Below are positions 1-64,000 of a stretch of DNA of 64,000 bases, in pieces. This DNA comes from Orenia metallireducens (lineage in GTDB: Bacteria > Bacillota > Halanaerobiia > Halobacteroidales > Halobacteroidaceae). How positions within the stretch are numbered: the stretch's first letter is position 1; every line of letters starts with the position of its first letter. The notes under the pieces were generated by a model. The model did not search any database and was not told the origin of the DNA. It saw only the letters and a list, made by a program, of their open reading frames with translations. The stretch is from NCBI RefSeq assembly GCF_003001995.1, contig NZ_PVNB01000007.1:1-64000 (forward strand), given 5' to 3'. The translations under genes and the position numbers were made by a program.

Positions 1-1
1 A

Positions 2-76
2 CTCGAAAGTAGCAAAATTTATTCTAAAGTTCAGAAAGCTATTAGTTCTTTTCTACGAGATGACAAGATTGCATAG
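2..76 (+). CDS. C-terminal tail of an unidentified protein, cut by window start
   Basis: An open frame enters from the left edge and runs 24 codons to a TAG at 74-76. The tail is basic and helical-looking and ends in FLRDDKIA. It could be the end of a transposase, but no family can be assigned from so little. A bidirectional hairpin terminator follows at 114-143, which fits a real gene end on this strand. Confidence 0.35.
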   Translation, partial: LESSKIYSKVQKAISSFLRDDKIA

Positions 77-113
77 TCAAACTTGTAAAGTGGTGTAACT
101 AATATAAAACAAC

Positions 114-143
114 TAAAAAAGACAACCCTTTTACAGGTTGTCT
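114..143. terminator. Rho-independent terminator for the PD-(D/E)XK gene
   Basis: The stem GACAACC pairs with GGTTGTC around a short loop. On the minus strand it is followed by six T. It lies directly downstream of the minus-strand gene ending at 158 and may also serve the plus-strand gene ending at 76. Confidence 0.75.
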
Positions 144-157
144 GCTTAAATTGAATA

Positions 158-1018
158 TTATATCTTCTTTTTAATCTTTTCTACCTCTTTTTTATCTAAC
201 TGAGTCATTTTAGCTATCTCTTCAACACTAATTCCATTTTTCAACATATTTATTATTAGCTGTTTTCTCTCTTCTTCTCTACCTTTTTCCATACCTTTTT
301 CCATACCTTTTCTCTCAGCCTTCTTCAATGCCATCTCTTCATCTCTTAACCATTTTAACCTAGCTTCATAAGCTTCTCTCTCTTCCTTAGTTAAACCTAT
401 AGTATCTAATACTTTGATCGCTTTTTCGATGCTGGCTAATTCTGCTAATTGAGTTGGAATTTTGTCTTTATCATATTTATCAGCTCGTTTTAAAAACTCT
501 GTCCATCTATCTAAGGCAGTCTGCACCTCACTTAAGTCCTTATTATACTTCTCTAACTCGATAAAATGAATCTCCAAGTGATCTATTAACTCTTCTTTTG
601 ATTCACGGTTCAATAATTGATAGATATTATGATAATCATCTTCCTCTAAACAGTTAAAGTTTAAAACATTAATTACGATTGTCTTTTCTAGTTTATCATA
701 ATTAGCCCCTGACTCTAACTGACCTGTATATAATCTCGCCCAATAATATAAGGCTCTTTTATCATAATAATCTTGGTCTGTGATCTGCATCTCAATATTA
801 TACCAGACACCTTTTGTATCAACAGCTTTCACATCAAGAATTGAAAGTTTATCATTTTTAAAGTTTTTAGCGTCATAAGGATTCTTTAGGATTAAATCTG
901 TAATTGGCTCATCTTGGTCTAAGACGGAATTGATAAAAGAGATTAGGATATCCTTATTCTCTTCACTCCCAAATAGCTTCTTAAAAGCAAAGTCTACCCT
1001 TGGATTTAAACGGCACAT
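158..1018 (-). CDS. Rpn/PD-(D/E)XK nuclease family transposase-like protein
   Basis: A 286-residue protein of the PDDEXK_2 / Rpn (recombination-promoting nuclease) type, often labelled 'PD-(D/E)XK nuclease family transposase'. The N-terminal NPRVDFAFKKLFG motif is typical. A nuclease-like core follows with D62 and then E76-x-Q78 in the IEMQ strand. The C-terminal third is charged and helical with short GMEK repeats near residue 240, then a helix-turn-helix-like tail (SVEEIAKMTQLDKKEVEKI). Known family members cut DNA and stimulate RecA-independent recombination. These genes are often multicopy and spread horizontally. It stands alone, beside an RHS remnant, in what looks like a small accessory patch. 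Confidence 0.85.
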   Translation of the reverse strand: MCRLNPRVDFAFKKLFGSEENKDILISFINSVLDQDEPITDLILKNPYDAKNFKNDKLSILDVKAVDTKGVWYNIEMQITDQDYYDKRALYYWARLYTGQLESGANYDKLEKTIVINVLNFNCLEEDDYHNIYQLLNRESKEELIDHLEIHFIELEKYNKDLSEVQTALDRWTEFLKRADKYDKDKIPTQLAELASIEKAIKVLDTIGLTKEEREAYEARLKWLRDEEMALKKAERKGMEKGMEKGREEERKQLIINMLKNGISVEEIAKMTQLDKKEVEKIKKKI

Positions 1019-1068
1019 TTTAATTAAACCTCCCGTTCTATAGTTATATTTTAATTATAACATAGTGA

Positions 1069-1176
1069 TTATGATAAATGAAGATAAGTTAACTTTAAGT
1101 AATAACTATTCTCAGTAATAAACCTAGCTATCTCGTTATCATAGTATCCCGCTTCATAATAATACAGTCCAATGCT
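1069..1176 (-). pseudogene. Remnant of an RHS-repeat protein (core C-terminal motif)
   Basis: The minus strand from 1176 translates without a stop for 35 residues, including IGLYYYEAGYYDNEIARF and then ITEN. This matches the RHS-core signature (GLYYxxARYYDPxxGRFxxxD). No start codon or upstream coding sequence is visible, so it is a decayed fragment of an RHS/YD-repeat toxin-type gene. It sits in the 383-base gap 1019-1401. The rest of that gap holds no gene that I can see. Confidence 0.6.
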
Positions 1177-1401
1177 AACTACCTGTTATAATCACACTTA
1201 AAATCTCTTCCACTGCTTTTTAAAGATAATTTTAATTCAACTTCTCTTCTCTAAGTCAGCAAAAATACTTTAATAATCTACTTTCCAGCAATAATAGTTG
1301 AAAAGAGTTAGTAATTTTTATAATATATATAGTAGATATGTATTATTATTAGATATTCATTAACTACTATTAAGTATTAGTTAGGGGAGGTATTATTACT
1401 G

Positions 1402-2559
1402 ATGCTATCAAATAATTTGATACTCATAGCAATCTCATTTATAACTTTAATCATCCTAATAATAACTTTAGTAAAGAGCAAAAAAAAGAAAGAGCCTTCA
1501 GCTATTACAAGCCCTCCTACTCCCAAAAAAGAATATTCTACCTATCAAAAAAATATTAGCTATCATGGTAACTATATAGATATAGATTCACTAGACTTCT
1601 TTGGTAAATTCAACAAATCCCCTAACGAAATATATACAGTTGCTTATTCAGAGAGCCCTAGCAATAAATATGTCCTTTTAAAAGGGGAGAACATATTAGT
1701 TAAAGGTAATATAGATAGACCTAGCCTTGCTAGTGTAGCTAACAATGGTACCTTTATCATTAATAATTGGGGCATATCCACTAACCTCTATGGTCTCTTT
1801 ACTGCTTTTACTAAAGATGGGGAGATTATAATTAAAGAGAAGCTAAAAGCAAACTTATGTAATAATAGTATCTCAGCTGATGGTAGCTATGCTATCTGTC
1901 AGACCTACAAGAGTAAACATGAGGAGGATTCTAATAAATTATTATTCTTTAACTTAATAGAGAGGAAACTACTTTGGAAGATCAATTCCCTGACTGGTAT
2001 AGCAGAATCCTATAGCTTTGATTTAGATGAGAAGATATTAACTCTACATTACTCTAATAATAAGTCTTATCGCTATAGTTTTGAAGGTAGATTGTTAGAT
2101 AAAGCAGAATGGGAGAAAGAGAATAATGATGAAACTGCTATTATTGAAATAAATGGTGAGGAAGAATTAGATGATGGTTTAGATGATGACTTGGATGATG
2201 ACTTGGATGATGACTTGGATGATGACTTGGATGATGACTTGGATGATGACCATCTTGAAATAACTGATCCTTCACAATTATTTGAAAGATTAGAAGAAAC
2301 TCATAAAGAAGACCTCGAGAGTTTATCTAAAGAAGAAGTGAGCCTTCATCTAAAGAAGCTATCCCTTCTCTTAGACTTTGAAGAGATAACCACTGTTAAA
2401 TACAAGCATGCTAGAACCTATAGGTATCTTGGAGAAAGCTATTTGAAATTAGATAGAAAAAGAGATGCTCTCCAAAATTTTAAAGAAGCCCTAAAGGTTA
2501 GCAAGAGAGTTGGAGTCAAAAGAATTACTAAACAACTTGAAGAAGAGTTATCAAACTGA
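1402..2559 (+). CDS. Membrane-anchored acidic protein with C-terminal TPR-like region
   Basis: 385 residues, family not recognised. Residues 5-24 form one hydrophobic helix followed by a KSKKKK stop-transfer run. Residues ~50-235 look beta-rich with repeated short strands, like a divergent propeller. Residues ~258-284 are a nearly pure Asp/Leu stretch made by a 12-bp tandem repeat. Residues ~330-385 contain one clear TPR-like helix pair (YRYLGESYLKLDRKRDALQNFKEAL). The gene has a strong GGGGAGG ribosome site and ends at a bidirectional terminator, so it is monocistronic. The soluble part could face the cytoplasm or the periplasm; the basic run after the helix favours the cytoplasm. No function is assigned. 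Confidence 0.7.
   Translation: MLSNNLILIAISFITLIILIITLVKSKKKKEPSAITSPPTPKKEYSTYQKNISYHGNYIDIDSLDFFGKFNKSPNEIYTVAYSESPSNKYVLLKGENILVKGNIDRPSLASVANNGTFIINNWGISTNLYGLFTAFTKDGEIIIKEKLKANLCNNSISADGSYAICQTYKSKHEEDSNKLLFFNLIERKLLWKINSLTGIAESYSFDLDEKILTLHYSNNKSYRYSFEGRLLDKAEWEKENNDETAIIEINGEEELDDGLDDDLDDDLDDDLDDDLDDDLDDDHLEITDPSQLFERLEETHKEDLESLSKEEVSLHLKKLSLLLDFEEITTVKYKHARTYRYLGESYLKLDRKRDALQNFKEALKVSKRVGVKRITKQLEEELSN
2171..2251 (+). repeat. 12-bp in-frame tandem repeat (GATGATGACTTG)n
   Basis: One diverged unit at 2171-2182 is followed by five perfect 12-bp units (2183-2242) and a 9-bp partial unit. Each unit encodes DDDL. Being a multiple of three, the array can change length by slippage without shifting the frame. 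Confidence 0.95.
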
Positions 2560-2640
2560 TTAAAATAGCCTAAGATTGAGTTTAAATCTAAGTAAATTAA
2601 AAATATAATTACTCTATTTCAACTTATACTCAAATCAAAA

Positions 2641-2681
2641 AGAAGAAGAAAGGAGGTTTTACCTCCTTTCTTCTTTTTTTT
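2641..2681. terminator. Bidirectional terminator between acidic TPR gene and coaD
   Basis: Stem AGAAGAAAGGAGGT / ACCTCCTTTCTTCT with a TTTT-type loop and T8 on the plus strand. The minus strand also carries T-rich sequence. It serves the convergent genes ending at 2559 and 2684. Confidence 0.9.
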
Positions 2682-2683
2682 CT

Positions 2684-3181
2684 CTATATCATCTTATCCT
2701 CTTCCTTAAGCCTGTTAATCAATCTCTTGATTACATGGTCTGGGACCAGCCCTTCAATACATCCTCCAAAACTGGCTACTTCTTTAATAGAGCTAGAACT
2801 TAAATAAGCATACTTGGTACTTGTCATCATAAATAAAGTCTCTATCTCAGGGGCTAACTTCTTATTCATTGAAGCCATCTGAAACTCTGCTTCAAAATCA
2901 GAGACAGCCCTTAAACCTCTAATAATTACCCCTGCCTTCTGGTTATTAATATAATCGATTAGTAGTCCCTCAAAGCCATCGACTTCTACCTTATCAAAGT
3001 CTTGAACAGCCTCTGCTAGCATCTCCATTCTTTCTTCCATAGTAAAGAGAGGATTCTTATTAGGGTTATGGAATACTGCTACAATCACCTTATCGAAGGT
3101 TTTGCTAGCTCGTTCAATAATATCCAAATGTCCATTGGTTACAGGATCAAAACTCCCTGCATATACAGCTATATTACTCAA
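2684..3181 (-). CDS. coaD: Pantetheine-phosphate adenylyltransferase
   Basis: 165 residues, the normal length for CoaD. It transfers AMP from ATP to 4'-phosphopantetheine, the penultimate step of CoA synthesis in the cytoplasm. The nucleotidyltransferase motif [14 protein letters not shown] is at residues 7-20, and the substrate-binding [12 protein letters not shown] and SSSSIKEVA motifs follow. The start codon is TTG (3179-3181). Its ribosome site GGTGAGG lies inside the last codons of rsmD, two bases upstream, so the genes are translationally coupled. The rsmD-coaD pair is a common arrangement in Firmicutes. Confidence 0.97.
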
Positions 3182-3183
3182 TC

Positions 3184-3738
3184 TTATTCCTCACCTTCTC
3201 TTATTTTTAATAAAGTAATACCACTTTTACCATATTTCTTCTCCTTTATTATATCATATCCTTCAGGTAAAGCTATAGTATCCTTAGAGAAATGTTCAAT
3301 AATTATGATTCCTGTTGGATGCAGTAGCTTATACTCTTTAATCTTATCTAAAGTCTGATTATATAGCTCTAGCTCTTCATAGGGAGGATCCATAAAGATT
3401 AAATCAAAATCCCCTGTCAATCCTTCCAAAGCCTTAAGAACATCATTGCTGATTACTTGACTATCATCTTCATAGCCGACTATCGCTAGATTTTCATTGA
3501 TAATTTTAGCATTTCGCCTATCCCGCTCTACAAAGACTACCTCTGCTGCCCCCCGGCTTAAGGCTTCAATGCCAATTCCACCAAAACCTGCAAATAAATC
3601 TAAAAATCTAACACCACCTATATTAGGACCTATAATATTGAATAAAGACTCCTTAGTCCTATCAGTAGTAGGTCGAACATCACCTCTATCGATAGACTTT
3701 AATCGCCTACCTCTATCTCTTCCTGCAATAATTCTCAT
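3184..3738 (-). CDS. rsmD: 16S rRNA (guanine(966)-N(2))-methyltransferase
   Basis: About 184 residues from [13 protein letters not shown], the typical RsmD N-terminus. The SAM-binding loop is [18 protein letters not shown] and the catalytic motif is DPPY. It methylates G966 of 16S rRNA in the small subunit. A longer in-frame start at 3795 exists, but it would add 19 residues read from an intergenic hairpin. The ATG at 3738 has a GGGGGTG ribosome site four bases upstream, so I place the start there. It is the first gene of the rsmD-coaD pair. Confidence 0.95.
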
Positions 3739-3756
3739 TAACACACCCCCGAAAAA

Positions 3757-3850
3757 CAGTAATGAGTGACGAGTCAAGAGTGATAAGTAAAGCAACTAAT
3801 TTTTATTTTCTGTTCTTTACTTGTTACCCATTACTCATTACCCGTCACTA
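3757..3850. repeat. Word-shuffled intergenic hairpin (AGTAATGAGTGACGAGT type)
   Basis: Left arm 3757-3796 and right arm 3811-3850 are imperfect inverted repeats made of short words (AGTAATG, AGTGACG, AGTAA). They fill the gap between recG and rsmD. Similar word-built hairpins recur at 13931, 20768, 25470 and 58979. Confidence 0.8.
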
Positions 3851-3856
3851 AACTCA

Positions 3857-6439
3857 TCAGCTTATATCTATCAATTCAAAGTCATAGTTAAAATTCTCTG
3901 TTAAGATGCTCTTTAAGCGTTTATTCTCTCTATTTTCTAATTTAGGGTCAGCTTTAATTAGAGCAAAGGCATCCTCTCTAGCCAGCTCTAAGAGTTTATG
4001 ATCCCGTAAGATATCTGCCACCTTTAAATCTGGCATCCCGTGCTGGCGAGTACCAAAAAACTCTCCAGGACCTCGCAAGTGCAAGTCCTCTTCTGCTATC
4101 ACAAAGCCATCGGTAGATTTGGTCATAATCTTCATCCGCTCTACACCCTCATCTGTAGATGGATCTGAAATTAGGATACAATAGGATTGATATTGCCCTC
4201 TTCCAACCCTTCCTCTTAATTGATGGAGTTGGGCCAATCCAAAGCGTTGTGCATCCTCAATAATCATTACTGAAGCATTAGGAACATTGACCCCTACCTC
4301 AATGACAGTAGTAGATACTAAAATATCAGTATTCCCTACCCTAAACTCCTCCATAACCTCTTCCTTCTCTGCCGCCTTCATCTGACCATGTAAGAGAGCA
4401 ATCTTTAAATCTGGAAAGTACTCATTTTGCAGCTTAATAGATAGCTCTGTAGCCGATTCTATATCTAACTTCTCAGACTCCTCTACCAAAGGACAGACCA
4501 CATAAGCTTGTCTTCCTTTATCTATCTCCTCCCTTAAAAAGGAGTAGATCTTATCCCTTACTCGTTGTGTTCTCCACTCAGTAATCACTGGCTTTCTCCC
4601 TGGTGGCAGCTCATCAATTACAGAGACATCCAAATCACCATAGACAGTCAAAGCCAAAGTTCTAGGAATTGGAGTAGCAGTCATCACAAGTACATCAGGA
4701 TTATCACCTTTTTCCTGTAAAGTAGCCCTTTGCTTGACTCCAAAGCGGTGCTGTTCATCTACAATAGCTAGCCCCAAATTAGAGAAGTTGATCCCCTCCT
4801 GAATCAAGGCATGGGTTCCAATGACTATATCTACCTCTCCAGCTTCAATTTTTTCTAGTAGCTCTCTCTTCTCTTTAGCCTTTAAGCTTCCCACTAAAAG
4901 ACCTAATTTGAGTCCTAAAGGCTCTAAATCATCCTTTAAGCCTAAATAATGCTGTTCTGCTAAGATCTCTGTAGGAGCCATCAATGCCCCCTGAAATTCT
5001 GACTGCACCGTCTTTAATAATGCTAAAGTAGCAATCACAGTCTTTCCTGCCCCTACATCACCTTGTAAGAGGCGGTTCATATTCTTATTAGACTCCATAT
5101 CACCTTTAATCTCCTGCCAAACCCTTGCTTGAGCATTAGTCAAAGCAAAGGGTAACAACTCTAAGAACTTATCCACTAAACCATCATCTTTAGAGTGCTT
5201 AATTCCCAGCTTATCACTCTGAGCCTCAGACTTTCTTAAAGCTAAAATCAACTGCAAGACAAAGAGTTCTTCATAGGCAAATCTCCTTCTTGCTTCCTTT
5301 AAGACCTCTTTAGAATCAGGAAAATGGATCATTGAGAGACCATAGCTTAAATCTAAAAAATCATGCCTACCAATAATATCTGTAGGAAGAAACTCCTCAA
5401 CATCCACTAAATACTTATCAAGAGCATTTTTAATGATCCTTCTTAATCTCTTTTGATTGATACCTTTAGTTGTAGGATAAACTGGAACTATTCGACCAGT
5501 ATGTAAGTTATCTTGAAAATCAATCTCTTCAAAATGAGGATTATTAATTTCAAAATTACCATAGCTATATTTGACCTCACCACTGAATAAGAAGGTAGCA
5601 TCTTTTTTGAAGGTCTTTTTAATATAGCCTTGATTAAACCAGACGCCATGCAATATCCCAGTACCATCACTGATAGCAACTTTGATAATTTTAAGACCTG
5701 AACGGGGCTTAATCTCATTGATATTTACAACCTTACCTTGAACAGTCACATTCTCCCCAGTTCTTAACTCTCTAATCTTCTTAGTCTGACTCCAATCATT
5801 ATAATCCCTAGGAAAATAATAAAGCAAATCCTTTAGCTCTTCAATCTCCAAGCGTTTTAAACGCTTGGACCAATAATCTCCGACCCCTTTAACATATTTA
5901 ATAGGCTGATGCCAAAATCCAGCCTCATCTTTAGTTGCTCTAAATTTCTTCTCTTTTTTAATCTTTTTTTCTTGCTGCTTCTTAATTACTTTAGCTTTAT
6001 CCTTCTTTACAATCACTTGTTTTTTGTTAGCCTCTTTTTCTTGATTAAAATCAAACTGTAAAGAGTTCTGTGGAGTGTTCTTTCTCTTTTTAGTCTTCTT
6101 TACTGGGATGTCCTTGACTATTCTTAGCTTCTTATCATTTAAGTCAAAGACTGCTCTTCCCTTTATTTTTCGACCCAACTCGTTGACCAGTTTAATCGAT
6201 TCCTTTAACTTCTGATGCCTTTTTTCCAAGATAACCTTCTCATAATCTATAAATAGAACATATAAGTCTTGGGCAAGGCTCTTAATCTCTTCATCATTTG
6301 TGCTTGCCTGTAACTTATTGCTCCAATTTAAGATATAACTATCAAATCCCCCAAAGACTGAAGTATTTAATCCATTACTTTTAATCTCTGTTGGAATTGG
6401 CTTTATAAGGTTTTCAAATATATCTTCTATCCCCTTCAT
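3857..6439 (-). CDS. recG: ATP-dependent DNA helicase RecG, long N-terminal form
   Basis: 860 residues; most RecG proteins have ~680-700. It remodels stalled forks and branches Holliday junctions. The helicase core has Walker A GDVGAGKT (near residue 460), VDEQHRFG, ATPIPRT and QLRGRVGRG. The wedge/OB domain begins near residue 175 (PIKYVKGVGDYWSKRL). The first ~170 residues are extra: a helical segment, then a very Lys-rich linker (residues ~110-170, with runs such as KKTKKRK and KKIKKEKK). An N-terminal extension is known in Thermotoga RecG. The ATG at 6439 has GAGGTGATTGT upstream. Confidence 0.96.
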   Translation of the reverse strand: MKGIEDIFENLIKPIPTEIKSNGLNTSVFGGFDSYILNWSNKLQASTNDEEIKSLAQDLYVLFIDYEKVILEKRHQKLKESIKLVNELGRKIKGRAVFDLNDKKLRIVKDIPVKKTKKRKNTPQNSLQFDFNQEKEANKKQVIVKKDKAKVIKKQQEKKIKKEKKFRATKDEAGFWHQPIKYVKGVGDYWSKRLKRLEIEELKDLLYYFPRDYNDWSQTKKIRELRTGENVTVQGKVVNINEIKPRSGLKIIKVAISDGTGILHGVWFNQGYIKKTFKKDATFLFSGEVKYSYGNFEINNPHFEEIDFQDNLHTGRIVPVYPTTKGINQKRLRRIIKNALDKYLVDVEEFLPTDIIGRHDFLDLSYGLSMIHFPDSKEVLKEARRRFAYEELFVLQLILALRKSEAQSDKLGIKHSKDDGLVDKFLELLPFALTNAQARVWQEIKGDMESNKNMNRLLQGDVGAGKTVIATLALLKTVQSEFQGALMAPTEILAEQHYLGLKDDLEPLGLKLGLLVGSLKAKEKRELLEKIEAGEVDIVIGTHALIQEGINFSNLGLAIVDEQHRFGVKQRATLQEKGDNPDVLVMTATPIPRTLALTVYGDLDVSVIDELPPGRKPVITEWRTQRVRDKIYSFLREEIDKGRQAYVVCPLVEESEKLDIESATELSIKLQNEYFPDLKIALLHGQMKAAEKEEVMEEFRVGNTDILVSTTVIEVGVNVPNASVMIIEDAQRFGLAQLHQLRGRVGRGQYQSYCILISDPSTDEGVERMKIMTKSTDGFVIAEEDLHLRGPGEFFGTRQHGMPDLKVADILRDHKLLELAREDAFALIKADPKLENRENKRLKSILTENFNYDFELIDIS

Positions 6440-6560
6440 ACAATCACCTCATCATTCAAACCCATTAATATCTGGGGGAAATATTATAATAAAACAATAA
6501 TAAACCTTAAAAACAAGTTTAAGCTATTAAGGCAGTATTATTAGTATTCACAATCTATAT

Positions 6561-6603
6561 TAAAAAAAATTCCTAATACTATTTAACTTAGCATTAGGAA
6601 TTA
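6561..6603 (-). terminator. Terminator of the fakA-degV transcript
   Basis: The stem ATTCCTAAT/ATTAGGAAT is followed on the minus strand by eight T. It lies 30 bases past the DegV stop codon. Confidence 0.85.
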
Positions 6604-6630
6604 CCCAACTAACCTTTTATAATACATAGA

Positions 6631-7473
6631 TTATTTATAAACTATCATTCCAAAGGGAGTTGGACCAACATGTGCGCCTACTACAGAACCAAATTGAAGC
6701 ATATCTATCTCTTCCCACTCAAAATTCTGGGTTAATATCTCTTTTAATTGATTGGCCTTATCTAAATATTTTCCATATATGATTACCAGTTTATGACCTG
6801 TATTGCCCTCTAACTCTTTTTCAGCCAAGCCCATAAACTCTTTATATAATCGTTTCTCTCCTCTTAACTTCTTATAAGGAGTAATCTCACCAGCTTCTAT
6901 TGTCAACATAGGTTTAACATTAAATAAATTACCTATAAAAGCAGTAGCCTTACCTATACGACCTCCACGCTCTAAATAAGTTAAATCATCTATAGTAAAA
7001 TAAATCTTAATGCTCTCTTTTAATTCAGCTATTAAGTTTATCAGTTCATTCATCTGCTTACCTGCTTTAACAGCTTTAGCTATCTCTACTACCATAACCC
7101 CTAAAGGTACCGTTACAGTCTCTGAGTCTATAACTTTAATGTCTATATCTTCTAACATATTAGCAGCCAAGTGAGCTGTTTTAATAGTTCCACTCAACTT
7201 TTCAGAAAAGTGTAATGACAGAATCTGATCATACTCTTTAGCTAAAGCTTTATATAAATCAAGGAATTTTCCAATAGGTGGCTGTGATGTAGTCGGTACT
7301 TGATTACTTTCTTCTAATTTATCCAAAAACTCTTCTCTACTAATATCAATGCCATCTTCATATTCCTTTCCATCTAATCTAACCTTTAAAGGAATTACAT
7401 TAATATTATACTCTTCTATAAGCCTAGACGGTAAATCTGCTGTACTATCTGTTACAACTGCTATCTTACCCAT
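6631..7473 (-). CDS. DegV family fatty-acid-binding protein (FakB-like)
   Basis: 281 residues, full DegV length. It begins KIAVVTDSTADLP and has conserved TSQPP and YLERGGRIGKA segments that line the fatty-acid pocket. FakB proteins hold a free fatty acid for phosphorylation by FakA, feeding acyl-phosphate to phospholipid synthesis. The partner kinase gene lies 12 bases upstream on the same strand, which supports this role. ATG at 7473 is preferred; a GTG one codon upstream is possible. Confidence 0.92.
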   Translation of the reverse strand: MGKIAVVTDSTADLPSRLIEEYNINVIPLKVRLDGKEYEDGIDISREEFLDKLEESNQVPTTSQPPIGKFLDLYKALAKEYDQILSLHFSEKLSGTIKTAHLAANMLEDIDIKVIDSETVTVPLGVMVVEIAKAVKAGKQMNELINLIAELKESIKIYFTIDDLTYLERGGRIGKATAFIGNLFNVKPMLTIEAGEITPYKKLRGEKRLYKEFMGLAEKELEGNTGHKLVIIYGKYLDKANQLKEILTQNFEWEEIDMLQFGSVVGAHVGPTPFGMIVYK

Positions 7474-7485
7474 CACTTAACACTC

Positions 7486-9135
7486 CTACTCTACAGAAAT
7501 AATATAATAATATATAGGCTGATATCCATCATAGATTTCAATATCAAAGTCTTCATATAGCTCTTCCAAATTATGTATTAATTCCTCTTTATCTTCTAAA
7601 GATACCTCTTCTCCTACATAAATAGTAATTAAGGAGTCATCAGCTTCAACCATATCTGTTAATAACTCTAAGGTCGCTTGATTGTAATGGGAGGATACAA
7701 CCTCTATATTTCCTTCTATCAAGCCTAAAATATCACCTTTATTGATCTCTAACTCATTAATCTTAGTATCTCTAACAGCATAAGTAACCTCTCCTGTCTT
7801 AACAAATTCAAGCTCTTCTTTCATCTGAGCAGCAACCTCTTTAAGATTACCTGCTGGATTGAAGACCATCATTGCTGTTACACCTTGAGGAATAGTCTTA
7901 GTTGGAATAACCTCAATCTCCTTATCTGTCAACTCTTTAAGCTGCTTAGCAGTAGAGATAACGTTTTTATTATTTGGTAAGATAATTACTTTATCGGTAT
8001 TAATCTGCTCTACAGAGTCTAATAAATCTTGAATACTTGGATTCATTGATTGACCACCTAGAAGTACATTAGCTGCTCCAAGCTTATTAAAGATAACTTC
8101 TAACCCTTCTCCAGCAGCTACCGCTAAAACTCCTATTCCATCAAGCACTTCTTGCTCTTGCTTAAGTGCCTTTTGCTCTGCTTCAATCTCTTTTTTTAGC
8201 CTCTCCTCATGCTGTTCAGACATATTTTCAATCTTAATTCGAGTCAATTGCCCATACTTTAACCCTTCTTCTAATACTGCCCCTGGGTGCTTAGCATGGA
8301 CATGAACCTTTAAAATGCCATCAGATTTAACAGCAATAATAGAGTCACCGTAATCACTTAATATTTCTTTAAATTCATCAGCCTCAACCTTAGCATTCTT
8401 CACAATAAATTCAGTACAATAACCAAACTCCTCTATAGCTGATGGCTCTATTGTAGTATTAGTCTTTGCTCTAACTCCTTCTCTGATAACGATTGGAGTA
8501 TCAGAGCTTAGACCTTGTACGAGTCCTGTTAGAAACATTTGATAGCCTTTACCACCAGCATCTACTACCCCAGCTTCCTGCAAAGCATCTAATAAATTAG
8601 GTGTGTTGGCTACAGACTTCTCAGCCTCTTTTACCGACTCTATTAGAAGTTCAGCTACAGTTAACTCAGCAGCCAATTTCTTAGCTTTTTTTCCTACATC
8701 CTTGGCTACTGTTAAAATAGTTCCTTCCACAGGCTTCATTACCGCTTGATAAGCCTTATCAGCAGCTTTTTGTAAACCATTAGCTAGAACTTCTGCTGTC
8801 AATAACTTAGCATTACCAATGCCATCAGCCAAACCTCTTAAAAGCTGGGATAAGATTACCCCTGAATTTCCTCTAGCTCCCATCAAAGCCCCCATTGCTA
8901 AACTATTGGCCACAGCCCCTACTGAATCCTCTGTAGTAGACTCTAGCTCATCGACAGCATTTGATAGAGTCAGATACATATTGGTTCCTGTATCACCATC
9001 GGGAACAGGAAAGATATTCAAATCATTGATTTCATCCTCTACCTCTTTTAAAGTATTAGTTGCTACTAGTAGCATTTGTTTGAATTTAGCTGAATTTATC
9101 TGCTTTATCTCCTTAGTCAATGAATCAGGTAGCAT
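7486..9135 (-). CDS. fakA: Fatty acid kinase subunit FakA (DAK2 domain fusion, YloV family)
   Basis: 549 residues. The N-terminal DAK2 (dihydroxyacetone-kinase-like) nucleotide domain carries NIFPVPDGDTGTNMYLTL (residues ~41-57) and the GARGNSGVILSQ loop. A middle domain follows. The C-terminal domain (~residues 340-549) resembles DegV. It phosphorylates the acid bound by a FakB protein. It overlaps the end of the Asp23 gene by 11 bases, and the DegV/FakB gene follows 12 bases later, so the three form an operon (asp23-fakA-degV). This matches the conserved Firmicutes order. Confidence 0.95.
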   Translation of the reverse strand: MLPDSLTKEIKQINSAKFKQMLLVATNTLKEVEDEINDLNIFPVPDGDTGTNMYLTLSNAVDELESTTEDSVGAVANSLAMGALMGARGNSGVILSQLLRGLADGIGNAKLLTAEVLANGLQKAADKAYQAVMKPVEGTILTVAKDVGKKAKKLAAELTVAELLIESVKEAEKSVANTPNLLDALQEAGVVDAGGKGYQMFLTGLVQGLSSDTPIVIREGVRAKTNTTIEPSAIEEFGYCTEFIVKNAKVEADEFKEILSDYGDSIIAVKSDGILKVHVHAKHPGAVLEEGLKYGQLTRIKIENMSEQHEERLKKEIEAEQKALKQEQEVLDGIGVLAVAAGEGLEVIFNKLGAANVLLGGQSMNPSIQDLLDSVEQINTDKVIILPNNKNVISTAKQLKELTDKEIEVIPTKTIPQGVTAMMVFNPAGNLKEVAAQMKEELEFVKTGEVTYAVRDTKINELEINKGDILGLIEGNIEVVSSHYNQATLELLTDMVEADDSLITIYVGEEVSLEDKEELIHNLEELYEDFDIEIYDGYQPIYYYIISVE

Positions 9136-9493
9136 TATTCACCCTCACTCCTTGTACATTAATATTGACCTCCAACACACTTACCCCTGTCATCTCTTCT
9201 AATGTATATTTTACTCTATCAATTATATTATTAGCTACCTCTGAAATTTTAGTTCCATACTCTACAATAATATATAAATCAACTCTTACTCCCTCTTCGG
9301 TAGTCTCTACTTCAACACCCTTACTTAGATGATCATTTACTAACAGCTTTGCTAGACCATCTTGAATGCTTTTACTGGCCATACCCACCAATCCATAACA
9401 TTCCATTGCAGCTAAACCCGCAATAATTGAAATAACTTCCTCAGATATTTTAACCATTCCTAACTCATTTGTCAACTCTTGCCCCATTGTCAT
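9125..9493 (-). CDS. Asp23/Gls24 family envelope stress protein (YloU-like)
   Basis: 122 residues covering the Asp23 fold (ISEEVISIIAGLAAMECYGLVGM; then VRVDLYIIVEYGTKISEVA; then VNINVQGV). Asp23 proteins are alkaline-stress and envelope-associated, and sit just upstream of fakA in many Firmicutes (yloU-yloV). The start at 9493 has GGGGG eight bases upstream. Its last codons overlap the fakA start. Confidence 0.92.
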   Translation of the reverse strand: MTMGQELTNELGMVKISEEVISIIAGLAAMECYGLVGMASKSIQDGLAKLLVNDHLSKGVEVETTEEGVRVDLYIIVEYGTKISEVANNIIDRVKYTLEEMTGVSVLEVNINVQGVRVNNAT

Positions 9494-9514
9494 ACTTTAT
9501 TCCCCCTTGTTAAA

Positions 9515-9715
9515 TCAATTATTCTGAATAAGATTATTTAATTCCTTCAATAGCAAGTTTAAATCCAAATTATTGGCCTTAGCTACTGTTTCTAAGTCTT
9601 CATAGTTGGCAGCTAAACACTTAGCACATCCTAGACCATAAGCTTTAAAAATCTGATTAACCTCTGGATACTCCTGTAAAATTTTTAATACTGATGTCTT
9701 TTTACTAAGTTTCAT
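9515..9715 (-). CDS. DUF1858 redox-disulfide protein
   Basis: 66 residues, with a CAKC motif in GLGCAKCLAANYEDLETVA. This matches the DUF1858/TIGR03980 family ('hybrid cluster protein-associated disulfide redox domain'). The pair of cysteines suggests a thiol or redox function; the exact role is unknown. An AGGAGG ribosome site precedes the ATG. It is 22 bases upstream of the Asp23 gene and likely cotranscribed with it. Confidence 0.88.
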   Translation of the reverse strand: MKLSKKTSVLKILQEYPEVNQIFKAYGLGCAKCLAANYEDLETVAKANNLDLNLLLKELNNLIQNN

Positions 9716-9792
9716 CTTTGACCTCCTACCTGATTATTATTCAATAGAAGTCAATAAAATCCTTCTTTATAAGATAAAATACAAAATTAACC

Positions 9793-9821
9793 TTGCTACT
9801 TACCCACCTTTTGTGTTAAAA
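9793..9821 (+). promoter_or_regulatory. Probable sigma-70-type promoter of rpmB
   Basis: TTGCTA at 9793-9798, a 17-base spacer and TTAAAA at 9816-9821. It lies 60 bases upstream of rpmB in a divergent intergenic region. The -10 box is a moderate match. Confidence 0.5.
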
Positions 9822-9881
9822 TGTTTAAGTGGTTCTAGCTAAAACATAAAATATTGATATAGATTAAAGGAGGTGCAATAA

Positions 9882-10112
9882 ATGGCAAGGATATGTGAAA
9901 TCTGTGGAAAAGGATCTAATACTGCTAATAGTGTTACTCGTAGAGGTAAGGCTAAAAAAGAAGGTGGAGTTGGTCGTAATGTAACTGGTATTGCAAAAAG
10001 AACTCAACGACCTAACCTACAAAAAGTTAAAGCTGTTGTTGATGGTACTACTAAAAGAATTAAAGTATGTACTTCTTGCTTGAAAGCAGGCAAGGTAGAA
10101 AGAGCATATTAA
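9882..10112 (+). CDS. rpmB: 50S ribosomal protein L28
   Basis: 76 residues, slightly longer than the common 62-64. It has CEICGKG at the N-terminus and VCTSCLKAGKV at the C-terminus, giving two CxxC pairs, so this is the zinc-binding (C+) form of L28. AAAGGAGGTG lies six bases before the ATG. It is monocistronic, divergent from the DUF1858 gene, and closed by its own terminator. Confidence 0.98.
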   Translation: MARICEICGKGSNTANSVTRRGKAKKEGGVGRNVTGIAKRTQRPNLQKVKAVVDGTTKRIKVCTSCLKAGKVERAY

Positions 10113-10120
10113 TTCAATAT

Positions 10121-10158
10121 AAAGCAAGGAGGTTAAGATTAACCTCCTTGCTTTTTTT
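10121..10158 (+). terminator. rpmB terminator
   Basis: Perfect stem AAGCAAGGAGGTTAA / TTAACCTCCTTGCTT followed by T7. It also lies just past the convergent malic enzyme gene. Confidence 0.93.
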
Positions 10159-10182
10159 ATTTTAACCTACTTTATTTTATAA

Positions 10183-11391
10183 TTAAGAGAACTCCTTTTG
10201 TAACTCTTGCTCACTAAGAACTCTTTTAGCTAAGCCATCATTTATAGCCCTTTTAGCCACCTCTAAAGCCACTCTATTGACTACTTCCTTATTAAAAGGA
10301 TTAGGAATAACATAATCAGCTGATAATTCATCTTCATCGATCAATTCTGCTATACCATATGCAGCAGCAATCTTCATCTCCTCGGTAATCTCTCTTGCCT
10401 GTACCTTTAAAGCACCTTTAAAGATTCCTGGAAAAGCCAATACGTTATTAACCTGATTTGGATAGTCAGAACGACCAGTTCCTATTACTTTAGCACCTGC
10501 TTCTTTAGCTAAAGTTGGATCGATCTCTGGAACAGGATTTGCCATAGCAAAGATAATTGGATCCTCAGCCATACTCTTAACCATCTCTTTAGTTAAAATA
10601 TTAGGAGCTGAAACGCCAATAAAGGCATCCATGCCAACTATTACCTCACCTAAACTACCTCTTTTATCTGTTTGATTGGTCATCTCTGCTAGCTCTTTTT
10701 GAATCTCATTCATCTCTTCAATACCAGAAGCTAAAGCTCCAAACTTATCAACCAAGATTATATCTTTAATCCCAACATTTAATAGTAATCTAGCAATAGC
10801 CAGTCCAGCTGCCCCTGCTCCATTAACTACAACCTTCAAACTCTCTAGCTCTTTAGCAACAGATTTGGCTGCATTAATTAGCCCTGCTAAAACTACAATT
10901 GCTGTTCCATGTTGGTCATCATGGAAGACAGGAATCTCTAACTCCTTCTTTAACCTCTCTTCAATCTCTATACAGCGTGGTGCTGAAATATCCTCTAAAT
11001 TTATCCCACCAAAGGTAGGCTCTAACCTCTTAACAGTCTCCACAATCTCATCAACATCCTTGGTATTTAAACAGATAGGAAAAGCATCAACTCCAGCAAA
11101 CTCTTTGAATAAGACTGCTTTTCCTTCCATAACTGGCATCGCTGCTTCTGGACCAATATCCCCTAGTCCTAAAACAGCAGTTCCATCAGAAACAACTGCT
11201 ACTAAGTTTCCCTTTGCAGTATAATTATATACCTCTGACCTATCCTTTACAATCTCTAAGCAAGGCTCAGCCACCCCAGGACTATAGGCCAAAGTCAGGT
11301 CTTCTCTATTTTTAACCTCTACTTTACTATTAACAGATATCTTTCCTTGATTCTTCTTATGTAACAATAAGGCTTCTTCTTTTAATGACAC
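10183..11391 (-). CDS. Malic enzyme (NAD(P)-dependent, ~400-residue type)
   Basis: 402 residues. It oxidatively decarboxylates malate to pyruvate and CO2 with NAD(P)+. Visible motifs are LTLAYSPGVAEPC with the catalytic Tyr (residues ~33-45), the GNLVAVVSDGTAVLGLGDIGP block, the metal-site segment FHDDQHGTA and the Rossmann loop VVNGAGAAGLAIARLL. This short form lacks the C-terminal phosphotransacetylase-like domain of MaeB. The start is GTG (11389-11391) with GGAGGGAG upstream. It stands alone. Cofactor preference cannot be read from the sequence. Confidence 0.95.
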   Translation of the reverse strand: MSLKEEALLLHKKNQGKISVNSKVEVKNREDLTLAYSPGVAEPCLEIVKDRSEVYNYTAKGNLVAVVSDGTAVLGLGDIGPEAAMPVMEGKAVLFKEFAGVDAFPICLNTKDVDEIVETVKRLEPTFGGINLEDISAPRCIEIEERLKKELEIPVFHDDQHGTAIVVLAGLINAAKSVAKELESLKVVVNGAGAAGLAIARLLLNVGIKDIILVDKFGALASGIEEMNEIQKELAEMTNQTDKRGSLGEVIVGMDAFIGVSAPNILTKEMVKSMAEDPIIFAMANPVPEIDPTLAKEAGAKVIGTGRSDYPNQVNNVLAFPGIFKGALKVQAREITEEMKIAAAYGIAELIDEDELSADYVIPNPFNKEVVNRVALEVAKRAINDGLAKRVLSEQELQKEFS

Positions 11392-11544
11392 GTACTACTC
11401 CCTCCTCTATTTTACTTCTATTTTCAATTCTATATTTATTAGATAAACTCCTTTATTTATCTAGTAAAAATTCATTGTTTTTCAATAATTTATGTAATGC
11501 TCTTTAAATATATACATTGTAGATAAGCAAGTCTAAAGTGTAAT

Positions 11545-11655
11545 TTAATGGATCATTGTAACACATTTTATTAGGTAGTTAGAGGTTAGATGCTTAGGTT
11601 TTACCTACCTAGGCAACCACCTAACCATCTAATACCCAATTTGTCACAATATCTA
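11545..11655. repeat. Word-shuffled hairpin with conserved GTNACA-type ends
   Basis: The left end is TTAATGGATCATTGTAACA (11545-11563) and the right end TTGTCACAATAT (11641-11652). The interior 11573-11636 is an imperfect hairpin of GGTTAG/CTAACC words. It is a diverged member of the family at 18897-19037 and 31283-31372. It fills most of the gene-free stretch 11392-11747; nothing else is evident there apart from the argH terminator. Confidence 0.65.
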
Positions 11656-11696
11656 TAAACTCATATTTAAATTCCGCTCTAAAGTTATCTGACTAC

Positions 11697-11740
11697 ATAA
11701 AACAAGAGTGAAGATTCTTGGTTAATCTCCACCCTTAGCA
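11697..11740 (-). terminator. argH terminator
   Basis: On the minus strand GGGTGGAGATT pairs with AATCTTCACTC (two G-U pairs) and is followed by TTGTTTT. It starts about ten bases past the argH stop. Confidence 0.75.
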
Positions 11741-11747
11741 CTGTCAA

Positions 11748-13118
11748 TTAATTTAAAGCCTCTTTCTCCTGTTTAATTACTCTTTCTATCTCTGCCCTAG
11801 CAGGACCACCTATAGTATTACGAGCATCTACACAGGTCTCGATAGCAATCGCATGATAGATATCATCACTAAATACTTCAGAGAAACCTTGCCATTCTTC
11901 CATAGTCAACTCTGATAGCTTCTTATTATGCTCTATACAGTAAAATACACTCTTTCCAACTATCTCATGGGCCTCTCTAAAAGGAATATCCTTATCAACT
12001 AGATAATCGGCTACGTCGGTAGCATTGACAAAGCCACCTTCTGTAGATGCTTTCATCTTATCAGCTTTAAATTTAGTCTTAGCCATCATCCTTGCAAAGA
12101 TTTCTAGACTCTTCTTAACTGTGTCTACAGTATCAAATAATCCTTCTTTATCCTCCTGCATATCCTTATTATATGCCAATGGTAAGCCCTTCATAGTAAC
12201 TAATAACTGCATTAGATTACCATAAACCCTTCCTGTCTTACCACGAATCAATTCAGGGATATCAGGATTCTTCTTCTGGGGCATAATACTACTACCAGTA
12301 CAGAAAGAGTCAGATATCTCCACAAAATCAAATTCAGAGCTAGTCCAAATGATCAACTCTTCACTGAAACGACTTAAGTGCATCATCATAGTAGATGCTG
12401 CTGCTAAAAATTCAATTACAAAGTCACGATCACTAACTGCATCTAAGCTATTCTGGCTTACTCCTGCAAATCCTAACTCTTTAGCTACAAACTCCCTATC
12501 AATTGGGAACTTGGTCCCTGCTAAAGCACCAGAGCCTAAAGGTAAGATATTGACCCTCTTATAACAATCAACTAACCTGTCATAATCACGCTTTAACTTC
12601 TGCTGATATGCTAGTAAATGGTGTGCCAATCTAATTGGTTGTGCTCTCTGCAAATGGGTATACCCAGGCATAATAATATCAATATTATCTTCAGCTAACT
12701 CCAGTAATACCTCCTGTAATTGCTTGACTAAGCCTTTAATCTGCTCAATCTGATCTCGCAAATATAACCTTACATCTAAAGCCACTTGGTCATTTCTGCT
12801 TCTGGCTGTATGTAGCTTACCACCAACTGCACCGATCTTATCAGTTAGCCTCTTTTCAATATTCATATGAATATCCTCAAGTTCTACTGTAAATTCAAAC
12901 TCACCTGCTTCAACCTCTGCCAATATTTCTTCTAAGCCCTTAATTATCTTTTGACTATCTTCTGTTGTAATAATCCCACACTTGGCTAACATCTTGGCAT
13001 GGGCCATACTACCTTGAATATCATATTGAGCCAATTTATAGTCAAAACCGATGGAAGCATTGAACTCTTCTACCAAAGCATCGGTACTTTCTTGAAATCT
13101 ACCATCCCACATCTTCAT
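11748..13118 (-). CDS. argH: Argininosuccinate lyase
   Basis: About 456 residues, the normal length. It cleaves argininosuccinate to arginine and fumarate, the last step of arginine synthesis. The fumarase/aspartase signature [12 protein letters not shown] is near residue 280, and [12 protein letters not shown] and TPHL-type [11 protein letters not shown] are also present. Start: ATG at 13118 with GGGAG eight bases upstream; the upstream GTG at 13127 is less well spaced. It is separated from the GNAT gene by a 315-base gap that shows no ORF, only AT-rich inverted words and a hairpin at 13419-13440. Confidence 0.97.
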
Positions 13119-13418
13119 AATCTTCACTCCCTATTACTTTCTATTCTCTTATTTTCCGCCTATCACTACTATAGATAAATACCTTTAGAATGACATTTAA
13201 AACCTTATTTTTTGCCACCAATTTCACTAATCTTCACCCACTGTGAAGAAGAATGAATGAGGAAGTACTCTTGAGGTGAATTAAAAATCCTCTTTATAAT
13301 TTATAAGTTATTCATTATTCATGTCCATTCGTGTTAATTAGTGGCTAACTATCCTTTGATTTTTATTTTTACTTCACTTTAGAGCTGGATGACTATATAA
13401 ATTGATATAGATATAATA

Positions 13419-13440
13419 ATTGGGCGAATTGATCGCCCTC
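13419..13440 (-). terminator. Hairpin after the GNAT gene
   Basis: GGGCGAATTGATCGCCC forms a short stem at 13422-13438, directly after the GNAT stop. The T-run is weak on the minus strand, so read-through to argH remains possible. The rest of 13128-13418 holds no gene or clear element. Confidence 0.5.
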
Positions 13441-13442
13441 TT

Positions 13443-13910
13443 TTAAGAATCTATTATTTTAGCTAATTTAGCTCTAGTATAATCCTCATCTTCTCTTATC
13501 TCTATAACCTGATAATCAAGATCTTTATAAAAATTTATTAAATTCATTAATCTACTAGGAGAATAAAGAATAATTCTTCTTCCTCCCTCTGCTCTCACTC
13601 TCTCCTCAACCTCTAAGATCAGTTTTTTTCCAATTTCATAGCCTTGATACTCAGGAAGTACACCTAATCTTATTAAATAGAAATCTTCACCTTGACCATA
13701 GTAACGGACTGTTCCTACTGCATTATTATCTAAGTAAGCAATTAAAATCTCTTTATCTTTAATATCTTTAATAATATCATCTTTACTCTCTAATAATGCG
13801 GGTGTTGTAGGAAAGAGAGAGGGATCATCATAAGCTTTAAAAGCAGCTTTAGTCAAATTATAGACCAATTGACTATCGGCAAGCTCTGCTTTTTTGATAA
13901 ACATCTCCAT
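13443..13910 (-). CDS. GNAT family N-acetyltransferase
   Basis: 155 residues with the GNAT fold. The acetyl-CoA loop is visible in IRLGVLPEYQGYEIGKKLILEVEER (Q/R-x-x-G-x-G/A type, here QGYEIGK). It ends in NFYKDLDYQVIEIREDED. The substrate is unknown. It lies between argG and argH on the same strand, so an acetylation step linked to arginine synthesis (for example acetylglutamate formation) is conceivable but unproven. A GGGGGAG ribosome site precedes ATG 13910. Confidence 0.85.
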   Translation of the reverse strand: MEMFIKKAELADSQLVYNLTKAAFKAYDDPSLFPTTPALLESKDDIIKDIKDKEILIAYLDNNAVGTVRYYGQGEDFYLIRLGVLPEYQGYEIGKKLILEVEERVRAEGGRRIILYSPSRLMNLINFYKDLDYQVIEIREDEDYTRAKLAKIIDS

Positions 13911-13930
13911 CCACTCTCCCCCTCTAAATT

Positions 13931-14018
13931 CAGTAACAAGTGACAGAGTGACCAGTAACGAGTTAAGTTCTCATTATTCTATCTTTTACTCGTCACTCAT
14001 TACTCATCACTTGTTACT
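13931..14018. repeat. Word-shuffled hairpin between argG and GNAT gene
   Basis: Arms 13931-13967 (AGTAACAAGTGACAGAGTGA...) and 13984-14018 (...CTCATTACTCATCACTTGTT) are imperfect inverted repeats. The right arm includes the argG stop codon (14014-14016). Confidence 0.8.
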
Positions 14019-15222
14019 TTTTATTAACACTTCCATGTACCTTTAATGGTAGACCAAATAATTCGATAAATCCGATAGCAGAATCATGATTGAAAGTATC
14101 AGATGTTTCATAAGTAGCCAAGTTCTCTTGGTATAATGAATTATCAGACTTTCTTCCTACTACTGTAGCATTTCCTTTATATAATTTAAGCTTAACTGTT
14201 CCATTTACATACTGTTGAGTTGTATCAACAAAGGCATCTAAAGCAGCCCTTAATGGTGAGAACCATTGTCCATAATAAACTAATTCTGAATATTTTTGAG
14301 CAACTAATTCTTTGTAATGATAGGTCTCTCTATCTAAGACTAAGTCCTCTAAATGTCTATGAGCTGTAATTAATACAGTAGCAGCTGGAGCTTCATAGAT
14401 CTCTCTAGATTTAATTCCTACCAATCTATTCTCCACCATATCGATTCTTCCAATACCATGCTTACCTGCAATTTCATTTAATTTAGATACTAACTCTACT
14501 GGACCATCCTCTTGTCCATTTAATGCTACTGGTTCACCAGCTTTAAAAGTAACCTCTATATACTCAGGGTCATTTGGTGCATCCTCTGGAGCAGTAGTAA
14601 TCTGATATACATCTGCAGGTGGTTCTGCCCAAGGATCCTCTAAAATTCCACACTCTATACTAACTCCCCATAGGTTTCTATCGATACTATATGGACTCTC
14701 TTTAGTAGCACCTACTGGTATATTATGCTTAGCGGCATATTCGATCTCTTGACTTCTAGCTTTAAACTCCCACTCTCTTAAAGGAGCTACAACTTCAATT
14801 CCTGGAGATAATGCTTGGAAAGAAACATCAAATCTTACCTGATCATTACCCTTGGCAGTACAACCATGGGCTACTGCATCAGCACCTTCTTTTTTAGCAA
14901 CATCGATCATCTTTTTAGCAATCAACGGTCTAGAATAAGCTGTAGCCAATGGATATTTAGCTTCATATAATGCTCCTGCTTTTAAACCTTTGAAGACATA
15001 CTCCTTTAAAAATTCTTCTTGTAAATCTTCAATATAGATATTACTTGCACCAGTATTTAAGGCCTTCTCTTCTAAAGGTGCTAAATCTTCATTCTGCCCT
15101 ACATCTGCTGAAAAGCAGACTACCTCTACATCATATGTATCCTGTAACCATTTAATAGCTACCGATGTATCTAACCCTCCTGAATAAGCCATAACTACCT
15201 TGTTTATCTTCTTCTCCATCAT
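14014..15222 (-). CDS. argG: Argininosuccinate synthase
   Basis: About 402 residues, standard length. It condenses citrulline and aspartate using ATP. The PP-loop [15 protein letters not shown] is at residues ~12-26, and [14 protein letters not shown] and the SIDRNLWG segment are present. Starts ATG 15222 or 15219 both sit behind AGGAGG. The promoter carries an ArgR-type box, consistent with repression by arginine. It is first in the argG-GNAT-argH series. The last codons are part of an intergenic hairpin element. Confidence 0.98.
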
Positions 15223-15274
15223 CAACGCCTCCTAATTTATCTCAAAATGATTTTTATTTATTTTTGTTAGTATG

Positions 15275-15303
15275 ATTATACATGTTATTGCATAAAAATA
15301 CAA
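15275..15303 (-). promoter_or_regulatory. argG promoter with ArgR-type operator
   Basis: On the minus strand: -35 TTGTAT (15303-15298), 17-base spacer, -10 TATAAT (15280-15275). TGTATTTTTATGCA (15302-15289) fits the ARG-box pattern TGNATWWWWATNCA and covers the -35. The argF promoter has a matching box at the same place. Confidence 0.7.
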
Positions 15304-15347
15304 GTACAATATTAAAGTTTGAATTTTCTGAAAACAACCCAAACCTT

Positions 15348-17156
15348 CTATAACTCATATATATCTGAAAACTCAATATCTATTCTATCAATTAACTCCT
15401 CCTTTAGAGAAATTTCTGTAGCAGCAAATTCTATATCCTCTTTTTCCAAAACTATATTTGGTAGCTTAATTATAAATTCACTCCCTTTACCATATTCACT
15501 CTCTACCTCAATCTCTCCCCCATGCATCTCTACTAGCAGCTTAACTATTACTAAACCGATGCCACTACCCTCTTTTCTTCTAGTAAAAGATTTATCAGCT
15601 TGACCAAACCTTTCAAAAATTATCTTCTTCTGCTCTTCTTTAATACCTATCCCTGTATCCTTTACAGATATGTATATATACTGCTGCTCTTCAAAGATTC
15701 TAACTATTATCTTATCACCTTTGTTACTGAACTTAACAGCATTTGATAAGAGGTTTAACATAATCCTTTCAATATTAGTAGCATCACAAGTAATAACTCT
15801 CTTAAATAATTCAGATTCAAAGCTAATCTCTCTAGCAGAACTGTCTAAATAATCTTTTACAGATAGGACTATGTTATCAATAAGTTCTACAATATTATGG
15901 TTTTGTAGGTTGAAATCATAGAAATTAGCATCAATCTTGGTGATATCCACTAAATTATTAATTAATCTCAATAGTCTATAAATATTACGCCGCATAATTT
16001 TACTATACTTACTGAGATTATTATAATTATCTTTATCTAAATTTCTTTTAGTATAAATCTCTTGCATCTGCACTGCAGAGAAGATTAAATTCAAAGGTGT
16101 TCTCATCTCATGGGATAAATTGGCGAAAAATTCCCCCTGAGCTTTATTACTCTCTACTCTCTCTTCTAGCCATTTACGCTCAGTGATATCTATTCCTGAG
16201 CCAAAAACCCCTTGAATCTCCCCATTATTATCTTTTAGACGGGCAAGATGCCAAGAAACGATTCTTACTGTTCCATATTTTGTTAAAACTTCAGTCTCAA
16301 CATATTCTGGTACTTCCTCTTCTTCATTAAATAGTCTTTTAAAGAAGCTCTTTGCCTCTATTCCATCCCCTTGATAGAATTTAAAGATGCTCTCTCCCAC
16401 TACTTCTTTTTCACTATATCCAAACTCTTTAAATCCTCCCTGATTAAAAAAAGTAATCTTCTGTTCTTTATTGACGACTATAAAGATCACATCAACAATC
16501 CCCAATACCTTTAAAGCTGAAAATATCAGTTCCAGTGAATAATTTAAGTGCTTAGATATATCTGTAATCGAATTCTCTTTTACTTTGTTAGGGATGAATT
16601 TCTCTTTCACTAATCTCTCTTTACTCATATCTACCCCTGAGCTGATGATTTCTTCCACATTTCCTGCCTCATCCTTTAAAGTACTGTTATACCAACCTAT
16701 TATTCGCTCATTACCATCTTTATCTACTAATGTTCCTGAGGTATAATTAGGTAGTTCAACCTCTCCCTTTACTACTCTTTCTAATAGTTTTATCTTCTGC
16801 TGATTCTGATTAAACTCTTTAAACCAGAAACTTCCTATAATCTCTTCTTGATCTTGACCTAATAGCTCACAGCCCCTTTGATTAATAAATTCTACTCTCC
16901 CTTGCTTGTCTAACACTAATAAGATAAATTTAGATAGATTGATATATTCCTTTAAGTTATCTCTTTCTACTGCTAACTCTTTATTTAAAACCTTAGATTT
17001 AGAATATAGCTTGACAAATTTAAATAAAACTATGTAAATTAAAGATAAACTTAATACTGCCACTATATCAATCAAGCTTAAACTTTCTATGTGCCTAGCT
17101 AACACAATATTAAATATTATCCCCAACAAGATTAAAATAATAAGTATTCTTCTCAT
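15348..17156 (-). CDS. PAS-domain sensor histidine kinase
   Basis: About 602 residues from MRRILIIL; an upstream in-frame start at 17231 lacks a ribosome site, while ATG 17156 has GGTGGG. Two transmembrane helices lie in residues ~2-50. Two PAS domains follow (around FILLVLDKQGRVEFINQRGCELLG and VIFIVVNKEQKITFFNQGG). Then HisKA with FFANLSHEMRTPLNLI (His phosphorylation site) and HATPase_c with NLLSNAVKF, DTGIGI and GSGIGL. The last ~30 residues are an acidic tail. No response regulator is adjacent, so this is an orphan kinase. Its signal is unknown; PAS pairs often sense redox state or small ligands. Confidence 0.93.
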   Translation of the reverse strand: MRRILIILILLGIIFNIVLARHIESLSLIDIVAVLSLSLIYIVLFKFVKLYSKSKVLNKELAVERDNLKEYINLSKFILLVLDKQGRVEFINQRGCELLGQDQEEIIGSFWFKEFNQNQQKIKLLERVVKGEVELPNYTSGTLVDKDGNERIIGWYNSTLKDEAGNVEEIISSGVDMSKERLVKEKFIPNKVKENSITDISKHLNYSLELIFSALKVLGIVDVIFIVVNKEQKITFFNQGGFKEFGYSEKEVVGESIFKFYQGDGIEAKSFFKRLFNEEEEVPEYVETEVLTKYGTVRIVSWHLARLKDNNGEIQGVFGSGIDITERKWLEERVESNKAQGEFFANLSHEMRTPLNLIFSAVQMQEIYTKRNLDKDNYNNLSKYSKIMRRNIYRLLRLINNLVDITKIDANFYDFNLQNHNIVELIDNIVLSVKDYLDSSAREISFESELFKRVITCDATNIERIMLNLLSNAVKFSNKGDKIIVRIFEEQQYIYISVKDTGIGIKEEQKKIIFERFGQADKSFTRRKEGSGIGLVIVKLLVEMHGGEIEVESEYGKGSEFIIKLPNIVLEKEDIEFAATEISLKEELIDRIDIEFSDIYEL

Positions 17157-17266
17157 ATCTTCTTCCCACCTTATAAGATATACCAATCTATCTTTAAAGT
17201 AATTTGATTGTACTATTGGTCTAGTTAGCAATTAACAAAATATAAGATAACTTCTGCTAATAAAAT

Positions 17267-17294
17267 TAAGAGAATATAATATTATATTCTCTTA
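17267..17294. terminator. 28-bp perfect palindrome after the PTS IIA gene
   Basis: TAAGAGAATATAAT and its exact inverse form a 14-bp AT-rich stem, followed on the minus strand by TTTTATT. It lies between the PTS IIA gene and the histidine kinase. Confidence 0.7.
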
Positions 17295-17385
17295 TTAAAA
17301 TTATTTATCCTCTATTTACTGTCATTTTTTATCAAAATATAAAAACTAATGTCTTATTGAAATTAATTCTTCAATTTAGCTTATT

Positions 17386-17838
17386 CTATTCATATCTCTT
17401 AATTATATCTAAGGCATTTTGGGAAGTTTCAGCAGTTAGCAGAGCTTCTCTAAATTCATCCTTTCTTACTAAAAACGAAATTTTGGATAATAATTTTAAA
17501 TATTCAGGAGAAGTACCTGCAAAATCTGCAACCATAAAAATTATATAAACTGGCTGTCCATCGATACTCTTAAAATCCATACCTTCTTTGCATATACCTA
17601 AAGCAAGAGAGAGTTCTTTGACCTCATCACTCTTCCCATGCGGAATGGCTATTCCACGCCCCATTCCTGTTGTAGTCTCAGCTTCTCTGGCTAAAACCTT
17701 ATCATAAAAATTATCTTCAGATTTGATCTTACCTCCTTGATATAAAACTCCAACCATTTCCTTTAAGACCATCTCTTTATCAGAAGCTATTAAATCTAAT
17801 TTAATCATCTCTGGCTTTAATAAAGTGCTAAGTTGCAT
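17386..17838 (-). CDS. PTS fructose-type IIA domain protein (PtsN/IIA-Fru like)
   Basis: 150 residues, a single EIIA type-2 domain. The phosphorylatable His lies in RGIAIPHGKSDEV, and the MVADFAGTSPEYLKLLSKIS block is typical. No EIIB or EIIC gene is nearby. Such orphan IIA proteins often act as regulators, but it could equally serve a permease encoded elsewhere. ATG 17838 has AAAGGAGG upstream. Confidence 0.92.
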   Translation of the reverse strand: MQLSTLLKPEMIKLDLIASDKEMVLKEMVGVLYQGGKIKSEDNFYDKVLAREAETTTGMGRGIAIPHGKSDEVKELSLALGICKEGMDFKSIDGQPVYIIFMVADFAGTSPEYLKLLSKISFLVRKDEFREALLTAETSQNALDIIKRYE

Positions 17839-18009
17839 CTTTTGTCCCTCCTTTTTTTATACTATATCTCATTTGCTTCTTTATCGCTATAAATTCTAGA
17901 CTAACTCATAAACCCCTTTCTAACTTCCTTCTTTTTAAATAAATTATTTTTTCTACTTAATTTATATCATAAATTTGTAATAGGATTAAAGCTTTATATA
18001 GATTTTTTA

Positions 18010-18741
18010 TTATCTTTTCTCTTTCTCTGCTGTTATCACTAACTTCTTAAATAATTCTAAAAAGGATGAATACCTTAAAGTCAAATCTTCAGGATGCCAC
18101 TGTACCCCTATTACAAATTCTCTATTCTCTGATTCAATCCCCTCTACAATCCCTTCCTCTGACTTGGCAGTAACTATTAGTTCTCTACCTAAATCTTTAA
18201 CAGCTTGATGATGGTAGGAGTTGACCTCAATCTCCTCTCTTTTTAGGATATTAAAGAGCTTAGTGTTCCTTTTAATCTTTAGAGAATGGTAAAGCTCACA
18301 TACATCTGTACTACAGGAAAGATGACAAATCCCATCTTGGTACTCTTCGATGATATCTTGATATAAGCTACCTCCCAAGGCAATATTCATCAACTGCATC
18401 CCTCGACAAATACCTAAAATTGGGAGCTCTCGTCGATAAGCCCCTCTAAATAGTTCAATCTCCCATTCATCTCTCTTGCTATCAAATTTAGTAACTTGAG
18501 CAATTGGATGCTCCCCATATCTATTAGGGCAGATATCATCACCACCACTTAAGATCAATCCATCTATCATCTCAATATAGGTCTTGACCTCAGCTTTATC
18601 TTCAAGTAAGGGAATTAATACAGGAACTCCACCTGCCTTAATAACTGAGCTGATATAATTATAGCTGACTTTATTATATGATTTATTGAATTTATTCTCT
18701 TTTTTACAAAAAGTTGTGATTCCAATGATAGGTTTATTCAT
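18010..18741 (-). CDS. Class I glutamine amidotransferase-like gamma-glutamyl hydrolase (PuuD/peptidase C26)
   Basis: About 243 residues from MNKPIIGITTF. ATG 18741 is preceded by AAAGGGGAAG; the longer ORF start at 18843 would add residues read from a terminator region. The nucleophile Cys is in LGICRGMQLMNIALGG, the catalytic His-x-Glu in GVQWHPEDL, and LSGGDDICPNRYGE is a family signature. The family hydrolyses gamma-glutamyl amides such as gamma-glutamyl-GABA. The in vivo substrate here is not known; no putrescine genes are nearby. Confidence 0.9.
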   Translation of the reverse strand: MNKPIIGITTFCKKENKFNKSYNKVSYNYISSVIKAGGVPVLIPLLEDKAEVKTYIEMIDGLILSGGDDICPNRYGEHPIAQVTKFDSKRDEWEIELFRGAYRRELPILGICRGMQLMNIALGGSLYQDIIEEYQDGICHLSCSTDVCELYHSLKIKRNTKLFNILKREEIEVNSYHHQAVKDLGRELIVTAKSEEGIVEGIESENREFVIGVQWHPEDLTLRYSSFLELFKKLVITAEKEKR

Positions 18742-18841
18742 AGCTTCTTCCCCTTTACTGATTGCTTTTTGATTTAATCTAGTTATACTTATTCTTATAC
18801 TTAGCGATTGGTCGAGATGATTCCTGCTGCTAAATGTATAC

Positions 18842-18878
18842 AAATAAAGGCACAGCTTGAAAGCTGTGCCTTTATTTA
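18842..18878. terminator. Bidirectional terminator (end of Bat operon side)
   Basis: Stem AAATAAAGGCACAGCTT / AAGCTGTGCCTTTATTT with a short GAA-type loop. T-rich flanks on both strands. It separates the Bat operon from the amidotransferase gene. Confidence 0.85.
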
Positions 18879-18896
18879 ATAGTAACGAATGGATAA

Positions 18897-19037
18897 ATAG
18901 CCACTAGCTACTGGCTACTAGCCTCTAGCTTTATAAGTTCTTAGCTAATAGCAGATTTATCACGGAGGGTTTATGATTTTCAAACCCGTAGGAGAGGCCA
19001 GAAGCTAGTAGCTAAAGTGTCGCAATATATCCATTAA
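18897..19037. repeat. Word-shuffled hairpin (CTAGCTACTGG type) with AAAGTGTCGCAATAT end
   Basis: The left arm ~18903-18932 consists of CTAGCTACTGGCTACTAG words, and the right arm ends near 19013 with GAAGCTAGTAGCT. The interior holds ATCACGGAGGGTTT...AAACCCGTAG, a small hairpin whose words recur at ~25594-25620. The element ends with AAAGTGTCGCAATAT (19015-19029) and CCATTAA. Confidence 0.75.
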
Positions 19038-19085
19038 GTCTCAATCTTTACATCCATATTCACTGCTGACTACTAAATTATAATA

Positions 19086-20741
19086 TCAATTCATCATCTT
19101 ATAAACTCTCTTAATCTTCTCCTTCAAATCTAGACCTTCCTTACTTCCACCATATCTTCTATTCTCTATATAATCGATGATCTCATAAATATCAGCTAAT
19201 AATTCTTCATCATCGATTCTAACTGATAGTTCTGCCTTAGAGTTAGCCTTAAAACTGATATTATACTTATACTTTATCATTTCGTTGAAGATATGATAAA
19301 TTTCTTCTTCGTCCTTGGTTTTTTTGATCTGTTTATAATATTCCTTTAATCTTTGGTCTTGACTACCTTTGTATCTTTTTATTATTAAATAGACAAGTAC
19401 TAACAGAATCAATAGTCCAATTATAGCCAAAGTTATCTTAAAATAACTCTTCTTTACCTTAAAGATATAATAATCTTCATTATCTTGATTATCAGTATTA
19501 ATTTGGGTTATCTCGATACCCTTTGTTTGGGACTGATTAGTAGAATTGCTACTTGTAGTTAGACTCTGTTGAGCCTGTTTAGCTTGACCCGTAACTTTGA
19601 TAGTTTTTGCTGCTATAGTCCCATATTCATACTCTTTCTTCTCTGGATTGAAGTAAGGTATCTTGATTTCAGGAAGGCTAAGCTCACCACTTTTTTTAGG
19701 AACAAGGATAATATCAAAACTCTTTTCAGCATAGTATTCCATCCCTCTAATCTCTTCTTTCTTATCCTTTTGAGTCTGATAAATCTCAACATCAGAGATG
19801 TCCCCGTTTAATACCTTATCTAGACTATCTAGATTAACATCACCAGATAACTTAATATTTAAGGTAGTGGAATCACCGTAATTCACCTCTTGATCAGCCA
19901 AATTACTATCAAATTGTAAATTACCAACAATTCCTGTGAAATCCTCGGGTTGACCCTCTTGAGGTAAGGGCAAAACCTTAATTGTTTTAGCTTCTGTATT
20001 AAAGTAGGTAGCTTTGGAAGAACTAAAGAAGTCACCTGTATTGATATTTGCTTGGAAAGGGTAACTTGCTATCTCTAAAGTTCCTGTCTTAGTTGGTGTT
20101 AAGATAACCTGTCCAACCTCATACTTGATATACTTTTTACCATCAAGATAGACATAATTGGCCTTTAATTGGTCTTTGGATTTAGGCTGACTGATAAAAT
20201 CATTGAAGTTAAACTGATCTAAGAAACCATAGTTATCAAGATTATAGCGAGTAAAAAGGTCATATTTTAAGATAACCTTCTGACCAAAATAAATCTTATC
20301 TTTAGATAGAGTCGTTCTAATAAAGATATTGCTATTCTCATGATTTGGACTAGTTTTTCTTTTAGTAACCTTGATCTCTAATTTATTAGTTCTATAGGTC
20401 TTTCCTTTGTATTCAACTACCCCTTGTAGGCTAAACTCACCTACCTCTTTAGGCATAATTACATAATGATATTGCCTACTATAACTTCTCTTCATATTGA
20501 TAATAGTTGTTTGAGTACCAGATTTCTGAGATAGAACTTGAAAATCATCTAATCCTTCTACTTCAATGAGCTCTGCCCCTTTAGCATCCTTTAGTGATAC
20601 TACTAAATTGGTATTTGTTCCTTCTGATAAATAAAGATTATCTATATCTAAACGAAACTCCTCTTCCGCTCCAAAAGCCAGTGCAGAGAAGATTAATAAA
20701 AACAGTAGTGAAGATACTATTACATTGCTTATCCTCTTCAC
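19086..20741 (-). CDS. batD: BatD family protein
   Basis: 551 residues. An N-terminal signal peptide (cleaved near AFGAEE) is followed by beta-sandwich repeats, a transmembrane helix around residues 436-456, and a cytoplasmic helical domain of ~90 residues. The order and the motifs VPKKSGELSLPEI and FQANINTG match BatD/DUF11-like 'oxygen tolerance' proteins. Bat operons were named for aerotolerance in Bacteroides, but the molecular role is unsettled; they are thought to form an envelope complex with MoxR. The start is GTG (20741) after GGGGGTG. It is the last gene of the operon. Confidence 0.85.
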   Translation of the reverse strand: MKRISNVIVSSLLFLLIFSALAFGAEEEFRLDIDNLYLSEGTNTNLVVSLKDAKGAELIEVEGLDDFQVLSQKSGTQTTIINMKRSYSRQYHYVIMPKEVGEFSLQGVVEYKGKTYRTNKLEIKVTKRKTSPNHENSNIFIRTTLSKDKIYFGQKVILKYDLFTRYNLDNYGFLDQFNFNDFISQPKSKDQLKANYVYLDGKKYIKYEVGQVILTPTKTGTLEIASYPFQANINTGDFFSSSKATYFNTEAKTIKVLPLPQEGQPEDFTGIVGNLQFDSNLADQEVNYGDSTTLNIKLSGDVNLDSLDKVLNGDISDVEIYQTQKDKKEEIRGMEYYAEKSFDIILVPKKSGELSLPEIKIPYFNPEKKEYEYGTIAAKTIKVTGQAKQAQQSLTTSSNSTNQSQTKGIEITQINTDNQDNEDYYIFKVKKSYFKITLAIIGLLILLVLVYLIIKRYKGSQDQRLKEYYKQIKKTKDEEEIYHIFNEMIKYKYNISFKANSKAELSVRIDDEELLADIYEIIDYIENRRYGGSKEGLDLKEKIKRVYKMMN

Positions 20742-20767
20742 AATTTCACCCCCGATTTAAATATTAC

Positions 20768-20862
20768 CTGTGAGTAGTAAAAAACAGTGAATGACAAATA
20801 AGGCAAGTCAGTAGTTTTTAATTCTTAACTAATCATTCGTTACTCATCACTTCTCACTGTCC
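20768..20862. repeat. Word-shuffled hairpin between batD and the TPR lipoprotein gene
   Basis: CTGTGAGTAGTAAAAAACAG... pairs imperfectly with ...CATTCGTTACTCATCACTTC. It interrupts the Bat operon. Confidence 0.7.
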
Positions 20863-20865
20863 TTA

Positions 20866-21783
20866 TCACCAATCATAATTATCCTCTTGATTATCTCCAG
20901 ACTGCTTCATCTGTTGATTATTCTTAAGACTATCCTTCTCTTCCTTCTCCAGTGCTTGGAGTATAGTTAATGCTTCCTCTAGCTTTTTTGGGTCTAGCTT
21001 GCCCTCCTGCTGTTGTGGAGTAGCTTCTTGAGCAGAATTTTTCTGTTTATCGTCTGCTTTATTCTCTTTGACCTGACTATCTTCACTAGATTTTTGCTCT
21101 TGTTGGTCTTTCTGTCCTTCTCTTCCATCTGATTTTTTATTATTTTCCTGATTTTGCTTATCCCCTTGATTTTCTTTTTTATTATCTTGATTTTGCTTAT
21201 TATCCTTATTCTGTTCTTCTTTATCTTGAGAGCCCTTCTGACCATCCTGATTCTCTTTCTTCTTTTGACTTTCTTTATTCTCTTGTTCTTTCTTATTATC
21301 TTGTTGATTTTTCTGCTTTTTTTTCAATTTAGTTAATAATTGATCGACATATTCATAGTTAAACTTCAACTTTCTATCATTCATATCTAGTTTAATTGCT
21401 GATTTATAGTTGTGCAAAGACTCTTGATAATTTTTAATCTTCTCAGCTATCTGTTGGCTCTGATCTCCTAACCTCTTATAAGCATTTCCTATGTTCATAT
21501 AAAGATCTTTATCTTTGGCTATTTGATTATAATAAGTTAAAGACTCCTTATATCTCTTCTGCTTATATAAAGCATTGGCTAGATTATAATTTAGCTGCTG
21601 GTTATTGGAATTAACTTTTAATCCTGATCGGTAATGCTTTATAGCTTCCTGATATTTACCCTGATTATAAAGTTGATTCCCTTCTTCTAGCAGCTGAGCT
21701 ATACTCTTTTGCTCCCTGTTGCATCCTGTCAATAAGATTACTATCATTAAAATAAAGATAAAGTAATAAGAGCTTCTCTTCAT
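20866..21783 (-). CDS. TPR lipoprotein of the Bat operon (BatC/BatE-like)
   Basis: 305 residues. The lipobox is LLTGC (residues ~17-21), so it is probably a lipid-anchored envelope protein. Residues ~30-150 hold three TPR units (YNQGKYQEAIKHYRSGL, YKQKRYKESLTYYNQI, and a third). Residues ~155-255 are a low-complexity Gln/Asn/Lys/Glu stretch. The start ATG overlaps the upstream VWA stop by ATGA. In Bat operons TPR proteins sit beside the VWA proteins, as here. Confidence 0.82.
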   Translation of the reverse strand: MKRSSYYFIFILMIVILLTGCNREQKSIAQLLEEGNQLYNQGKYQEAIKHYRSGLKVNSNNQQLNYNLANALYKQKRYKESLTYYNQIAKDKDLYMNIGNAYKRLGDQSQQIAEKIKNYQESLHNYKSAIKLDMNDRKLKFNYEYVDQLLTKLKKKQKNQQDNKKEQENKESQKKKENQDGQKGSQDKEEQNKDNKQNQDNKKENQGDKQNQENNKKSDGREGQKDQQEQKSSEDSQVKENKADDKQKNSAQEATPQQQEGKLDPKKLEEALTILQALEKEEKDSLKNNQQMKQSGDNQEDNYDW

Positions 21784-22757
21784 TTAAGCCCCCTCCATTC
21801 AGGTAAAAGATATCCTACTAAGAATAAGAATAGACCAGTGGCTAAGAAATACTGATATATCTTAGTAAACTTCTTCACCTTATCCTTACTGTATTTATCC
21901 CTTTTTAATTTGGATATGTCATCAATCAACTGTCCAATCTCACCACCGGTTAAAGAAGCAAGATAGAACTTCCCTCCTCCATTCTCAGCAATCTTCTTTA
22001 AGGAAGCGATATTCAATTTAGAGTTGACATACTTGCCTGCTTGATTTCTCTTATAGCCGACTTTAGTTCCCTGACTATCATATGCAGGAATTAATGCCCC
22101 TTCTTTACTACCTACACCTACTGTATATACCTTCACCTCTTCTAGACCCTTAGCTACCTCTATTCCAGATTGGTTGTGCTCCTCCCCATCACTAAAGATA
22201 ACTACAACTTTATCACCCTTAGCCGATTCGTCAAAAGACTCTTTAGCTAACTTTAGGGCAGCAGCAATATTTGTTCCTCCTCCAGCAATCAGATCAGTAT
22301 CGATTACCTCTAAAAACATCTTTGCTAGATCATAATCATCAGTTAAAGGCATCTGGACATAAGAGTCTGAGGAGAAAGGAATCAAACCAATCCGATCTCC
22401 TTCTAGAGAATCGATTAAATTCTCTATACTCTTTTTGCTCCTTGCCAACCTATTTGGTTTGATATCCTCAGCTAACATACTCTTAGAGGTATCGACTAAG
22501 ATGTATAGATCTAAGCCTGATCGTTCGACCTCTTGATACCCCTTAAGAATCTGAGGACCTAATAGAGAAAAGGCTATCAATATAATCCCCAAGGTCATTA
22601 AGGTAGGTTTAATTACCTTAAACCTATAATCTATATTAAAAGACAAGGCTTTAATAATTGAATTACGCTTCTGATAGGCCAAAATTAAAGTTATAAGTAC
22701 TAAAATTGGAATTAAAAAAAATATATAATTATGTGTATTACTAAACTCCACCTTCAA
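21780..22757 (-). CDS. batB: VWA domain membrane protein (BatB-like)
   Basis: 325 residues. Two N-terminal transmembrane helices (residues ~10-28 and 50-70), a von Willebrand A domain with the MIDAS motif DTSKS (residues ~89-93) and a C-terminal helix near residue 300. It resembles BatB/YfbK-type proteins anchored with the VWA domain outside the membrane. The start is a TTG after GGGGGTGAG. A paralogue lies upstream (22873-23847), separated by a hairpin element. Confidence 0.85.
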   Translation of the reverse strand: MKVEFSNTHNYIFFLIPILVLITLILAYQKRNSIIKALSFNIDYRFKVIKPTLMTLGIILIAFSLLGPQILKGYQEVERSGLDLYILVDTSKSMLAEDIKPNRLARSKKSIENLIDSLEGDRIGLIPFSSDSYVQMPLTDDYDLAKMFLEVIDTDLIAGGGTNIAAALKLAKESFDESAKGDKVVVIFSDGEEHNQSGIEVAKGLEEVKVYTVGVGSKEGALIPAYDSQGTKVGYKRNQAGKYVNSKLNIASLKKIAENGGGKFYLASLTGGEIGQLIDDISKLKRDKYSKDKVKKFTKIYQYFLATGLFLFLVGYLLPEWRGLK

Positions 22758-22775
22758 CTCACCCCCAAATTAAAG

Positions 22776-22872
22776 CAATGTACAATTTACAATTAACAAT
22801 TGATAATTAAAACTATCAAAATATTTTAAGAACTTAATCTTTTAATTGTACATTATCAATTGTAAATTATAG
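22776..22872. repeat. Word-shuffled hairpin (ACAATTTACAATTAAC type)
   Basis: Left arm 22776-22812 and right arm 22840-22872 consist of AATTGTA/TACAATT words and pair imperfectly. It interrupts the Bat operon between the two VWA genes and abuts the batA stop codon. Confidence 0.75.
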
Positions 22873-23847
22873 TCACGGTATTTTAACAAAGAGATACTTC
22901 TCTAAAAAGACCCCAACTAAAAGGAGTAATAGTCCCCATTTAATAAACCCAAAAGCCAATTCCCTATATTCAAAATAATTATTAACATCAAATTTTGTCT
23001 TTTCAAGCTGGTCAATTCTATCAAATATCTCCTTTAAAGCATTGGGATCCTTAGCTCTAAAGTACTCTCCCTGAGTATCTGTAGCAATCTGCTTTAATAG
23101 CTTTTCATCTAAACCACCACGATAGGTCTGATATCTTATTTGACCAAAAAAGTCTTTTCCAACAGGTATCTTAGTGATATCACTGCCTACCCCAACGGTA
23201 TAGATCTTAATCCCCATATCCTTAGCTAACTGGGTTGCTGTCTTGGGATTAACCTTTCCTGCATTATTCTCACCATCGGTCACTAGGATGATGACCTTAG
23301 ATTTGGCATTACTCTTCTTGAGACGATTAATCCCAACAGAAATCCCCATCCCAATGGCAGTTCCATCTCTATTAACATCCTCTGTACTTGTCCTTGCTAA
23401 AGTCTCTTTTAAGATATTATGATCTAAGGTCAGAGGTATCTTAGTATAAGCTGTACCAGAGAAGATAACCAAAGAGATTCTATCCCCCTCCCTGCCCTCA
23501 ACAAACTTACTAATAGTATCCTTAGCTACACTTAGACGATTTGGATCAAAATCTATCGACTTCATGCTCCCCGAAACATCTAAAGCTACTACAATATCTA
23601 TCCCTTCTTTTTTGATATTGCTAAGCTCTTTTCCAGACTGAGGACGGGCTAGAGCAACTACCAATAAAATAACTCCAGCTAAGATTAGATACCTGCCAAA
23701 CTTATGCTTAATTGTCTTCTTCAACCCTGCTTCTTTTAACAGAGCTATACTTGAAAACCCTATACTCTTACTCCTTCTCTTCTTCAAAAAAAGATAGATA
23801 AATATCGGAATCAAAAATAAAAGATACCAGTGCAAGAATCTAAACAT
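22873..23847 (-). CDS. batA: VWA domain membrane protein (BatA-like)
   Basis: 324 residues. N-terminal helices at ~7-22 and 53-70, MIDAS motif DVSGS (residues ~88-92), TDGENNAG, and a C-terminal helix at ~300-320. It matches BatA. It overlaps the upstream gene by eight bases, indicating cotranscription and coupling. Confidence 0.88.
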   Translation of the reverse strand: MFRFLHWYLLFLIPIFIYLFLKKRRSKSIGFSSIALLKEAGLKKTIKHKFGRYLILAGVILLVVALARPQSGKELSNIKKEGIDIVVALDVSGSMKSIDFDPNRLSVAKDTISKFVEGREGDRISLVIFSGTAYTKIPLTLDHNILKETLARTSTEDVNRDGTAIGMGISVGINRLKKSNAKSKVIILVTDGENNAGKVNPKTATQLAKDMGIKIYTVGVGSDITKIPVGKDFFGQIRYQTYRGGLDEKLLKQIATDTQGEYFRAKDPNALKEIFDRIDQLEKTKFDVNNYFEYRELAFGFIKWGLLLLLVGVFLEKYLFVKIP

Positions 23848-24637
23848 AATTCACACCTTCTTTACTTGCTTCTATCAAATCGACTATTCTAATCAACTCT
23901 TCACGCTTCTCTTTCTTCTTTTCTAAGCTGACCTCCTTGCCTCTATACTTGCAGATATCAACAAAGCTCAACCATTCTTTAATCTGATTTAAATAATCAT
24001 CTAATTGGGGAATATAATTTATCTCTGCAATAATTTCATTAGAGGTCTTACCTATAATTTTACGATTGAAGGTCTGTTCTAAATAATCCTTAAAAGCAAG
24101 GGTTAAATAGACAAAATAATTATCATCCTCTAGCTTAATCTCCTCTATCTTAGTTCTAAACTGACTATAAACACTCAACTCTTTTCTACTTCTATTGCTA
24201 AATATCTTTCTTAAACGCAAAAATGATAATAATGCAATCACAGCCACCATCACAACTAACAGCTTATACATAGGAAGCATCTTATCGACCTCCTTAGCCT
24301 CTAAATCACCTTTAAAGATATCCTGGCGATCGATCTCATCCAAAGTAGATGCTACTTGAATCTTCAACTGCCTATCACCTAGCTTGACAATCTTCTTACC
24401 TGCTTCAAAGCTCCTAATCGCTATTTTGTATCCTGAATCTATCTTTTCTAAGCTCTCTATCTCAAAATCTTTAAAGCTATCTCTAATCTCTGCTTGGGAT
24501 AGATCGGTCTTAGCTATCTCTAATTGAATCAAATCGCCGATATGAATAGCTCTACTTTCAGCATATACATAACTATTAACTAAAACTAACCCAGCTAAGA
24601 GCACAGCTAATAAAATAAAATTTCTTCTCATTCTCAT
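23840..24637 (-). CDS. Single-pass membrane protein of the Bat operon
   Basis: 265 residues. Signal peptide (residues 1-26), an extracytoplasmic beta-rich domain to ~125, one transmembrane helix (~126-143) and a cytoplasmic helical domain. The layout and operon place recall the small DUF4381-type proteins of Bat operons, and the C-terminal domain resembles that of BatD, but similarity is weak. It overlaps DUF58 by four bases (ATGA) and batA by eight. Confidence 0.7.
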   Translation of the reverse strand: MRMRRNFILLAVLLAGLVLVNSYVYAESRAIHIGDLIQLEIAKTDLSQAEIRDSFKDFEIESLEKIDSGYKIAIRSFEAGKKIVKLGDRQLKIQVASTLDEIDRQDIFKGDLEAKEVDKMLPMYKLLVVMVAVIALLSFLRLRKIFSNRSRKELSVYSQFRTKIEEIKLEDDNYFVYLTLAFKDYLEQTFNRKIIGKTSNEIIAEINYIPQLDDYLNQIKEWLSFVDICKYRGKEVSLEKKKEKREELIRIVDLIEASKEGVNYV

Positions 24638-25437
24638 CTCATTCTCCTTTTAAAGAATAGCATTAATGCTTTCACAAAATCTTCATCAGTATAGATATTA
24701 AGTAAATTCCTAACTGGTAATTTAATAGTAGATTCCAGCTCAGTTCTACCCTGTAAATTATCTAAAACAATAGTCTCACCAGTCTCTAAATCTTCAAATT
24801 CAAAGATAGCACCCTTTGGTAGACTCTCTTCTCCTTTATCGATAACTCTAATTAAAACTAGATCATGCTTCTTATCAGCTATCTTTAACTCCTTCTCATA
24901 ATCCTTATCAAGAAAATCAGAGATTAAAAAAACTATACTCCGCTTCTTCTCTACTCTATTGAAATACTGTAGAGCCTTTTTAATAGCTGTACCTTGATTA
25001 TTAGGTTGAAAACTTAAAATCTCCTCAATAATAGATAAGACATGCCTCTTCCCCTTTTTAGACGGAATCAGCTTCTCCACCTTATCAGTAAATAGAATGC
25101 TACCTACCTTATCATTATTCTTCACTGCCGAAAAGGCAAGAGTAGCACCAATCTCAGCTATAATATCCTTCTTCTTAGCAAAACTATTAGAGCGGGACAT
25201 ATCTATTAAGAGAAACATATTCAGCTCCCGTTCTTCATGAAACTTCTTGATATAGGCCTTGTTCTGGCGAGCCGTTACATTCCAATCTATACTTCTAATC
25301 TCATCACCAGGATAATACTCCCTGATCTCATCAAACTCCATCCCCTTGCCTTGAAAGGCAGAGCGATACTCTCCAGAAAATATCTCCTCAATAATTCTAT
25401 TAGATTTAATCTCTATCCTTCTTATCTTTTTAATCAA
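24634..25437 (-). CDS. DUF58 domain protein of the Bat operon
   Basis: At least 267 residues. The DUF58 signatures FSGEYRSAFQGKGMEFDEIREYYPGDEIRSIDW and VTARQ are present, with a degenerate VWA MIDAS (LIDMSRS). It is a cytoplasmic partner of MoxR/VWA systems. The TTG at 25437 is the first canonical start, but it is 24 bases from the only good ribosome site (GGAGG, 25466-25462). The frame continues upstream through GTT-TCT-AAA-GAT to ATT (25455) or ATC (25452), and family members usually begin ...SKDLIKKIRRIEI. The true start is therefore probably a non-canonical ATT or ATC at 25455/25452. Confidence 0.88.
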   Translation of the reverse strand: MIKKIRRIEIKSNRIIEEIFSGEYRSAFQGKGMEFDEIREYYPGDEIRSIDWNVTARQNKAYIKKFHEERELNMFLLIDMSRSNSFAKKKDIIAEIGATLAFSAVKNNDKVGSILFTDKVEKLIPSKKGKRHVLSIIEEILSFQPNNQGTAIKKALQYFNRVEKKRSIVFLISDFLDKDYEKELKIADKKHDLVLIRVIDKGEESLPKGAIFEFEDLETGETIVLDNLQGRTELESTIKLPVRNLLNIYTDEDFVKALMLFFKRRMR

Positions 25438-25469
25438 ATCTTTAGAAACGATAATAATTCACCTCCTAA

Positions 25470-25669
25470 AGTTCAGTGATAAGTAACGGGTAACGAGTGA
25501 CCAGTAAAACAATAATTATTATCAAATTTCTTCCTTCGAGTTCTTCGAACTCTTCGTGAGGAGAAATAAAGCTTCATGTTTCTGAGAAACTTTATAATCA
25601 CGGAGAGCTTCTCAAAACTCATAGAGAAAAATTTCCGACCGAATTTTTCCAATCCACTCTTCACTGTTT
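25470..25669. repeat. Composite intergenic repeat in the Bat operon
   Basis: The 233-base gap between DUF58 and moxR holds AGTGATAAGTAACGGGTAACG words at 25476-25500, an inverted TTCGAGTTCTTCGAACTC hairpin near 25535-25552, the ATCACGGAG module shared with the 18.9-kb element, and a weak right arm (CACTCTTCACTG) near 25653. The short reading frame inside it (25473-25664) has no ribosome site and is not counted as a gene. Confidence 0.6.
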
Positions 25670-26638
25670 CTATGGTAATCTTACATTATCCAAAATATCA
25701 GCAATTATATCCTCTTCACTGATCTCCTCAGCCTCTGCTTCATAGCTAAGTAAGATTCTATGACGCAAGACATCATAAACTACTGCTTTAATATCATCAG
25801 GTATTACATAAGCTCTGCCTTCTAAGAAGGCTCGCCCCTTAGCTGCTAAAATTAAATTAATAGAAGCCCTTGGCGATGCTCCACAAGCTATGTATTCATT
25901 CTCTTCTCTAGTCTTAAAGATAATATCAAGAACATAGTCCTTTAGGTTCTCATCAACATAGATATCTCTGACTATCTCTCTAATCTCAAAGATACTATCT
26001 CTACTTAACAGTCTATTTATCTGAATATCTTCCAATCTTCCTTGCTCAGTTATTAAGTCAATAACCTTCTTCTCCTCAGCTTTACTTGGATAACCTACCT
26101 TTAACTTCATCATAAATCTATCCTGTTGAGCCTCTGGCAAAGGATAAGTTCCCTGCTGTTCTAATGGGTTTTGTGTAGCCAATACCAAAAAAGGTCTATC
26201 TAACAGATAAGTCTTCTCACCAATAGTAACCTGCTTTTCTTGCATAGCCTCCAATAAAGCCGACTGTACCTTTGCTGGTGCCCGGTTAATCTCATCAGCA
26301 AGGATAATATTAGCAAAGATTGGACCTTTTTTGGTCACAAACTCTCCTGTATGCTGTTTATAGATCTCTGTCCCCAAAATATCTGCTGGTAATAAATCTG
26401 GAGTAAACTGTATCCTTTTAAAATCAACCCCCAAAACCTTAGCGCAGGTGTTGACTGTCAGTGATTTAGCCAAACCTGGTACACCTTCTAATAATATATG
26501 ACCACCAGTAAAGATTCCAATTAAGATTCTTTCAACCATATAATCTTGTCCTACTACTGATTTTGCTATCTCTTGCTTGACTAAACTGATTAACTCCTTC
26601 TTCTTAGCAACCTTCATTTCTAGCTGTGCAATATCCAT
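25670..26638 (-). CDS. MoxR family AAA+ ATPase
   Basis: About 322 residues from MDIAQLEM. Walker A is in HILLEGVPGLAKS, Walker B ILADEINRAP and sensor-1 LATQNPLEQQGTYPLPEAQQDRF. MoxR ATPases act with VWA proteins as a chaperone pair. The ATG at 26638 follows AAGGAGG by 12 bases; the longer TTG start at 26662 would place the ribosome site inside the gene. It is the first gene of the Bat operon (moxR-DUF58-membrane protein-batA-batB-TPR-batD). Confidence 0.95.
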   Translation of the reverse strand: MDIAQLEMKVAKKKELISLVKQEIAKSVVGQDYMVERILIGIFTGGHILLEGVPGLAKSLTVNTCAKVLGVDFKRIQFTPDLLPADILGTEIYKQHTGEFVTKKGPIFANIILADEINRAPAKVQSALLEAMQEKQVTIGEKTYLLDRPFLVLATQNPLEQQGTYPLPEAQQDRFMMKLKVGYPSKAEEKKVIDLITEQGRLEDIQINRLLSRDSIFEIREIVRDIYVDENLKDYVLDIIFKTREENEYIACGASPRASINLILAAKGRAFLEGRAYVIPDDIKAVVYDVLRHRILLSYEAEAEEISEEDIIADILDNVRLP

Positions 26639-26673
26639 ATCTAAAAACAACCTCCTTAACAATTATAGCTTTA

Positions 26674-26717
26674 TTATAAAAAATAGCCCAATTAATATCA
26701 ATTAAATGAGCTATTTT
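26674..26717 (-). terminator. Terminator-like hairpin in the moxR leader
   Basis: On the minus strand AAATAGCTCATTTAATTGAT... pairs with ATCAATTGGGCTATTT-type sequence and ends in a T-run, about 35 bases before the moxR start. It could stop upstream transcription or attenuate the Bat operon. Confidence 0.55.
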
Positions 26718-26882
26718 ATAAATTGTACCTTATTATTACATTATAAACCTTAATTTTGACAAAAATATGACGATGTGGATAATTAAAATCAATAACTTCA
26801 CTCCTTGCTTCTGCTTAGAATAAGTGATTATTTATTTAAGTAGCACTTTTTATACTTTCTAACACTGTCATAAAGGCATAGT

Positions 26883-26908
26883 AAAAGTCAGTATTAATAC
26901 TGACTTTT
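26883..26908. terminator. Terminator of the M48 protease gene
   Basis: Perfect 26-bp palindrome AAAAGTCAGTATT/AATACTGACTTTT located 13 bases past the stop codon. Confidence 0.8.
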
Positions 26909-26920
26909 AGATCTAACTTC

Positions 26921-28030
26921 TCATTTTAAATTATAAATTCTTGGGTCCCTTACAAGCTTCCAACCATACTGATCTTTAATTAGATCAATAGCTAATGATA
27001 AATCTTCTTGTTGATTATTATCATCATAAAAGGAGATAGCTACTCTGGCTGTGTTTTCCACTTGATTTCTTAGCTCTAAAGTATACCCAAGCTCCCCAAA
27101 ATTATCTAAACTTATTATCACTATCCTTTCTTCTATCTGCTTTAAATTCTTATTATTCTTAAGTTGATTTAAAGACCTATTCCCTTGAACTTTATTCCAG
27201 TAACTTCCATAAACCATCTCTAAATTATCACTTAATATCCCTTGAGCCAAAGCCCTGGCAGTAGCAATCGGTGAATAATATAACTCTTTGGCATCCTTAA
27301 AGCTCTTAACCAAGTCCTTTAAATAATCTACTCTATTATCTAAATTAGGATGGCTAGAAAACAGCTCTCCTAATCTAGTATCATTACTACCACCTTCTTT
27401 AAGAATATACATTAGCTCTATAGCACCATAAGAGTCATAGCCAGCCCTTTCACTTAAAGATACTGAATATTCATCAGCATCCCTTTCCTGTTCTCGACTA
27501 TAACCTTTTTCCAATAAATTAAGTCCAATATTTCCTGCCACATCTAAAATCCCTTCATATCTATTACCCTTGGTAAAGGTCTCAAAAAGTACTCCACCTA
27601 CCTGTAAGCCTTGAATTAGATTAATACTCTCCTCTATATCATTATTGACACCATGGCCTAACTCATGGGCGATAACTGCTGCTAACTGATTATCATCTTT
27701 TAAGCGATCTACTAGCCCTTTAAAGAGTACTAAGTTCCCATCACCAAGATAAGCTGCATTTAATACAGGTGCATCGACAATATATAACTTGAAGTTCAAG
27801 TCTCGAGCATCTTTGGCAGCCTCTGCAGACAGTCTATCAAAGATATTATAAATCCGATTTCTAGCTGTTGCTTCTAAATAAGCAAGCCCATACTCTTCTT
27901 GATACTTGACCAAGTTCTTCTTTGCAATCTCCTTCTCCAAATCTGAAACCGCATCTGCTGGTAGATTTATCAAAAATAGAGCTGATATTATAAATAATAT
28001 AGTGGAAAAGCTCTTACTATATTTTAACAT
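26921..28030 (-). CDS. M48 family metalloprotease, exported
   Basis: 369 residues. An N-terminal signal peptide or anchor (residues 8-27) precedes the protease domain. Zinc motif HELGH lies in AAVIAHELGHGVN and the third ligand in SREQERDADEYS. The C-terminal ~120 residues form a separate beta-rich domain. Exported M48 proteases such as BepA and LoiP handle envelope protein quality control. The diderm context fits, but BepA's TPR domain is absent, so the exact subgroup is open. A GGAGTGG ribosome site precedes ATG 28030. Confidence 0.88.
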   Translation of the reverse strand: MLKYSKSFSTILFIISALFLINLPADAVSDLEKEIAKKNLVKYQEEYGLAYLEATARNRIYNIFDRLSAEAAKDARDLNFKLYIVDAPVLNAAYLGDGNLVLFKGLVDRLKDDNQLAAVIAHELGHGVNNDIEESINLIQGLQVGGVLFETFTKGNRYEGILDVAGNIGLNLLEKGYSREQERDADEYSVSLSERAGYDSYGAIELMYILKEGGSNDTRLGELFSSHPNLDNRVDYLKDLVKSFKDAKELYYSPIATARALAQGILSDNLEMVYGSYWNKVQGNRSLNQLKNNKNLKQIEERIVIISLDNFGELGYTLELRNQVENTARVAISFYDDNNQQEDLSLAIDLIKDQYGWKLVRDPRIYNLK

Positions 28031-28135
28031 TTAACCACTCCTACCTCTAATTCTTACTTAAAAATTTTAGGAAATTAATTATATAAATACTGATAACCAA
28101 GCCTAAAGTGAAACTTGTAGTATTTTTATGTTTTT

Positions 28136-28212
28136 TGATTTCAACTCGTTACCCGTTACCGTCATCCAACTTAACCTTAATTTAAATTTCTTTGTAAAGT
28201 TGAATGACTATA
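28136..28212. repeat. Short hairpin repeat fragment after the small lipoprotein gene
   Basis: CAACTCGTTACCCGTTACC (28143-28161) is a single arm of the AGTAACG word family. It is followed by GTCATCCAACTT / AAGTTGAATGAC (28162-28205), an inverted pair with ~20 bases between. Similar GTCATTCAACTTTA sequence occurs near 31232. Confidence 0.55.
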
Positions 28213-28213
28213 G

Positions 28214-28534
28214 TTACTCAATCTTTAGCTTTAAATAAGTGCTCTCTCCATCTTTAATCTGTATCTCTAACTCCTCTGAACTCTCCCATGAGACCAGTTT
28301 AACTCTATATATGCCACTAGGTAACCCTATAAAGTTGACCTCTCCATTGATTGTATAAGCAAAATCCAGACGTTGTTCATACTTTGCTGAATAAAGACCT
28401 ACATAAACATCATCTAATAAATCCCCTTGATTATCATAGGTAATTATCTTTAAATCTCCCTGCCCCTCACATCCCACTAGAATAGTCATCAAAAGTAATA
28501 TAATCATAATCAAAAATACTCTTTTATACTTCAA
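28214..28534 (-). CDS. Small putative lipoprotein with a carboxypeptidase-regulatory-like fold
   Basis: About 106 residues from a TTG at 28534, which has GGAGTGGAG at good spacing; an ATG at 28564 lacks one. The lipobox is LVGC after a hydrophobic stretch. The remaining ~80 residues are beta-rich with SGIYRVKLVSWESSEELEIQI, recalling transthyretin-like or prealbumin-like domains. No function is known. It stands alone upstream of the M48 gene. Confidence 0.65.
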   Translation of the reverse strand: MKYKRVFLIMIILLLMTILVGCEGQGDLKIITYDNQGDLLDDVYVGLYSAKYEQRLDFAYTINGEVNFIGLPSGIYRVKLVSWESSEELEIQIKDGESTYLKLKIE

Positions 28535-28728
28535 ATCATCTCCACTCCTATCTCTAAATTTCACTCAAATTCTCGCTAAATTATTACTAAAAGCAGATCT
28601 ATATTAATCTAAGAGAATTTATCCTTTAAACTTAATAAAATTATAGCAACTTATTATAAAGCTTTGCTATTATAAACTCAAATCCTGCTGTAAAGTTATA
28701 GTAATATAGAATCCTATAACTATAAAAG

Positions 28729-29040
28729 TGTTGTTATATAATGATAATGCGACACTTTTATTTCAGTTTACAGTTGACGGTTGACAGTTAAAATCTTTAA
28801 AACCGAAGAAGATTCCTGTTTGAACGAAGCAAAAATTGAGCTGGAATTTAGAGTTTAATCAAATTTTAAATAAAGAATATGATTAATGATAATAATTAAT
28901 ATTTTGATTGCGTAGTGAGTTTAATTTTCTTCTTGATTTTTTGGTTACTTTTTCATCAAGGAAAAACGTAACCCGCCCTTAGGCGGAACCTAATAATTTG
29001 TCTACTTTTTAAAAAATAAAAGTGTCCCAATATACCCATT
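28729..29040 (+). repeat. Non-coding ~310-bp element, copy R1
   Basis: The element starts near GCGACACTTTT (28749) and ends with AAAGTGTCCCAATATACCCATTA (28 kb side, 29020-29040). Shared blocks with the copy at 45.4 kb (opposite orientation) include ACGGTTGACAGTTAA, TTTGAACG, AGCAAAAATTGAG, GGAATTTAGAGT, TTTTGATTGCGTAGTGAGT and ACTTTTTAAAAA. No open reading frame is conserved. It occupies most of the gap 28565-29273. Confidence 0.8.
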
Positions 29041-29151
29041 ATCAATCAGCTATCACTCAATACCTCAATTAACTGCCTTCACATCCTCACAAAATAGACC
29101 TCTCTAACCATATACTATTGTACTAGCAATTATCATCCAAATATCTTATTC

Positions 29152-29180
29152 TTGTAGTTAACTCTACTTACTGATATAAT
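29152..29180 (+). promoter_or_regulatory. Promoter of the PHP-domain gene
   Basis: TTGTAG at 29152-29157, 17-base spacer, TATAAT at 29175-29180. It is the only good match upstream of the gene at 29274 and gives a leader of ~87 bases. Confidence 0.65.
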
Positions 29181-29273
29181 TAACATAAGTCGCTTTATTT
29201 CATATTATTACTTAAAAAGATGTATAAATTAAGAGATTATTTCTCTTAAAATCCTAATAGAAGGAGAAATTCA

Positions 29274-30014
29274 ATGCTAGAGAAGAATAAGATTTCCAGC
29301 TTCTTTGATGATTTTCTAATTGGAACCACTCACAGCTATATAGATCTCCATATTCATACCAATGCATCTGATGGATTGATTGATACCGAGTTTTTGAAGG
29401 AATTTCTAAAAGATACACCCCACCTAATCTCAGTTACAGACCATAATAATATCGAAAGTAATGTTGCACTATATGAAAGTGGAGCAATAAATATAGTCCC
29501 AGGGATAGAGGTTGGCTGTCATGATGGCTTTGAATTTTTAATCTATTTTAAAGAGATCAAAGATTTAATTGACTTTTATATTAAGAATGTAGAACCTTTT
29601 AAATATAGAAATAAAATTGCTCGTACTAAGCAATCCTATGATTATTACTTAAAAGAAGCCAGAAGATATGATTCTTTTATCTCTATCCCCCACATTGCTG
29701 GAATGGCCCAGAAAAATTATCTGAAGAATAAAGATTATATTCACCAGATTACCACTAAAGTAGATGCTATCGAAACCTATAATCATACCTTATCTAAGAA
29801 AAGAAATTTTGTTGCCAGCAGAATACGAAAGAGCAAAGACAAATTTGCTACCTTTGGTAGTGATGCTCATATTAAAAAAGAGATTATATCCTTTTATAAT
29901 TATCAGAATAATAATTTCAATAAATCCTTTTACCTTAGAAAGAACTTATATCATTTAGCTTCTATTATCGGACTCTTTGGGAAGCACTTACACCATTTCT
30001 TAGACTTACATTAA
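29274..30014 (+). CDS. PHP domain phosphoesterase-like protein
   Basis: 246 residues. Metal-binding motifs of the PHP family are visible: DLHIHTNASDG (residues ~24-34), SVTDHNN (~55-61), VPGIEVG, SIPHIAG and the terminal FGSDAHIK. PHP proteins are metal-dependent phosphoesterases; relatives act on histidinol phosphate, nucleotides or polymerase-linked substrates. Substrate here is unknown. It is monocistronic, with its own promoter and a palindromic terminator. Confidence 0.88.
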   Translation: MLEKNKISSFFDDFLIGTTHSYIDLHIHTNASDGLIDTEFLKEFLKDTPHLISVTDHNNIESNVALYESGAINIVPGIEVGCHDGFEFLIYFKEIKDLIDFYIKNVEPFKYRNKIARTKQSYDYYLKEARRYDSFISIPHIAGMAQKNYLKNKDYIHQITTKVDAIETYNHTLSKKRNFVASRIRKSKDKFATFGSDAHIKKEIISFYNYQNNNFNKSFYLRKNLYHLASIIGLFGKHLHHFLDLH

Positions 30015-30069
30015 TACTAGGTTATTTGTGATAGCAAAACAACTAGAGTAAAAAATAATTCAATCTTCA

Positions 30070-30125
30070 AATATATAATAGATAAGAGCCTAGCTAATTA
30101 GCTAGGCTCTTATCTATTATATATT
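30070..30125. terminator. 56-bp perfect palindrome, bidirectional terminator
   Basis: AGAGCCTAGCTAA and its exact inverse extend outward through TATCTATTATATATT, giving 28 bp per arm with no loop. It lies between convergent genes ending at 30014 and 30133. Confidence 0.85.
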
Positions 30126-30132
30126 AAACTTA

Positions 30133-30777
30133 TTAATGTACTCTCTCTATCTCCTCTAAAATATCTTCCATCCCCTTTAGTCCAACAAACTCTCTTTTAT
30201 TATTGATCATAACCTTTGGTAATCTACTAATATTATAATTATCAGCTAAATTATCAAAGATTGTAGTTTCAATCATATCTGCTCTAATCTTCTTATTTGC
30301 TAAAGCTAGCTGGTTTGTCATCTCTGCTAGCTGGCTAGCATCTGGAGATTCTTTATCTGCAAAAATTTGAATGTGTACCATCTCATCTATCTTTGCGACT
30401 CTCTCTTCTAACCTCTCAGGTAGCTCTGCTCCATTGCCTGAAACCAATAATAAAGACTTAATAAATGCCTCTAATTGATGGTCTGTAGGCTTAGTATAGA
30501 ATCTAATTCCTGATTCATTACCTTGCTTATCCAAAATTAAGATTGCTGGAGCTTTATGAACATCATACTCCTCTGACTTACTCTTGTCCACTCTATAATT
30601 ATAGACCTTAAGACTCAACTTATCAGATAATTGGACTAGATTCTTTAAAAATTCTTCTGTCTTTTTACAAATACTACAATCTATATCTTTAGTAAAGAAT
30701 AAAATCTTAACATCGTTATTTAAATAAGCTAATCTCTTCTTTAAATAATTCTGATGGTTCTTCTCAAAGAAGTCCAT
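30133..30777 (-). CDS. Two-domain thioredoxin-fold protein (protein disulfide oxidoreductase-like)
   Basis: 214 residues consisting of two thioredoxin folds in tandem, as in Pdo/glutaredoxin-like proteins. The first domain has the active site CSIC (residues ~34-37). The second domain keeps the fold (VHIQIFADK... to RLPKVMINNK with the cis-Pro) but has SPDA where the second CxxC would lie. It therefore has one redox site. Cytoplasmic, no signal peptide. It follows two 4-fold beta flower genes and a BON gene on the same strand. Confidence 0.8.
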   Translation of the reverse strand: MDFFEKNHQNYLKKRLAYLNNDVKILFFTKDIDCSICKKTEEFLKNLVQLSDKLSLKVYNYRVDKSKSEEYDVHKAPAILILDKQGNESGIRFYTKPTDHQLEAFIKSLLLVSGNGAELPERLEERVAKIDEMVHIQIFADKESPDASQLAEMTNQLALANKKIRADMIETTIFDNLADNYNISRLPKVMINNKREFVGLKGMEDILEEIERVH

Positions 30778-30838
30778 CTAGCTATCACCTCTTTCATCTA
30801 TAATAGAAAGTAAGACTTTTTTATCTTGGTTCAACTAA

Positions 30839-31210
30839 TTAGCTTACTAATTGATAATCATTTTCTATAAATTCTTCCCAATTAAGATCAGACCATTGAT
30901 TAAACTCTCGGATTGTATTTTCAGAGCTATACATAACCTCTGGAATAAACGGTACATCAGCTAAACCAGGTTCTGGTATAACTTGCAGAGGTGGCAGATC
31001 TAAATTCTCTGTCACATCACTATTAAAAGCTACTATATATCCTTCTTTATCTCTAAAATAACCATTGTTGAGGGTTCCAATATACTCTCCATCCTTATTA
31101 AAGACCTTCTCTTCTTTGATAAAGGCTTGATAGTTTCCCGCTATATCATATATATACTTATCCTCTAACCAAGCTACTACCTTTCCTAACTTATTATAAA
31201 ATGCATCCAT
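30839..31210 (-). CDS. 4-fold beta flower domain protein, copy 2
   Basis: 123 residues, paralogous to the gene at 31417. The N-terminal ~65 residues contain repeating strands of the form 'KxGKVVAWLEDKYIYD...GNYQAFIKEEKVFN..GEYIGTLNNGYFRDKEGYIVAF', matching the 4FBF family. A proline-rich middle (LPPLQVIPEPG) and a C-terminal WSDLNWEEFIEN motif follow. The family occurs in stress- and spore-related contexts but has no known activity. The WSDLxWEEF motif is shared with its neighbour. Confidence 0.78.
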   Translation of the reverse strand: MDAFYNKLGKVVAWLEDKYIYDIAGNYQAFIKEEKVFNKDGEYIGTLNNGYFRDKEGYIVAFNSDVTENLDLPPLQVIPEPGLADVPFIPEVMYSSENTIREFNQWSDLNWEEFIENDYQLVS

Positions 31211-31282
31211 TTGATCCCCTCCTTGATATAGTAGTCATTCAACTTTAAAACCAAATTTAAATCTGTCTTTATATAGAAAAAA

Positions 31283-31372
31283 GCGACCTTCAGGAGTTAG
31301 GTGGGTAGGGATTAGAAAATCCAACTATCCAACCCCTAACTGCCAAAGTGACAAGTGTCCCAATATCCCCAT
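31283..31372. repeat. Word-shuffled hairpin with GTGTCCCAATAT end
   Basis: GTTAGGTGGGTAGGGATTAG (31297-31316) pairs with ATCCAACCCCTAAC-type sequence to 31340. It starts after AGCGACCTT and ends with GTGTCCCAATATCCCCATTAA (31354-31374). It lies between the two 4FBF genes. Confidence 0.7.
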
Positions 31373-31416
31373 TAAATTCCGCTTTAGACTTAACCTTAAA
31401 CTAGGATAATATCCTG

Positions 31417-31815
31417 TTAAACCTTATTAATTAATTGTTGCTCATTACTATTCTCCTCAGTTTTGGCTTTCACAAACTCTTCCCAACTCAAATCAGACCA
31501 ATTGTTTATAGGATCAGGCATTATTTGAGGGAAGGAAATTGCATCAGGTATCGGGGCTATTGCTGCTAGAGTAGGTGCAGGACCTATCTGAGTAGTTGGT
31601 AGTATTGGTAAATTTTCTGCATTATCTGTGAATGCAACTATCTCACCGTTTTTATCTCTAAAGAACCCGTTCTTAAAGACACCAAGATATTCACCTTCAC
31701 TATTAAAGACTCTATCATTTTTGATAAACAATCTATGTTCTCCAGATTCATCATAAACAGCTCCATCCTTTAACCAAGCAACTGTATCTCCATTTTTATC
31801 ATGAATTGTATCCAT
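31417..31815 (-). CDS. 4-fold beta flower domain protein, copy 1
   Basis: 132 residues. The repeating strands (GDTVAWLKDGAVYDESGE, HRLFIKNDRVFNSEGEYLG, FKNGFFRDKNGEIVAF) define the 4FBF domain. A Pro/Ala-rich linker follows, then WSDLSWEEFVKAK, matching the paralogue at 30839. Probably duplicated in tandem and then separated by a repeat element. No signal peptide. It lies 70 bases after the BON gene. Confidence 0.8.
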   Translation of the reverse strand: MDTIHDKNGDTVAWLKDGAVYDESGEHRLFIKNDRVFNSEGEYLGVFKNGFFRDKNGEIVAFTDNAENLPILPTTQIGPAPTLAAIAPIPDAISFPQIMPDPINNWSDLSWEEFVKAKTEENSNEQQLINKV

Positions 31816-31855
31816 AACTATACCCCTCCTTAATTGATATAGATCTAATCAGTGA

Positions 31856-31891
31856 AAGTTAAGAGGTTAGAAAATCTTCTAACCTCTTAAC
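31856..31891 (-). terminator. Hairpin overlapping the BON gene stop codon
   Basis: GTTAAGAGGTTAGAAAA and its inverse TTCTAACCTCTTAAC form a stem that includes the TAG stop at 31887-31889. The T-run is weak, so it may only reduce read-through into the 4FBF genes. Confidence 0.6.
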
Positions 31892-32552
31892 TAGCCAATA
31901 AGAATTGATCATCTACATCTTTAACACCAATGGTATGATAAGCTGACTCAAAGGCTTCTTGTATAGCTCTTTGATTTCTCAGCTTTCCACTTAAGGTTAC
32001 AACCCCATCTTCAACCTTTACATTTATTTTATTTTCATTGACATACATATTCCTCTCTAAGGCACTACTGACCTTATCAGCAATATTCTTATCTAAATAA
32101 TCCTCACTAGGTACTACTGTTAACTTATTCTCAATTCCTCTAACTCCATTCAGCTTAGAGATAATATCTTCAACATAGATCCTCTTCCAATAAGTATCTA
32201 CTGAACCTTCTAATTTAACCCATCCAGCATCTACATTAATATTTATATCTTGGATACCAATATCAGGACTATCCATAATTCTATTCTCTACTTTAGCTTC
32301 AACTTCATTATCGGTAGGTCTAACTATACTTTGAGGATATTTAATCTCAAGCTGATTATTTAGATCCTTAACACCCTCTACAGCCCAGACACTATTTACA
32401 GCTGAGCTGTTAGCAAAATAAGTAGGAACTGTCCCAGTTAAAGTTACTCTCCCTTGATCTACCTTAACATTTATATTCGAAGCATCAACACGGCTATCCC
32501 AATAGAGCTGGTCAATAACATCCTTTTTTATCTGCTCATCTAAGCGTAACAT
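31887..32552 (-). CDS. Triple BON-domain protein
   Basis: 221 residues with three BON domains in tandem, each starting with a short helix and a VxVxxGxVxLxG strand (DQGRVTLTG, DAGWVKLEG, EDGVVTLSG). BON domains bind membranes or mediate stress responses, as in OsmY. No signal peptide, so it is cytoplasmic unless exported otherwise. The final domain ends IGVKDVDDQF. It heads a set of envelope/stress-type genes (BON, two 4FBF, dithiol protein). Confidence 0.9.
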   Translation of the reverse strand: MLRLDEQIKKDVIDQLYWDSRVDASNINVKVDQGRVTLTGTVPTYFANSSAVNSVWAVEGVKDLNNQLEIKYPQSIVRPTDNEVEAKVENRIMDSPDIGIQDININVDAGWVKLEGSVDTYWKRIYVEDIISKLNGVRGIENKLTVVPSEDYLDKNIADKVSSALERNMYVNENKINVKVEDGVVTLSGKLRNQRAIQEAFESAYHTIGVKDVDDQFLLAS

Positions 32553-32844
32553 TTATGTCATCCCCTTTCAGTCTGATAATTGTTATTCTTATCTTAACTA
32601 TTGCAAATACTCTTTAAGATACTAATAAAACTATAATACTGAAAAAATTAGTAGATGATAATGAATACACCTCCTAACTATTACCTTCTATAATTTATTT
32701 TAGGAAATAATAGCCAAATAATCAAACTCTATAACTTTAAATCAAGGGTTCTCAGCCGCTCTTATTAGTAATAATAACTATTTAGCTCCAATTTCTTTAT
32801 AATTTGCGGATAAGACTCCAATTTACTAGTACAAAAAATAAAAT

Positions 32845-32877
32845 AAGACCACTAAAGATTAAATCTCTAGCAGTCTT
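32845..32877 (-). terminator. Terminator of the beta-barrel protein gene
   Basis: On the minus strand AAGACTGCTAGAGATTT pairs with AATCTTTAGTGGTCTT and is followed by ATTTTATTTTTTG. The rest of 32553-32844 holds no gene; it includes TTCTCAGCCGCTC (32751-32763), echoed upstream of the same gene. Confidence 0.8.
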
Positions 32878-32908
32878 AGCTATTAATATTTCTTTAAATA
32901 ATATATCT

Positions 32909-33958
32909 TTAGAATTTAACGGTTCCTGATAAACTGACATAGTCATCAGAATCAACAGCTACATTCAAATCTATAAATGGTATATTTATTCCTAAACCAC
33001 CAGTATAAACTCTGTCCTGACCATCTTGTTCATAAGCCCCCAACCTTAAAGATAATAATCCAGCAATAATTCTCTTCTCTAATCCAACATGATAGATATC
33101 CTCTTGATCCTCTGGCATCTCCACATCAACAGCTACTGTTGCAGCAAGTGGGTATGGCAATTTAGCAGCTGCACCTAAAGTTACTGTTCTTTCTAATTCA
33201 TCTGAAAAATCAGAACTTTTATCCCACTCTAGCTTAGAAACTGCATTTCTAACTGTTGCCCCCAGATTAACCATGTTAGTTACCTTAATTAAAACTCCTG
33301 CATCTACTCCATAACCAGTAGCTTCATCATTTAATTCTGATGAGTTAAAATATGCTATATCCTCATTATAGGTATATGTTACAGCATCATAGCGTCTAGA
33401 TACATATTTAGCATTCATTCCCAAAGCAATAGACCCAATATTTAATGGAGGATTTATAATCTTAGTTCCTAAAGAGACGATCCCCTCTCCAGTTACCATA
33501 TTTTGAGCATATTTGGTCTTAAGACCATTTACTTCAGAAGAACTAGTCTGTAATTGGCTATTACCGATTATCCCTAGACCAAAGCTCTTCAAATTGAGAG
33601 CTAACATTCCATTGACATTCAAATCAACGTCATCAGGAAACTCTAAGTTTTTAACCTTATTTATTTTTTCCAGATCATCTTGTTCACTTTGGATAGTATC
33701 GATACTATCAATAAAGTCTTGGATTGCTTCTATATCATCAGATTTTGCCTGTCCACCAAGATTAAGCCCTAAGCCCAACAATCCACTCTGAGTTAAACCC
33801 GCTGGATTCCAGTAAACAGCACTGGCATCATCAGCTACAGCAGTAAAGGCTCCTCCCATACCATAGGCTTTTGACCCATATTTGTTAGCTGCAAAAGATG
33901 GAGTGACCATTGTTATTAATAATAATACTACCATTGGCAGAACATAAATTCTTTTCAT
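32909..33958 (-). CDS. Outer-membrane beta-barrel protein (TraF_2/PorV-like)
   Basis: 349 residues. Signal peptide MKRIYVLPMVVLLLITMVTPSFAA, then AYGMGGAFTAVADDASAVYWNPAGL, a signature of UPF0164/TraF_2 and FadL-like barrels. Alternating beta strands run to the C-terminus (VSLSGTVKF), which ends in Phe as most outer-membrane proteins do. It is direct evidence for an outer membrane in this Firmicute. Its ligand is unknown. Confidence 0.82.
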   Translation of the reverse strand: MKRIYVLPMVVLLLITMVTPSFAANKYGSKAYGMGGAFTAVADDASAVYWNPAGLTQSGLLGLGLNLGGQAKSDDIEAIQDFIDSIDTIQSEQDDLEKINKVKNLEFPDDVDLNVNGMLALNLKSFGLGIIGNSQLQTSSSEVNGLKTKYAQNMVTGEGIVSLGTKIINPPLNIGSIALGMNAKYVSRRYDAVTYTYNEDIAYFNSSELNDEATGYGVDAGVLIKVTNMVNLGATVRNAVSKLEWDKSSDFSDELERTVTLGAAAKLPYPLAATVAVDVEMPEDQEDIYHVGLEKRIIAGLLSLRLGAYEQDGQDRVYTGGLGINIPFIDLNVAVDSDDYVSLSGTVKF

Positions 33959-33984
33959 TTTAATACCTACCTTCCTTTAGTTTA

Positions 33985-34084
33985 TTTTTTTCAGAGATTC
34001 TCAGCTGCCTTTCCAATAATAAAAATAATAATCAATTCCCGTACAAAAAAACTTTTAAAAAATATATTTTTATGAAAATCTCTG
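33985..34084 (-). promoter_or_regulatory. Long-range inverted repeat in the beta-barrel gene leader
   Basis: CAGAGATT (33992-33999) and AATCTCTG (34077-34084) bracket ~77 bases containing TTCTCAGCTGCCTTT and an AT-rich core. In the transcript they would close a large hairpin just before the ribosome site. A related TTCTCAGCCGC sequence lies downstream of the gene at 32751. No known riboswitch is recognised. Confidence 0.35.
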
Positions 34085-34226
34085 AATTTATACATCTAAT
34101 AACATAATTCTACATTTAAGCTTTAAACCCTCTTTTTTATCTCTCCACCTTATTTAAAAAATAACTAATATCTCTACCAATTAGCTTAGCATAAATTCAA
34201 TTAAATAAATGTAGTAGTTGATACAT

Positions 34227-34251
34227 TATGGGGATGTTGTGACACTTTTTC
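34227..34251. repeat. Solo copy of the conserved element end motif
   Basis: TTATGGGGATGTTGTGACACTTTTT matches the end motif CCATTAA...ATATTGCGACACTTT seen at 19015, 28749, 29020, 31354, 45428 and 57117. No second end or hairpin is evident nearby. The remaining bases of 33959-34316 show only the leader repeat and the thrB terminator. Confidence 0.5.
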
Positions 34252-34263
34252 AAATGGATATAG

Positions 34264-34294
34264 AAAAAAGAGGTACAATAATTTGTACCTCTTT
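34264..34294 (-). terminator. Terminator of hom-lysC-thrB
   Basis: Stem AAAGAGGTACAA/TTGTACCTCTTT with a four-base loop, T-run on the minus strand, 23 bases past the thrB stop. Confidence 0.9.
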
Positions 34295-34316
34295 AAGACT
34301 AACGAAATATTCTAGT

Positions 34317-35213
34317 TTAATCCTCTAAGATAATAACACCTTGATTGGTGGGATGGGTAATCATATAATGGGAATCCAAACCATGTTCAGCAAAGATATC
34401 TACCATCTTCTTTCCAATCTTACCTTCATTCTCTAAAGTAAAGGCAATTACAGTAGGTCCTGAACCACTGATAGTTACTCCTAAAGCATCAGATTTTACT
34501 TCTTTTAAGATTTCTGCCAGCCCTGGCACTAAATCTTGGCGATATGGCTGATGTAATTTATCATCTAAAGCCTCTTTAATCAAAGTATAATCCTCTGTCA
34601 ATAATCCCGTTAAGAGTAATCCAGTATGGCTTAAATTAAAGACTGCATCTTTAAAGGAAACCTCTGCTGGCAATACCTCTCGAGCCTTAGCAGTAGATAA
34701 TTGGTAGTCAGGAATACAGACAACGGTCTTTAATTTGGCCGGTACTGCTAGCTTCTTATAGACTACCTTAGAACCTTTGACTGTCGAAATCACAACTCCC
34801 CCCAATAGTGCAGGAGCCACATTATCAGGATGCCCCTCTATCTCAGTAGCTAAATCTACCAGCTGATCTATCGATAGTTTTTCACCTGCTAATTTATTAG
34901 CTGCAACCAATCCTCCCACTATTGCGGCAGCACTACTTCCTAAACCACGGGCTAGAGGAATTCTATTCTTCAACTTAATCTTCAACCCTTGAGGAGAGTA
35001 TCCTACCTTAGTAAAGACCCTTTCCATAGATTGATAGATTAAATTACTCTTATCTGTAGTCAATTCATCACTACCATAACCAACCACTTCAATCTCTAAG
35101 CCTTCCTCAATCTCAGCAACCTCTACCTCATTATATAGTTCTAGACTCATCCCTAAAGTATCAAAGCCTGGTCCTAAATTGGCAGTAGTAGCAGGAACCT
35201 CTACTTTAATCAT
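34317..35213 (-). CDS. thrB: Homoserine kinase
   Basis: 298 residues, a GHMP kinase. The ATP loop [16 protein letters not shown] is at residues ~88-103, the N-terminal [16 protein letters not shown] substrate loop at 5-20, and the C-terminal [12 protein letters not shown] motif near 258. It phosphorylates homoserine for threonine synthesis. It overlaps lysC by eight bases. No thrC was found in the window. Confidence 0.97.
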
Positions 35214-36438
35214 TGTCTATCCCTAGCTTGTCCAACTCAAACTTACTATGAATAGCTCTAACTGCCTTTTCTGCCTTATCTCTAGCAATTAAGCAAGAGA
35301 CCTTGATTTCAGAGGTACTGATCATACCGATATTAATCTCTTCTTCTGCTAAAGCCTCAAACATCTTAGCTGCTACGCCTGGATTGGTAACCATCCCTGC
35401 ACCAACGATAGATACCTTAGCCACTTGATTGTCACAAAGTAACTCTCTATAATTTAACTCATCCTTCATCTCTTCTAATACTTTTTTAGTCTGTTTAAAA
35501 TCATCTTCATCAGTAGTAAAAGTAATATCATTTACCCCATCATAATTTACATTCTGGATAATCATATCCACATTAATAGACTCTTGTGCTAACCGAGTAA
35601 AGACCTTTGAAGCGATGCCTGGATGGTCTGGTACTCCTACTAATGATAATTTTACCTCACTTTTATTACATGCTACTCCACTTACAACTATATTCTTCTC
35701 CAATTCTTCTACCTCCTTAATAATTGTCCCTGGACTACAAGCAAAGCTAGATTTAACAGCCAACTTGACATTATACTCTTTAGCAATCTCCACTGAACGT
35801 GGGTGTAATACATTTGCTCCAAGACTTGCTAGCTCTAACATCTCTTCATAGGAGATTTCAGGTAATTTACGAGCATCTTCTACCATACGAGGATCTGTAG
35901 TATAAACACCATCAACATCAGTATAGATTTCACATAGATCTGCTCTTAGTGCAGTGGCAACTGCTACAGCCGTTGTATCAGAGCCTCCACGACCTAATGT
36001 AGTAATTTCATTATTTATAGTTACCCCTTGAAAACCTGCCACTATAACAATCTTTCCTTCTGCTAGCTCCTTCTCTACACGGTCAGGTTTGATCTCTAGG
36101 ATTTTAGCCTTACTATGTATATCATCTGTTATAATCCCCACCTGTGAACCAGTTAAAGAGATAACATCCTCCCCAAGTTCATGGATAGCCATAGCCAATA
36201 AAGAGACAGATACCTGCTCTCCAGTAGAGATTAACATATCATACTCTCTTCTAGGAGGGTTATCAGTAATTTGATTTACTAATCCAATCAACTCATCAGT
36301 AGTATCTCCCATTGCTGATACTACTGCTACCATTTTATTTCCTGCTCTCTTTCTCTTTACAATTCGGTTAGCCACCCTTTTGATTCTTTCAGAACTTCCT
36401 ACCGAAGTTCCTCCATATTTTTGTACAATTAAGCCCAT
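35206..36438 (-). CDS. lysC: Aspartate kinase
   Basis: About 410 residues from [22 protein letters not shown] 36438 is used: the upstream in-frame ATG at 36453 reads through the GGAGGAG ribosome site. The kinase domain has KYGGTSVG and [13 protein letters not shown]; two C-terminal ACT domains (around [19 protein letters not shown] and [22 protein letters not shown]) give feedback control by lysine and/or threonine. It makes aspartyl phosphate, the first step of the aspartate amino-acid family. Its place between hom and thrB suggests a threonine role. Confidence 0.96.
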
Positions 36439-36490
36439 TTCTTCTCCTCCCATTCTTTAAAGCAGTTAACAGCTTGCACTGTAGACTATA

Positions 36491-37780
36491 TTAATTATAG
36501 TCTTCGACTCTAATTAAACTTGCAATCTCTTTTACATCATCTAAAGCCTTAATCTTTTCTAATGCTGCATTAAGGTTTCCTTCCTTGACCTCATGAGTCA
36601 CTAAAACCAATGGTACAGTACTATTACTTCTTCCATGCTGAATTACCGATTCTAGACTGACAGATTGCTTACCTAAAAGACTAGTAACTTCACCTAAGAC
36701 CCCTGGTCGATCTAGTACTTCTAATCTGATATAGAAACTACTCTCTACTTCAGATCTATCCTTAATCTCTTTTTGAGTAAAGCAGGTACAAGCAATTCTG
36801 CCTTGTGCTCCAAAGTTAATATTTCTAGCTGCAGCAATTACATCTCCAACTATAGCACTTCCTGTTGGCATCTGACCTGCCCCTGGTCCATAAAACATCG
36901 CTTCACCAATAGCATCACCTTCAATAAAGATTGCATTAAATACATCATCTACCTTAGCAATTGGGTGCTCTTGTGGTAATAATGTTGGATGGACTCGAAG
37001 CTCAACTCCATCGTTCTGTTTTCCGATAGCTAATAGCTTGATCTTATAGCCTAACTCCTTAGCATAAGTAATATCCTCTTTAGTTATCTTAGTAATACCT
37101 TCCATATAGACATCTTCAATATTAACTCTAGATTCAAAAGCAATAGAAGCCAAAATTGCTAATTTATAAGCTGCATCATATCCTTCTATATCAGATGTTG
37201 GATCAGCCTCTGCATAACCTAGCTCTTGAGCCTTCTTTAGTACTTGATCAAATTCAGCCCCTTCTTGATCCATCTTAGTTAAGATATAGTTAGTAGTTCC
37301 ATTAACAATTCCCATTACTTTAGTAATCTTATTTCCAGCCAAGCTCTCTTTTAATGGACTGATAATAGGAATTCCTCCACCTACACTGGCTTCAAAGTAA
37401 AAATCAACACTATTTTCATCAGCAGTAGCTAAAATTTCTTCACCATGCTTAGCTATCAACTCTTTATTAGCACTGATTACACTTCTACCACTCTCTAAGG
37501 ATCTTAAAACAAAGTCTTTGGCAGGATTTACTCCACCAATCACCTCTATAATAATCTCTATCTCATCATCATTGATAACATCTTCAAAATTCTCTGTTAG
37601 AAGATTTTTATCAACATCAACTGCCAAAGGTTCATTCTTATCCTTAACTAACACCTTCTTAACTACTAGCTTAGCTCCTGATTTATTAGCAATACTTTCA
37701 GCATTCTGCTCTAATATCTTATAGACACCAGAACCTACTGTTCCACACCCTAATAAACCTATCTTTATCTCCTTCTTCAT
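36491..37780 (-). CDS. hom: Homoserine dehydrogenase
   Basis: About 429 residues. Rossmann loop GLLGCGTVGSGVYKIL, catalytic block GILNGTTNYILTKM-type (here GIVNGTTNYILTKM) and YGPGAGQMPTGSAIVGD. A C-terminal ACT domain begins near LEVLDRPGVLGEVTSLL, indicating feedback inhibition by threonine. It reduces aspartate semialdehyde to homoserine. Start: the second ATG (37780), eight bases from GGAGG. Order ACT protein-hom-lysC-thrB. Confidence 0.97.
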   Translation of the reverse strand: MKKEIKIGLLGCGTVGSGVYKILEQNAESIANKSGAKLVVKKVLVKDKNEPLAVDVDKNLLTENFEDVINDDEIEIIIEVIGGVNPAKDFVLRSLESGRSVISANKELIAKHGEEILATADENSVDFYFEASVGGGIPIISPLKESLAGNKITKVMGIVNGTTNYILTKMDQEGAEFDQVLKKAQELGYAEADPTSDIEGYDAAYKLAILASIAFESRVNIEDVYMEGITKITKEDITYAKELGYKIKLLAIGKQNDGVELRVHPTLLPQEHPIAKVDDVFNAIFIEGDAIGEAMFYGPGAGQMPTGSAIVGDVIAAARNINFGAQGRIACTCFTQKEIKDRSEVESSFYIRLEVLDRPGVLGEVTSLLGKQSVSLESVIQHGRSNSTVPLVLVTHEVKEGNLNAALEKIKALDDVKEIASLIRVEDYN

Positions 37781-37799
37781 TCTCATCTCCTCCTTATTA

Positions 37800-37836
37800 T
37801 TAGCTACTAGCTATCAGCTATTGGCTAACAGCTAAA
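37800..37836. repeat. Word-shuffled repeat (TAGCTACTAGCTATCAGC type)
   Basis: A run of AGCTA/CTAGC words fills the gap between the ACT gene and hom, with partial inverted pairing. It belongs to the same word class as 18903-19013. Confidence 0.6.
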
Positions 37837-37838
37837 GA

Positions 37839-38288
37839 TTATTTGCTTTTAAAGCTCTTACTAATCAATTCAACTCTTCTAATTCCTGCTATATCCTTTA
37901 TCCTAGATAATAGTTCTTCTAAAGAAATTGATAATTTCTTTACCTTAATTGTCATTGTTATATGGGCTACTTGGTCTAAAGGTATATCCTGATTAATGGT
38001 TAAGATACTAGATTGATATTCTGCTACTTTAGTTAATACCTCTGACAAAACTCCCTTTCTATCCACTACTAACAATGACAAGGTTACTAACTCTTCTTCT
38101 TCCTCAGGAACAAAGGGAAAGATATAATCTTTATACTTATAATAAGCACTGCGGCTTAGATTGACTCTCTTAACCGCTTCTTTTATTTGATCCTCTTCAC
38201 CAGTTTTAAGCAACTCCTTTACTTTTACTGTCTTTTTCATAGCATCAGATAAAATCTCTTCACTAACTATATAGAACTTTTCTTCCAT
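37839..38288 (-). CDS. ACT domain protein (PheB/UPF0735 family)
   Basis: 149 residues. The N-terminal ~65 residues look like a small helical DNA-binding-type domain (VKRVNLSRSAYYKYKDYIFPF), and the C-terminal half is an ACT domain (VTLSLLVVDRKGVLSEVLTKVAEYQSSILTINQ). Members often precede hom-thrB and are thought to respond to an amino acid. The promoter lies just upstream, so it leads the threonine operon. Confidence 0.9.
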   Translation of the reverse strand: MEEKFYIVSEEILSDAMKKTVKVKELLKTGEEDQIKEAVKRVNLSRSAYYKYKDYIFPFVPEEEEELVTLSLLVVDRKGVLSEVLTKVAEYQSSILTINQDIPLDQVAHITMTIKVKKLSISLEELLSRIKDIAGIRRVELISKSFKSK

Positions 38289-38386
38289 TATATCCTTCCT
38301 TCTTAGTTCAAAATTAGATTTATTAAAACAGATTTTTGTTCTCGTAATAAATACATATGTGTTTTATTTGTGAACAACTGCTTTGA

Positions 38387-38415
38387 ATTATAACATTAAC
38401 TTTTATAATTTGCAA
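38387..38415 (-). promoter_or_regulatory. Promoter of the ACT-hom-lysC-thrB operon
   Basis: On the minus strand TTGCAA (38415-38410), 17-base spacer, TATAAT (38392-38387). The leader is ~95 bases. No T-box or lysine riboswitch pattern is recognisable in it. A further AT-rich hairpin lies at ~38431-38457. Confidence 0.7.
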
Positions 38416-38470
38416 GTTTTTTTCAATTTAAAAAAGTATTTTTTAAATACTTTTTTAGTAAATTATTAAA

Positions 38471-38496
38471 AAGCACAGCCATTAATGGCTGTGCTT
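38471..38496 (-). terminator. ilvE terminator
   Basis: Perfect palindrome AAGCACAGCCATT/AATGGCTGTGCTT followed by T-rich sequence on the minus strand. Confidence 0.9.
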
Positions 38497-38503
38497 GAAA
38501 TTC

Positions 38504-39388
38504 TTAATTATCATAAATTTCAGTACCAGTGCTTTGAGTCAACTCTCTAAACTTCTTGATTAGCTTAGCAGTATACTCACCAGGCTTCCCATTGTCAATC
38601 TCTCTACCATCTACCTTAACAACAGGAATTACTTCAGCAGCAGTACCTGTTAAGAAGCACTCATCTGCAGTAAATATATCATGTCTAGTAAATACCTCTT
38701 CTCTTACTTCCAATCCAAGTTCAGGAGCTACCTCTAATACTACACCACGCTTAATACCCTTTAATGCTCCAATATATGTAGGAGGAGTAACCAATACACC
38801 ATCTTTAATAATAAAGATATTATCACCTGTACATTCTGCTACATAACCTTCATTATTTAACATAATTGCTTCTAAAACTCCAGCTTGATTTGCTTCAATC
38901 TTAGCTAAGATATTATTTAAGTAATTTAATGACTTAATTCTTGGATTGATTGCTTCTGGAATGTTTCTTCTAGTAGGTACAGTAACTACAGCCAGTCCAT
39001 TTTGATAGAACTCCTCTGGATAAAGAGTAATGTCACTAGCTATAATAATTACAGTTGCTTGATCACATTTTTTAGGATCTAATCCTAAATCACCAACTCC
39101 ACGAGAGATAACTAACCGTATATAAGCATCTGTTAGTTCATTAGCTCTAATAGTCTCTAATACTGCTTCTTTCATCTCTTCAGGAGTCATCGGTATATCT
39201 AACATAATCGCTTTAGCTGATTCATATAGGCGCTTAATATGCTCATCAAAACGAAATACCCTTCCATTATAAGCACGGATACCTTCAAAGATCCCATCAC
39301 CATATAAGAAACCGTGATCAAATACAGATACCTTTGCTTCACTCTTATCTACTAATTTACCATTTAAGAATATTTTCTGACTGCTCAT
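38504..39388 (-). CDS. ilvE: Branched-chain amino acid aminotransferase
   Basis: About 294 residues. A class IV PLP aminotransferase: the PLP lysine is in INPRIKSLNYLNN (residue ~159), and EGIRAYNGRVFRFDEHIKRL and YVAECTGDNIF are family signatures. It transfers amino groups to the keto acids of Leu, Ile and Val. Start ATG 39388; a GTG three codons upstream would sit on the ribosome site. Monocistronic, with its own terminator. Confidence 0.92.
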   Translation of the reverse strand: MSSQKIFLNGKLVDKSEAKVSVFDHGFLYGDGIFEGIRAYNGRVFRFDEHIKRLYESAKAIMLDIPMTPEEMKEAVLETIRANELTDAYIRLVISRGVGDLGLDPKKCDQATVIIIASDITLYPEEFYQNGLAVVTVPTRRNIPEAINPRIKSLNYLNNILAKIEANQAGVLEAIMLNNEGYVAECTGDNIFIIKDGVLVTPPTYIGALKGIKRGVVLEVAPELGLEVREEVFTRHDIFTADECFLTGTAAEVIPVVKVDGREIDNGKPGEYTAKLIKKFRELTQSTGTEIYDN

Positions 39389-39489
39389 ACTCCTCACATC
39401 CTTCTTATCAATTATTATTTACTATTATAATTAAATTTAAACCTATTTGCAAACTAAAAAAGTAAGAAGTTACTAATAAATAATCATTA

Positions 39490-39530
39490 ATAAAAATAAA
39501 AGTAGGATGGTTGAATTCAACCATCCTACT
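39490..39530 (-). terminator. Terminator of the M23 peptidase gene
   Basis: 30-bp perfect palindrome AGTAGGATGGTTGAA/TTCAACCATCCTACT at 39501-39530, followed by TTTATTTTTATT on the minus strand. Confidence 0.92.
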
Positions 39531-39548
39531 TAACAATTTAAAATCTTT

Positions 39549-40586
39549 TTAATCTAGATATTTTAATGGATTTACTTCTTTACTATTAATTAATATTGTA
39601 AGGTGTAAATGAGGTCCTGTACTTCTTCCGGTATTCCCTGATTTAGCAATTATTTGCCCCTGTTTTACACTTTGCCCAGGTCTAACCAACAATTTTGAAT
39701 TATGACCATATAAACTAACTACACCATTTCCATGATCAATAGTTACCGTCTTACCATATCCTCCTACCCAACCACTATTTAATACCTTCCCTGACTTAAC
39801 AGCTTTGATTGGAGTTCCAGTTCCTACAGCAATATCAATACCATTATGAAAACTTCTCTTGTTTAAGATTGGATGTATCCTATAACCAAACCCTGAACTT
39901 ATCCTTCCCCTTACTGGCCAAATAAAATCTTTTTTAACTGCTGTTGTATTCTTAGAAGTTTGTGACAAATCAATGATTAATTTAGGTATTTTAATCATTT
40001 GACCTTCTCTAATACGGGTTGTCTCAAAATTATTTACTTGCTTAATAGTCCTAATTGTAGTGTGGAACCTGTTTGCTAACTTATCTAAAGTATCTCCCCT
40101 TCTAACCTTATAAGAAACCATTTCATAGAAGTCTGTATCAATCCCTCCACCTAAAGCAGTTTTAGGTATTATCAGCTCCTGATTAATACGAATTATATCA
40201 TTATCAAGCTTATTTGCCTCTTTTATCACAGTTACTGGAACATCATATGTATGTGCCAGTTTAGATAAGGTATCTCCAGATCTTACTTTATATTTCTCAA
40301 AACTAACGGCATCTTTTAATCTGTTCCAAGTCTGCTTTCCTACAACACCGTCATTTGGGAGTTTAGATTTTCTTTGAAACTCGATAATAGCACTCTTAGT
40401 TGCAGGTCCAAAATTACCATCAATAATTATTCTATAGCCTAACATCACTAAATTCTCCTGTAATTCTCTAATATCTCTACCTTTCATCCCCTGCTGCAAG
40501 ACTCTATAACTGGCTTCAACACTGATTATGGAAGAAGATAAGAATATAAATAATACCATTATAATGACAAGTTTATTACGCCCCAC
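39549..40586 (-). CDS. Exported LysM/PG-binding M23 peptidase
   Basis: 345 residues. Signal peptide (residues ~1-25), a PG_binding_1 domain (QGMKGRDIRELQENLVMLGY), two LysM domains (YKVRSGDTLSKLAHTYDVPV and YKVRRGDTLDKLANRFHTTI) and a C-terminal peptidase M23 domain with the zinc ligands in SFHNGIDIAV and HLHLTI. It is a cell-wall hydrolase of the lysostaphin/LytM type acting in the periplasm. The long gap upstream (40587-41050) has no gene. Confidence 0.95.
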   Translation of the reverse strand: MGRNKLVIIMVLFIFLSSSIISVEASYRVLQQGMKGRDIRELQENLVMLGYRIIIDGNFGPATKSAIIEFQRKSKLPNDGVVGKQTWNRLKDAVSFEKYKVRSGDTLSKLAHTYDVPVTVIKEANKLDNDIIRINQELIIPKTALGGGIDTDFYEMVSYKVRRGDTLDKLANRFHTTIRTIKQVNNFETTRIREGQMIKIPKLIIDLSQTSKNTTAVKKDFIWPVRGRISSGFGYRIHPILNKRSFHNGIDIAVGTGTPIKAVKSGKVLNSGWVGGYGKTVTIDHGNGVVSLYGHNSKLLVRPGQSVKQGQIIAKSGNTGRSTGPHLHLTILINSKEVNPLKYLD

Positions 40587-41050
40587 CTGTTAAGCCTCCC
40601 TCTTTTTCAATTTATTGTTATTTATTAGATTAATCACTGCTACTTATAATCTTATAAACTTATTAAGACTAAAACTACCTTAACTCATTCGACATTTAAT
40701 TATCAAATTCCTCCATAAATTATTCAATTTCATACAATAACTTTTAAAAATCCCCATATTCCAATTAATGTAATATTTAGATTACCCTTAATTATATAAA
40801 TTATCAATAAATTCCCCTCAAATTCAAATAAGTAATTATCAACCACTAGCTAGTACCTTTAAAAGGTAAATTTTGAGAATATATTAAGATATCTATTAAA
40901 ATTATATCAAGTTCAAGAAAAAGTAACAATGGTAATTATTAAAAAGTGGAGTACTCTACCATTTTTATAAATTATAACTTTAGAATATAATTAAATCTAT
41001 CTTTATATAATGATTAAGTGGTAAACTGACCTCAAAAACTTAGCTAATTT
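40587..41050. other. Gene-free AT-rich stretch
   Basis: No frame with a ribosome site is seen on either strand. The one structured feature is a GTRGAGTACTCTAC hairpin at about 40945-40965 with A- and T-runs on both sides, terminator-like in either direction. A promoter for the M23 gene presumably lies here but I cannot place it with confidence. Confidence 0.5.
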
Positions 41051-41093
41051 AAAAAAAGAGTTTCTGGAGTTAAACTCCAGAAACTCTTTTTTT
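41051..41093. terminator. Bidirectional terminator at the parvulin gene end
   Basis: Stem AAAAAAAGAGTTTCTGGAGTT and its inverse, overlapping the TAA stop at 41092-41094. T7 on each strand. Confidence 0.9.
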
Positions 41094-41844
41094 ACTCACC
41101 AATTGTTACAGTATATTTTTCTTTTAACTCTTCTGTCTTACCTTGATAAAGCTGATTCTGCTTCATTGAGGTCAATTGCTGTTCAATCTGTTCTCTAACC
41201 TCTTCTAAAGAACTACTGGCAGCTTCACTCTTAGCTGTAACCTTAATAATATGATAACCAAATTGCGTCTTAACAGGCTCTGAGCTGACCTCTCCTTCTT
41301 CCATTGCAAAGGCTGCTTGTTCAAACTCAGGAACCATCTTACCTTTTGTAAAGTCACCTAAGTCGCCTCCTCTAGCCTTAGAAGGACAAGTAGAGTATTT
41401 CTTAGCTGCTTCAGCAAATGCAAGACCTTCTTTTAGCTGGTCCAAAATCTCTTCTGCTTTCTCTTCTTCCTTAACAAGAATGTGGCTTGCTTGTACACTT
41501 TCTGGCTTCTTAAATCTATCCTTATTCTGATCATAAAACTCTTCTATTTCACTGTCATCTACAGCTACGTTCTCTAAAAGATTCTTAATAGCAAATTGGC
41601 TTAATAGGTTATTTTGTACCCTCTCAAGACTCTCCTTAAACTCTTGATTATCTTCTAAACCTTGCTCAAGAGCATCTAGGTAAAATAACTTTTGATTGAT
41701 TAATTGGTCTAATAAACGTTGACGACCCTGTTCTGTATGTAGTTGCTGTGCCTGTTGAGGATTGGCATTTTTAATAACCATCTCAATATCCTCTTCTGTA
41801 ATCACTTCTCCATTGACCTGTGCTAAAATCTTATCTTCTGACAT
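41092..41844 (-). CDS. Parvulin-type peptidyl-prolyl isomerase, cytoplasmic form
   Basis: 250 residues. An N-terminal SurA_N-like helical domain (INQKLFYLDALEQGL) is followed by a PpiC/rotamase domain (residues ~116-210: VQASHILVKEEEKAEEILDQL, FAEAAKKYSTCPSKARGGDLG, FGYHIIKV). Unlike PrsA or SurA it has no signal peptide or lipobox, starting MSEDKILAQVNGEVITEEDI. It should therefore act in the cytoplasm. ATG 41844 has AAAGGAG upstream. Confidence 0.92.
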   Translation of the reverse strand: MSEDKILAQVNGEVITEEDIEMVIKNANPQQAQQLHTEQGRQRLLDQLINQKLFYLDALEQGLEDNQEFKESLERVQNNLLSQFAIKNLLENVAVDDSEIEEFYDQNKDRFKKPESVQASHILVKEEEKAEEILDQLKEGLAFAEAAKKYSTCPSKARGGDLGDFTKGKMVPEFEQAAFAMEEGEVSSEPVKTQFGYHIIKVTAKSEAASSSLEEVREQIEQQLTSMKQNQLYQGKTEELKEKYTVTIGE

Positions 41845-41907
41845 ATTCTAATCTCCTTTACTATAAGTTATATTGGTATGTTAACAAAAAAAAAGGCTAC
41901 TGTCTAA

Positions 41908-43185
41908 TTAAATCTGAATATTTCCCACTTTGTCAGCCAAATCAAGCTTAGCAACTCCAAGAGCATAATTCTCCCATAGTATATCCTTAACTAACTCTAA
42001 TTTCTTCTCTTCACACTTGATAATCAAAACTACCTCTGTAGACTTTTTATTTCTCTGTCTATATGATTTATTTTTACTTATTAACAATCTAATAAGCAAA
42101 CCTAAAAAACCACCTACTAACAATCCAATTAACCCCCACACAATTGGCCCCCATTTCAAAATAAAACCATAAATACTGCCAAGGAGCATAAATATAGTTC
42201 CCAAAATAGAAGATAAATCTAACAAACTTAAACCATCAGAGTGATGAATACTATCAAAAAACCTTCTAGATGAATTTCTCTTGTCCATAGGAATAGCCAA
42301 AATATCCTCCTTTTTAATCCCTTGCATCTCCATAGTACTAATTGCTAACTCTAGATAATTTGAATATTCAAATGTACAGATAATATGCATAGCTTCACCT
42401 ACATCTTTTTTATTTTCACAAGGTAATTCAAAGCTTTTATTTTGATAATTCTTCTTTAAAAATAGAGCCTGTTCCCAGTCATACAACTTATTATTCTCTA
42501 CAGTATTAACATAAGCATCGTATAGTGCAAACCCATATACTGAGGGAATATTTAAAAGCCAGTGCCAACTTATAATATCTTTAGCTTTAGCAAATTCTCC
42601 TAGAAAGGAATAATGAATAGCAGGTAATAATTTTGAATAATAAACAAGCATTATCCACCAAGTCATAATAAAGGAGGCAGTAATTATACGATGAATATAG
42701 ATCTGACCTGCACCTGGCATTAAGAATGACCAGATAGCTGAAATCATGGGATTTCTTTTATCTAAATAATTAATCTCCATGGCACTTATTTGAAAGATTT
42801 TAATATCAGCATCTTCCCTAGTTGCTAATAAATACTGATGATTAAGATCAACTGTACTTCGATAACTATCCCAAATAGCAAAGATATAAGTTGGAATATA
42901 TAAGAGCATCCACCTAATATCAATTACTTCTTTTGCTTGTTCAAGACTACCTGTAAAGGAGTAGAGAATAGCAAGATTAACATGAGCTTGATAATTAATA
43001 TATACCTCCCAAATAAATAATAAAAAGCCTCTTAAATACTTTGATAATAAGAGATGACCCAATCCAGGAAATGCTGCTGACCACCAAGAAATTATCCAAG
43101 GGTTTCTTAAATGAACCTGTGTTGTACCAAATATACTGACATAGGCCTGATGTCGTCTCCCCTTAAATTTGTTAGAACCTTTCAT
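41908..43185 (-). CDS. Multi-pass membrane protein with an internal twofold repeat
   Basis: 425 residues, not recognised. The N-terminal half repeats itself: NPWIISWWSAAFPGLGHLLL ... LYIPTYIFAIWDSYRSTVDLN and NPMISAIWSFLMPGAGQIYI ... LNIPSVYGFALYDAYVNTVEN. Each unit has a G-x-G-x-x motif before a helix and a D-x-Y after one, recalling TM2-like domains. The C-terminal part has a small alpha/beta domain (residues ~255-300), a Gly-rich pair of helices (ILGTIFMLLGSIYGF, GLIGLLVGGFLGLLI) and a last alpha/beta segment (EVVLIIKCEEKKLELVKDIL). It follows the next membrane gene by 64 bases on the same strand. Confidence 0.7.
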   Translation of the reverse strand: MKGSNKFKGRRHQAYVSIFGTTQVHLRNPWIISWWSAAFPGLGHLLLSKYLRGFLLFIWEVYINYQAHVNLAILYSFTGSLEQAKEVIDIRWMLLYIPTYIFAIWDSYRSTVDLNHQYLLATREDADIKIFQISAMEINYLDKRNPMISAIWSFLMPGAGQIYIHRIITASFIMTWWIMLVYYSKLLPAIHYSFLGEFAKAKDIISWHWLLNIPSVYGFALYDAYVNTVENNKLYDWEQALFLKKNYQNKSFELPCENKKDVGEAMHIICTFEYSNYLELAISTMEMQGIKKEDILAIPMDKRNSSRRFFDSIHHSDGLSLLDLSSILGTIFMLLGSIYGFILKWGPIVWGLIGLLVGGFLGLLIRLLISKNKSYRQRNKKSTEVVLIIKCEEKKLELVKDILWENYALGVAKLDLADKVGNIQI

Positions 43186-43249
43186 TTATTTAAACCCCTT
43201 AATTTTTTATTCTTAGAAAATTCTAATTAATTATTTTTATTACAATTTT

Positions 43250-44098
43250 TTATAATTTTGATAACTTCTTAACCAATATAAACTCTTCTATCAACACAAA
43301 CACACAAATAATAAGCACTTCTATTATTATTAACCCCAAGATACCAATCCCTTCAAAGATCATTAGATTCAAAGATTTAAGCAATATATCCAATAATACA
43401 CTAGTACTGACCATCAATACTACTGCCAGATATCTATTATTGACGTATCTTAAAAAAAATGTATCTATAAATGATTTCGTTACGCCTACTAGTGGATAAA
43501 AAACTCCACTATCACGCAAGGGATTTTCAAACCACCCTGGAGAATATTTTATTTTATTCAAGACTACACCCAAAGGAAACTCACGTAATAGGATATGTAA
43601 TGAAAAGAGAATACAGACATAGCCAAAACCCATTAGCAGTGGACTAGCAGGGGCTTTAATATAACCATACCACTTTTTAACTATAACGAAAAGACTTATT
43701 AAAGCAATAGCTGTAAATGATAAATTCCACCAACGATGCTCATAAATATCTAACTTTAAAAATAACCACTCTACTCCTACAAAAAATAATGTTATCCCTA
43801 AGATATGTCTAAACTTTAAAGAAAACCCTGCAACTAAAACTGCCGCTGCTGGTAAAGAGAGTGCATTAGAAATTATATGTCCTGTGTAGTTGTTATAATA
43901 AAACTCCTTAAAATAATCTACTTTATAAATATACCCTTCAAAAACAAATAAAACTAAATACTCACCAAAAAATATCATTCCTATAGTTAAGAAGAAAAGT
44001 GGAATTAAGAACCTATCTTTTGTCCTTATTATAGTATAAAATAATGCGGATATACTCATAAAAATCAATCCTGTATAACACAAACCTGCCCAATTCAT
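43250..44098 (-). CDS. Polytopic membrane protein of unknown function
   Basis: 282 residues with about eight predicted transmembrane helices and few charged residues. No firm family match; the repeated aromatic pattern (HRWWNLSFTAIALISLF) recalls CBO0543-type membrane proteins. It starts with a strong AGGAGGGG ribosome site and is followed by the twofold-repeat membrane protein, with which it is probably cotranscribed. Confidence 0.6.
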   Translation of the reverse strand: MNWAGLCYTGLIFMSISALFYTIIRTKDRFLIPLFFLTIGMIFFGEYLVLFVFEGYIYKVDYFKEFYYNNYTGHIISNALSLPAAAVLVAGFSLKFRHILGITLFFVGVEWLFLKLDIYEHRWWNLSFTAIALISLFVIVKKWYGYIKAPASPLLMGFGYVCILFSLHILLREFPLGVVLNKIKYSPGWFENPLRDSGVFYPLVGVTKSFIDTFFLRYVNNRYLAVVLMVSTSVLLDILLKSLNLMIFEGIGILGLIIIEVLIICVFVLIEEFILVKKLSKL

Positions 44099-44346
44099 TA
44101 CTCCCCTCCTAAACTATTAATTGCAATATTTAGGTTATTAAATAGGTGATTAGAACAAAACTAACTCCCTGCTATAACTTTATATAAATAAGTTAAAATC
44201 TTTTATTTTTAGTTCTTAATTCCTATTAATTCATGGCTGACAATTCTTTTTAACTTAATATATCTAACTTAAAGATTATAATATAGAACTTATTTATATT
44301 TATTATAACAAGTAAGTCTATTACTATACTTAAAAACCCAATAAAT

Positions 44347-44382
44347 AAAAAAGCCGAGACATTATTATCTGCCCCGACTTAA
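44347..44382 (-). terminator. argF terminator
   Basis: On the minus strand AAGTCGGGGC pairs with GTCTCGGCTT (with G-U pairs) and is followed by TTTTTT. Confidence 0.85.
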
Positions 44383-44385
44383 AGT

Positions 44386-45303
44386 TTATTTCATTAATTT
44401 TGCCATAATTGCCTTCTGCATGTGTAGTCTATTCTCCGCCTGATCAAAGACTACTGATTGCTCTCCATCTATTACTTCTGCCGTTACCTCTTCACCACGA
44501 TGTGCAGGTAAACAGTGTAAGAAGATGGCATCAGCTTTTGCTACTGACATCACTTCACTATTAACTTGATACTTAGTAAAGGCTTCTTGTCGCTCTTCCA
44601 TCTCATCTTCATCACCCATACTAGCCCAGACATCGGTATATAGTACATCAGCATCTTCAGAAGCTGCTAAAATATCACTAGTTATCTCTACCATACTTCC
44701 ACTATCTTGAGCAATTTCTTTAGTAGCAGCTACTACCTCTTCATCTGGTTGATAATTTTGAGGGCAAGCAATAGAGATATCCATTCCCACTTTGGCTGCT
44801 GCTAATAATAAAGAGTGAGCCATATTATTACCATCGCCAACATAAGTCATTTTTAATCCTTTCAACTCACCCTTATACTCTTTAATAGTAAGTAAGTCAG
44901 TCAATGCTTGACAAGGGTGGTAATCATCAGTTAAACCGTTGATAATAGGAATAGTTGCATGTTCAGCTAACTCTTCTACATCACTGTGAGCAAAGGTTCT
45001 AATCATAATCCCATCTACATAACGCGAGAGTACTTTAGTTGTATCCTCTATCGTCTCCCCTCTTCCAAGTTGAATATCATTTGAACTTAGGAAGATCCCC
45101 TGACCTCCTAATTGATAGATACCAACCTCAAAGGAAACTCTTGTTCTTGTAGAAGATTTAGCAAAGATCATTCCTAAGCTCTTACCAGCCAAAATTTTAT
45201 GTTCAACACCTGCTTTTAATTCCTTCTTTAACTTAAGCGCTAGCTCAAATAACTCCTCAATCTCTGTTAGTGTTAAGTCCTTAACTGTCAATAAATCTTT
45301 CAT
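44386..45303 (-). CDS. argF: Ornithine carbamoyltransferase
   Basis: 305 residues. Carbamoyl-phosphate site [12 protein letters not shown] (residues ~53-64), [12 protein letters not shown] and the ornithine loop [11 protein letters not shown]. It makes citrulline from ornithine in arginine synthesis. Its promoter carries an ArgR-type box like argG, so the two separated loci (argG-argH at 12-15 kb and argF here) are probably coregulated. Strong ribosome site GGAGGGAGGAG before ATG 45303. Family members in fermenters can also run in the degradative direction. Confidence 0.96.
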
Positions 45304-45333
45304 AGTAACTCCTCCCTCCTCATGTTATTTATA

Positions 45334-45362
45334 ATTATACATTTTTGAGAATAAATATGCAA
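45334..45362 (-). promoter_or_regulatory. argF promoter with ArgR-type operator
   Basis: On the minus strand TTGCAT (45362-45357), 17-base spacer, TATAAT (45339-45334). TGCATATTTATTCT (45361-45348) matches the ARG-box pattern and overlaps the -35, as at argG. Confidence 0.7.
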
Positions 45363-45425
45363 ACATTATTTTGATTTTTATTATTCTATTGTGCTAATTA
45401 AATTTTAATATAGATAATGTGTCTT

Positions 45426-45765
45426 TATGGGAATATTGCGACGCTTCTACTTTTTAAAAAGTAAGCAAAATCTTAGGTTGCGCTTAAGGGCGCCTTACTT
45501 TTGGCATTGCCCCAAAAGTAAGCAAAAAGTCTAGAAAAGAATTAACCAACGAGTCTATAGAACAAGACTCTTCGTGGCAGAGCCCACTCACTACGCAATC
45601 AAAATAATAAAAATTATCAATTATTATATCTTTAATTTAAACCTAATTGTACTCTAAATTCCATCTCAATTTTTGCTCCGTTCAAACAATAATTCTTTTC
45701 GCTTTTAAAGATCTTAACTGTCAACCGTACACTGTACACTTACACGAAAGTATCATAATATCTAT
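45426..45765 (-). repeat. Non-coding ~340-bp element, copy R2 (inverted)
   Basis: The reverse complement of this stretch aligns with 28729-29040 along its whole length, with a variable middle. It begins (plus strand) ATGGGAATATTGCGACGCTT and contains a CTTACTTTTGGCATTGCC / GGCGCCTTACTTTT hairpin-rich block. No ORF. It fills most of the gap 45304-45979, whose remainder holds the argF and chemoreceptor promoters. Confidence 0.8.
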
Positions 45766-45979
45766 ATATTGTATCATTTTTTCTACTAGCACAAGATATT
45801 GGCATTAGTTTATTGTTTATTATTTGTTATCTATTATCTTTTAATAAAAAGTAGCTTTGTAAACAGTAGGTTAACTATGGGTTAACTTTCTAGAAAATAC
45901 AAGGTTTTAGAAATAAAGTTATATAATATATAGAATTCGTAAGCTACAATTATCAGAGTAAAAGAAAGGGGAAAGCATA

Positions 45980-47836
45980 ATGGTAAGATTCAGTTTAAAG
46001 AAGAAATTATTCATCCTTCTCTCACTAATTTCAATAATTCCAACACTAATCATCTCTACAATATTATATAAGCAGAGTAGACAGAGCTTTGAGCAAACAA
46101 TAGATTCTAAGTTAGAACAGGCTGTTAAGGTCTCAAACTTCTACTTTAATGAAAAACAGAAGGTAGCACTCTCTATTGCTCACAACTATGCCCAACAAAA
46201 GAATCTAATTTCCGCCTTCAAAGAAAAGGACCGAGCTTTATTAGACCAAAAGCTTAAACCAATCTTCAAGCTATTAAAAAAGGATAAAGGCTTAACCGTC
46301 TTTGAATTTGGTGATGAAAAAGGGGTTGTCTTTACTAGAGCCCATCACCCCGGCAAATTTGGTGATGATAAGAGTGATAACAACTCAATTAATCTGGCTT
46401 TACAGGGAGAAGAGGTTAAAGGCTTTGAATTTGGTAAGAGCGGGCTGGCTGTTAGAGCCTTTGTTCCTATCAAAGATAATAATCAGATTATAGGTACTCT
46501 CCAAGTTGGTTTCAATCTAAACAACCACTTACTAAAGAATATCAATAATTTAATTTCGGGTGATGTAGCCTTTTATGAAAGGGATAAATTAATTCAAAGT
46601 TCTAGGGATTCAGAGCAAGATAGGATTGGCAAAAGTATAGAGGATAAATCCATCTTTAATAAAGTATCGTCAGGAGAGAAAGTAATCTCTATGGCGGAAG
46701 ATAATAGATTAGAATTATATCTGCCCTTATTTGACCCAACTGTTCAAAAGATTCAAGGAATGCTTAGAATCAGCCAAGATTTGACCTGTATTAAAGGTTT
46801 AGAGGATAAATTCTTTCTTATTTCTATCTTCTCTAGTCTAGTTATCTTTACTTTAGTTATTCTTATATCTTTGTTATTTAGTAATAAGATAACTAAACCT
46901 ATCTTGTCTGCTACCAATTTTGCTAATAAAATTTCTTCAGGAAACCTAGATATTAAGCTACTTGATATCAAAACACAAGATGAACTTAATATTTTAGCAT
47001 CAGCTCTAAATAAGATGTACTCAAACCTAAAAGATACCATCATCAATATCCGTAAGACATCAAAGGAGTTATTTTCCCATAGTGAAGAGCTATTATCTTC
47101 TGCCCAAAAGGCTAATAGAACGATCACAGCAAATCAGAATCTAATGAATAATATCACTTCAATTATTCAAGGTATTTCAGAGAGTATGGAGGAGATGGCT
47201 GCTTTTGCTCAACAGTCCTCTAATAAGACTCACCTTGGTAACAACAATATCAATGATACCTTAAAGAGTATCAATAAAATCAGTCTAGTCACCAAAGAAA
47301 CTGTAAAGATTATAGAAGATCTAGATAATGACTACCAAGAGATCAATCAAATAGTTGAACTAATCACCAATATAACAAAACAGACCAATCTATTAGCTTT
47401 AAATGCTAACATTGAAGCCAATAACTCTAATAATACCAGCAATGGCTTTAAAGTCATCGCCGATGAAATTAGAGCCCTCTCGACTGAAACTAATGGTGCT
47501 ACTGAGAATATCCTTACTATAATTGATAAAATAGAGCAGAAATCAACTAATGCATTAACTGCTATTAGAGAAGTAGAATGTAAAACAAAAACAAGTCAAA
47601 AGATCGCTAAAGAGACTGGCTTACTATTTACAGAGATAAAAAATTCAAGTCAGGAAAGCTCAATACAAGTTCAGCAAACAGCTAGTGCTACCGATAACTG
47701 GAGAACATATAGCAAAGAAATCTTTAATTCCTATCAGGATATTGAAACTATCTCTGAAGAGCTCAACTCTTCTTCCCAAGAGCTCAAAGAGATATCCCAT
47801 AGTTTAATGGATATGGTCGATGAATTCAAAATATAG
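45980..47836 (+). CDS. Methyl-accepting chemotaxis protein, atypical signalling tip
   Basis: 618 residues. Transmembrane helix at ~9-29, a Cache-type extracytoplasmic domain with GEEVKGFEFGKSGLAVRAFVPI, a second helix at ~276-298, HAMP (NKITKPILSATNFANKISSGNLD) and a coiled-coil signalling domain. The tip reads NLLALNANIEANNSNNTSNGFKVIADEIRAL instead of the usual EAARAGExGxGFAVVADEVRKLA. Ribosome site AAAGGGG precedes the ATG. No chemotaxis genes are adjacent. Confidence 0.93.
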   Translation: MVRFSLKKKLFILLSLISIIPTLIISTILYKQSRQSFEQTIDSKLEQAVKVSNFYFNEKQKVALSIAHNYAQQKNLISAFKEKDRALLDQKLKPIFKLLKKDKGLTVFEFGDEKGVVFTRAHHPGKFGDDKSDNNSINLALQGEEVKGFEFGKSGLAVRAFVPIKDNNQIIGTLQVGFNLNNHLLKNINNLISGDVAFYERDKLIQSSRDSEQDRIGKSIEDKSIFNKVSSGEKVISMAEDNRLELYLPLFDPTVQKIQGMLRISQDLTCIKGLEDKFFLISIFSSLVIFTLVILISLLFSNKITKPILSATNFANKISSGNLDIKLLDIKTQDELNILASALNKMYSNLKDTIINIRKTSKELFSHSEELLSSAQKANRTITANQNLMNNITSIIQGISESMEEMAAFAQQSSNKTHLGNNNINDTLKSINKISLVTKETVKIIEDLDNDYQEINQIVELITNITKQTNLLALNANIEANNSNNTSNGFKVIADEIRALSTETNGATENILTIIDKIEQKSTNALTAIREVECKTKTSQKIAKETGLLFTEIKNSSQESSIQVQQTASATDNWRTYSKEIFNSYQDIETISEELNSSSQELKEISHSLMDMVDEFKI

Positions 47837-47846
47837 TTTTATAACT

Positions 47847-47876
47847 AAAAAGCTGGTCGATATCGACCAGCTTTTT
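47847..47876. terminator. Bidirectional terminator between chemoreceptor and P-II gene
   Basis: Perfect 30-bp palindrome AAAAAGCTGGTCGAT / ATCGACCAGCTTTTT between the convergent ends at 47836 and 47875. Confidence 0.93.
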
Positions 47877-48243
47877 ATATCCCCATGTAACTACTAATTG
47901 TATAATCCTCTTCTATAGTACTTACAAATATCTTACCATCACCAGCAACACCATCTACACCCATCTTAAACTTAATCTCCCCTGCATCTAAGCTGCCCTT
48001 TCTCTTAGTCTTAGCCTCCCTAGCAATTATATCGACTACTTTAGTTTTATCTTTATCCTCTACCACAATTAAAATCATAGTCTTTGAAAGTTCATCATAG
48101 TGGGTCTCTCCAATCTTAACTCCTTTTTGCTCACCCCTACCACTAACATCTACTTTGGTATAGGCATGAAACCCTTCAGCACTTAATCTTTCTACAACAG
48201 CTTCAACCTTCTTAGGTCTAACAATCGCCCTAATCAGCTTCAT
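47875..48243 (-). CDS. P-II family protein, NifI1-like
   Basis: About 122 residues (ATG 48243; a TTG one codon earlier is possible). It has the P-II fold: MKLIRAIVRPKKVEAVVERL, GRGEQKGVKIG and GDGKIFVSTIE. The T-loop region HYDELSKTMILIVVEDKD resembles NifI1 rather than GlnB (no YRGxxY). Compared with both it has ~18 extra residues (KTKRKGSLDAGEIKFKMG) before GDGKIFV, and the C-terminal RTGExG motif is replaced by SSYMGI. It follows the canonical P-II gene and amtB. NifI proteins switch nitrogenase off in response to ammonium; that role here is inference. Confidence 0.82.
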   Translation of the reverse strand: MKLIRAIVRPKKVEAVVERLSAEGFHAYTKVDVSGRGEQKGVKIGETHYDELSKTMILIVVEDKDKTKVVDIIAREAKTKRKGSLDAGEIKFKMGVDGVAGDGKIFVSTIEEDYTISSYMGI

Positions 48244-48279
48244 CAATCATCAACCCTCCCTTCTATACTTTTACAAAAA

Positions 48280-48302
48280 TACCCCCGATTAAATCGGGGG
48301 TA
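48280..48302 (-). terminator. Terminator hairpin between the two P-II genes
   Basis: TACCCCCGATTAAATCGGGGGTA followed by ATTTTTG on the minus strand. It would make expression of the second P-II gene depend on read-through. Confidence 0.85.
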
Positions 48303-48314
48303 GGTTGCTTAATG

Positions 48315-48653
48315 TTAAATAGCCTTTATACCTTTTTCACCTGTTCTAATCCTAATAGTCTCTTCTATTGGATAGATAAAGATCTTACCATCACCGACTT
48401 CATCAGTACGAACAGCCTCCATAATAGCATTGACTAAAGGTTCTACCTTATCCTCTTCTATTACGATCTCTACTTTAAGCTTCTCCTTTAACTTGACCTC
48501 ATACTCTACACCACGATAGATATTAGTAGCACCTTTTTGCTTACCATATCCAGCAATCTGAGTTATATTTAAACCGTTTACACCTAAATTCTCTGCAGCC
48601 ACGATTAGTTCTTCTATACTACTTGGTCTGACAATACATTCTACCTTTTTCAT
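48315..48653 (-). CDS. glnK: Nitrogen regulatory protein P-II (GlnB/GlnK type)
   Basis: 112 residues from MKKVECIVRPS. The canonical T-loop YRGVEYEVKLKEKLKVEIVIEED (with the uridylylatable Tyr) and the C-terminal GDGKIFIYPIEETIRIRTGEKG are present. It binds ATP/ADP and 2-oxoglutarate and would block AmtB when nitrogen is plentiful. ATG 48653 has AAAGGGGGAAAG upstream; a longer ORF start at 48719 falls in a repeat element. Order amtB-glnK-second P-II. Confidence 0.95.
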   Translation of the reverse strand: MKKVECIVRPSSIEELIVAAENLGVNGLNITQIAGYGKQKGATNIYRGVEYEVKLKEKLKVEIVIEEDKVEPLVNAIMEAVRTDEVGDGKIFIYPIEETIRIRTGEKGIKAI

Positions 48654-48670
48654 TCTCTTTCCCCCTTTAT

Positions 48671-48842
48671 TAGTGGGAGTGCTTAGTGTGGGTGTGAGTA
48701 AAACCTTTACACCCTGCACTAATAACTCAAACTCTCACTATCTTTTAAATTTATCCTCTTAATTATTCTAATTTATTATATTTAACGAGCGTAATTATAA
48801 TTATAAGTTAGACATTTCCCCTCACACTCATTGCTCACACTA
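48671..48842. repeat. Word-shuffled repeat (AGTGTGGGTGTGAG type) between amtB and glnK
   Basis: AGTGGGAGTGCTTAGTGTGG (48673-48692) and following bases to ~48703 pair imperfectly with CTCACACTCATTGCTCACAC (48821-48840), 120 bases away. The right arm includes the amtB stop region. Confidence 0.6.
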
Positions 48843-50174
48843 CTTTTTACTAACTTTAACACTCTTCCAATGTAATGGAATGAAATCTGGATAAGATACG
48901 GAACCATGCTCTGTAATATCTAATCCTTCTACCTCTTCTTCTCTAGATACTCTTAAGCCAATAGTACTAGCAATCACTTTGAATAGGATAAATGCTGTTG
49001 TAAAGGTCCAAGCTCCTACTGCTACTACACCTTTTAACTGAGTGAAAAATAATCCAATTCCTCCTCCGTAGAACAGACCACCATCTACTGCAAATAATCC
49101 AACTAATAATGTTCCAAAAGCTCCGCAAACACCATGTACTGCTACTGCTCCAACAGGGTCATCTACATGTAAACTATCGATAAACTCTACAGCATAAACT
49201 ATTAAGATTCCTGCTAAAGCTCCAATTGCTACAGCTCCATAGTTATCCACACTAGCGCACCCTGCAGTAATTCCAACAAGACCAGCCAAAGCTCCATTTA
49301 AAGTCATACTTACATCAGCTTTACCATATTTGAACCAACTAGTTACCATTGCTAAAGCGGCACCTGCTGCTGCAGCCAAGTTAGTTGTTACTGCAATATC
49401 AGCAATACTTAAATCAGTACCTGCTACTGTACTACCTGGGTTAAATCCAAACCAACCAAACCATAAGATGAATACACCAAGTGCAGCCATTAATAAGTTA
49501 TGTCCTGGCATTGCATTAACAGAACCATCTTCATTAAATTTACCAATTCTAGGTCCTAAAACTATTGCTCCTGCTAAAGCAGCCCATCCACCTACTGAGT
49601 GAACAACTGTTGAACCAGCGAAGTCAACCATGTCGCCTAACCAACCGCCACCCCAAATCCAGTGACCTACTACTGGATAGATGATTGCAGTGATTACAGC
49701 ACTATAAGCTAAATATCCACTAAACTTAGTTCTTTCAGCCATAGCTCCTGATACAATAGTCGCTGCTGTTGCTGCAAATACAGCTTGGAAGATCCAGAAA
49801 GCACTTAAAGGTATGCTCAATCCTAAATGTTCAAAACTTCCACTTAAGAAGAATCCTTTAGTTCCTATAAAAGCATTTCCTGCCCCAAACATAAATGCAA
49901 ATCCACAAATCCAATAAATTAATGATCCTACTGAAAAGTCCATTAAGTTCTTCATAATAATGTTTCCTGCATTCTTTGCTCTAGTAAATCCAGCCTCTAC
50001 CATCGCAAATCCTGCTTGCATAAAGAATACTAAAAATGCTGCTATCAAAGTCCAAATTGTATCAATCGCAATTGCATTGCTTTCTGCTGTTGCATCTGCT
50101 GCAAAAGCTATTGATGATAAACCAATCACTCCTAACATCACAAGTAAACCTAAACTAACTACTCTTCTTCTCAC
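48840..50174 (-). CDS. amtB: Ammonium transporter
   Basis: About 444 residues with an N-terminal signal-like helix and eleven further helices. Amt motifs are visible: FFMQAGFAMVEAGFTRAKNAGN (residues ~51-72), DFAGSTVVHSVGGWAALAGA, GWFGFNPGS and DDPVGAVAVHGVCGAFGTL with the pore His. It imports ammonium. The start is a GTG: 50183 is only one base from GGAG, 50174 is better spaced. It follows nadE by ~60 bases and precedes two P-II genes, the classical amtB-glnK linkage. Confidence 0.96.
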   Translation of the reverse strand: MRRRVVSLGLLVMLGVIGLSSIAFAADATAESNAIAIDTIWTLIAAFLVFFMQAGFAMVEAGFTRAKNAGNIIMKNLMDFSVGSLIYWICGFAFMFGAGNAFIGTKGFFLSGSFEHLGLSIPLSAFWIFQAVFAATAATIVSGAMAERTKFSGYLAYSAVITAIIYPVVGHWIWGGGWLGDMVDFAGSTVVHSVGGWAALAGAIVLGPRIGKFNEDGSVNAMPGHNLLMAALGVFILWFGWFGFNPGSTVAGTDLSIADIAVTTNLAAAAGAALAMVTSWFKYGKADVSMTLNGALAGLVGITAGCASVDNYGAVAIGALAGILIVYAVEFIDSLHVDDPVGAVAVHGVCGAFGTLLVGLFAVDGGLFYGGGIGLFFTQLKGVVAVGAWTFTTAFILFKVIASTIGLRVSREEEVEGLDITEHGSVSYPDFIPLHWKSVKVSKK

Positions 50175-50235
50175 TTTTTTCACTCTCCTTATAATTAATA
50201 TATATTTTATAATAAATACTTATAAAACCTATAAT

Positions 50236-50961
50236 TTAAAAGCTCGGTATTGGTGGTAAAGCTAATTTATGTTGATTTTTCTCCTCTAAAGTATCTACTA
50301 TCTCCTTTACTTTAGAGCTAGCTTCACCTGTTAAGATATAATTATCAACCTCTTCATAAGTAATTCCTAACTCACTTTCATCAGTCTGTCCTGCCCACAA
50401 TCCAGCTGATGGTGCTTTAGTAATAATCTTCTCTGGCACACCTAAAACTCTGGCTACCTCCCTAACTTCACTTTTGACCAAATTACCTAATGGTGCTAAA
50501 TCTATTCCCCCATCACCAAATTTGGTAAAGTAGCCTAATTTCAGCTCACTTCTATTATCTGTTCCTACAACTAAATAACCATTTAAACTAGCATAATAAT
50601 ATAAAGTAGTCATTCTCAATCTTGGTTTGATATTAGCAAGACTTAGTTTCTGATCATCAACTAGATCAACCACATCTAACATTGAATTAAAGACGGAAGC
50701 TAAATCTATCTTCTTATACTCTATTTCAAACTTTTCTGCTAACAATTTAGCATCTTTTTGATCTTCAGGGTTGCTTTCGCAGGGCATAATCAACCCTAAA
50801 GTGTTTTCAGGAAAGGCTTTCTTACATAAGGCTGCTGTCACCGAAGAATCAATACCTCCACTTAAGCCAACAACTGCCCCCTTGCAGCCAGCTTCCTTCA
50901 CTTTTTGCTGAATCCATACTACCAGTTTCTCTGTAATCAACTTATAGTCCTTATTCAACAT
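50236..50961 (-). CDS. nadE: NAD+ synthase (ammonia-dependent)
   Basis: About 241 residues from MLNKDYKLI (ATG 50961, AAAGGAAG upstream). The PP-loop GLSGGIDSSVTAALC is at ~41, and GTDNRSELKLGYFTKFGDGGIDLAP and APSAGLWAGQTDESELG are NadE motifs. It amidates nicotinate adenine dinucleotide. It has no N-terminal glutaminase domain, so it uses free ammonium, which fits its position directly upstream of amtB. Confidence 0.96.
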   Translation of the reverse strand: MLNKDYKLITEKLVVWIQQKVKEAGCKGAVVGLSGGIDSSVTAALCKKAFPENTLGLIMPCESNPEDQKDAKLLAEKFEIEYKKIDLASVFNSMLDVVDLVDDQKLSLANIKPRLRMTTLYYYASLNGYLVVGTDNRSELKLGYFTKFGDGGIDLAPLGNLVKSEVREVARVLGVPEKIITKAPSAGLWAGQTDESELGITYEEVDNYILTGEASSKVKEIVDTLEEKNQHKLALPPIPSF

Positions 50962-51127
50962 TTTAGCACTTCCTTTACTAACTATTTGCCTCACTTATTT
51001 TTATAGCCTAGAGAACCCTTCTGTTTGCTTAACTACTCTTAAACTGTCTACTCATTTATAGCAATCAAGGATTCTCTAAGCATATAAAGAGTGAGATTAT
51101 ATATAATTAGTCAATACTCAAAAGCTA

Positions 51128-52459
51128 TTAATATACTTCTAAATATTGATCTAATTCCCATTGATGAACTTGAGTTCTATAAATATCCCATTCAATAATC
51201 TTAGCATCTAAGAAATGTTCTAAAACATGCTCACCTAATGCACTTGTAACAACTTCATCTTCTAATAAATAGCCTAAAGCATCTTTTAAGCTACTAGGTA
51301 AACTTTCAATAGACAATTCTTCTTTTCTATCAGCACTCATTGTATAGATATTTTCTAGAACCTCTGCTGGTGCTTCAATCTTATTTTTAATTCCATCTAG
51401 ACCAGCCTTTAACATTACAGCAAAAGCCAAATATGGATTGCAAGATGGATCAGGATTTCTCATCTCTAATCTAGTTCCAGCTCCACGTGCAGCTGGAATT
51501 CTAATTAAAGCACTTCGATTAGAGCTAGACCATGCTAAATAAACTGGTGCTTCATATCCAGGTACCAAACGTTTGTAAGAATTAACCGTTGGATTAGTAA
51601 TAGCTGCAATTGCCTTCGCATGTTTTAATAATCCACCGATATAATATTTAGCAATTTGACTTAAGCCTAACTTATCATTCTCATCATAAAAAGCATTCTC
51701 TCCATCTTTGAATAATGACTGATGAACATGCATTCCAGAACCATTTTCTCCAAAGATTGGTTTTGGCATAAATGTCGCATGTAAGTCATGAGTTTCAGCA
51801 ATAGCTTTAACTACAAATTTAAAGGTAGCTACATTATCAGCAGTAGTTAAAGCATGATCATATTTAAAGTCAATCTCATGTTGTCCAGGTGCTACTTCAT
51901 GGTGAGAGGCTTCCATCTCAAAGCCCATTTCTTCTAAAGCTAAGACAATGTCTCTTCTTGGATCTTGACCAGCATCCATTGGTGCTAAATCAAAATATCC
52001 ACCTTGATCATTAGTAATAGTAGTTGCGTCACCCTTCTCATCTTTTTGGAATAAGAAGAATTCTGGCTCTGGTCCAACAAACATCTCATAACCCATCTCT
52101 GCAGCTTCATCTAAGACCTTCTTTAATACCTGACGTGGGTCACCTGCAAAAGCACTGCCATCTGGTTTGTAAACATCACAGATTAATCTTGCTACTGCAC
52201 CATCCTTTGGTCTCCACGGAAATACTGTAAAAGTATCATAATCAGGCTTTAAATACATATCAGACTCATTGATTCTAGTGAAGCCATCAATTGATGAACC
52301 ATCAAACATAATCTTTCCATCTAAAGCATCCTCTAATTGATTAACTGTAATTGCAACATTCTTAATTATCCCTAAAATATCAGTAAATTGTAATCTAACA
52401 AACTTTACATTCAACTCTTTTGCTTTCTGTAATACATCTTCTTTTGTTAATTTAGACAT
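51128..52459 (-). CDS. glnA: Glutamine synthetase, type I
   Basis: 443 residues, the GSI-alpha length. Signatures: [21 protein letters not shown] (ATP site), [43 protein letters not shown]. It has no adenylylation loop Tyr motif of GSI-beta. It fixes ammonium into glutamine. It follows the small MCFVMK gene by ~15 bases; both are expressed from the operator-flanked promoter at 52751-52779. Long AT-rich gaps on both sides carry no other genes. Confidence 0.98.
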
Positions 52460-52475
52460 TCTTATTTTCCTCCTC

Positions 52476-52673
52476 TTAAATTAAATCTTCTTTTGAACCT
52501 GAGAACCAAGTTATAATGCTTTCAGAAACTAAACTTGCTCCATCTATCTCTTTGATACCATCTATTTTAATGCCCTTGCCAACCATTACAACATTATTAT
52601 CCTTAACAACAATATCCGACTTATAACTCCCATGCTCACTGGTTACATTAACATTTTTCATTACAAAACACAT
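52476..52673 (-). CDS. Small MC-starting protein of the glnA operon (CooT-like)
   Basis: About 65 residues starting [18 protein letters not shown] 52673 has AGGTGATTTTA; an upstream TTG/ATG start at 52718 reads through leader and operator. The Met-Cys start and short beta-rich body recall CooT nickel-binding/RNA-binding-like proteins, but similarity is too weak for a firm call. The middle reads [18 protein letters not shown]. It is cotranscribed with glnA. Confidence 0.65.
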
Positions 52674-52723
52674 TAAAATCACCTCGCTTATTTTATTAAA
52701 ATCTCTTTTCAAGACCATCTTTG

Positions 52724-52751
52724 TGTTAGGTATATGTTAGTTATATGTCAA
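52724..52751 (+). promoter_or_regulatory. GlnR-type operator A (downstream of glnA -10)
   Basis: TGTTAG at 52724, TGTTAG at 52735 and TGTCAA at 52746: three boxes exactly 11 bp apart. The array begins at the -10 box and covers the start site of the glnA transcript. Confidence 0.8.
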
Positions 52752-52779
52752 GTATAAAGGTTTTGTGCCAAAGTGTCAA
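52751..52779 (-). promoter_or_regulatory. glnA operon promoter
   Basis: On the minus strand TTGACA (52779-52774), a 17-base spacer, and TATACT (52756-52751), a near-consensus sigma-70-type promoter. Operators lie on both sides. Confidence 0.85.
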
Positions 52780-52796
52780 GGTTTTTTTGAAAAAAA

Positions 52797-52813
52797 TTAA
52801 CACAAACCTGACA
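52797..52813 (-). promoter_or_regulatory. GlnR-type operator A' (upstream of glnA -35)
   Basis: Read on the minus strand, TGTCAG (52813-52808) and TGTTAA (52802-52797), 11 bp apart, opposite in orientation to operator A. There are 17 bp between it and the -35 box. Confidence 0.7.
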
Positions 52814-52869
52814 TTGAAGAATAAAAATAAAAACCATTATAAACAATCCCTAAACCCAACTTAGTAAAA

Positions 52870-53115
52870 TTATTCTTGCTCCTCCAAAATCTTTTTTATC
52901 CCTATCGCATTTAAGCCTTTGTTCAATAATTTTTTAATTTGGACAAGCCTTTCAATATCATTTTGAGAATATAATCTCTGATTACCTTTTGTTCTGATAG
53001 GTTTAAGCAAATCAGCCTTCTCATAATAACGAATCTGTCTGGCCGTTAGACCAGTCATATCTGCAACCACTCCAATAGTATAAGCAGGAGTATTTGCACC
53101 TACATCAAGCATCAT
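52870..53115 (-). CDS. glnR: Short GlnR/TnrA-like MerR family regulator
   Basis: About 81 residues. The MerR winged helix-turn-helix is clear: YTIGVVADMTGLTARQIRYYEKADLLKPIRT and NQRLYSQNDIERLVQIKKLL. Chain ends right after (GLNAIGIKKILEEQE), so the C-terminal glutamine-sensing segment of B. subtilis GlnR/TnrA is absent. ATG 53115 sits behind GAGGTGAGGGAG; a TTG at 53148 (93 residues) is an alternative. Its neighbours (glnA, nif, amtB) and the 11-bp operator arrays at its own and the glnA and nifV promoters argue for nitrogen control. Confidence 0.85.
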   Translation of the reverse strand: MMLDVGANTPAYTIGVVADMTGLTARQIRYYEKADLLKPIRTKGNQRLYSQNDIERLVQIKKLLNKGLNAIGIKKILEEQE

Positions 53116-53198
53116 CTCCCTCACCTCAGTGTATGTGATTTCGCCCAACCAAAACTCTCCACCAAAGACACAATTTAATACCTTTAAAAACAGTTTGA

Positions 53199-53226
53199 TG
53201 TAAAGTTAATGTCAATTACATGTTAA
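53199..53226 (+). promoter_or_regulatory. GlnR-type operator B (downstream of glnR -10)
   Basis: TGTAAA at 53199, TGTCAA at 53210 and TGTTAA at 53221, 11 bp apart. The last box starts five bases before the -10 element, exactly as at glnA and nifV. It suggests autoregulation. Confidence 0.8.
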
Positions 53227-53254
53227 TTATACGGTTTGGGACTTAATAAGTCAA
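53226..53254 (-). promoter_or_regulatory. glnR promoter
   Basis: On the minus strand TTGACT (53254-53249), 17-base spacer, TATAAT (53231-53226). Leader length ~105 bases. Confidence 0.85.
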
Positions 53255-53281
53255 GTCTTTTATCTTATTTTTTCTTATTAA

Positions 53282-53298
53282 TTAACATCTGGTTAACA
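53282..53298 (-). promoter_or_regulatory. GlnR-type operator B' (upstream of glnR -35)
   Basis: On the minus strand TGTTAA (53298-53293) and TGTTAA (53287-53282), 11 bp apart. 27 bp separate it from the -35 box. Confidence 0.7.
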
Positions 53299-53342
53299 AA
53301 AACAGGTCATTAAACATGATATCACCTTATGACATCTACCAA

Positions 53343-54425
53343 TTAACCAATAACACTCTCAACATTACCAGAATAAGATTTTATCCCTCTTAAGACCTTG
53401 TTGGCTTCATCTTCACTAAGAGAAATTCCCAATTCTTTGTACTTGTGAAGAATTGAGCTAACCCCTGAGAATTTACCAATTACAAATTTCCTTTCTCTTC
53501 CTAAATCACCTGGAGATAAGAACTCATAGGTTGAAGGATTTTTCAATAGACCATCCACATGTATTCCAGACTCATGAGAAAAGACACCATCACCCACAAC
53601 AGGCTTATCTATGGAGATTCTTCTTCCTGATGAATCCTCTACAAGTTTTGATAACTCTTTTAAACCTTTAATCTTAAAATCACTTTCACAACCTTCAATA
53701 CATTTCAAAGACATAACTATCTCTTCTAAAGCTGTATTGCCCGCACGCTCCCCTAAGCCATTAACGGTACAGCTTATATATTTAGCCCCGGCTTTAAAAG
53801 CACTCAAAGCATTGGCTGTAGCCATCCCAAAATCATTATGCCCGTGAAAATCAACCTCCAAATCGATCGCTTCTCTTATTTTTTTGATATTATCATAAGT
53901 GGCAAGAGGGTCTAAAGCTCCAATAGTATCTGCATAGCGAACTCTAACAGCACCCTCTTTTTGAGCAACCTTATAGAGTTGGATCAAAAAGTCAATATCA
54001 GCCCTTGAAGCATCTTCTGCCCCTACAGACACCATACATCCTTTTTTGATAGCATAATTAATAACTTTGGTTAACTCAGCCAACAACCAGCCTCTATCTT
54101 TTTTCAACTTATGCTTAAGCTGAATATCGGAAGCCGGAGCTGAAATATGAATGTTTTTAAAACCACAATCAAGAGATTGGTCTATATCTTCGATCTTCAT
54201 CCTATTCCAAGCCAATATCTCAGCATTTAAATCTAGAGATATAATCTCTTTAAGGACTTCTTTCTCTTCTGTGCCCATAGCCGGAATACCCGCCTCTATA
54301 ACATCTACCCCTAGTTCATCTAATTTACAAGCTATGTCTATTTTCTCCTTTTTAGAAAATGATACCCCTGCAGACTGCTCTCCATCTCGCAAAGTTGTAT
54401 CTAAAATATAGAAGCTATTCATCAT
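53343..54425 (-). CDS. nifV: Homocitrate synthase
   Basis: About 360 residues. HMGL-like/DRE-TIM metallolyase with LDTTLRDGEQSAGVSF (residues ~8-23), VDFHGHNDFGMATANALSAFKAGA and the GERAGNTALEE signature. The product length and nif context point to NifV, making homocitrate for FeMo-cofactor, rather than isopropylmalate synthase. The C-terminal SHESGIHVDGLLKNPSTYE block matches NifV. Start: ATG 54425 (or 54422) after GGGGGTGA. Transcribed alone, from an operator-flanked promoter. Confidence 0.95.
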   Translation of the reverse strand: MMNSFYILDTTLRDGEQSAGVSFSKKEKIDIACKLDELGVDVIEAGIPAMGTEEKEVLKEIISLDLNAEILAWNRMKIEDIDQSLDCGFKNIHISAPASDIQLKHKLKKDRGWLLAELTKVINYAIKKGCMVSVGAEDASRADIDFLIQLYKVAQKEGAVRVRYADTIGALDPLATYDNIKKIREAIDLEVDFHGHNDFGMATANALSAFKAGAKYISCTVNGLGERAGNTALEEIVMSLKCIEGCESDFKIKGLKELSKLVEDSSGRRISIDKPVVGDGVFSHESGIHVDGLLKNPSTYEFLSPGDLGRERKFVIGKFSGVSSILHKYKELGISLSEDEANKVLRGIKSYSGNVESVIG

Positions 54426-54471
54426 ACTCACCCCCTTCTTTTTTCGACTACACCAAAAGTAATTATCTACA

Positions 54472-54488
54472 TGTTAACTATGTGTTAA
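54472..54488 (+). promoter_or_regulatory. GlnR-type operator C (downstream of nifV -10)
   Basis: TGTTAA at 54472 and TGTTAA at 54483, 11 bp apart, the last box starting five bases before the -10. Confidence 0.8.
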
Positions 54489-54516
54489 TTATACTTCAAG
54501 ATTGTTTTTTTGTCAA
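54488..54516 (-). promoter_or_regulatory. nifV promoter
   Basis: On the minus strand TTGACA (54516-54511), a 17-base spacer and TATAAT (54493-54488), a full consensus promoter. No sigma-54 -24/-12 element is seen. Confidence 0.88.
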
Positions 54517-54553
54517 CGATTGAGCAGCCTTTTTGGTAACATTTTGAATAAAT

Positions 54554-54570
54554 TTTACACATAGTTAACA
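54554..54570 (-). promoter_or_regulatory. GlnR-type operator C' (upstream of nifV -35)
   Basis: On the minus strand TGTTAA (54570-54565) and TGTAAA (54559-54554), 11 bp apart. 37 bp separate it from the -35 box. Confidence 0.7.
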
Positions 54571-54610
54571 CCCAAATGCAAACTGAACTTCTACCCGCTT
54601 TTTTTCCACC

Positions 54611-55576
54611 TTAAATTTGAAAAGACATATAATAACCTGTAATTTCATCCATAACTTTTCTTAAGTTATTATTCTGTATAAAATCCCAACCAAGCCACTT
54701 ATATTCCTTATCTTCAAAGATCCCAAGCTCAACAGCTGGATTCGATACAGGAAATGCAGCATTTGTAAAGACTCTTCCCACCTCTTGCCCTACTATATAT
54801 TCAGTCAAATCTTTAACATCTTTACTGATACCTTTTTTAACTAACATTGAAATAGCATTGACCAAAGCTCCATCCTCTGGCCAGATAAGTTCTATATTCT
54901 CCCTAGCACTTATATTTCTAGCAAAAAAATAGGGCATTACATAAATTGCTGGGTCTTGATAATTAGTGCTTGTTGCCCTCTTCACCATCTCTGCTGGATG
55001 CAAACCTTCTTTGACATTCTCTGAAAGCAACTTTATCCCCTCAAAACCATATTCTTTATAAAAATTTAAGAGGACTGTTTCACAGACAAATTCATCCCTT
55101 CCTCTAATAGAGATATTCTTATAATATTCTTTGGATAATAAATCACCAAACCTCTTAGGAACTTCAGCTCCCCTTAGTCTATCTTTATTCACAACTATAA
55201 CCAATAAATTTAAAGTAAACATCGTATAATTTTTAGCCACATCTTGATATCCTATATTTTCGAAATTTTCAGCTTCATTATATTCAATTGGATTTCTAAA
55301 ATATCCCTTACTAATAAATCTGTTATGAAATTCATCATAAAAGAAGTTATTAAGCCCTGGTGATATCACAATATCAGGTATCTCGTCTATTTCTCTAAAG
55401 GCATCAATCTGTTCATAAAAGGTAAGATGATTATTGGCATTAGCAACTATACTACAGTTAAGCTCTACTCCTTCTTCCTTCTTCTTTTTCACATAATCTG
55501 TTATCAACCTTTCAAAAGGTACCTTCAAAGGGCATGGCATTAAAGCTAATAGATTACAATCACTAAACTCTCCCAT
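54611..55576 (-). CDS. Solute-binding-protein-like protein without signal peptide
   Basis: 321 residues with the type II periplasmic-binding-protein character (LLALMPCPLKVPFERLITDYVKK; IVISPGLNNFF; FTLNLLVIVVNKDRL; AAFPVSNPAVELGIFEDKEYKWLGWDF). It starts MGEFSDCNLLALMPC and has no signal peptide or lipobox, so it should stay in the cytoplasm. Cys7 and Cys15 near the N-terminus are notable. The gene is cotranscribed with the ABC ATPase (start within 8 bases of its end) and a GTPase. Ligand unknown; metal or oxyanion is plausible from the nif/mod context only. Confidence 0.7.
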   Translation of the reverse strand: MGEFSDCNLLALMPCPLKVPFERLITDYVKKKKEEGVELNCSIVANANNHLTFYEQIDAFREIDEIPDIVISPGLNNFFYDEFHNRFISKGYFRNPIEYNEAENFENIGYQDVAKNYTMFTLNLLVIVVNKDRLRGAEVPKRFGDLLSKEYYKNISIRGRDEFVCETVLLNFYKEYGFEGIKLLSENVKEGLHPAEMVKRATSTNYQDPAIYVMPYFFARNISARENIELIWPEDGALVNAISMLVKKGISKDVKDLTEYIVGQEVGRVFTNAAFPVSNPAVELGIFEDKEYKWLGWDFIQNNNLRKVMDEITGYYMSFQI

Positions 55577-55583
55577 AAAAATT

Positions 55584-56381
55584 TCACTCCCATCCTATAC
55601 AGTCGATTATCTCTCCATTTCTAAGCTTATTACGCATCATCAACAGTTTCTTATCTAACTTCTCAAGTAAGACTAAATTCTTTCTCTCTGCTGCTGTAGA
55701 TTCAATAATCTTATTGATACCTCCATTTTTAATAACCAACCTCTTATCCCCCATCAAGGCCAAGATCGGATCATGGGTTGCCATTAAAATTATCTTCTCT
55801 CTTTTTACAAGCAAATCCAAAGCACTCTTTCTATCTATCCCTGCATTCTCAATCTCATCAATCAATACAATTGGCGATTTACTAAGATAAGCTGTATCAG
55901 CAATCATCAACGCTCTAGATTGACCCCCGCTTAAAGAAGTAATCGGTGTATCCTCCAAGAACTCTTCACCTGCTAATTGATTGGCTTGAGTGATAATTGC
56001 TTCAATTACCTCTTCAGAGTCTTCAATCTTACGACTACTAGCATGGATTTCTACAAACTCTTTGACAGTCACATCCATCACAAAGTTCATATTCTGGGAT
56101 AGCTGGGCAACCAGCTTTGAATCTATATCAAAACGTTTCTCTACATCAGGCACCTGACCATTAATCAGAATTTTCCTTCCTGTTGGTGTGTCCTTTTGGG
56201 CCATCCATTCAATATCACCTAGTAGTTGACTCTTTCCAGAACCAGTAGGTCCCACAATCGATACAACCTCACCTGAATAGATAGTCAGATTTAAATCTTC
56301 TGGATTACCATCCTTATCATGACCACCAATTATAGTTATATCAAAACCTTTCTCATCTTCCAATTTCACCACCAGCCTCAT
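55584..56381 (-). CDS. ABC-type ATPase subunit of the nif-linked triad
   Basis: 265 residues. Walker A GPTGSGKS (residues ~44-51), a Q-loop region (VAQLSQNMNFVMD), signature SLSGGQSRALMIAD, Walker B PIVLIDEIENAGID and the H-loop MATHD are all intact. The N-terminus (FDITIIGGHDKDGNPEDLNL) is unusual and the last ~45 residues (ERKNLVLLEKLDKKLLMMRNKLRNGE) form a helical extension. No permease is immediately adjacent; modB lies 740 bases upstream of its start. The start ATG 56381 has no clear ribosome site, suggesting coupling to the GTPase gene that ends three bases earlier. Confidence 0.82.
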   Translation of the reverse strand: MRLVVKLEDEKGFDITIIGGHDKDGNPEDLNLTIYSGEVVSIVGPTGSGKSQLLGDIEWMAQKDTPTGRKILINGQVPDVEKRFDIDSKLVAQLSQNMNFVMDVTVKEFVEIHASSRKIEDSEEVIEAIITQANQLAGEEFLEDTPITSLSGGQSRALMIADTAYLSKSPIVLIDEIENAGIDRKSALDLLVKREKIILMATHDPILALMGDKRLVIKNGGINKIIESTAAERKNLVLLEKLDKKLLMMRNKLRNGEIIDCIGWE

Positions 56382-56384
56382 CTT

Positions 56385-57068
56385 TTAGAGATTTATATTC
56401 TTAATATTCCCTATTTGATAATCCTTCCCAACTGTCATCTCCCCCAAACAGTAAGAGCATAAAGCAGCTGGCATAGTAAAGCGGAGTTTGCTATCTTTTA
56501 AATTCTCTCTTTCCCCTTCCTTCATAAATAAATCGGCTAGATGCAAGGTCCCTTGACCGGTAATCCCATTAATAAATAAGATTTTAGCTTTAGAATTTAC
56601 CTCTTTAACCCTATAAGCAAAGATCTCCCTTTCTGCCTGAGAGACTATATCACCTTTAGTTATCACCACTATATCAGCATATCTCAGCATCGGTCCTATC
56701 TTTTTAGGGGTATGAATCCCCATTAAATTATCTATAATACAGACAGCCAAGGAACCTCTTAAATAAGGAGAGCATCTATTGCATAAGCCTGCACTTTCAC
56801 TGATCAAAATATCTAACTCTTCCTTTAACCCCCATTCAAAACATTCCTCAATATTACTAACAAAAAAATGGTCTGGACATAACCCTCCTGAAATACCTAC
56901 TTGCACAGCTATCTTCTTTCTCTTATATAAGATATCATCATTTGTTGATAAGCAATCAAACTTTATCACTCCAACCTTAATCTCTTTCTGACTTAAATGA
57001 TCGATCGTCTTAATAATTACAGAAGTCTTTCCAGTTGACGGTGGACCAGATACAGTAATCAACTTCAT
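56385..57068 (-). CDS. HypB/UreG-type (G3E) GTPase, Cys-rich
   Basis: 227 residues. P-loop GPPSTGKTSVI (residues ~8-18), IKFDCLS switch region, ISESAGLCNRC (Walker-B-like ESAG of the G3E class) and the guanine motif TKGD. The cysteines form pairs in GLCPDH, GLCNRC and LCSYC. G3E GTPases deliver Ni, Co or Zn to metalloenzymes. It starts the triad GTPase-ABC ATPase-binding protein. Its job in this organism is unknown; metal handling for nitrogenase maturation is an inference from context. Confidence 0.75.
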   Translation of the reverse strand: MKLITVSGPPSTGKTSVIIKTIDHLSQKEIKVGVIKFDCLSTNDDILYKRKKIAVQVGISGGLCPDHFFVSNIEECFEWGLKEELDILISESAGLCNRCSPYLRGSLAVCIIDNLMGIHTPKKIGPMLRYADIVVITKGDIVSQAEREIFAYRVKEVNSKAKILFINGITGQGTLHLADLFMKEGERENLKDSKLRFTMPAALCSYCLGEMTVGKDYQIGNIKNINL

Positions 57069-57116
57069 CTTATCACCCCAAGTTATAGATTTATAGCAAG
57101 CTGATACAATTTAAAG

Positions 57117-57140
57117 ATATTACGACACTTTAGTAATCAA
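57117..57140. repeat. Solo end motif (ATATTACGACACTTT)
   Basis: GATATTACGACACTTTAGT matches the conserved terminal motif of the repeat family. It lies just before the long hairpin below and may be its outer end. Confidence 0.5.
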
Positions 57141-57263
57141 AAATTAAAGGCACCTGCAAAGTTATTTAAATTCTATTTTAAATTGAAAACATTTAAGTTT
57201 CCTCTATGCTTTCAACCAGATAAACTCATCTCTAAATAGAATATAACCTTTACAGGCACCTAT
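57141..57263 (-). terminator. Long-stem hairpin downstream of modB
   Basis: GGCACCTGCAAAG...TTCTATTT (57150-57178) and AAATAGAA...CTTTACAGGCACCT (57234-57261) are inverted repeats of ~28 bases with a ~55-base interior. On the minus strand the stem ends in GGTGCCTTTAATTTTT, terminator-like. It separates modB from the GTPase triad. Confidence 0.6.
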
Positions 57264-57269
57264 ATATTA

Positions 57270-58121
57270 TTACTCTTTTAATTTCAATTCTAAAACAAGT
57301 AATGGTAGCAAAAATATTAAGATCAATACTACTGCCAAAGAGATAGATTGACCTAAATCCCTTTGAGAAAGAGTATAAATCGCTGTAGATAATGTCTGAG
57401 TTTTACCTGATAGATTTCCAGCAAACATCATAGTTGCACCAAACTCTCCTGCTGCACGCAAGCAAGCCATAATCAGCCCTGTCATAAAAGCTCTAATACT
57501 TAGAGGTAAGTAGATTAAAAATAACAGCTCCTTCTCACCTGCCCCAAAGACCATAGCAGCTTCTTTGATATCCTGATTGATCGCCTCAAAGCCACTTCTT
57601 AATGCCTGAGTAAAGAGTGGTAGCATCACAAATACTTGCACTATAATCAATGCCACAAAACTGAAGGGAATATCAAAACCAAAAACCCTAATTACATTTG
57701 CAAAGGCACCCCTTCTTCCAAAGGCCATTAACAGAGCTAACCCTGCGACAGTAGGGGGCATCACCAAAGGTAGATTTAAGATCATATTAATTATTCTATA
57801 AACCTTCCCTTGTTTTTGGGCCATGACATAAGCAAAGGGAACCCCAATAATAATAGTCATAATAGCAGAACAGAAGATAGAGCTAATGGTTATCTTGATT
57901 GCTTTTAAAGTATTTAAATCTTTTACAACAGAAATTACATCTCCTATTGAAGACTTTAAGAATAAAGATAAGATAATCAAGGTAATAAAAACGACATTGA
58001 ATATCATTATCCCCCAAATTAAAATTTTAGTTAAATCTACCTTCTTACTTCCTGGTAATTTAAATATATCTGCCCTTTCATTACACCCTTGTACTTCTTG
58101 ATAAATCAAATCATTGGCCAT
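57270..58121 (-). CDS. modB: ABC transporter permease, ModB/CysT-type (molybdate/tungstate)
   Basis: About 283 residues. Six transmembrane helices; the EAA-type loop is EAAMVFGAGEKELLFLIYLPLSIRAFMTGL, and the conserved RAAGEFGATMMFAGNLSGKTQTLSTAIY block matches molybdate/tungstate permeases. ATG 58121 has AGGGGTAAT; the longer ORF start at 58172 is not supported. Neither a ModA nor a ModC gene is adjacent in the window. An upstream signal-peptide remnant may mark a lost modA, and the ABC ATPase downstream could be its partner. Confidence 0.85.
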   Translation of the reverse strand: MANDLIYQEVQGCNERADIFKLPGSKKVDLTKILIWGIMIFNVVFITLIILSLFLKSSIGDVISVVKDLNTLKAIKITISSIFCSAIMTIIIGVPFAYVMAQKQGKVYRIINMILNLPLVMPPTVAGLALLMAFGRRGAFANVIRVFGFDIPFSFVALIIVQVFVMLPLFTQALRSGFEAINQDIKEAAMVFGAGEKELLFLIYLPLSIRAFMTGLIMACLRAAGEFGATMMFAGNLSGKTQTLSTAIYTLSQRDLGQSISLAVVLILIFLLPLLVLELKLKE

Positions 58122-58260
58122 ATTACCCCTACTTTCTTTTACTCGACAGCTAGTCAACACTAAAACCTTCACTATTATAAGTAAAAGTTAGAAGGTATTA
58201 AGTAAGCTGCCAGGTTTGCTCAATTAACTTCTAAATAAAGCTATCTTTAAAGCTTAGCTT

Positions 58261-58387
58261 TCACTTTGTAAGCCCTTGATTTTTAGCATCTCTCTTCTCA
58301 GCTCCCACTTCATAGTTCTTACCCCCCTTGATATCTTGCAATTATAACGACAACTAATATCAAAAGAATAATTAAGATCTTCTTCAT
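58261..58387 (-). pseudogene. Signal-peptide-like fragment with a C6 frameshift upstream of modB
   Basis: From ATG 58387 (AAGGGAATG upstream) the frame encodes MKKILIILLILVVVIIARY and then QGG, and stops at 58319. A +1 shift at the C6/G6 run (58322-58327) would continue KGGKNYEVGAEKRDAKNQG to a stop at 58261. It looks like the export signal of a binding protein whose body has been lost. A genuine 22-residue membrane peptide is the alternative. The rest of 58173-58640 is gene-free apart from the terminator at 58496-58541. Confidence 0.4.
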
Positions 58388-58495
58388 TGTGACATTCCCT
58401 TATCCTAAACTCTTATAACCGGCTTAACAGGTATTACTATTCACAATTAAATTTTAAATATAAACCAACTTAAGATAACTATCTAAAATAACAAA

Positions 58496-58541
58496 ATTAT
58501 CTTATTAAAAATAAATAACTATTTATTTTTAATAAGATAAT
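58496..58541. terminator. AT-only palindrome, likely end of the nif transcript
   Basis: ATTATCTTATTAAAAATAAATA and its exact inverse with an AC loop form a 22-bp stem, 100 bases past the ferredoxin stop. Confidence 0.6.
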
Positions 58542-58640
58542 ACTATTATATCTCCTTTAACAATAGCAAGAGAATCTATAGCCATCTATGATTTTGAAAA
58601 TTCCTCTCCCCTTTAGAGAAGGGAAGATATAATCGATTGA

Positions 58641-58949
58641 TTATATCTCTAACCTCTCTACTACCTTACCATTTTCTAAATGGCTTTCTACTATCTCCTC
58701 TACATCATCAGGAGTAACACTACCATACCAGACTCCTTCTGGATAAACGATTACTATTGGGCCTTTATCACAGATCCCCAAACAGCCTGTGTTAGTTACC
58801 ATTACATCACCTGTTAAGCCATAATCTTCAATCTCCATCATAAAGTTTTGGATAATCTCTATAGAATCCTTATTGACACAGTAACCTCTCTGTTGACCAT
58901 TAATTCTTGAGCTAGAACAGACAAAAACATGATACTTAGGTTTATTCAT
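58641..58949 (-). CDS. Thioredoxin-like [2Fe-2S] ferredoxin of the nif operon
   Basis: About 102 residues. Four cluster ligands fit the Shethna/FeSII-like thioredoxin-fold type: CSSSRINGQQRGYC and then TNTGCLGIC. These proteins occur in nif operons as small electron carriers or oxygen-protection partners. ATG 58949 follows GGTGGAG; the GTG at 58961 is part of that ribosome site. It is last in the operon after nifB. Confidence 0.88.
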   Translation of the reverse strand: MNKPKYHVFVCSSSRINGQQRGYCVNKDSIEIIQNFMMEIEDYGLTGDVMVTNTGCLGICDKGPIVIVYPEGVWYGSVTPDDVEEIVESHLENGKVVERLEI

Positions 58950-58978
58950 ATTAATCTCCACCTTTTATATATTTTTAT

Positions 58979-59077
58979 CACCAGTAATCAGTTTAGGTAA
59001 AAAACTTTAAAATAGTTCAATCTATTTATTATCAATTACTCCTCAACTATTAACCCTTACCAGTTACTGGTCATGAC
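58979..59077. repeat. Word-shuffled hairpin between nifB and the ferredoxin gene
   Basis: CACCAGTAATCAGTTTAGG and ...CCTTACCAGTTACTGGTCATG form an imperfect hairpin of the AGTAA word class. It interrupts the nif operon. Confidence 0.65.
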
Positions 59078-59080
59078 TAC

Positions 59081-60367
59081 TTAACTAATTTGCTTTAAAT
59101 TCAACTTTTCTACTGCATGTTCAATCCCATCTTCAATAGCATCATATAACTCTAAGGACTTAATACCTCTTTCTAATAACTTCTTCTTTGGTTCATAACC
59201 TATTCTCATCGATAAGACAGCTTCACAATCAGCTAACAAATCAATTATACTACTCATCTTATCATCTTTATCATCACATTCTTTACCAGTACAGTATTTA
59301 TCTATACTCCTCTTATCGACAAGCACTATCCCTTGCTCTGTATACTTATATACCAAAAAGTCCTCTACATGTCCAAAATGTTGATCGATCAACCTACCAG
59401 TCTTTGAAGCCACTGCAAACAATAATTCAGAACCTCCAATGTTATCTGACTTTTTCTCTTCTTGTGGTTCAGAGACTGAACCTCTAAACTCAATCGATAT
59501 ATCCTGGGACAGCTGACCAATAGCATCAGCTCTACACTGCTTACAGTGATACATCTGTTTTAAATTAAGAGAACATTTATCCCTTAACTCATTTAATTCC
59601 TTATTACTAACCAAAGGCATATCTTCAAATTCACTACCTTCTGCTGGAATAAGAGGCATTATATTGGTCATAAAGGCACCACATTCCTTTACTTTATCAA
59701 CAACCTCTGGAATATGCTCATCATTTAACCCTTTAACCATTACTATATTTACTTTACATAAAACCCCTTTACTAGCCAGATAGGTCAACCCTTTTAATTG
59801 ATTATTTAAAAGCACTTGTGCCCCTTCTTCTCCAACTAATATCTTCCCCTTATAATAGACCCATTTATAAATTGAAGCTCCTATCTTAGGATCGATCGTA
59901 TTGATAGTAATGGTAACATGTCTAACTCCCAATTGCACTAACTCTTCAGCATATTCAGGTAGCATTAAGCCATTTGTAGAGATACAGATAGTCATCTCAG
60001 GATCATTTTCTCTAATCAATTCAATAGCCTTTTTAGTCTCCTCAAAATTGGCCAAAGCATCACCAGGACCTGCAATACCAATTACCTTTAAATTAGGAAG
60101 CTTCTCTTTAACCAATAAGTATTTCTTATAAGCTCCCTGCGGAGTTAACACCTCACTGGTTACACCTGGTCTACTCTCATGTAAACAGTCATACTTTCTA
60201 TTGCAATAATTACAGCTGATATTACATTTTGGCGCAACAGGAATATGCATCCTCGCATATTCATGAGCACATTCGCTATAACAGGGATGTTTCGAAGTCT
60301 TTAACATAGTATCTAATGATGTTTCTTCTGGGAAATTCATATCTAAATCAACTGAACAACCACCCAT
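59081..60367 (-). CDS. nifB: Nitrogenase cofactor biosynthesis protein NifB
   Basis: 428 residues. Radical SAM domain with the CxxxCxxC motif in PKCNISCNYCNRKYDC and the upstream HPCYSECAHEYARMH. A C-terminal NifX-like domain follows (ELLFAVASKTGRLIDQHFGHVEDFLVYK...). It makes the Fe8S9C core (NifB-co) of FeMo-co. ATG 60367 has AAAGGGGGG. It follows the nifX-like gene and precedes the ferredoxin. Confidence 0.97.
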   Translation of the reverse strand: MGGCSVDLDMNFPEETSLDTMLKTSKHPCYSECAHEYARMHIPVAPKCNISCNYCNRKYDCLHESRPGVTSEVLTPQGAYKKYLLVKEKLPNLKVIGIAGPGDALANFEETKKAIELIRENDPEMTICISTNGLMLPEYAEELVQLGVRHVTITINTIDPKIGASIYKWVYYKGKILVGEEGAQVLLNNQLKGLTYLASKGVLCKVNIVMVKGLNDEHIPEVVDKVKECGAFMTNIMPLIPAEGSEFEDMPLVSNKELNELRDKCSLNLKQMYHCKQCRADAIGQLSQDISIEFRGSVSEPQEEKKSDNIGGSELLFAVASKTGRLIDQHFGHVEDFLVYKYTEQGIVLVDKRSIDKYCTGKECDDKDDKMSSIIDLLADCEAVLSMRIGYEPKKKLLERGIKSLELYDAIEDGIEHAVEKLNLKQIS

Positions 60368-60488
60368 CTTATACCCCCCTTTTTTTACTCCCTACTCTCT
60401 TCTCTTATCTATAGGAGTTCTTTTAACCATTATATTTTGTCAGCCATTAAAATTTTTCATCTCTATCAAAATAAATTATGATAGCCAC

Positions 60489-60776
60489 CTATATCTTAGC
60501 TATTGCTTTTACAGGGTTTAAAGTACTCTTCTCAGTTATTGCTTTAATACCTAATTTTTTTAAACTCTCTACCATCCCTGTACCAATCTTTCCAGAGATA
60601 ACAGTATTACAATCTTTGATATCTTCTATAATATGATTTTCATGATTCCCTTCAGTGACTCTACTTTCGATAAAAGAAATCTCTTCTTTATCTTTAGAAA
60701 AGATATAGAATATCTTTGCTTTGCCTAAATGAGAAACTATCTCTTCATTATTATTGACACTTACAGCTATTTTCAA
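60489..60776 (-). CDS. nifX: NifX-like iron-molybdenum cofactor-binding protein
   Basis: 95 residues, a single dinitrogenase Fe-Mo cofactor domain (MKIAVSVNNNEEIVSHLGKAKIFYIF; NTVISGKIGTGMVESLKKLGIKA). It would bind NifB-co or the VK cluster in transit. The start is TTG (60774-60776) after GGGGGGATTGTC. It lies between nifN and nifB. Short NifX-family proteins without the N-terminal extension are common in Firmicutes. Confidence 0.9.
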   Translation of the reverse strand: MKIAVSVNNNEEIVSHLGKAKIFYIFSKDKEEISFIESRVTEGNHENHIIEDIKDCNTVISGKIGTGMVESLKKLGIKAITEKSTLNPVKAIAKI

Positions 60777-60853
60777 GACAATCCCCCCTTTTTATCCCAA
60801 AATAGTTTTAAGCATAAATTCTTAAAGATTCAAAATATTTAGTCAGCCCTAAT

Positions 60854-62212
60854 CTATCCAGTAAAGTGCTTATCATACATATCTTCACGATAAGAACTAT
60901 ATTTTCTATCTAATAACGTATTGGTAATCTCATCTAAAAAGTTAACAGAACCATCATATCCTATAGTGACCTTTCTTTGACCTCCCACTCTATCATGGAT
61001 TGGAAAGCCTACTCTTACTAAAGGTATTCCATCCCTTTCAGTAATAAACTTACCATCAGAATGTCCAATTAGGATATTGACATCCAATTTATTGACATAA
61101 TCTCTGATAGTATCAAAATCTGTATCATCTATAATCACAGTGTCTTCAACAGCCAAGCCAAAGTCTTTTTTCAACAACTCTTCTAATTTAGACGTCTTAG
61201 CTCCTGTAGCCAACAAAGCAGGTACAAGCCCATTCTCTAAGCATAAGGTAGCAATAGAATATACCAGTTCTGGTTGACCAAAGATAGCAGCCCTTCCTTG
61301 GGCATTATATTTATGAGAATCAACCATAGCATCTAGCATTCTTCCTCTAGCCTCTGTCAATTTAGGATCTGGCTTAGCTCCAGTAACTTTAGATAAAGCA
61401 TTAATAAATTTATCGACATTAGCTAAGCCAATAGGTAGAGCAACCCGATATAAAGGTATTCTAAATTCATCTTCTAAAAACTGACCTGCAGAGATCTTTT
61501 CATCAAGCAAAGCCCCTAATTCAATCGTCGCCTTAGCTCCGCCCATGCTTTTAATCTCTTCGATCGTAGTCCCACCATCAGGCAGTTTTTGATAATCTTT
61601 AGAATAAGGTGCATCTAAAGTCTTAGAAATATCAGGTAATAAATTATAGCTAATTGAAAAAGACTCTAAGATTTCCTTAATCCTTCTAATTTCAGCAGGA
61701 GTTAAATTTCCAGCAATGATATTAACTTTATCATTTGACCCTTCTTCAGCAAGTCTTTCTACCATCTTTCTTAAAGATAAATAATATCCTTCATACTCTG
61801 TTCCACCATAGCCTGGGGTTGCAACTGGAATAAAGGTTATATCCTTTGCAATCTCCTCTTCTGCTACAAACTCGTTAATCAATCTATCAATATCTTCACC
61901 AATTGTCTCTGCCAAGCAAGTGGTTACAACGCCAATAACTTTAGGTTGATACAATTGAATTGTATTTCTTAAACCTTTTTTCAAATTATTCTCTCCACCA
62001 TAAACAGTCCCCTGTTCAGTTAAAGAAGAAGAAGCAATATCTACTGGCTCATTATAATGGGTAGCCATATGTCGCCTCATATAAGTACTACAACCTTGGG
62101 AACCATGCATCATCAAAATTGATTTTTCAATCCCTTTAAAAGCAATCGCCGCTCCCATAGGCATACACATTTTACAGGGATTTACATCTAAATTTATAAA
62201 ATTACGAGCCAT
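60854..62212 (-). CDS. nifN: Nitrogenase cofactor scaffold subunit NifN
   Basis: 452 residues, nitrogenase component I fold. It begins VNPCKMCMPMGAAIAFKGIEKSILMMHGSQGCSTYMRRHMATHYNEPVDIASSSL, typical of NifN in anaerobes, and has VVTTCLAETIGEDI and the DRVGGQRKVTIGYDGSVNFLDEI region. With NifE it forms the scaffold for FeMo-co assembly. It starts two bases after the nifE stop, with GGAGGTG inside nifE, so the pair is translationally coupled. Confidence 0.94.
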   Translation of the reverse strand: MARNFINLDVNPCKMCMPMGAAIAFKGIEKSILMMHGSQGCSTYMRRHMATHYNEPVDIASSSLTEQGTVYGGENNLKKGLRNTIQLYQPKVIGVVTTCLAETIGEDIDRLINEFVAEEEIAKDITFIPVATPGYGGTEYEGYYLSLRKMVERLAEEGSNDKVNIIAGNLTPAEIRRIKEILESFSISYNLLPDISKTLDAPYSKDYQKLPDGGTTIEEIKSMGGAKATIELGALLDEKISAGQFLEDEFRIPLYRVALPIGLANVDKFINALSKVTGAKPDPKLTEARGRMLDAMVDSHKYNAQGRAAIFGQPELVYSIATLCLENGLVPALLATGAKTSKLEELLKKDFGLAVEDTVIIDDTDFDTIRDYVNKLDVNILIGHSDGKFITERDGIPLVRVGFPIHDRVGGQRKVTIGYDGSVNFLDEITNTLLDRKYSSYREDMYDKHFTG

Positions 62213-62214
62213 AT

Positions 62215-63588
62215 CTATTCACCTCCACTTTCTTTAGCAATAATCTTCCATACTGGACTATTTAAGGTAGAATCCAGCTCTTTAGCAAAATTTACAGCTC
62301 CTACAAAACCAGTTAAAGGATGCTTTCTACCATGATTATGATCACAAAAAGCTACTCCTAGCTTATAAGCTAAAGGTCTCTCTTTTACTCCACCAACCAA
62401 GATATCTGCTCCTCTTTCCTTCATAAACTTCTCAAGTTCAGTAGGATTGGCATCATCAAGGATGATAGTCCCTTCATCAGTCAAATCTCTAATCCGAGCA
62501 TACTCTTCCTTTTTTCCATTTTGAGTTCCTACCATTACAGGATTTATTCCTAAACTATTGAACTGTTTAATCAATGAAATAGCTTTAAATCCACCACCGA
62601 CATAGATAGCAGCACTATAGCCTTCTAGTCTCTGTCTATAAAACTCCAATTCTTCCTTTACCTTAGCTTGCTCTTCTTTAATCAACTCTTCTACATTATC
62701 AATTATCTTCTGTTCACCTAATAGTTGAGCTATCTTTCTTAAAGAAGCAATAGTATCATCTATCCCCACAAAGCTGATCTTAACAAAAGGTATCCCATAT
62801 CTTTTTTCCATCTTTTTAGCTAACAAAGTCATAGATCCAGCACACTGGACTATATTCAACTCTGCTTGTGGAGCTCTCATTATCTCTTCACAGCTAGAAT
62901 CTCCAGTAAATTTAGCATTGACCTCAATCCCAACTCTATTTAGATAACCCTGAAGAATCCACAGCTCTCCAGCTAAATTATAGTCACCTAAAATATTAAT
63001 ACCCTTCTTTTTAAGGGGTGTAACATTAGTATCCATCAATTCCAAAATGGCATTACCAGCTGCTTTATAACCAGTAGATTTATTACCAGCAAAACCTGGA
63101 GCCTGTACTGGAATCACTCTAATATTATACTTCTGTTCAGCAGCTTTACAGACTGCAGCTAAATCATCACCAATTACACCTACTACACAGGTTGAATAAA
63201 CAAAGACAACCTTTGGATCATAGGCTTCTACTATTTCATCAATAGCAGCAGTTAACTTCTTCTCTCCTCCAAAGACAATATCTTTCTCTCTTAAATCAGT
63301 AGAAAAACTATTTCTAAACACCTCAGCACCACTGGTCAAGCTACCTCTAAGATCCCAAGTATAACTAGCACAGCCAATTGGTCCATGGACCAAATGATAA
63401 GCATCAGTAATTGGGTTTAAGACAACTCTAGCTCCAGAGTACACACAAGCTCTTTGACTTACTGCTCCTGCTACACTATTTTGATCACATTTTAGATCTT
63501 TTTTCTCCTGTTTTGAATTACGAAGAATAGAATCTTTTCTTTCTTCTAACGTCCCTAATTCCGCACTTCTACTCACTTGACTCACCAC
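62215..63588 (-). CDS. nifE: Nitrogenase cofactor scaffold subunit NifE
   Basis: 457 residues. The Cys ligands lie in QRACVYSGARVVLNPITDAYHLVHGPIGCASYTWDLRG and VYSTCVVGVIGDDL. The ending FCDHNHGRKHPLTGFVGAVNFAKEL matches NifE. The start is GTG at 63588, though a GTG at 63576 has better ribosome-site spacing (GGTGGTGAG). A 130-base gap with a hairpin separates it from nifK. Confidence 0.96.
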   Translation of the reverse strand: MVSQVSRSAELGTLEERKDSILRNSKQEKKDLKCDQNSVAGAVSQRACVYSGARVVLNPITDAYHLVHGPIGCASYTWDLRGSLTSGAEVFRNSFSTDLREKDIVFGGEKKLTAAIDEIVEAYDPKVVFVYSTCVVGVIGDDLAAVCKAAEQKYNIRVIPVQAPGFAGNKSTGYKAAGNAILELMDTNVTPLKKKGINILGDYNLAGELWILQGYLNRVGIEVNAKFTGDSSCEEIMRAPQAELNIVQCAGSMTLLAKKMEKRYGIPFVKISFVGIDDTIASLRKIAQLLGEQKIIDNVEELIKEEQAKVKEELEFYRQRLEGYSAAIYVGGGFKAISLIKQFNSLGINPVMVGTQNGKKEEYARIRDLTDEGTIILDDANPTELEKFMKERGADILVGGVKERPLAYKLGVAFCDHNHGRKHPLTGFVGAVNFAKELDSTLNSPVWKIIAKESGGE

Positions 63589-63670
63589 CTTATAGTATTG
63601 TATAATAATGATGGCATATTTATAGAGAGCAGGTAGTAACTAAACTTAGTGATTTGATTGGTATTATTTA

Positions 63671-63710
63671 TAAGCAGTATAGTGAATGTACCAGATTCAC
63701 CATACCGCTT
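63671..63710 (-). terminator. Intercistronic hairpin between nifK and nifE
   Basis: AAGCGGTATGGTGAATC on the minus strand pairs with GATTCACTATACTGCTT across a short loop, with no strong T-run. It probably trims or stabilises the nifK end of the message rather than ending transcription fully. Confidence 0.6.
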
Positions 63711-63717
63711 ATAATAA

Positions 63718-64000
63718 TTACATTACTAATTCCAAATCCTCTTCAGTTGCATCTCTATCTGCTCTATCTAATAAAGCACCACTTATCTTCTCAATTAATC
63801 TCATAGCACCTTTGTATCCCACAATCGGTAGATAACTTTGAACACTTCTATCTAAGATTGGGAAACCAAATCTTACTAAAGGAATATCCTCTTCTTTAGC
63901 AATATACTTCCCATAAGAATTTCCGATAATTAAATCTACTGACTCATTTTTAATCCATTGATGTAACTCTAATAAGTCACCTGGATTCTTCACTTTAACA
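63718..64000 (-). CDS. nifK: Nitrogenase molybdenum-iron protein beta chain, C-terminal part
   Basis: The last ~94 residues; the gene runs off the right edge. GNSYGKYIAKEEDIPLVRFGFPILDR, then VGYKGAMRLIEKISGALLDR and the terminal ELVM, are diagnostic for NifK. The Met at 63993 is internal, not a start. It is the upstream gene of nifE on the same strand; the rest of nifHDK should lie beyond 64000. Confidence 0.93.
   Translation of the reverse strand, partial: VKVKNPGDLLELHQWIKNESVDLIIGNSYGKYIAKEEDIPLVRFGFPILDRSVQSYLPIVGYKGAMRLIEKISGALLDRADRDATEEDLELVM

Follow-up and report, generated by a model that had tools for sequence, protein, structure and literature searches.

The DUF58 gene of the window (the whole 64,000-nucleotide stretch of Orenia metallireducens DNA that was analysed) is very probably translated from an AUC codon at positions 25452-25450, which a Shine-Dalgarno (SD) sequence would place for the ordinary initiator tRNA in a weak initiation opposed by IF3. 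This rare start is probably natural, not a sequencing mistake, and one of several rare-start genes in the lineage; we refer to AUU, AUC and AUA together as AUH. The observations that speak for the AUC are the SD itself, the lack of an adjoining canonical start, the preservation of the arrangement in another species of the genus (G001), the ATG that relatives carry at the same position and the ATT start of infC. The use of the AUC in the cell, a low output of DUF58 and a dependence on IF3 are what we infer. The features of the region are as follows (G000 is the window's own genome; other G numbers denote other genomes compared).

21780..24637, minus strand: downstream genes for a 265-aa protein that has no Pfam match and for two VWA proteins, the first of them BatA-like
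24634..25452, minus strand: DUF58 gene, ATC to stop codon (reading frame; Pfam match)
25435..25437, minus strand: TTG, first canonical start codon in frame (without SD; CTA in G001)
25450..25452, minus strand: ATC, most likely start codon (same in G001; aligns with ATG of G002, G003 and G041; SD spacing 9)
25453..25455, minus strand: ATT, alternative start codon (SD spacing 6; same in G001)
25456..25458, minus strand: ATT, first in-frame codon, unlikely start (SD spacing 3)
25459..25467, minus strand: extended SD AGGAGGTGA (nine-base match; same in G001)
25474..25654, minus strand: interspersed repeat of the leader, separate from the start signal (25 genome matches at E <=0.001, itself included)
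25670..26662, minus strand: MoxR-type AAA ATPase ORF, upstream of DUF58 (PF07726, 215.9 bits)

DUF58 neighbours the MoxR ATPase and VWA genes, all on the same strand, which is a MoxR operon setting, and the part of its product from the TTG onward matches PF01882 (DUF58) at 228.7 bits against a cut-off of 23.4. On the minus strand the start region reads CACTGAACTTTAGGAGG TGA ATT ATT ATC GTT TCT AAA GAT TTG ATT AAA AAG, where the TGA (25461-25459), being the last three bases of the SD, is the in-frame stop that opens the DUF58 frame. An earlier sequence-only reading had placed GGAGG at 25466-25462, ATT at 25455-25453 and ATC at 25452-25450, and these coordinates are correct. It was also right that the SD has no in-frame ATG, GTG or TTG to use: none occurs among the codons ahead of the TTG at 25437 (ATT ATT ATC GTT TCT AAA GAT), and this TTG, the first canonical codon, has no SD match of at least four bases. 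Its statement that the frame upstream of the TTG encodes SKDLIKK holds for SKD, the L being the TTG itself. Two features were absent from it: the in-frame ATT at 25458, at spacing 3, and an out-of-frame GTG (25462-25460) within the SD, whose frame, as judged by eye, closes after six codons.

The SD is uncommon in its length. AGGAGGTGA occurs 12 times in 858,087 bases of the window's genome; eight of these occurrences have, 4-12 bases further on, a canonical start that opens an ORF of at least 40 codons, one (DUF58) has AUH only and three have neither. Our reference set consists of 244 ortholog pairs whose canonical start is conserved and whose SD is at least five bases long in both species. 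A nine-base SD match, such as that of DUF58, is found at one of these 244 starts, and the SD spacing in G000 is 6 in 24 pairs, 7 in 62, 8 in 55 and 9 in 44. By these figures the ATC, at spacing 9, fits at least as well as the ATT at 25455, at spacing 6, and homology favours the ATC.

A protein search of 61 genomes returned DUF58 matches in 18. Starts were read in the nine closest (at least 49% identity, the window's own included) and in the more distant L033 and L021-L023 from a contig scan; weaker matches, L035 excepted, were left out of this reading, and L021, a 66% relative from a Halanaerobiaceae bacterium, lies on the same contig as the G041 locus. G001 belongs to another species of the same genus, and its DUF58 has 92% protein identity to that of the window. 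Its start region reads AGGAGGTGAATTATTATC ATT TCT AAA GAG CTA, with the SD and ATT ATT ATC identical to those of the window, and its next in-frame canonical codon is an ATG 37 codons past the ATC. The third congener, G002, has GGAGGGGTTGTG ATG GTT TCT ACA GAG, G003 has GGAGGTGTGAGT ATG ATT TCT CAA GAT, and G041 has ATG CTT TCA AAA AAG. The ATC of the window (25452-25450) aligns with the ATG of these three, and N-terminal homology begins there. Near the same place there is an ATG in G014 and G017 and a GTG or TTG in G040 and G050, which leaves the window and G001 as the two of nine orthologs that have no canonical codon at the proper place. Downstream of the ATC, these two sequences show 21, 13 and 74 differences in codon positions 1, 2 and 3, respectively (271 codons), which is a pattern of the coding type. 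It counts against the AUC that these two species alone carry it; G002 of the same genus carries ATG. The change from AUG to AUC would most simply have happened in an ancestor that the window's species shares with G001. A comparison of the start codon in relatives had been proposed in the sequence-only reading, and its outcome, the same ATT ATT ATC in G001 and ATG in G002, G003 and G041, narrows the claim made there of a start at ATT or ATC: an AUH start is supported, and the ATC is the likelier codon because those three relatives have ATG at its position.

Other starts have to be weighed against the AUC. The ATT at 25455, used alone or together with the ATC, would make the protein one residue longer; its spacing of 6 is an allowed one (24 of 244 conserved starts), it is conserved in G001, and infC of the same lineage uses ATT. 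However, the relatives' ATG stands at the position of the ATC, and more of the conserved starts (44 of 244) have spacing 9, so that we consider a start at this ATT unlikely. Still less can be said for the TTG at 25437 as the start in the window's species, which we judge highly improbable. No canonical codon precedes it in the frame, and a further point against the AUC is that in the window alone a TTG start would cost few residues. Yet the TTG is without an SD of at least four bases, it would leave the strong SD unused, and it cannot be a start shared by both species because G001, which retains the rest, has CTA there.

We give next to no credence to a start at the out-of-frame GTG (25462-25460) with a subsequent +1 shift at TTC TAA A, in the manner of RF2. 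By eye, the window does offer GTG AAT TAT TAT CGT TTC TAA, and G001 is alike with CAT for CGT, but this GTG lies inside the SD with no SD of its own, and the relatives' ATG is in the DUF58 frame. Moreover, SD and shift site stand too far apart for an arrangement like that of RF2. The slightest chance of all belongs to a sequencing error that turned ATG into ATC: the two codons are one base apart, but the same ATC is present in a separate genome of another species, and a read error is very unlikely because G001 has the identical SD and ATT ATT ATC, so that both assemblies would need to contain the same mistake. A read error and a start at the TTG were the two outcomes that the sequence-only reading had set against its own proposal; the former is unsupported given the identical arrangement in a second species, the latter given the CTA of G001.

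Several less ordinary causes of an AUC start were tried and rejected. An initiator-like anticodon stem of the pattern GGGNTNATAACCC has one match in the genome, with the anticodon CAT, which argues against an altered or extra initiator tRNA for AUH among exact matches to this signature. An unusual IF3 finds no support either, as the infC product read from its ATT aligns with solved IF3 sequences over almost its whole length. A hairpin over the SD is not indicated in the 86-nt start region of the window (z +0.63; 150 of 200 shuffles fold as well or better) or in the start region of G001 (z +0.40; 119 of 200). The whole 281-nt leader folds better than shuffles (z -2.10; 5 of 200), which we put down to the repeat inside it (181 nt, -44 kcal/mol), and no known RNA element came near a gathering score. 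This repeat of about 180 bases can form a long imperfect hairpin, ends in TCACTCGTTACCCGTTACTTATCACTG and is found also at L002, L003, L005 and other loci; it was dismissed as the cause of the odd start, since G001 has the same start behind a short leader, which by eye has a tail similar to that of the repeat. A part of the repeat also occurs as a tandem array at L009 1373-1705 (period 125, 2.7 copies, 99% matches).

Because the searches for an unusual tRNA, IF3 or structure show nothing out of the ordinary, plain weak AUC initiation with an extended SD is what remains. In such a mechanism, the unusually complete SD at nine-base spacing would position the AUC as the start, the ordinary initiator tRNA would read it to give fMet-Val-Ser-Lys-Asp-Leu, and the strength of the SD would compensate for the weak third-base pairing. 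By analogy with the measured cases discussed below, initiation at the AUC would be inefficient and opposed by IF3; DUF58 would then be made in smaller amounts than its MoxR partner, and its level may go up under a shortage of IF3. Low, IF3-sensitive translation of DUF58 is, on this analogy, what we propose as the best mechanism.

The AUC start of DUF58 would be a further instance of the already known natural AUH starts with a strong SD. The sequence-only reading had cited infC as the known case, but others exist: E. coli pcnB, S. aureus cvfC1 and ccpN, and Listeria rnhC. E. coli pcnB starts with AUU and is a chromosomal gene whose inefficient start codon holds it low, as proposed for DUF58; DUF58 differs from it in codon, organism and gene. 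The likeness to infC (AUU or AUA start) lies in an AUH codon behind a strong SD, and infC itself has ATT behind AGGAGGTG or GGAGGTG in all 13 genomes of the order in which it was read. In a few of these, an additional canonical codon stands in frame, either ahead of the SD, within it or several codons further on. However, the infC product controls its own start through autoregulation, whereas DUF58 is not a translation factor and has AUC in two species only. Similar in arrangement are S. aureus cvfC1 (AUU) and ccpN (AUA), with a conserved non-canonical start and an extended SD (PMC13009471); lower translation was demonstrated there, whereas the DUF58 start is AUC and is known from sequence in two species. 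The non-canonical S. aureus starts give about 10% of the AUG output in poor medium, and ccpN up to 30% in rich medium, and the authors tie them to extended SDs and IF3 (PMC13009471). Listeria has ATC in rnhC and ATT in infC; the ATC is a fixed start codon that, according to PMC13068326, experiment has confirmed, rnhC differing from DUF58 as another gene in another lineage. Listeria rsbW reporters rank translation as ATG > ATA > ATT (PMC13068326). In vitro, IF3 cut the full-length product from weak third-base pairs, including AUU read by CAU (PMC10158994). As far as the consulted portions go, the measurements in these three papers (PMC13009471, PMC13068326, PMC10158994) concern AUU and AUA, not AUC with CAU. 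The listed titles and abstract openings of open-licence papers yielded no AUC start of DUF58 and no AUH starts in Halanaerobiales.

Among the other AUH cases in the lineage, spoVB (TIGR02900) is the strongest. Of 31 genomes, 28 had a match, and the best match of 19 genomes was read, more distant and second matches being left out. The gene of the window's genome, at L067 14755 (G000 C2:154755, plus strand), has AUH at the start position. This is so in every member of the window's family: of the eight genomes, six have ATA, one has ATC, one has ATT and none has ATG. At the same position, four of six outgroup genomes carry ATG and the other two GTG. G004, G005, G006 and G007 lack any in-frame canonical codon from the upstream stop as far as codon 13. 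G000, G001, G002 and G003 do have an in-frame GTG or TTG, but it lies within the SD, too close for the SD to serve it. In each of the five genomes of the order's second family, an AUH codon is found no more than two codons away from the start position, and the nearest canonical codon is a TTG six codons further in (G011).

An L,D-transpeptidase (PF03734) has ATC, ATC and ATT in G000, G001 and G002, respectively, and GTG in G005; an in-frame ATG precedes the SD of G002, six codons earlier, and the matches of G003 and G004 were left out of the reading. A MetH-activation-like protein (PF02965, 26.5 bits against a cut-off of 25) has AUH at the position of G003's ATG in the five other family members matched, G000, G001, G002, G004 and G005. 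In G005 and G004 there is also an ATG or GTG in frame, either ahead of the SD or within it. Its distant homologs in four of the five genomes of the second family (about 24-27% identity) have a nearby ATG (three) or GTG (one). BioY, with ATT in G000, G001 and G002, is ambiguous, given an in-frame GTG beside or in the SD.

Some further loci were noted in passing. ThiW at L074 12343-12843 (G000 C3:72843, minus strand) has an apparent ATC or ATT start behind AGAGGTGA and no match in five relatives. Two loci on L127 belong here: a lipoprotein-like signal peptide protein at 8640-9992 (G000 C8:49992, minus strand) with an apparent ATC start behind AGGAGG, and an ABC ATPase gene at 14678-15508 (G000 C8:54678, plus strand) with an apparent CTG start behind AGGAGGTG. 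The best G003 match of the latter has TTG there, and its best G001 match has seven stop codons and looks like a decayed copy. At L094 ~19754 (G001 C8:599754, plus strand) there is a candidate ATC start, GGAGGGAGTATT ATC AAG TTA, with no canonical codon near.

At the genome scale, a first scan gave 23 raw candidates for 355 genes, most of them judged internal. For the window's genome (858 kb), 662 genes were kept, of which 557 had a canonical start with an SD of at least four bases, and 18 others had an SD of at least six; the corresponding numbers were 291, 245 and 6 for G001 (400 kb) and 320, 272 and 10 for G005 (400 kb). By eye, few of the listed non-canonical genes look like AUH starts, and none in G005 is convincing. 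Comparing G000 (858 kb) with G001 (800 kb) gave 370 reciprocal-best pairs. Of these, 304 were canonical in both species, 11 carried an AUH or CTG flag in each, 2 were mixed and 53 were of other types. Inspection by eye retained four flagged pairs, DUF58, the MetH-activation-like protein, the L,D-transpeptidase and SpoVB, or about 1% of pairs; the remaining seven seem to be internal or lie near an ATG or GTG that is, or might be, usable. In Listeria, non-canonical starts are fixed in 6 of 2265 core genes according to the available text (PMC13068326), a loose comparison with our figure, as the methods differ. An automatic count over conserved SD positions lacking canonical starts revealed no bulk excess of AUH, which counts against a special class: codons beginning AT filled 8 of the 40 conserved SD-codon rows, compared with 178 of 990 background codons (ATG included). 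AUH was present in both species in 6 of the 18 genes with any conserved SD-codon row. Since this count lacks a bulk excess, the AUH class can be argued gene by gene only.

Such evidence leaves almost an even chance that the AUC of DUF58 is a real start without a function, a weak codon that drifted in and was tolerated thanks to the strong SD. This possibility shares the start codon with our preferred reading and differs from it on purpose only, so that the two are not mutually exclusive. The presence of AUC in only two of three congeners and the lack of a bulk AUH excess favour it, but spoVB, another gene, keeps AUH throughout the family while the third base varies among A, C and T. The sequence-only reading claims more than the sequence shows in taking the start as a sign of special control: AUC occurs in two of three congeners, and a codon that drifted in and was tolerated thanks to a strong SD would present the same picture. 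It is tempting to suppose that selection keeps a whole class of genes in this order, perhaps tens of them, away from AUG, with infC, spoVB, the L,D-transpeptidase, the MetH-activation-like protein and DUF58 among its members, and that the level of IF3 links them and places cell-wall, sporulation and stress proteins under shared translational control, although we regard this scenario as rather doubtful.

For the genes concerned, annotation restricted to ATG, GTG and TTG would put the start of DUF58 at a TTG without SD in the window and 37 codons late in G001, and it would likewise misplace spoVB in the window's family. The purpose of weak start codons has so far been studied in few genes. If AUH starts are under selection, the AUC and AUG orthologs found within a single genus would provide natural pairs for probing what a weak start is for.
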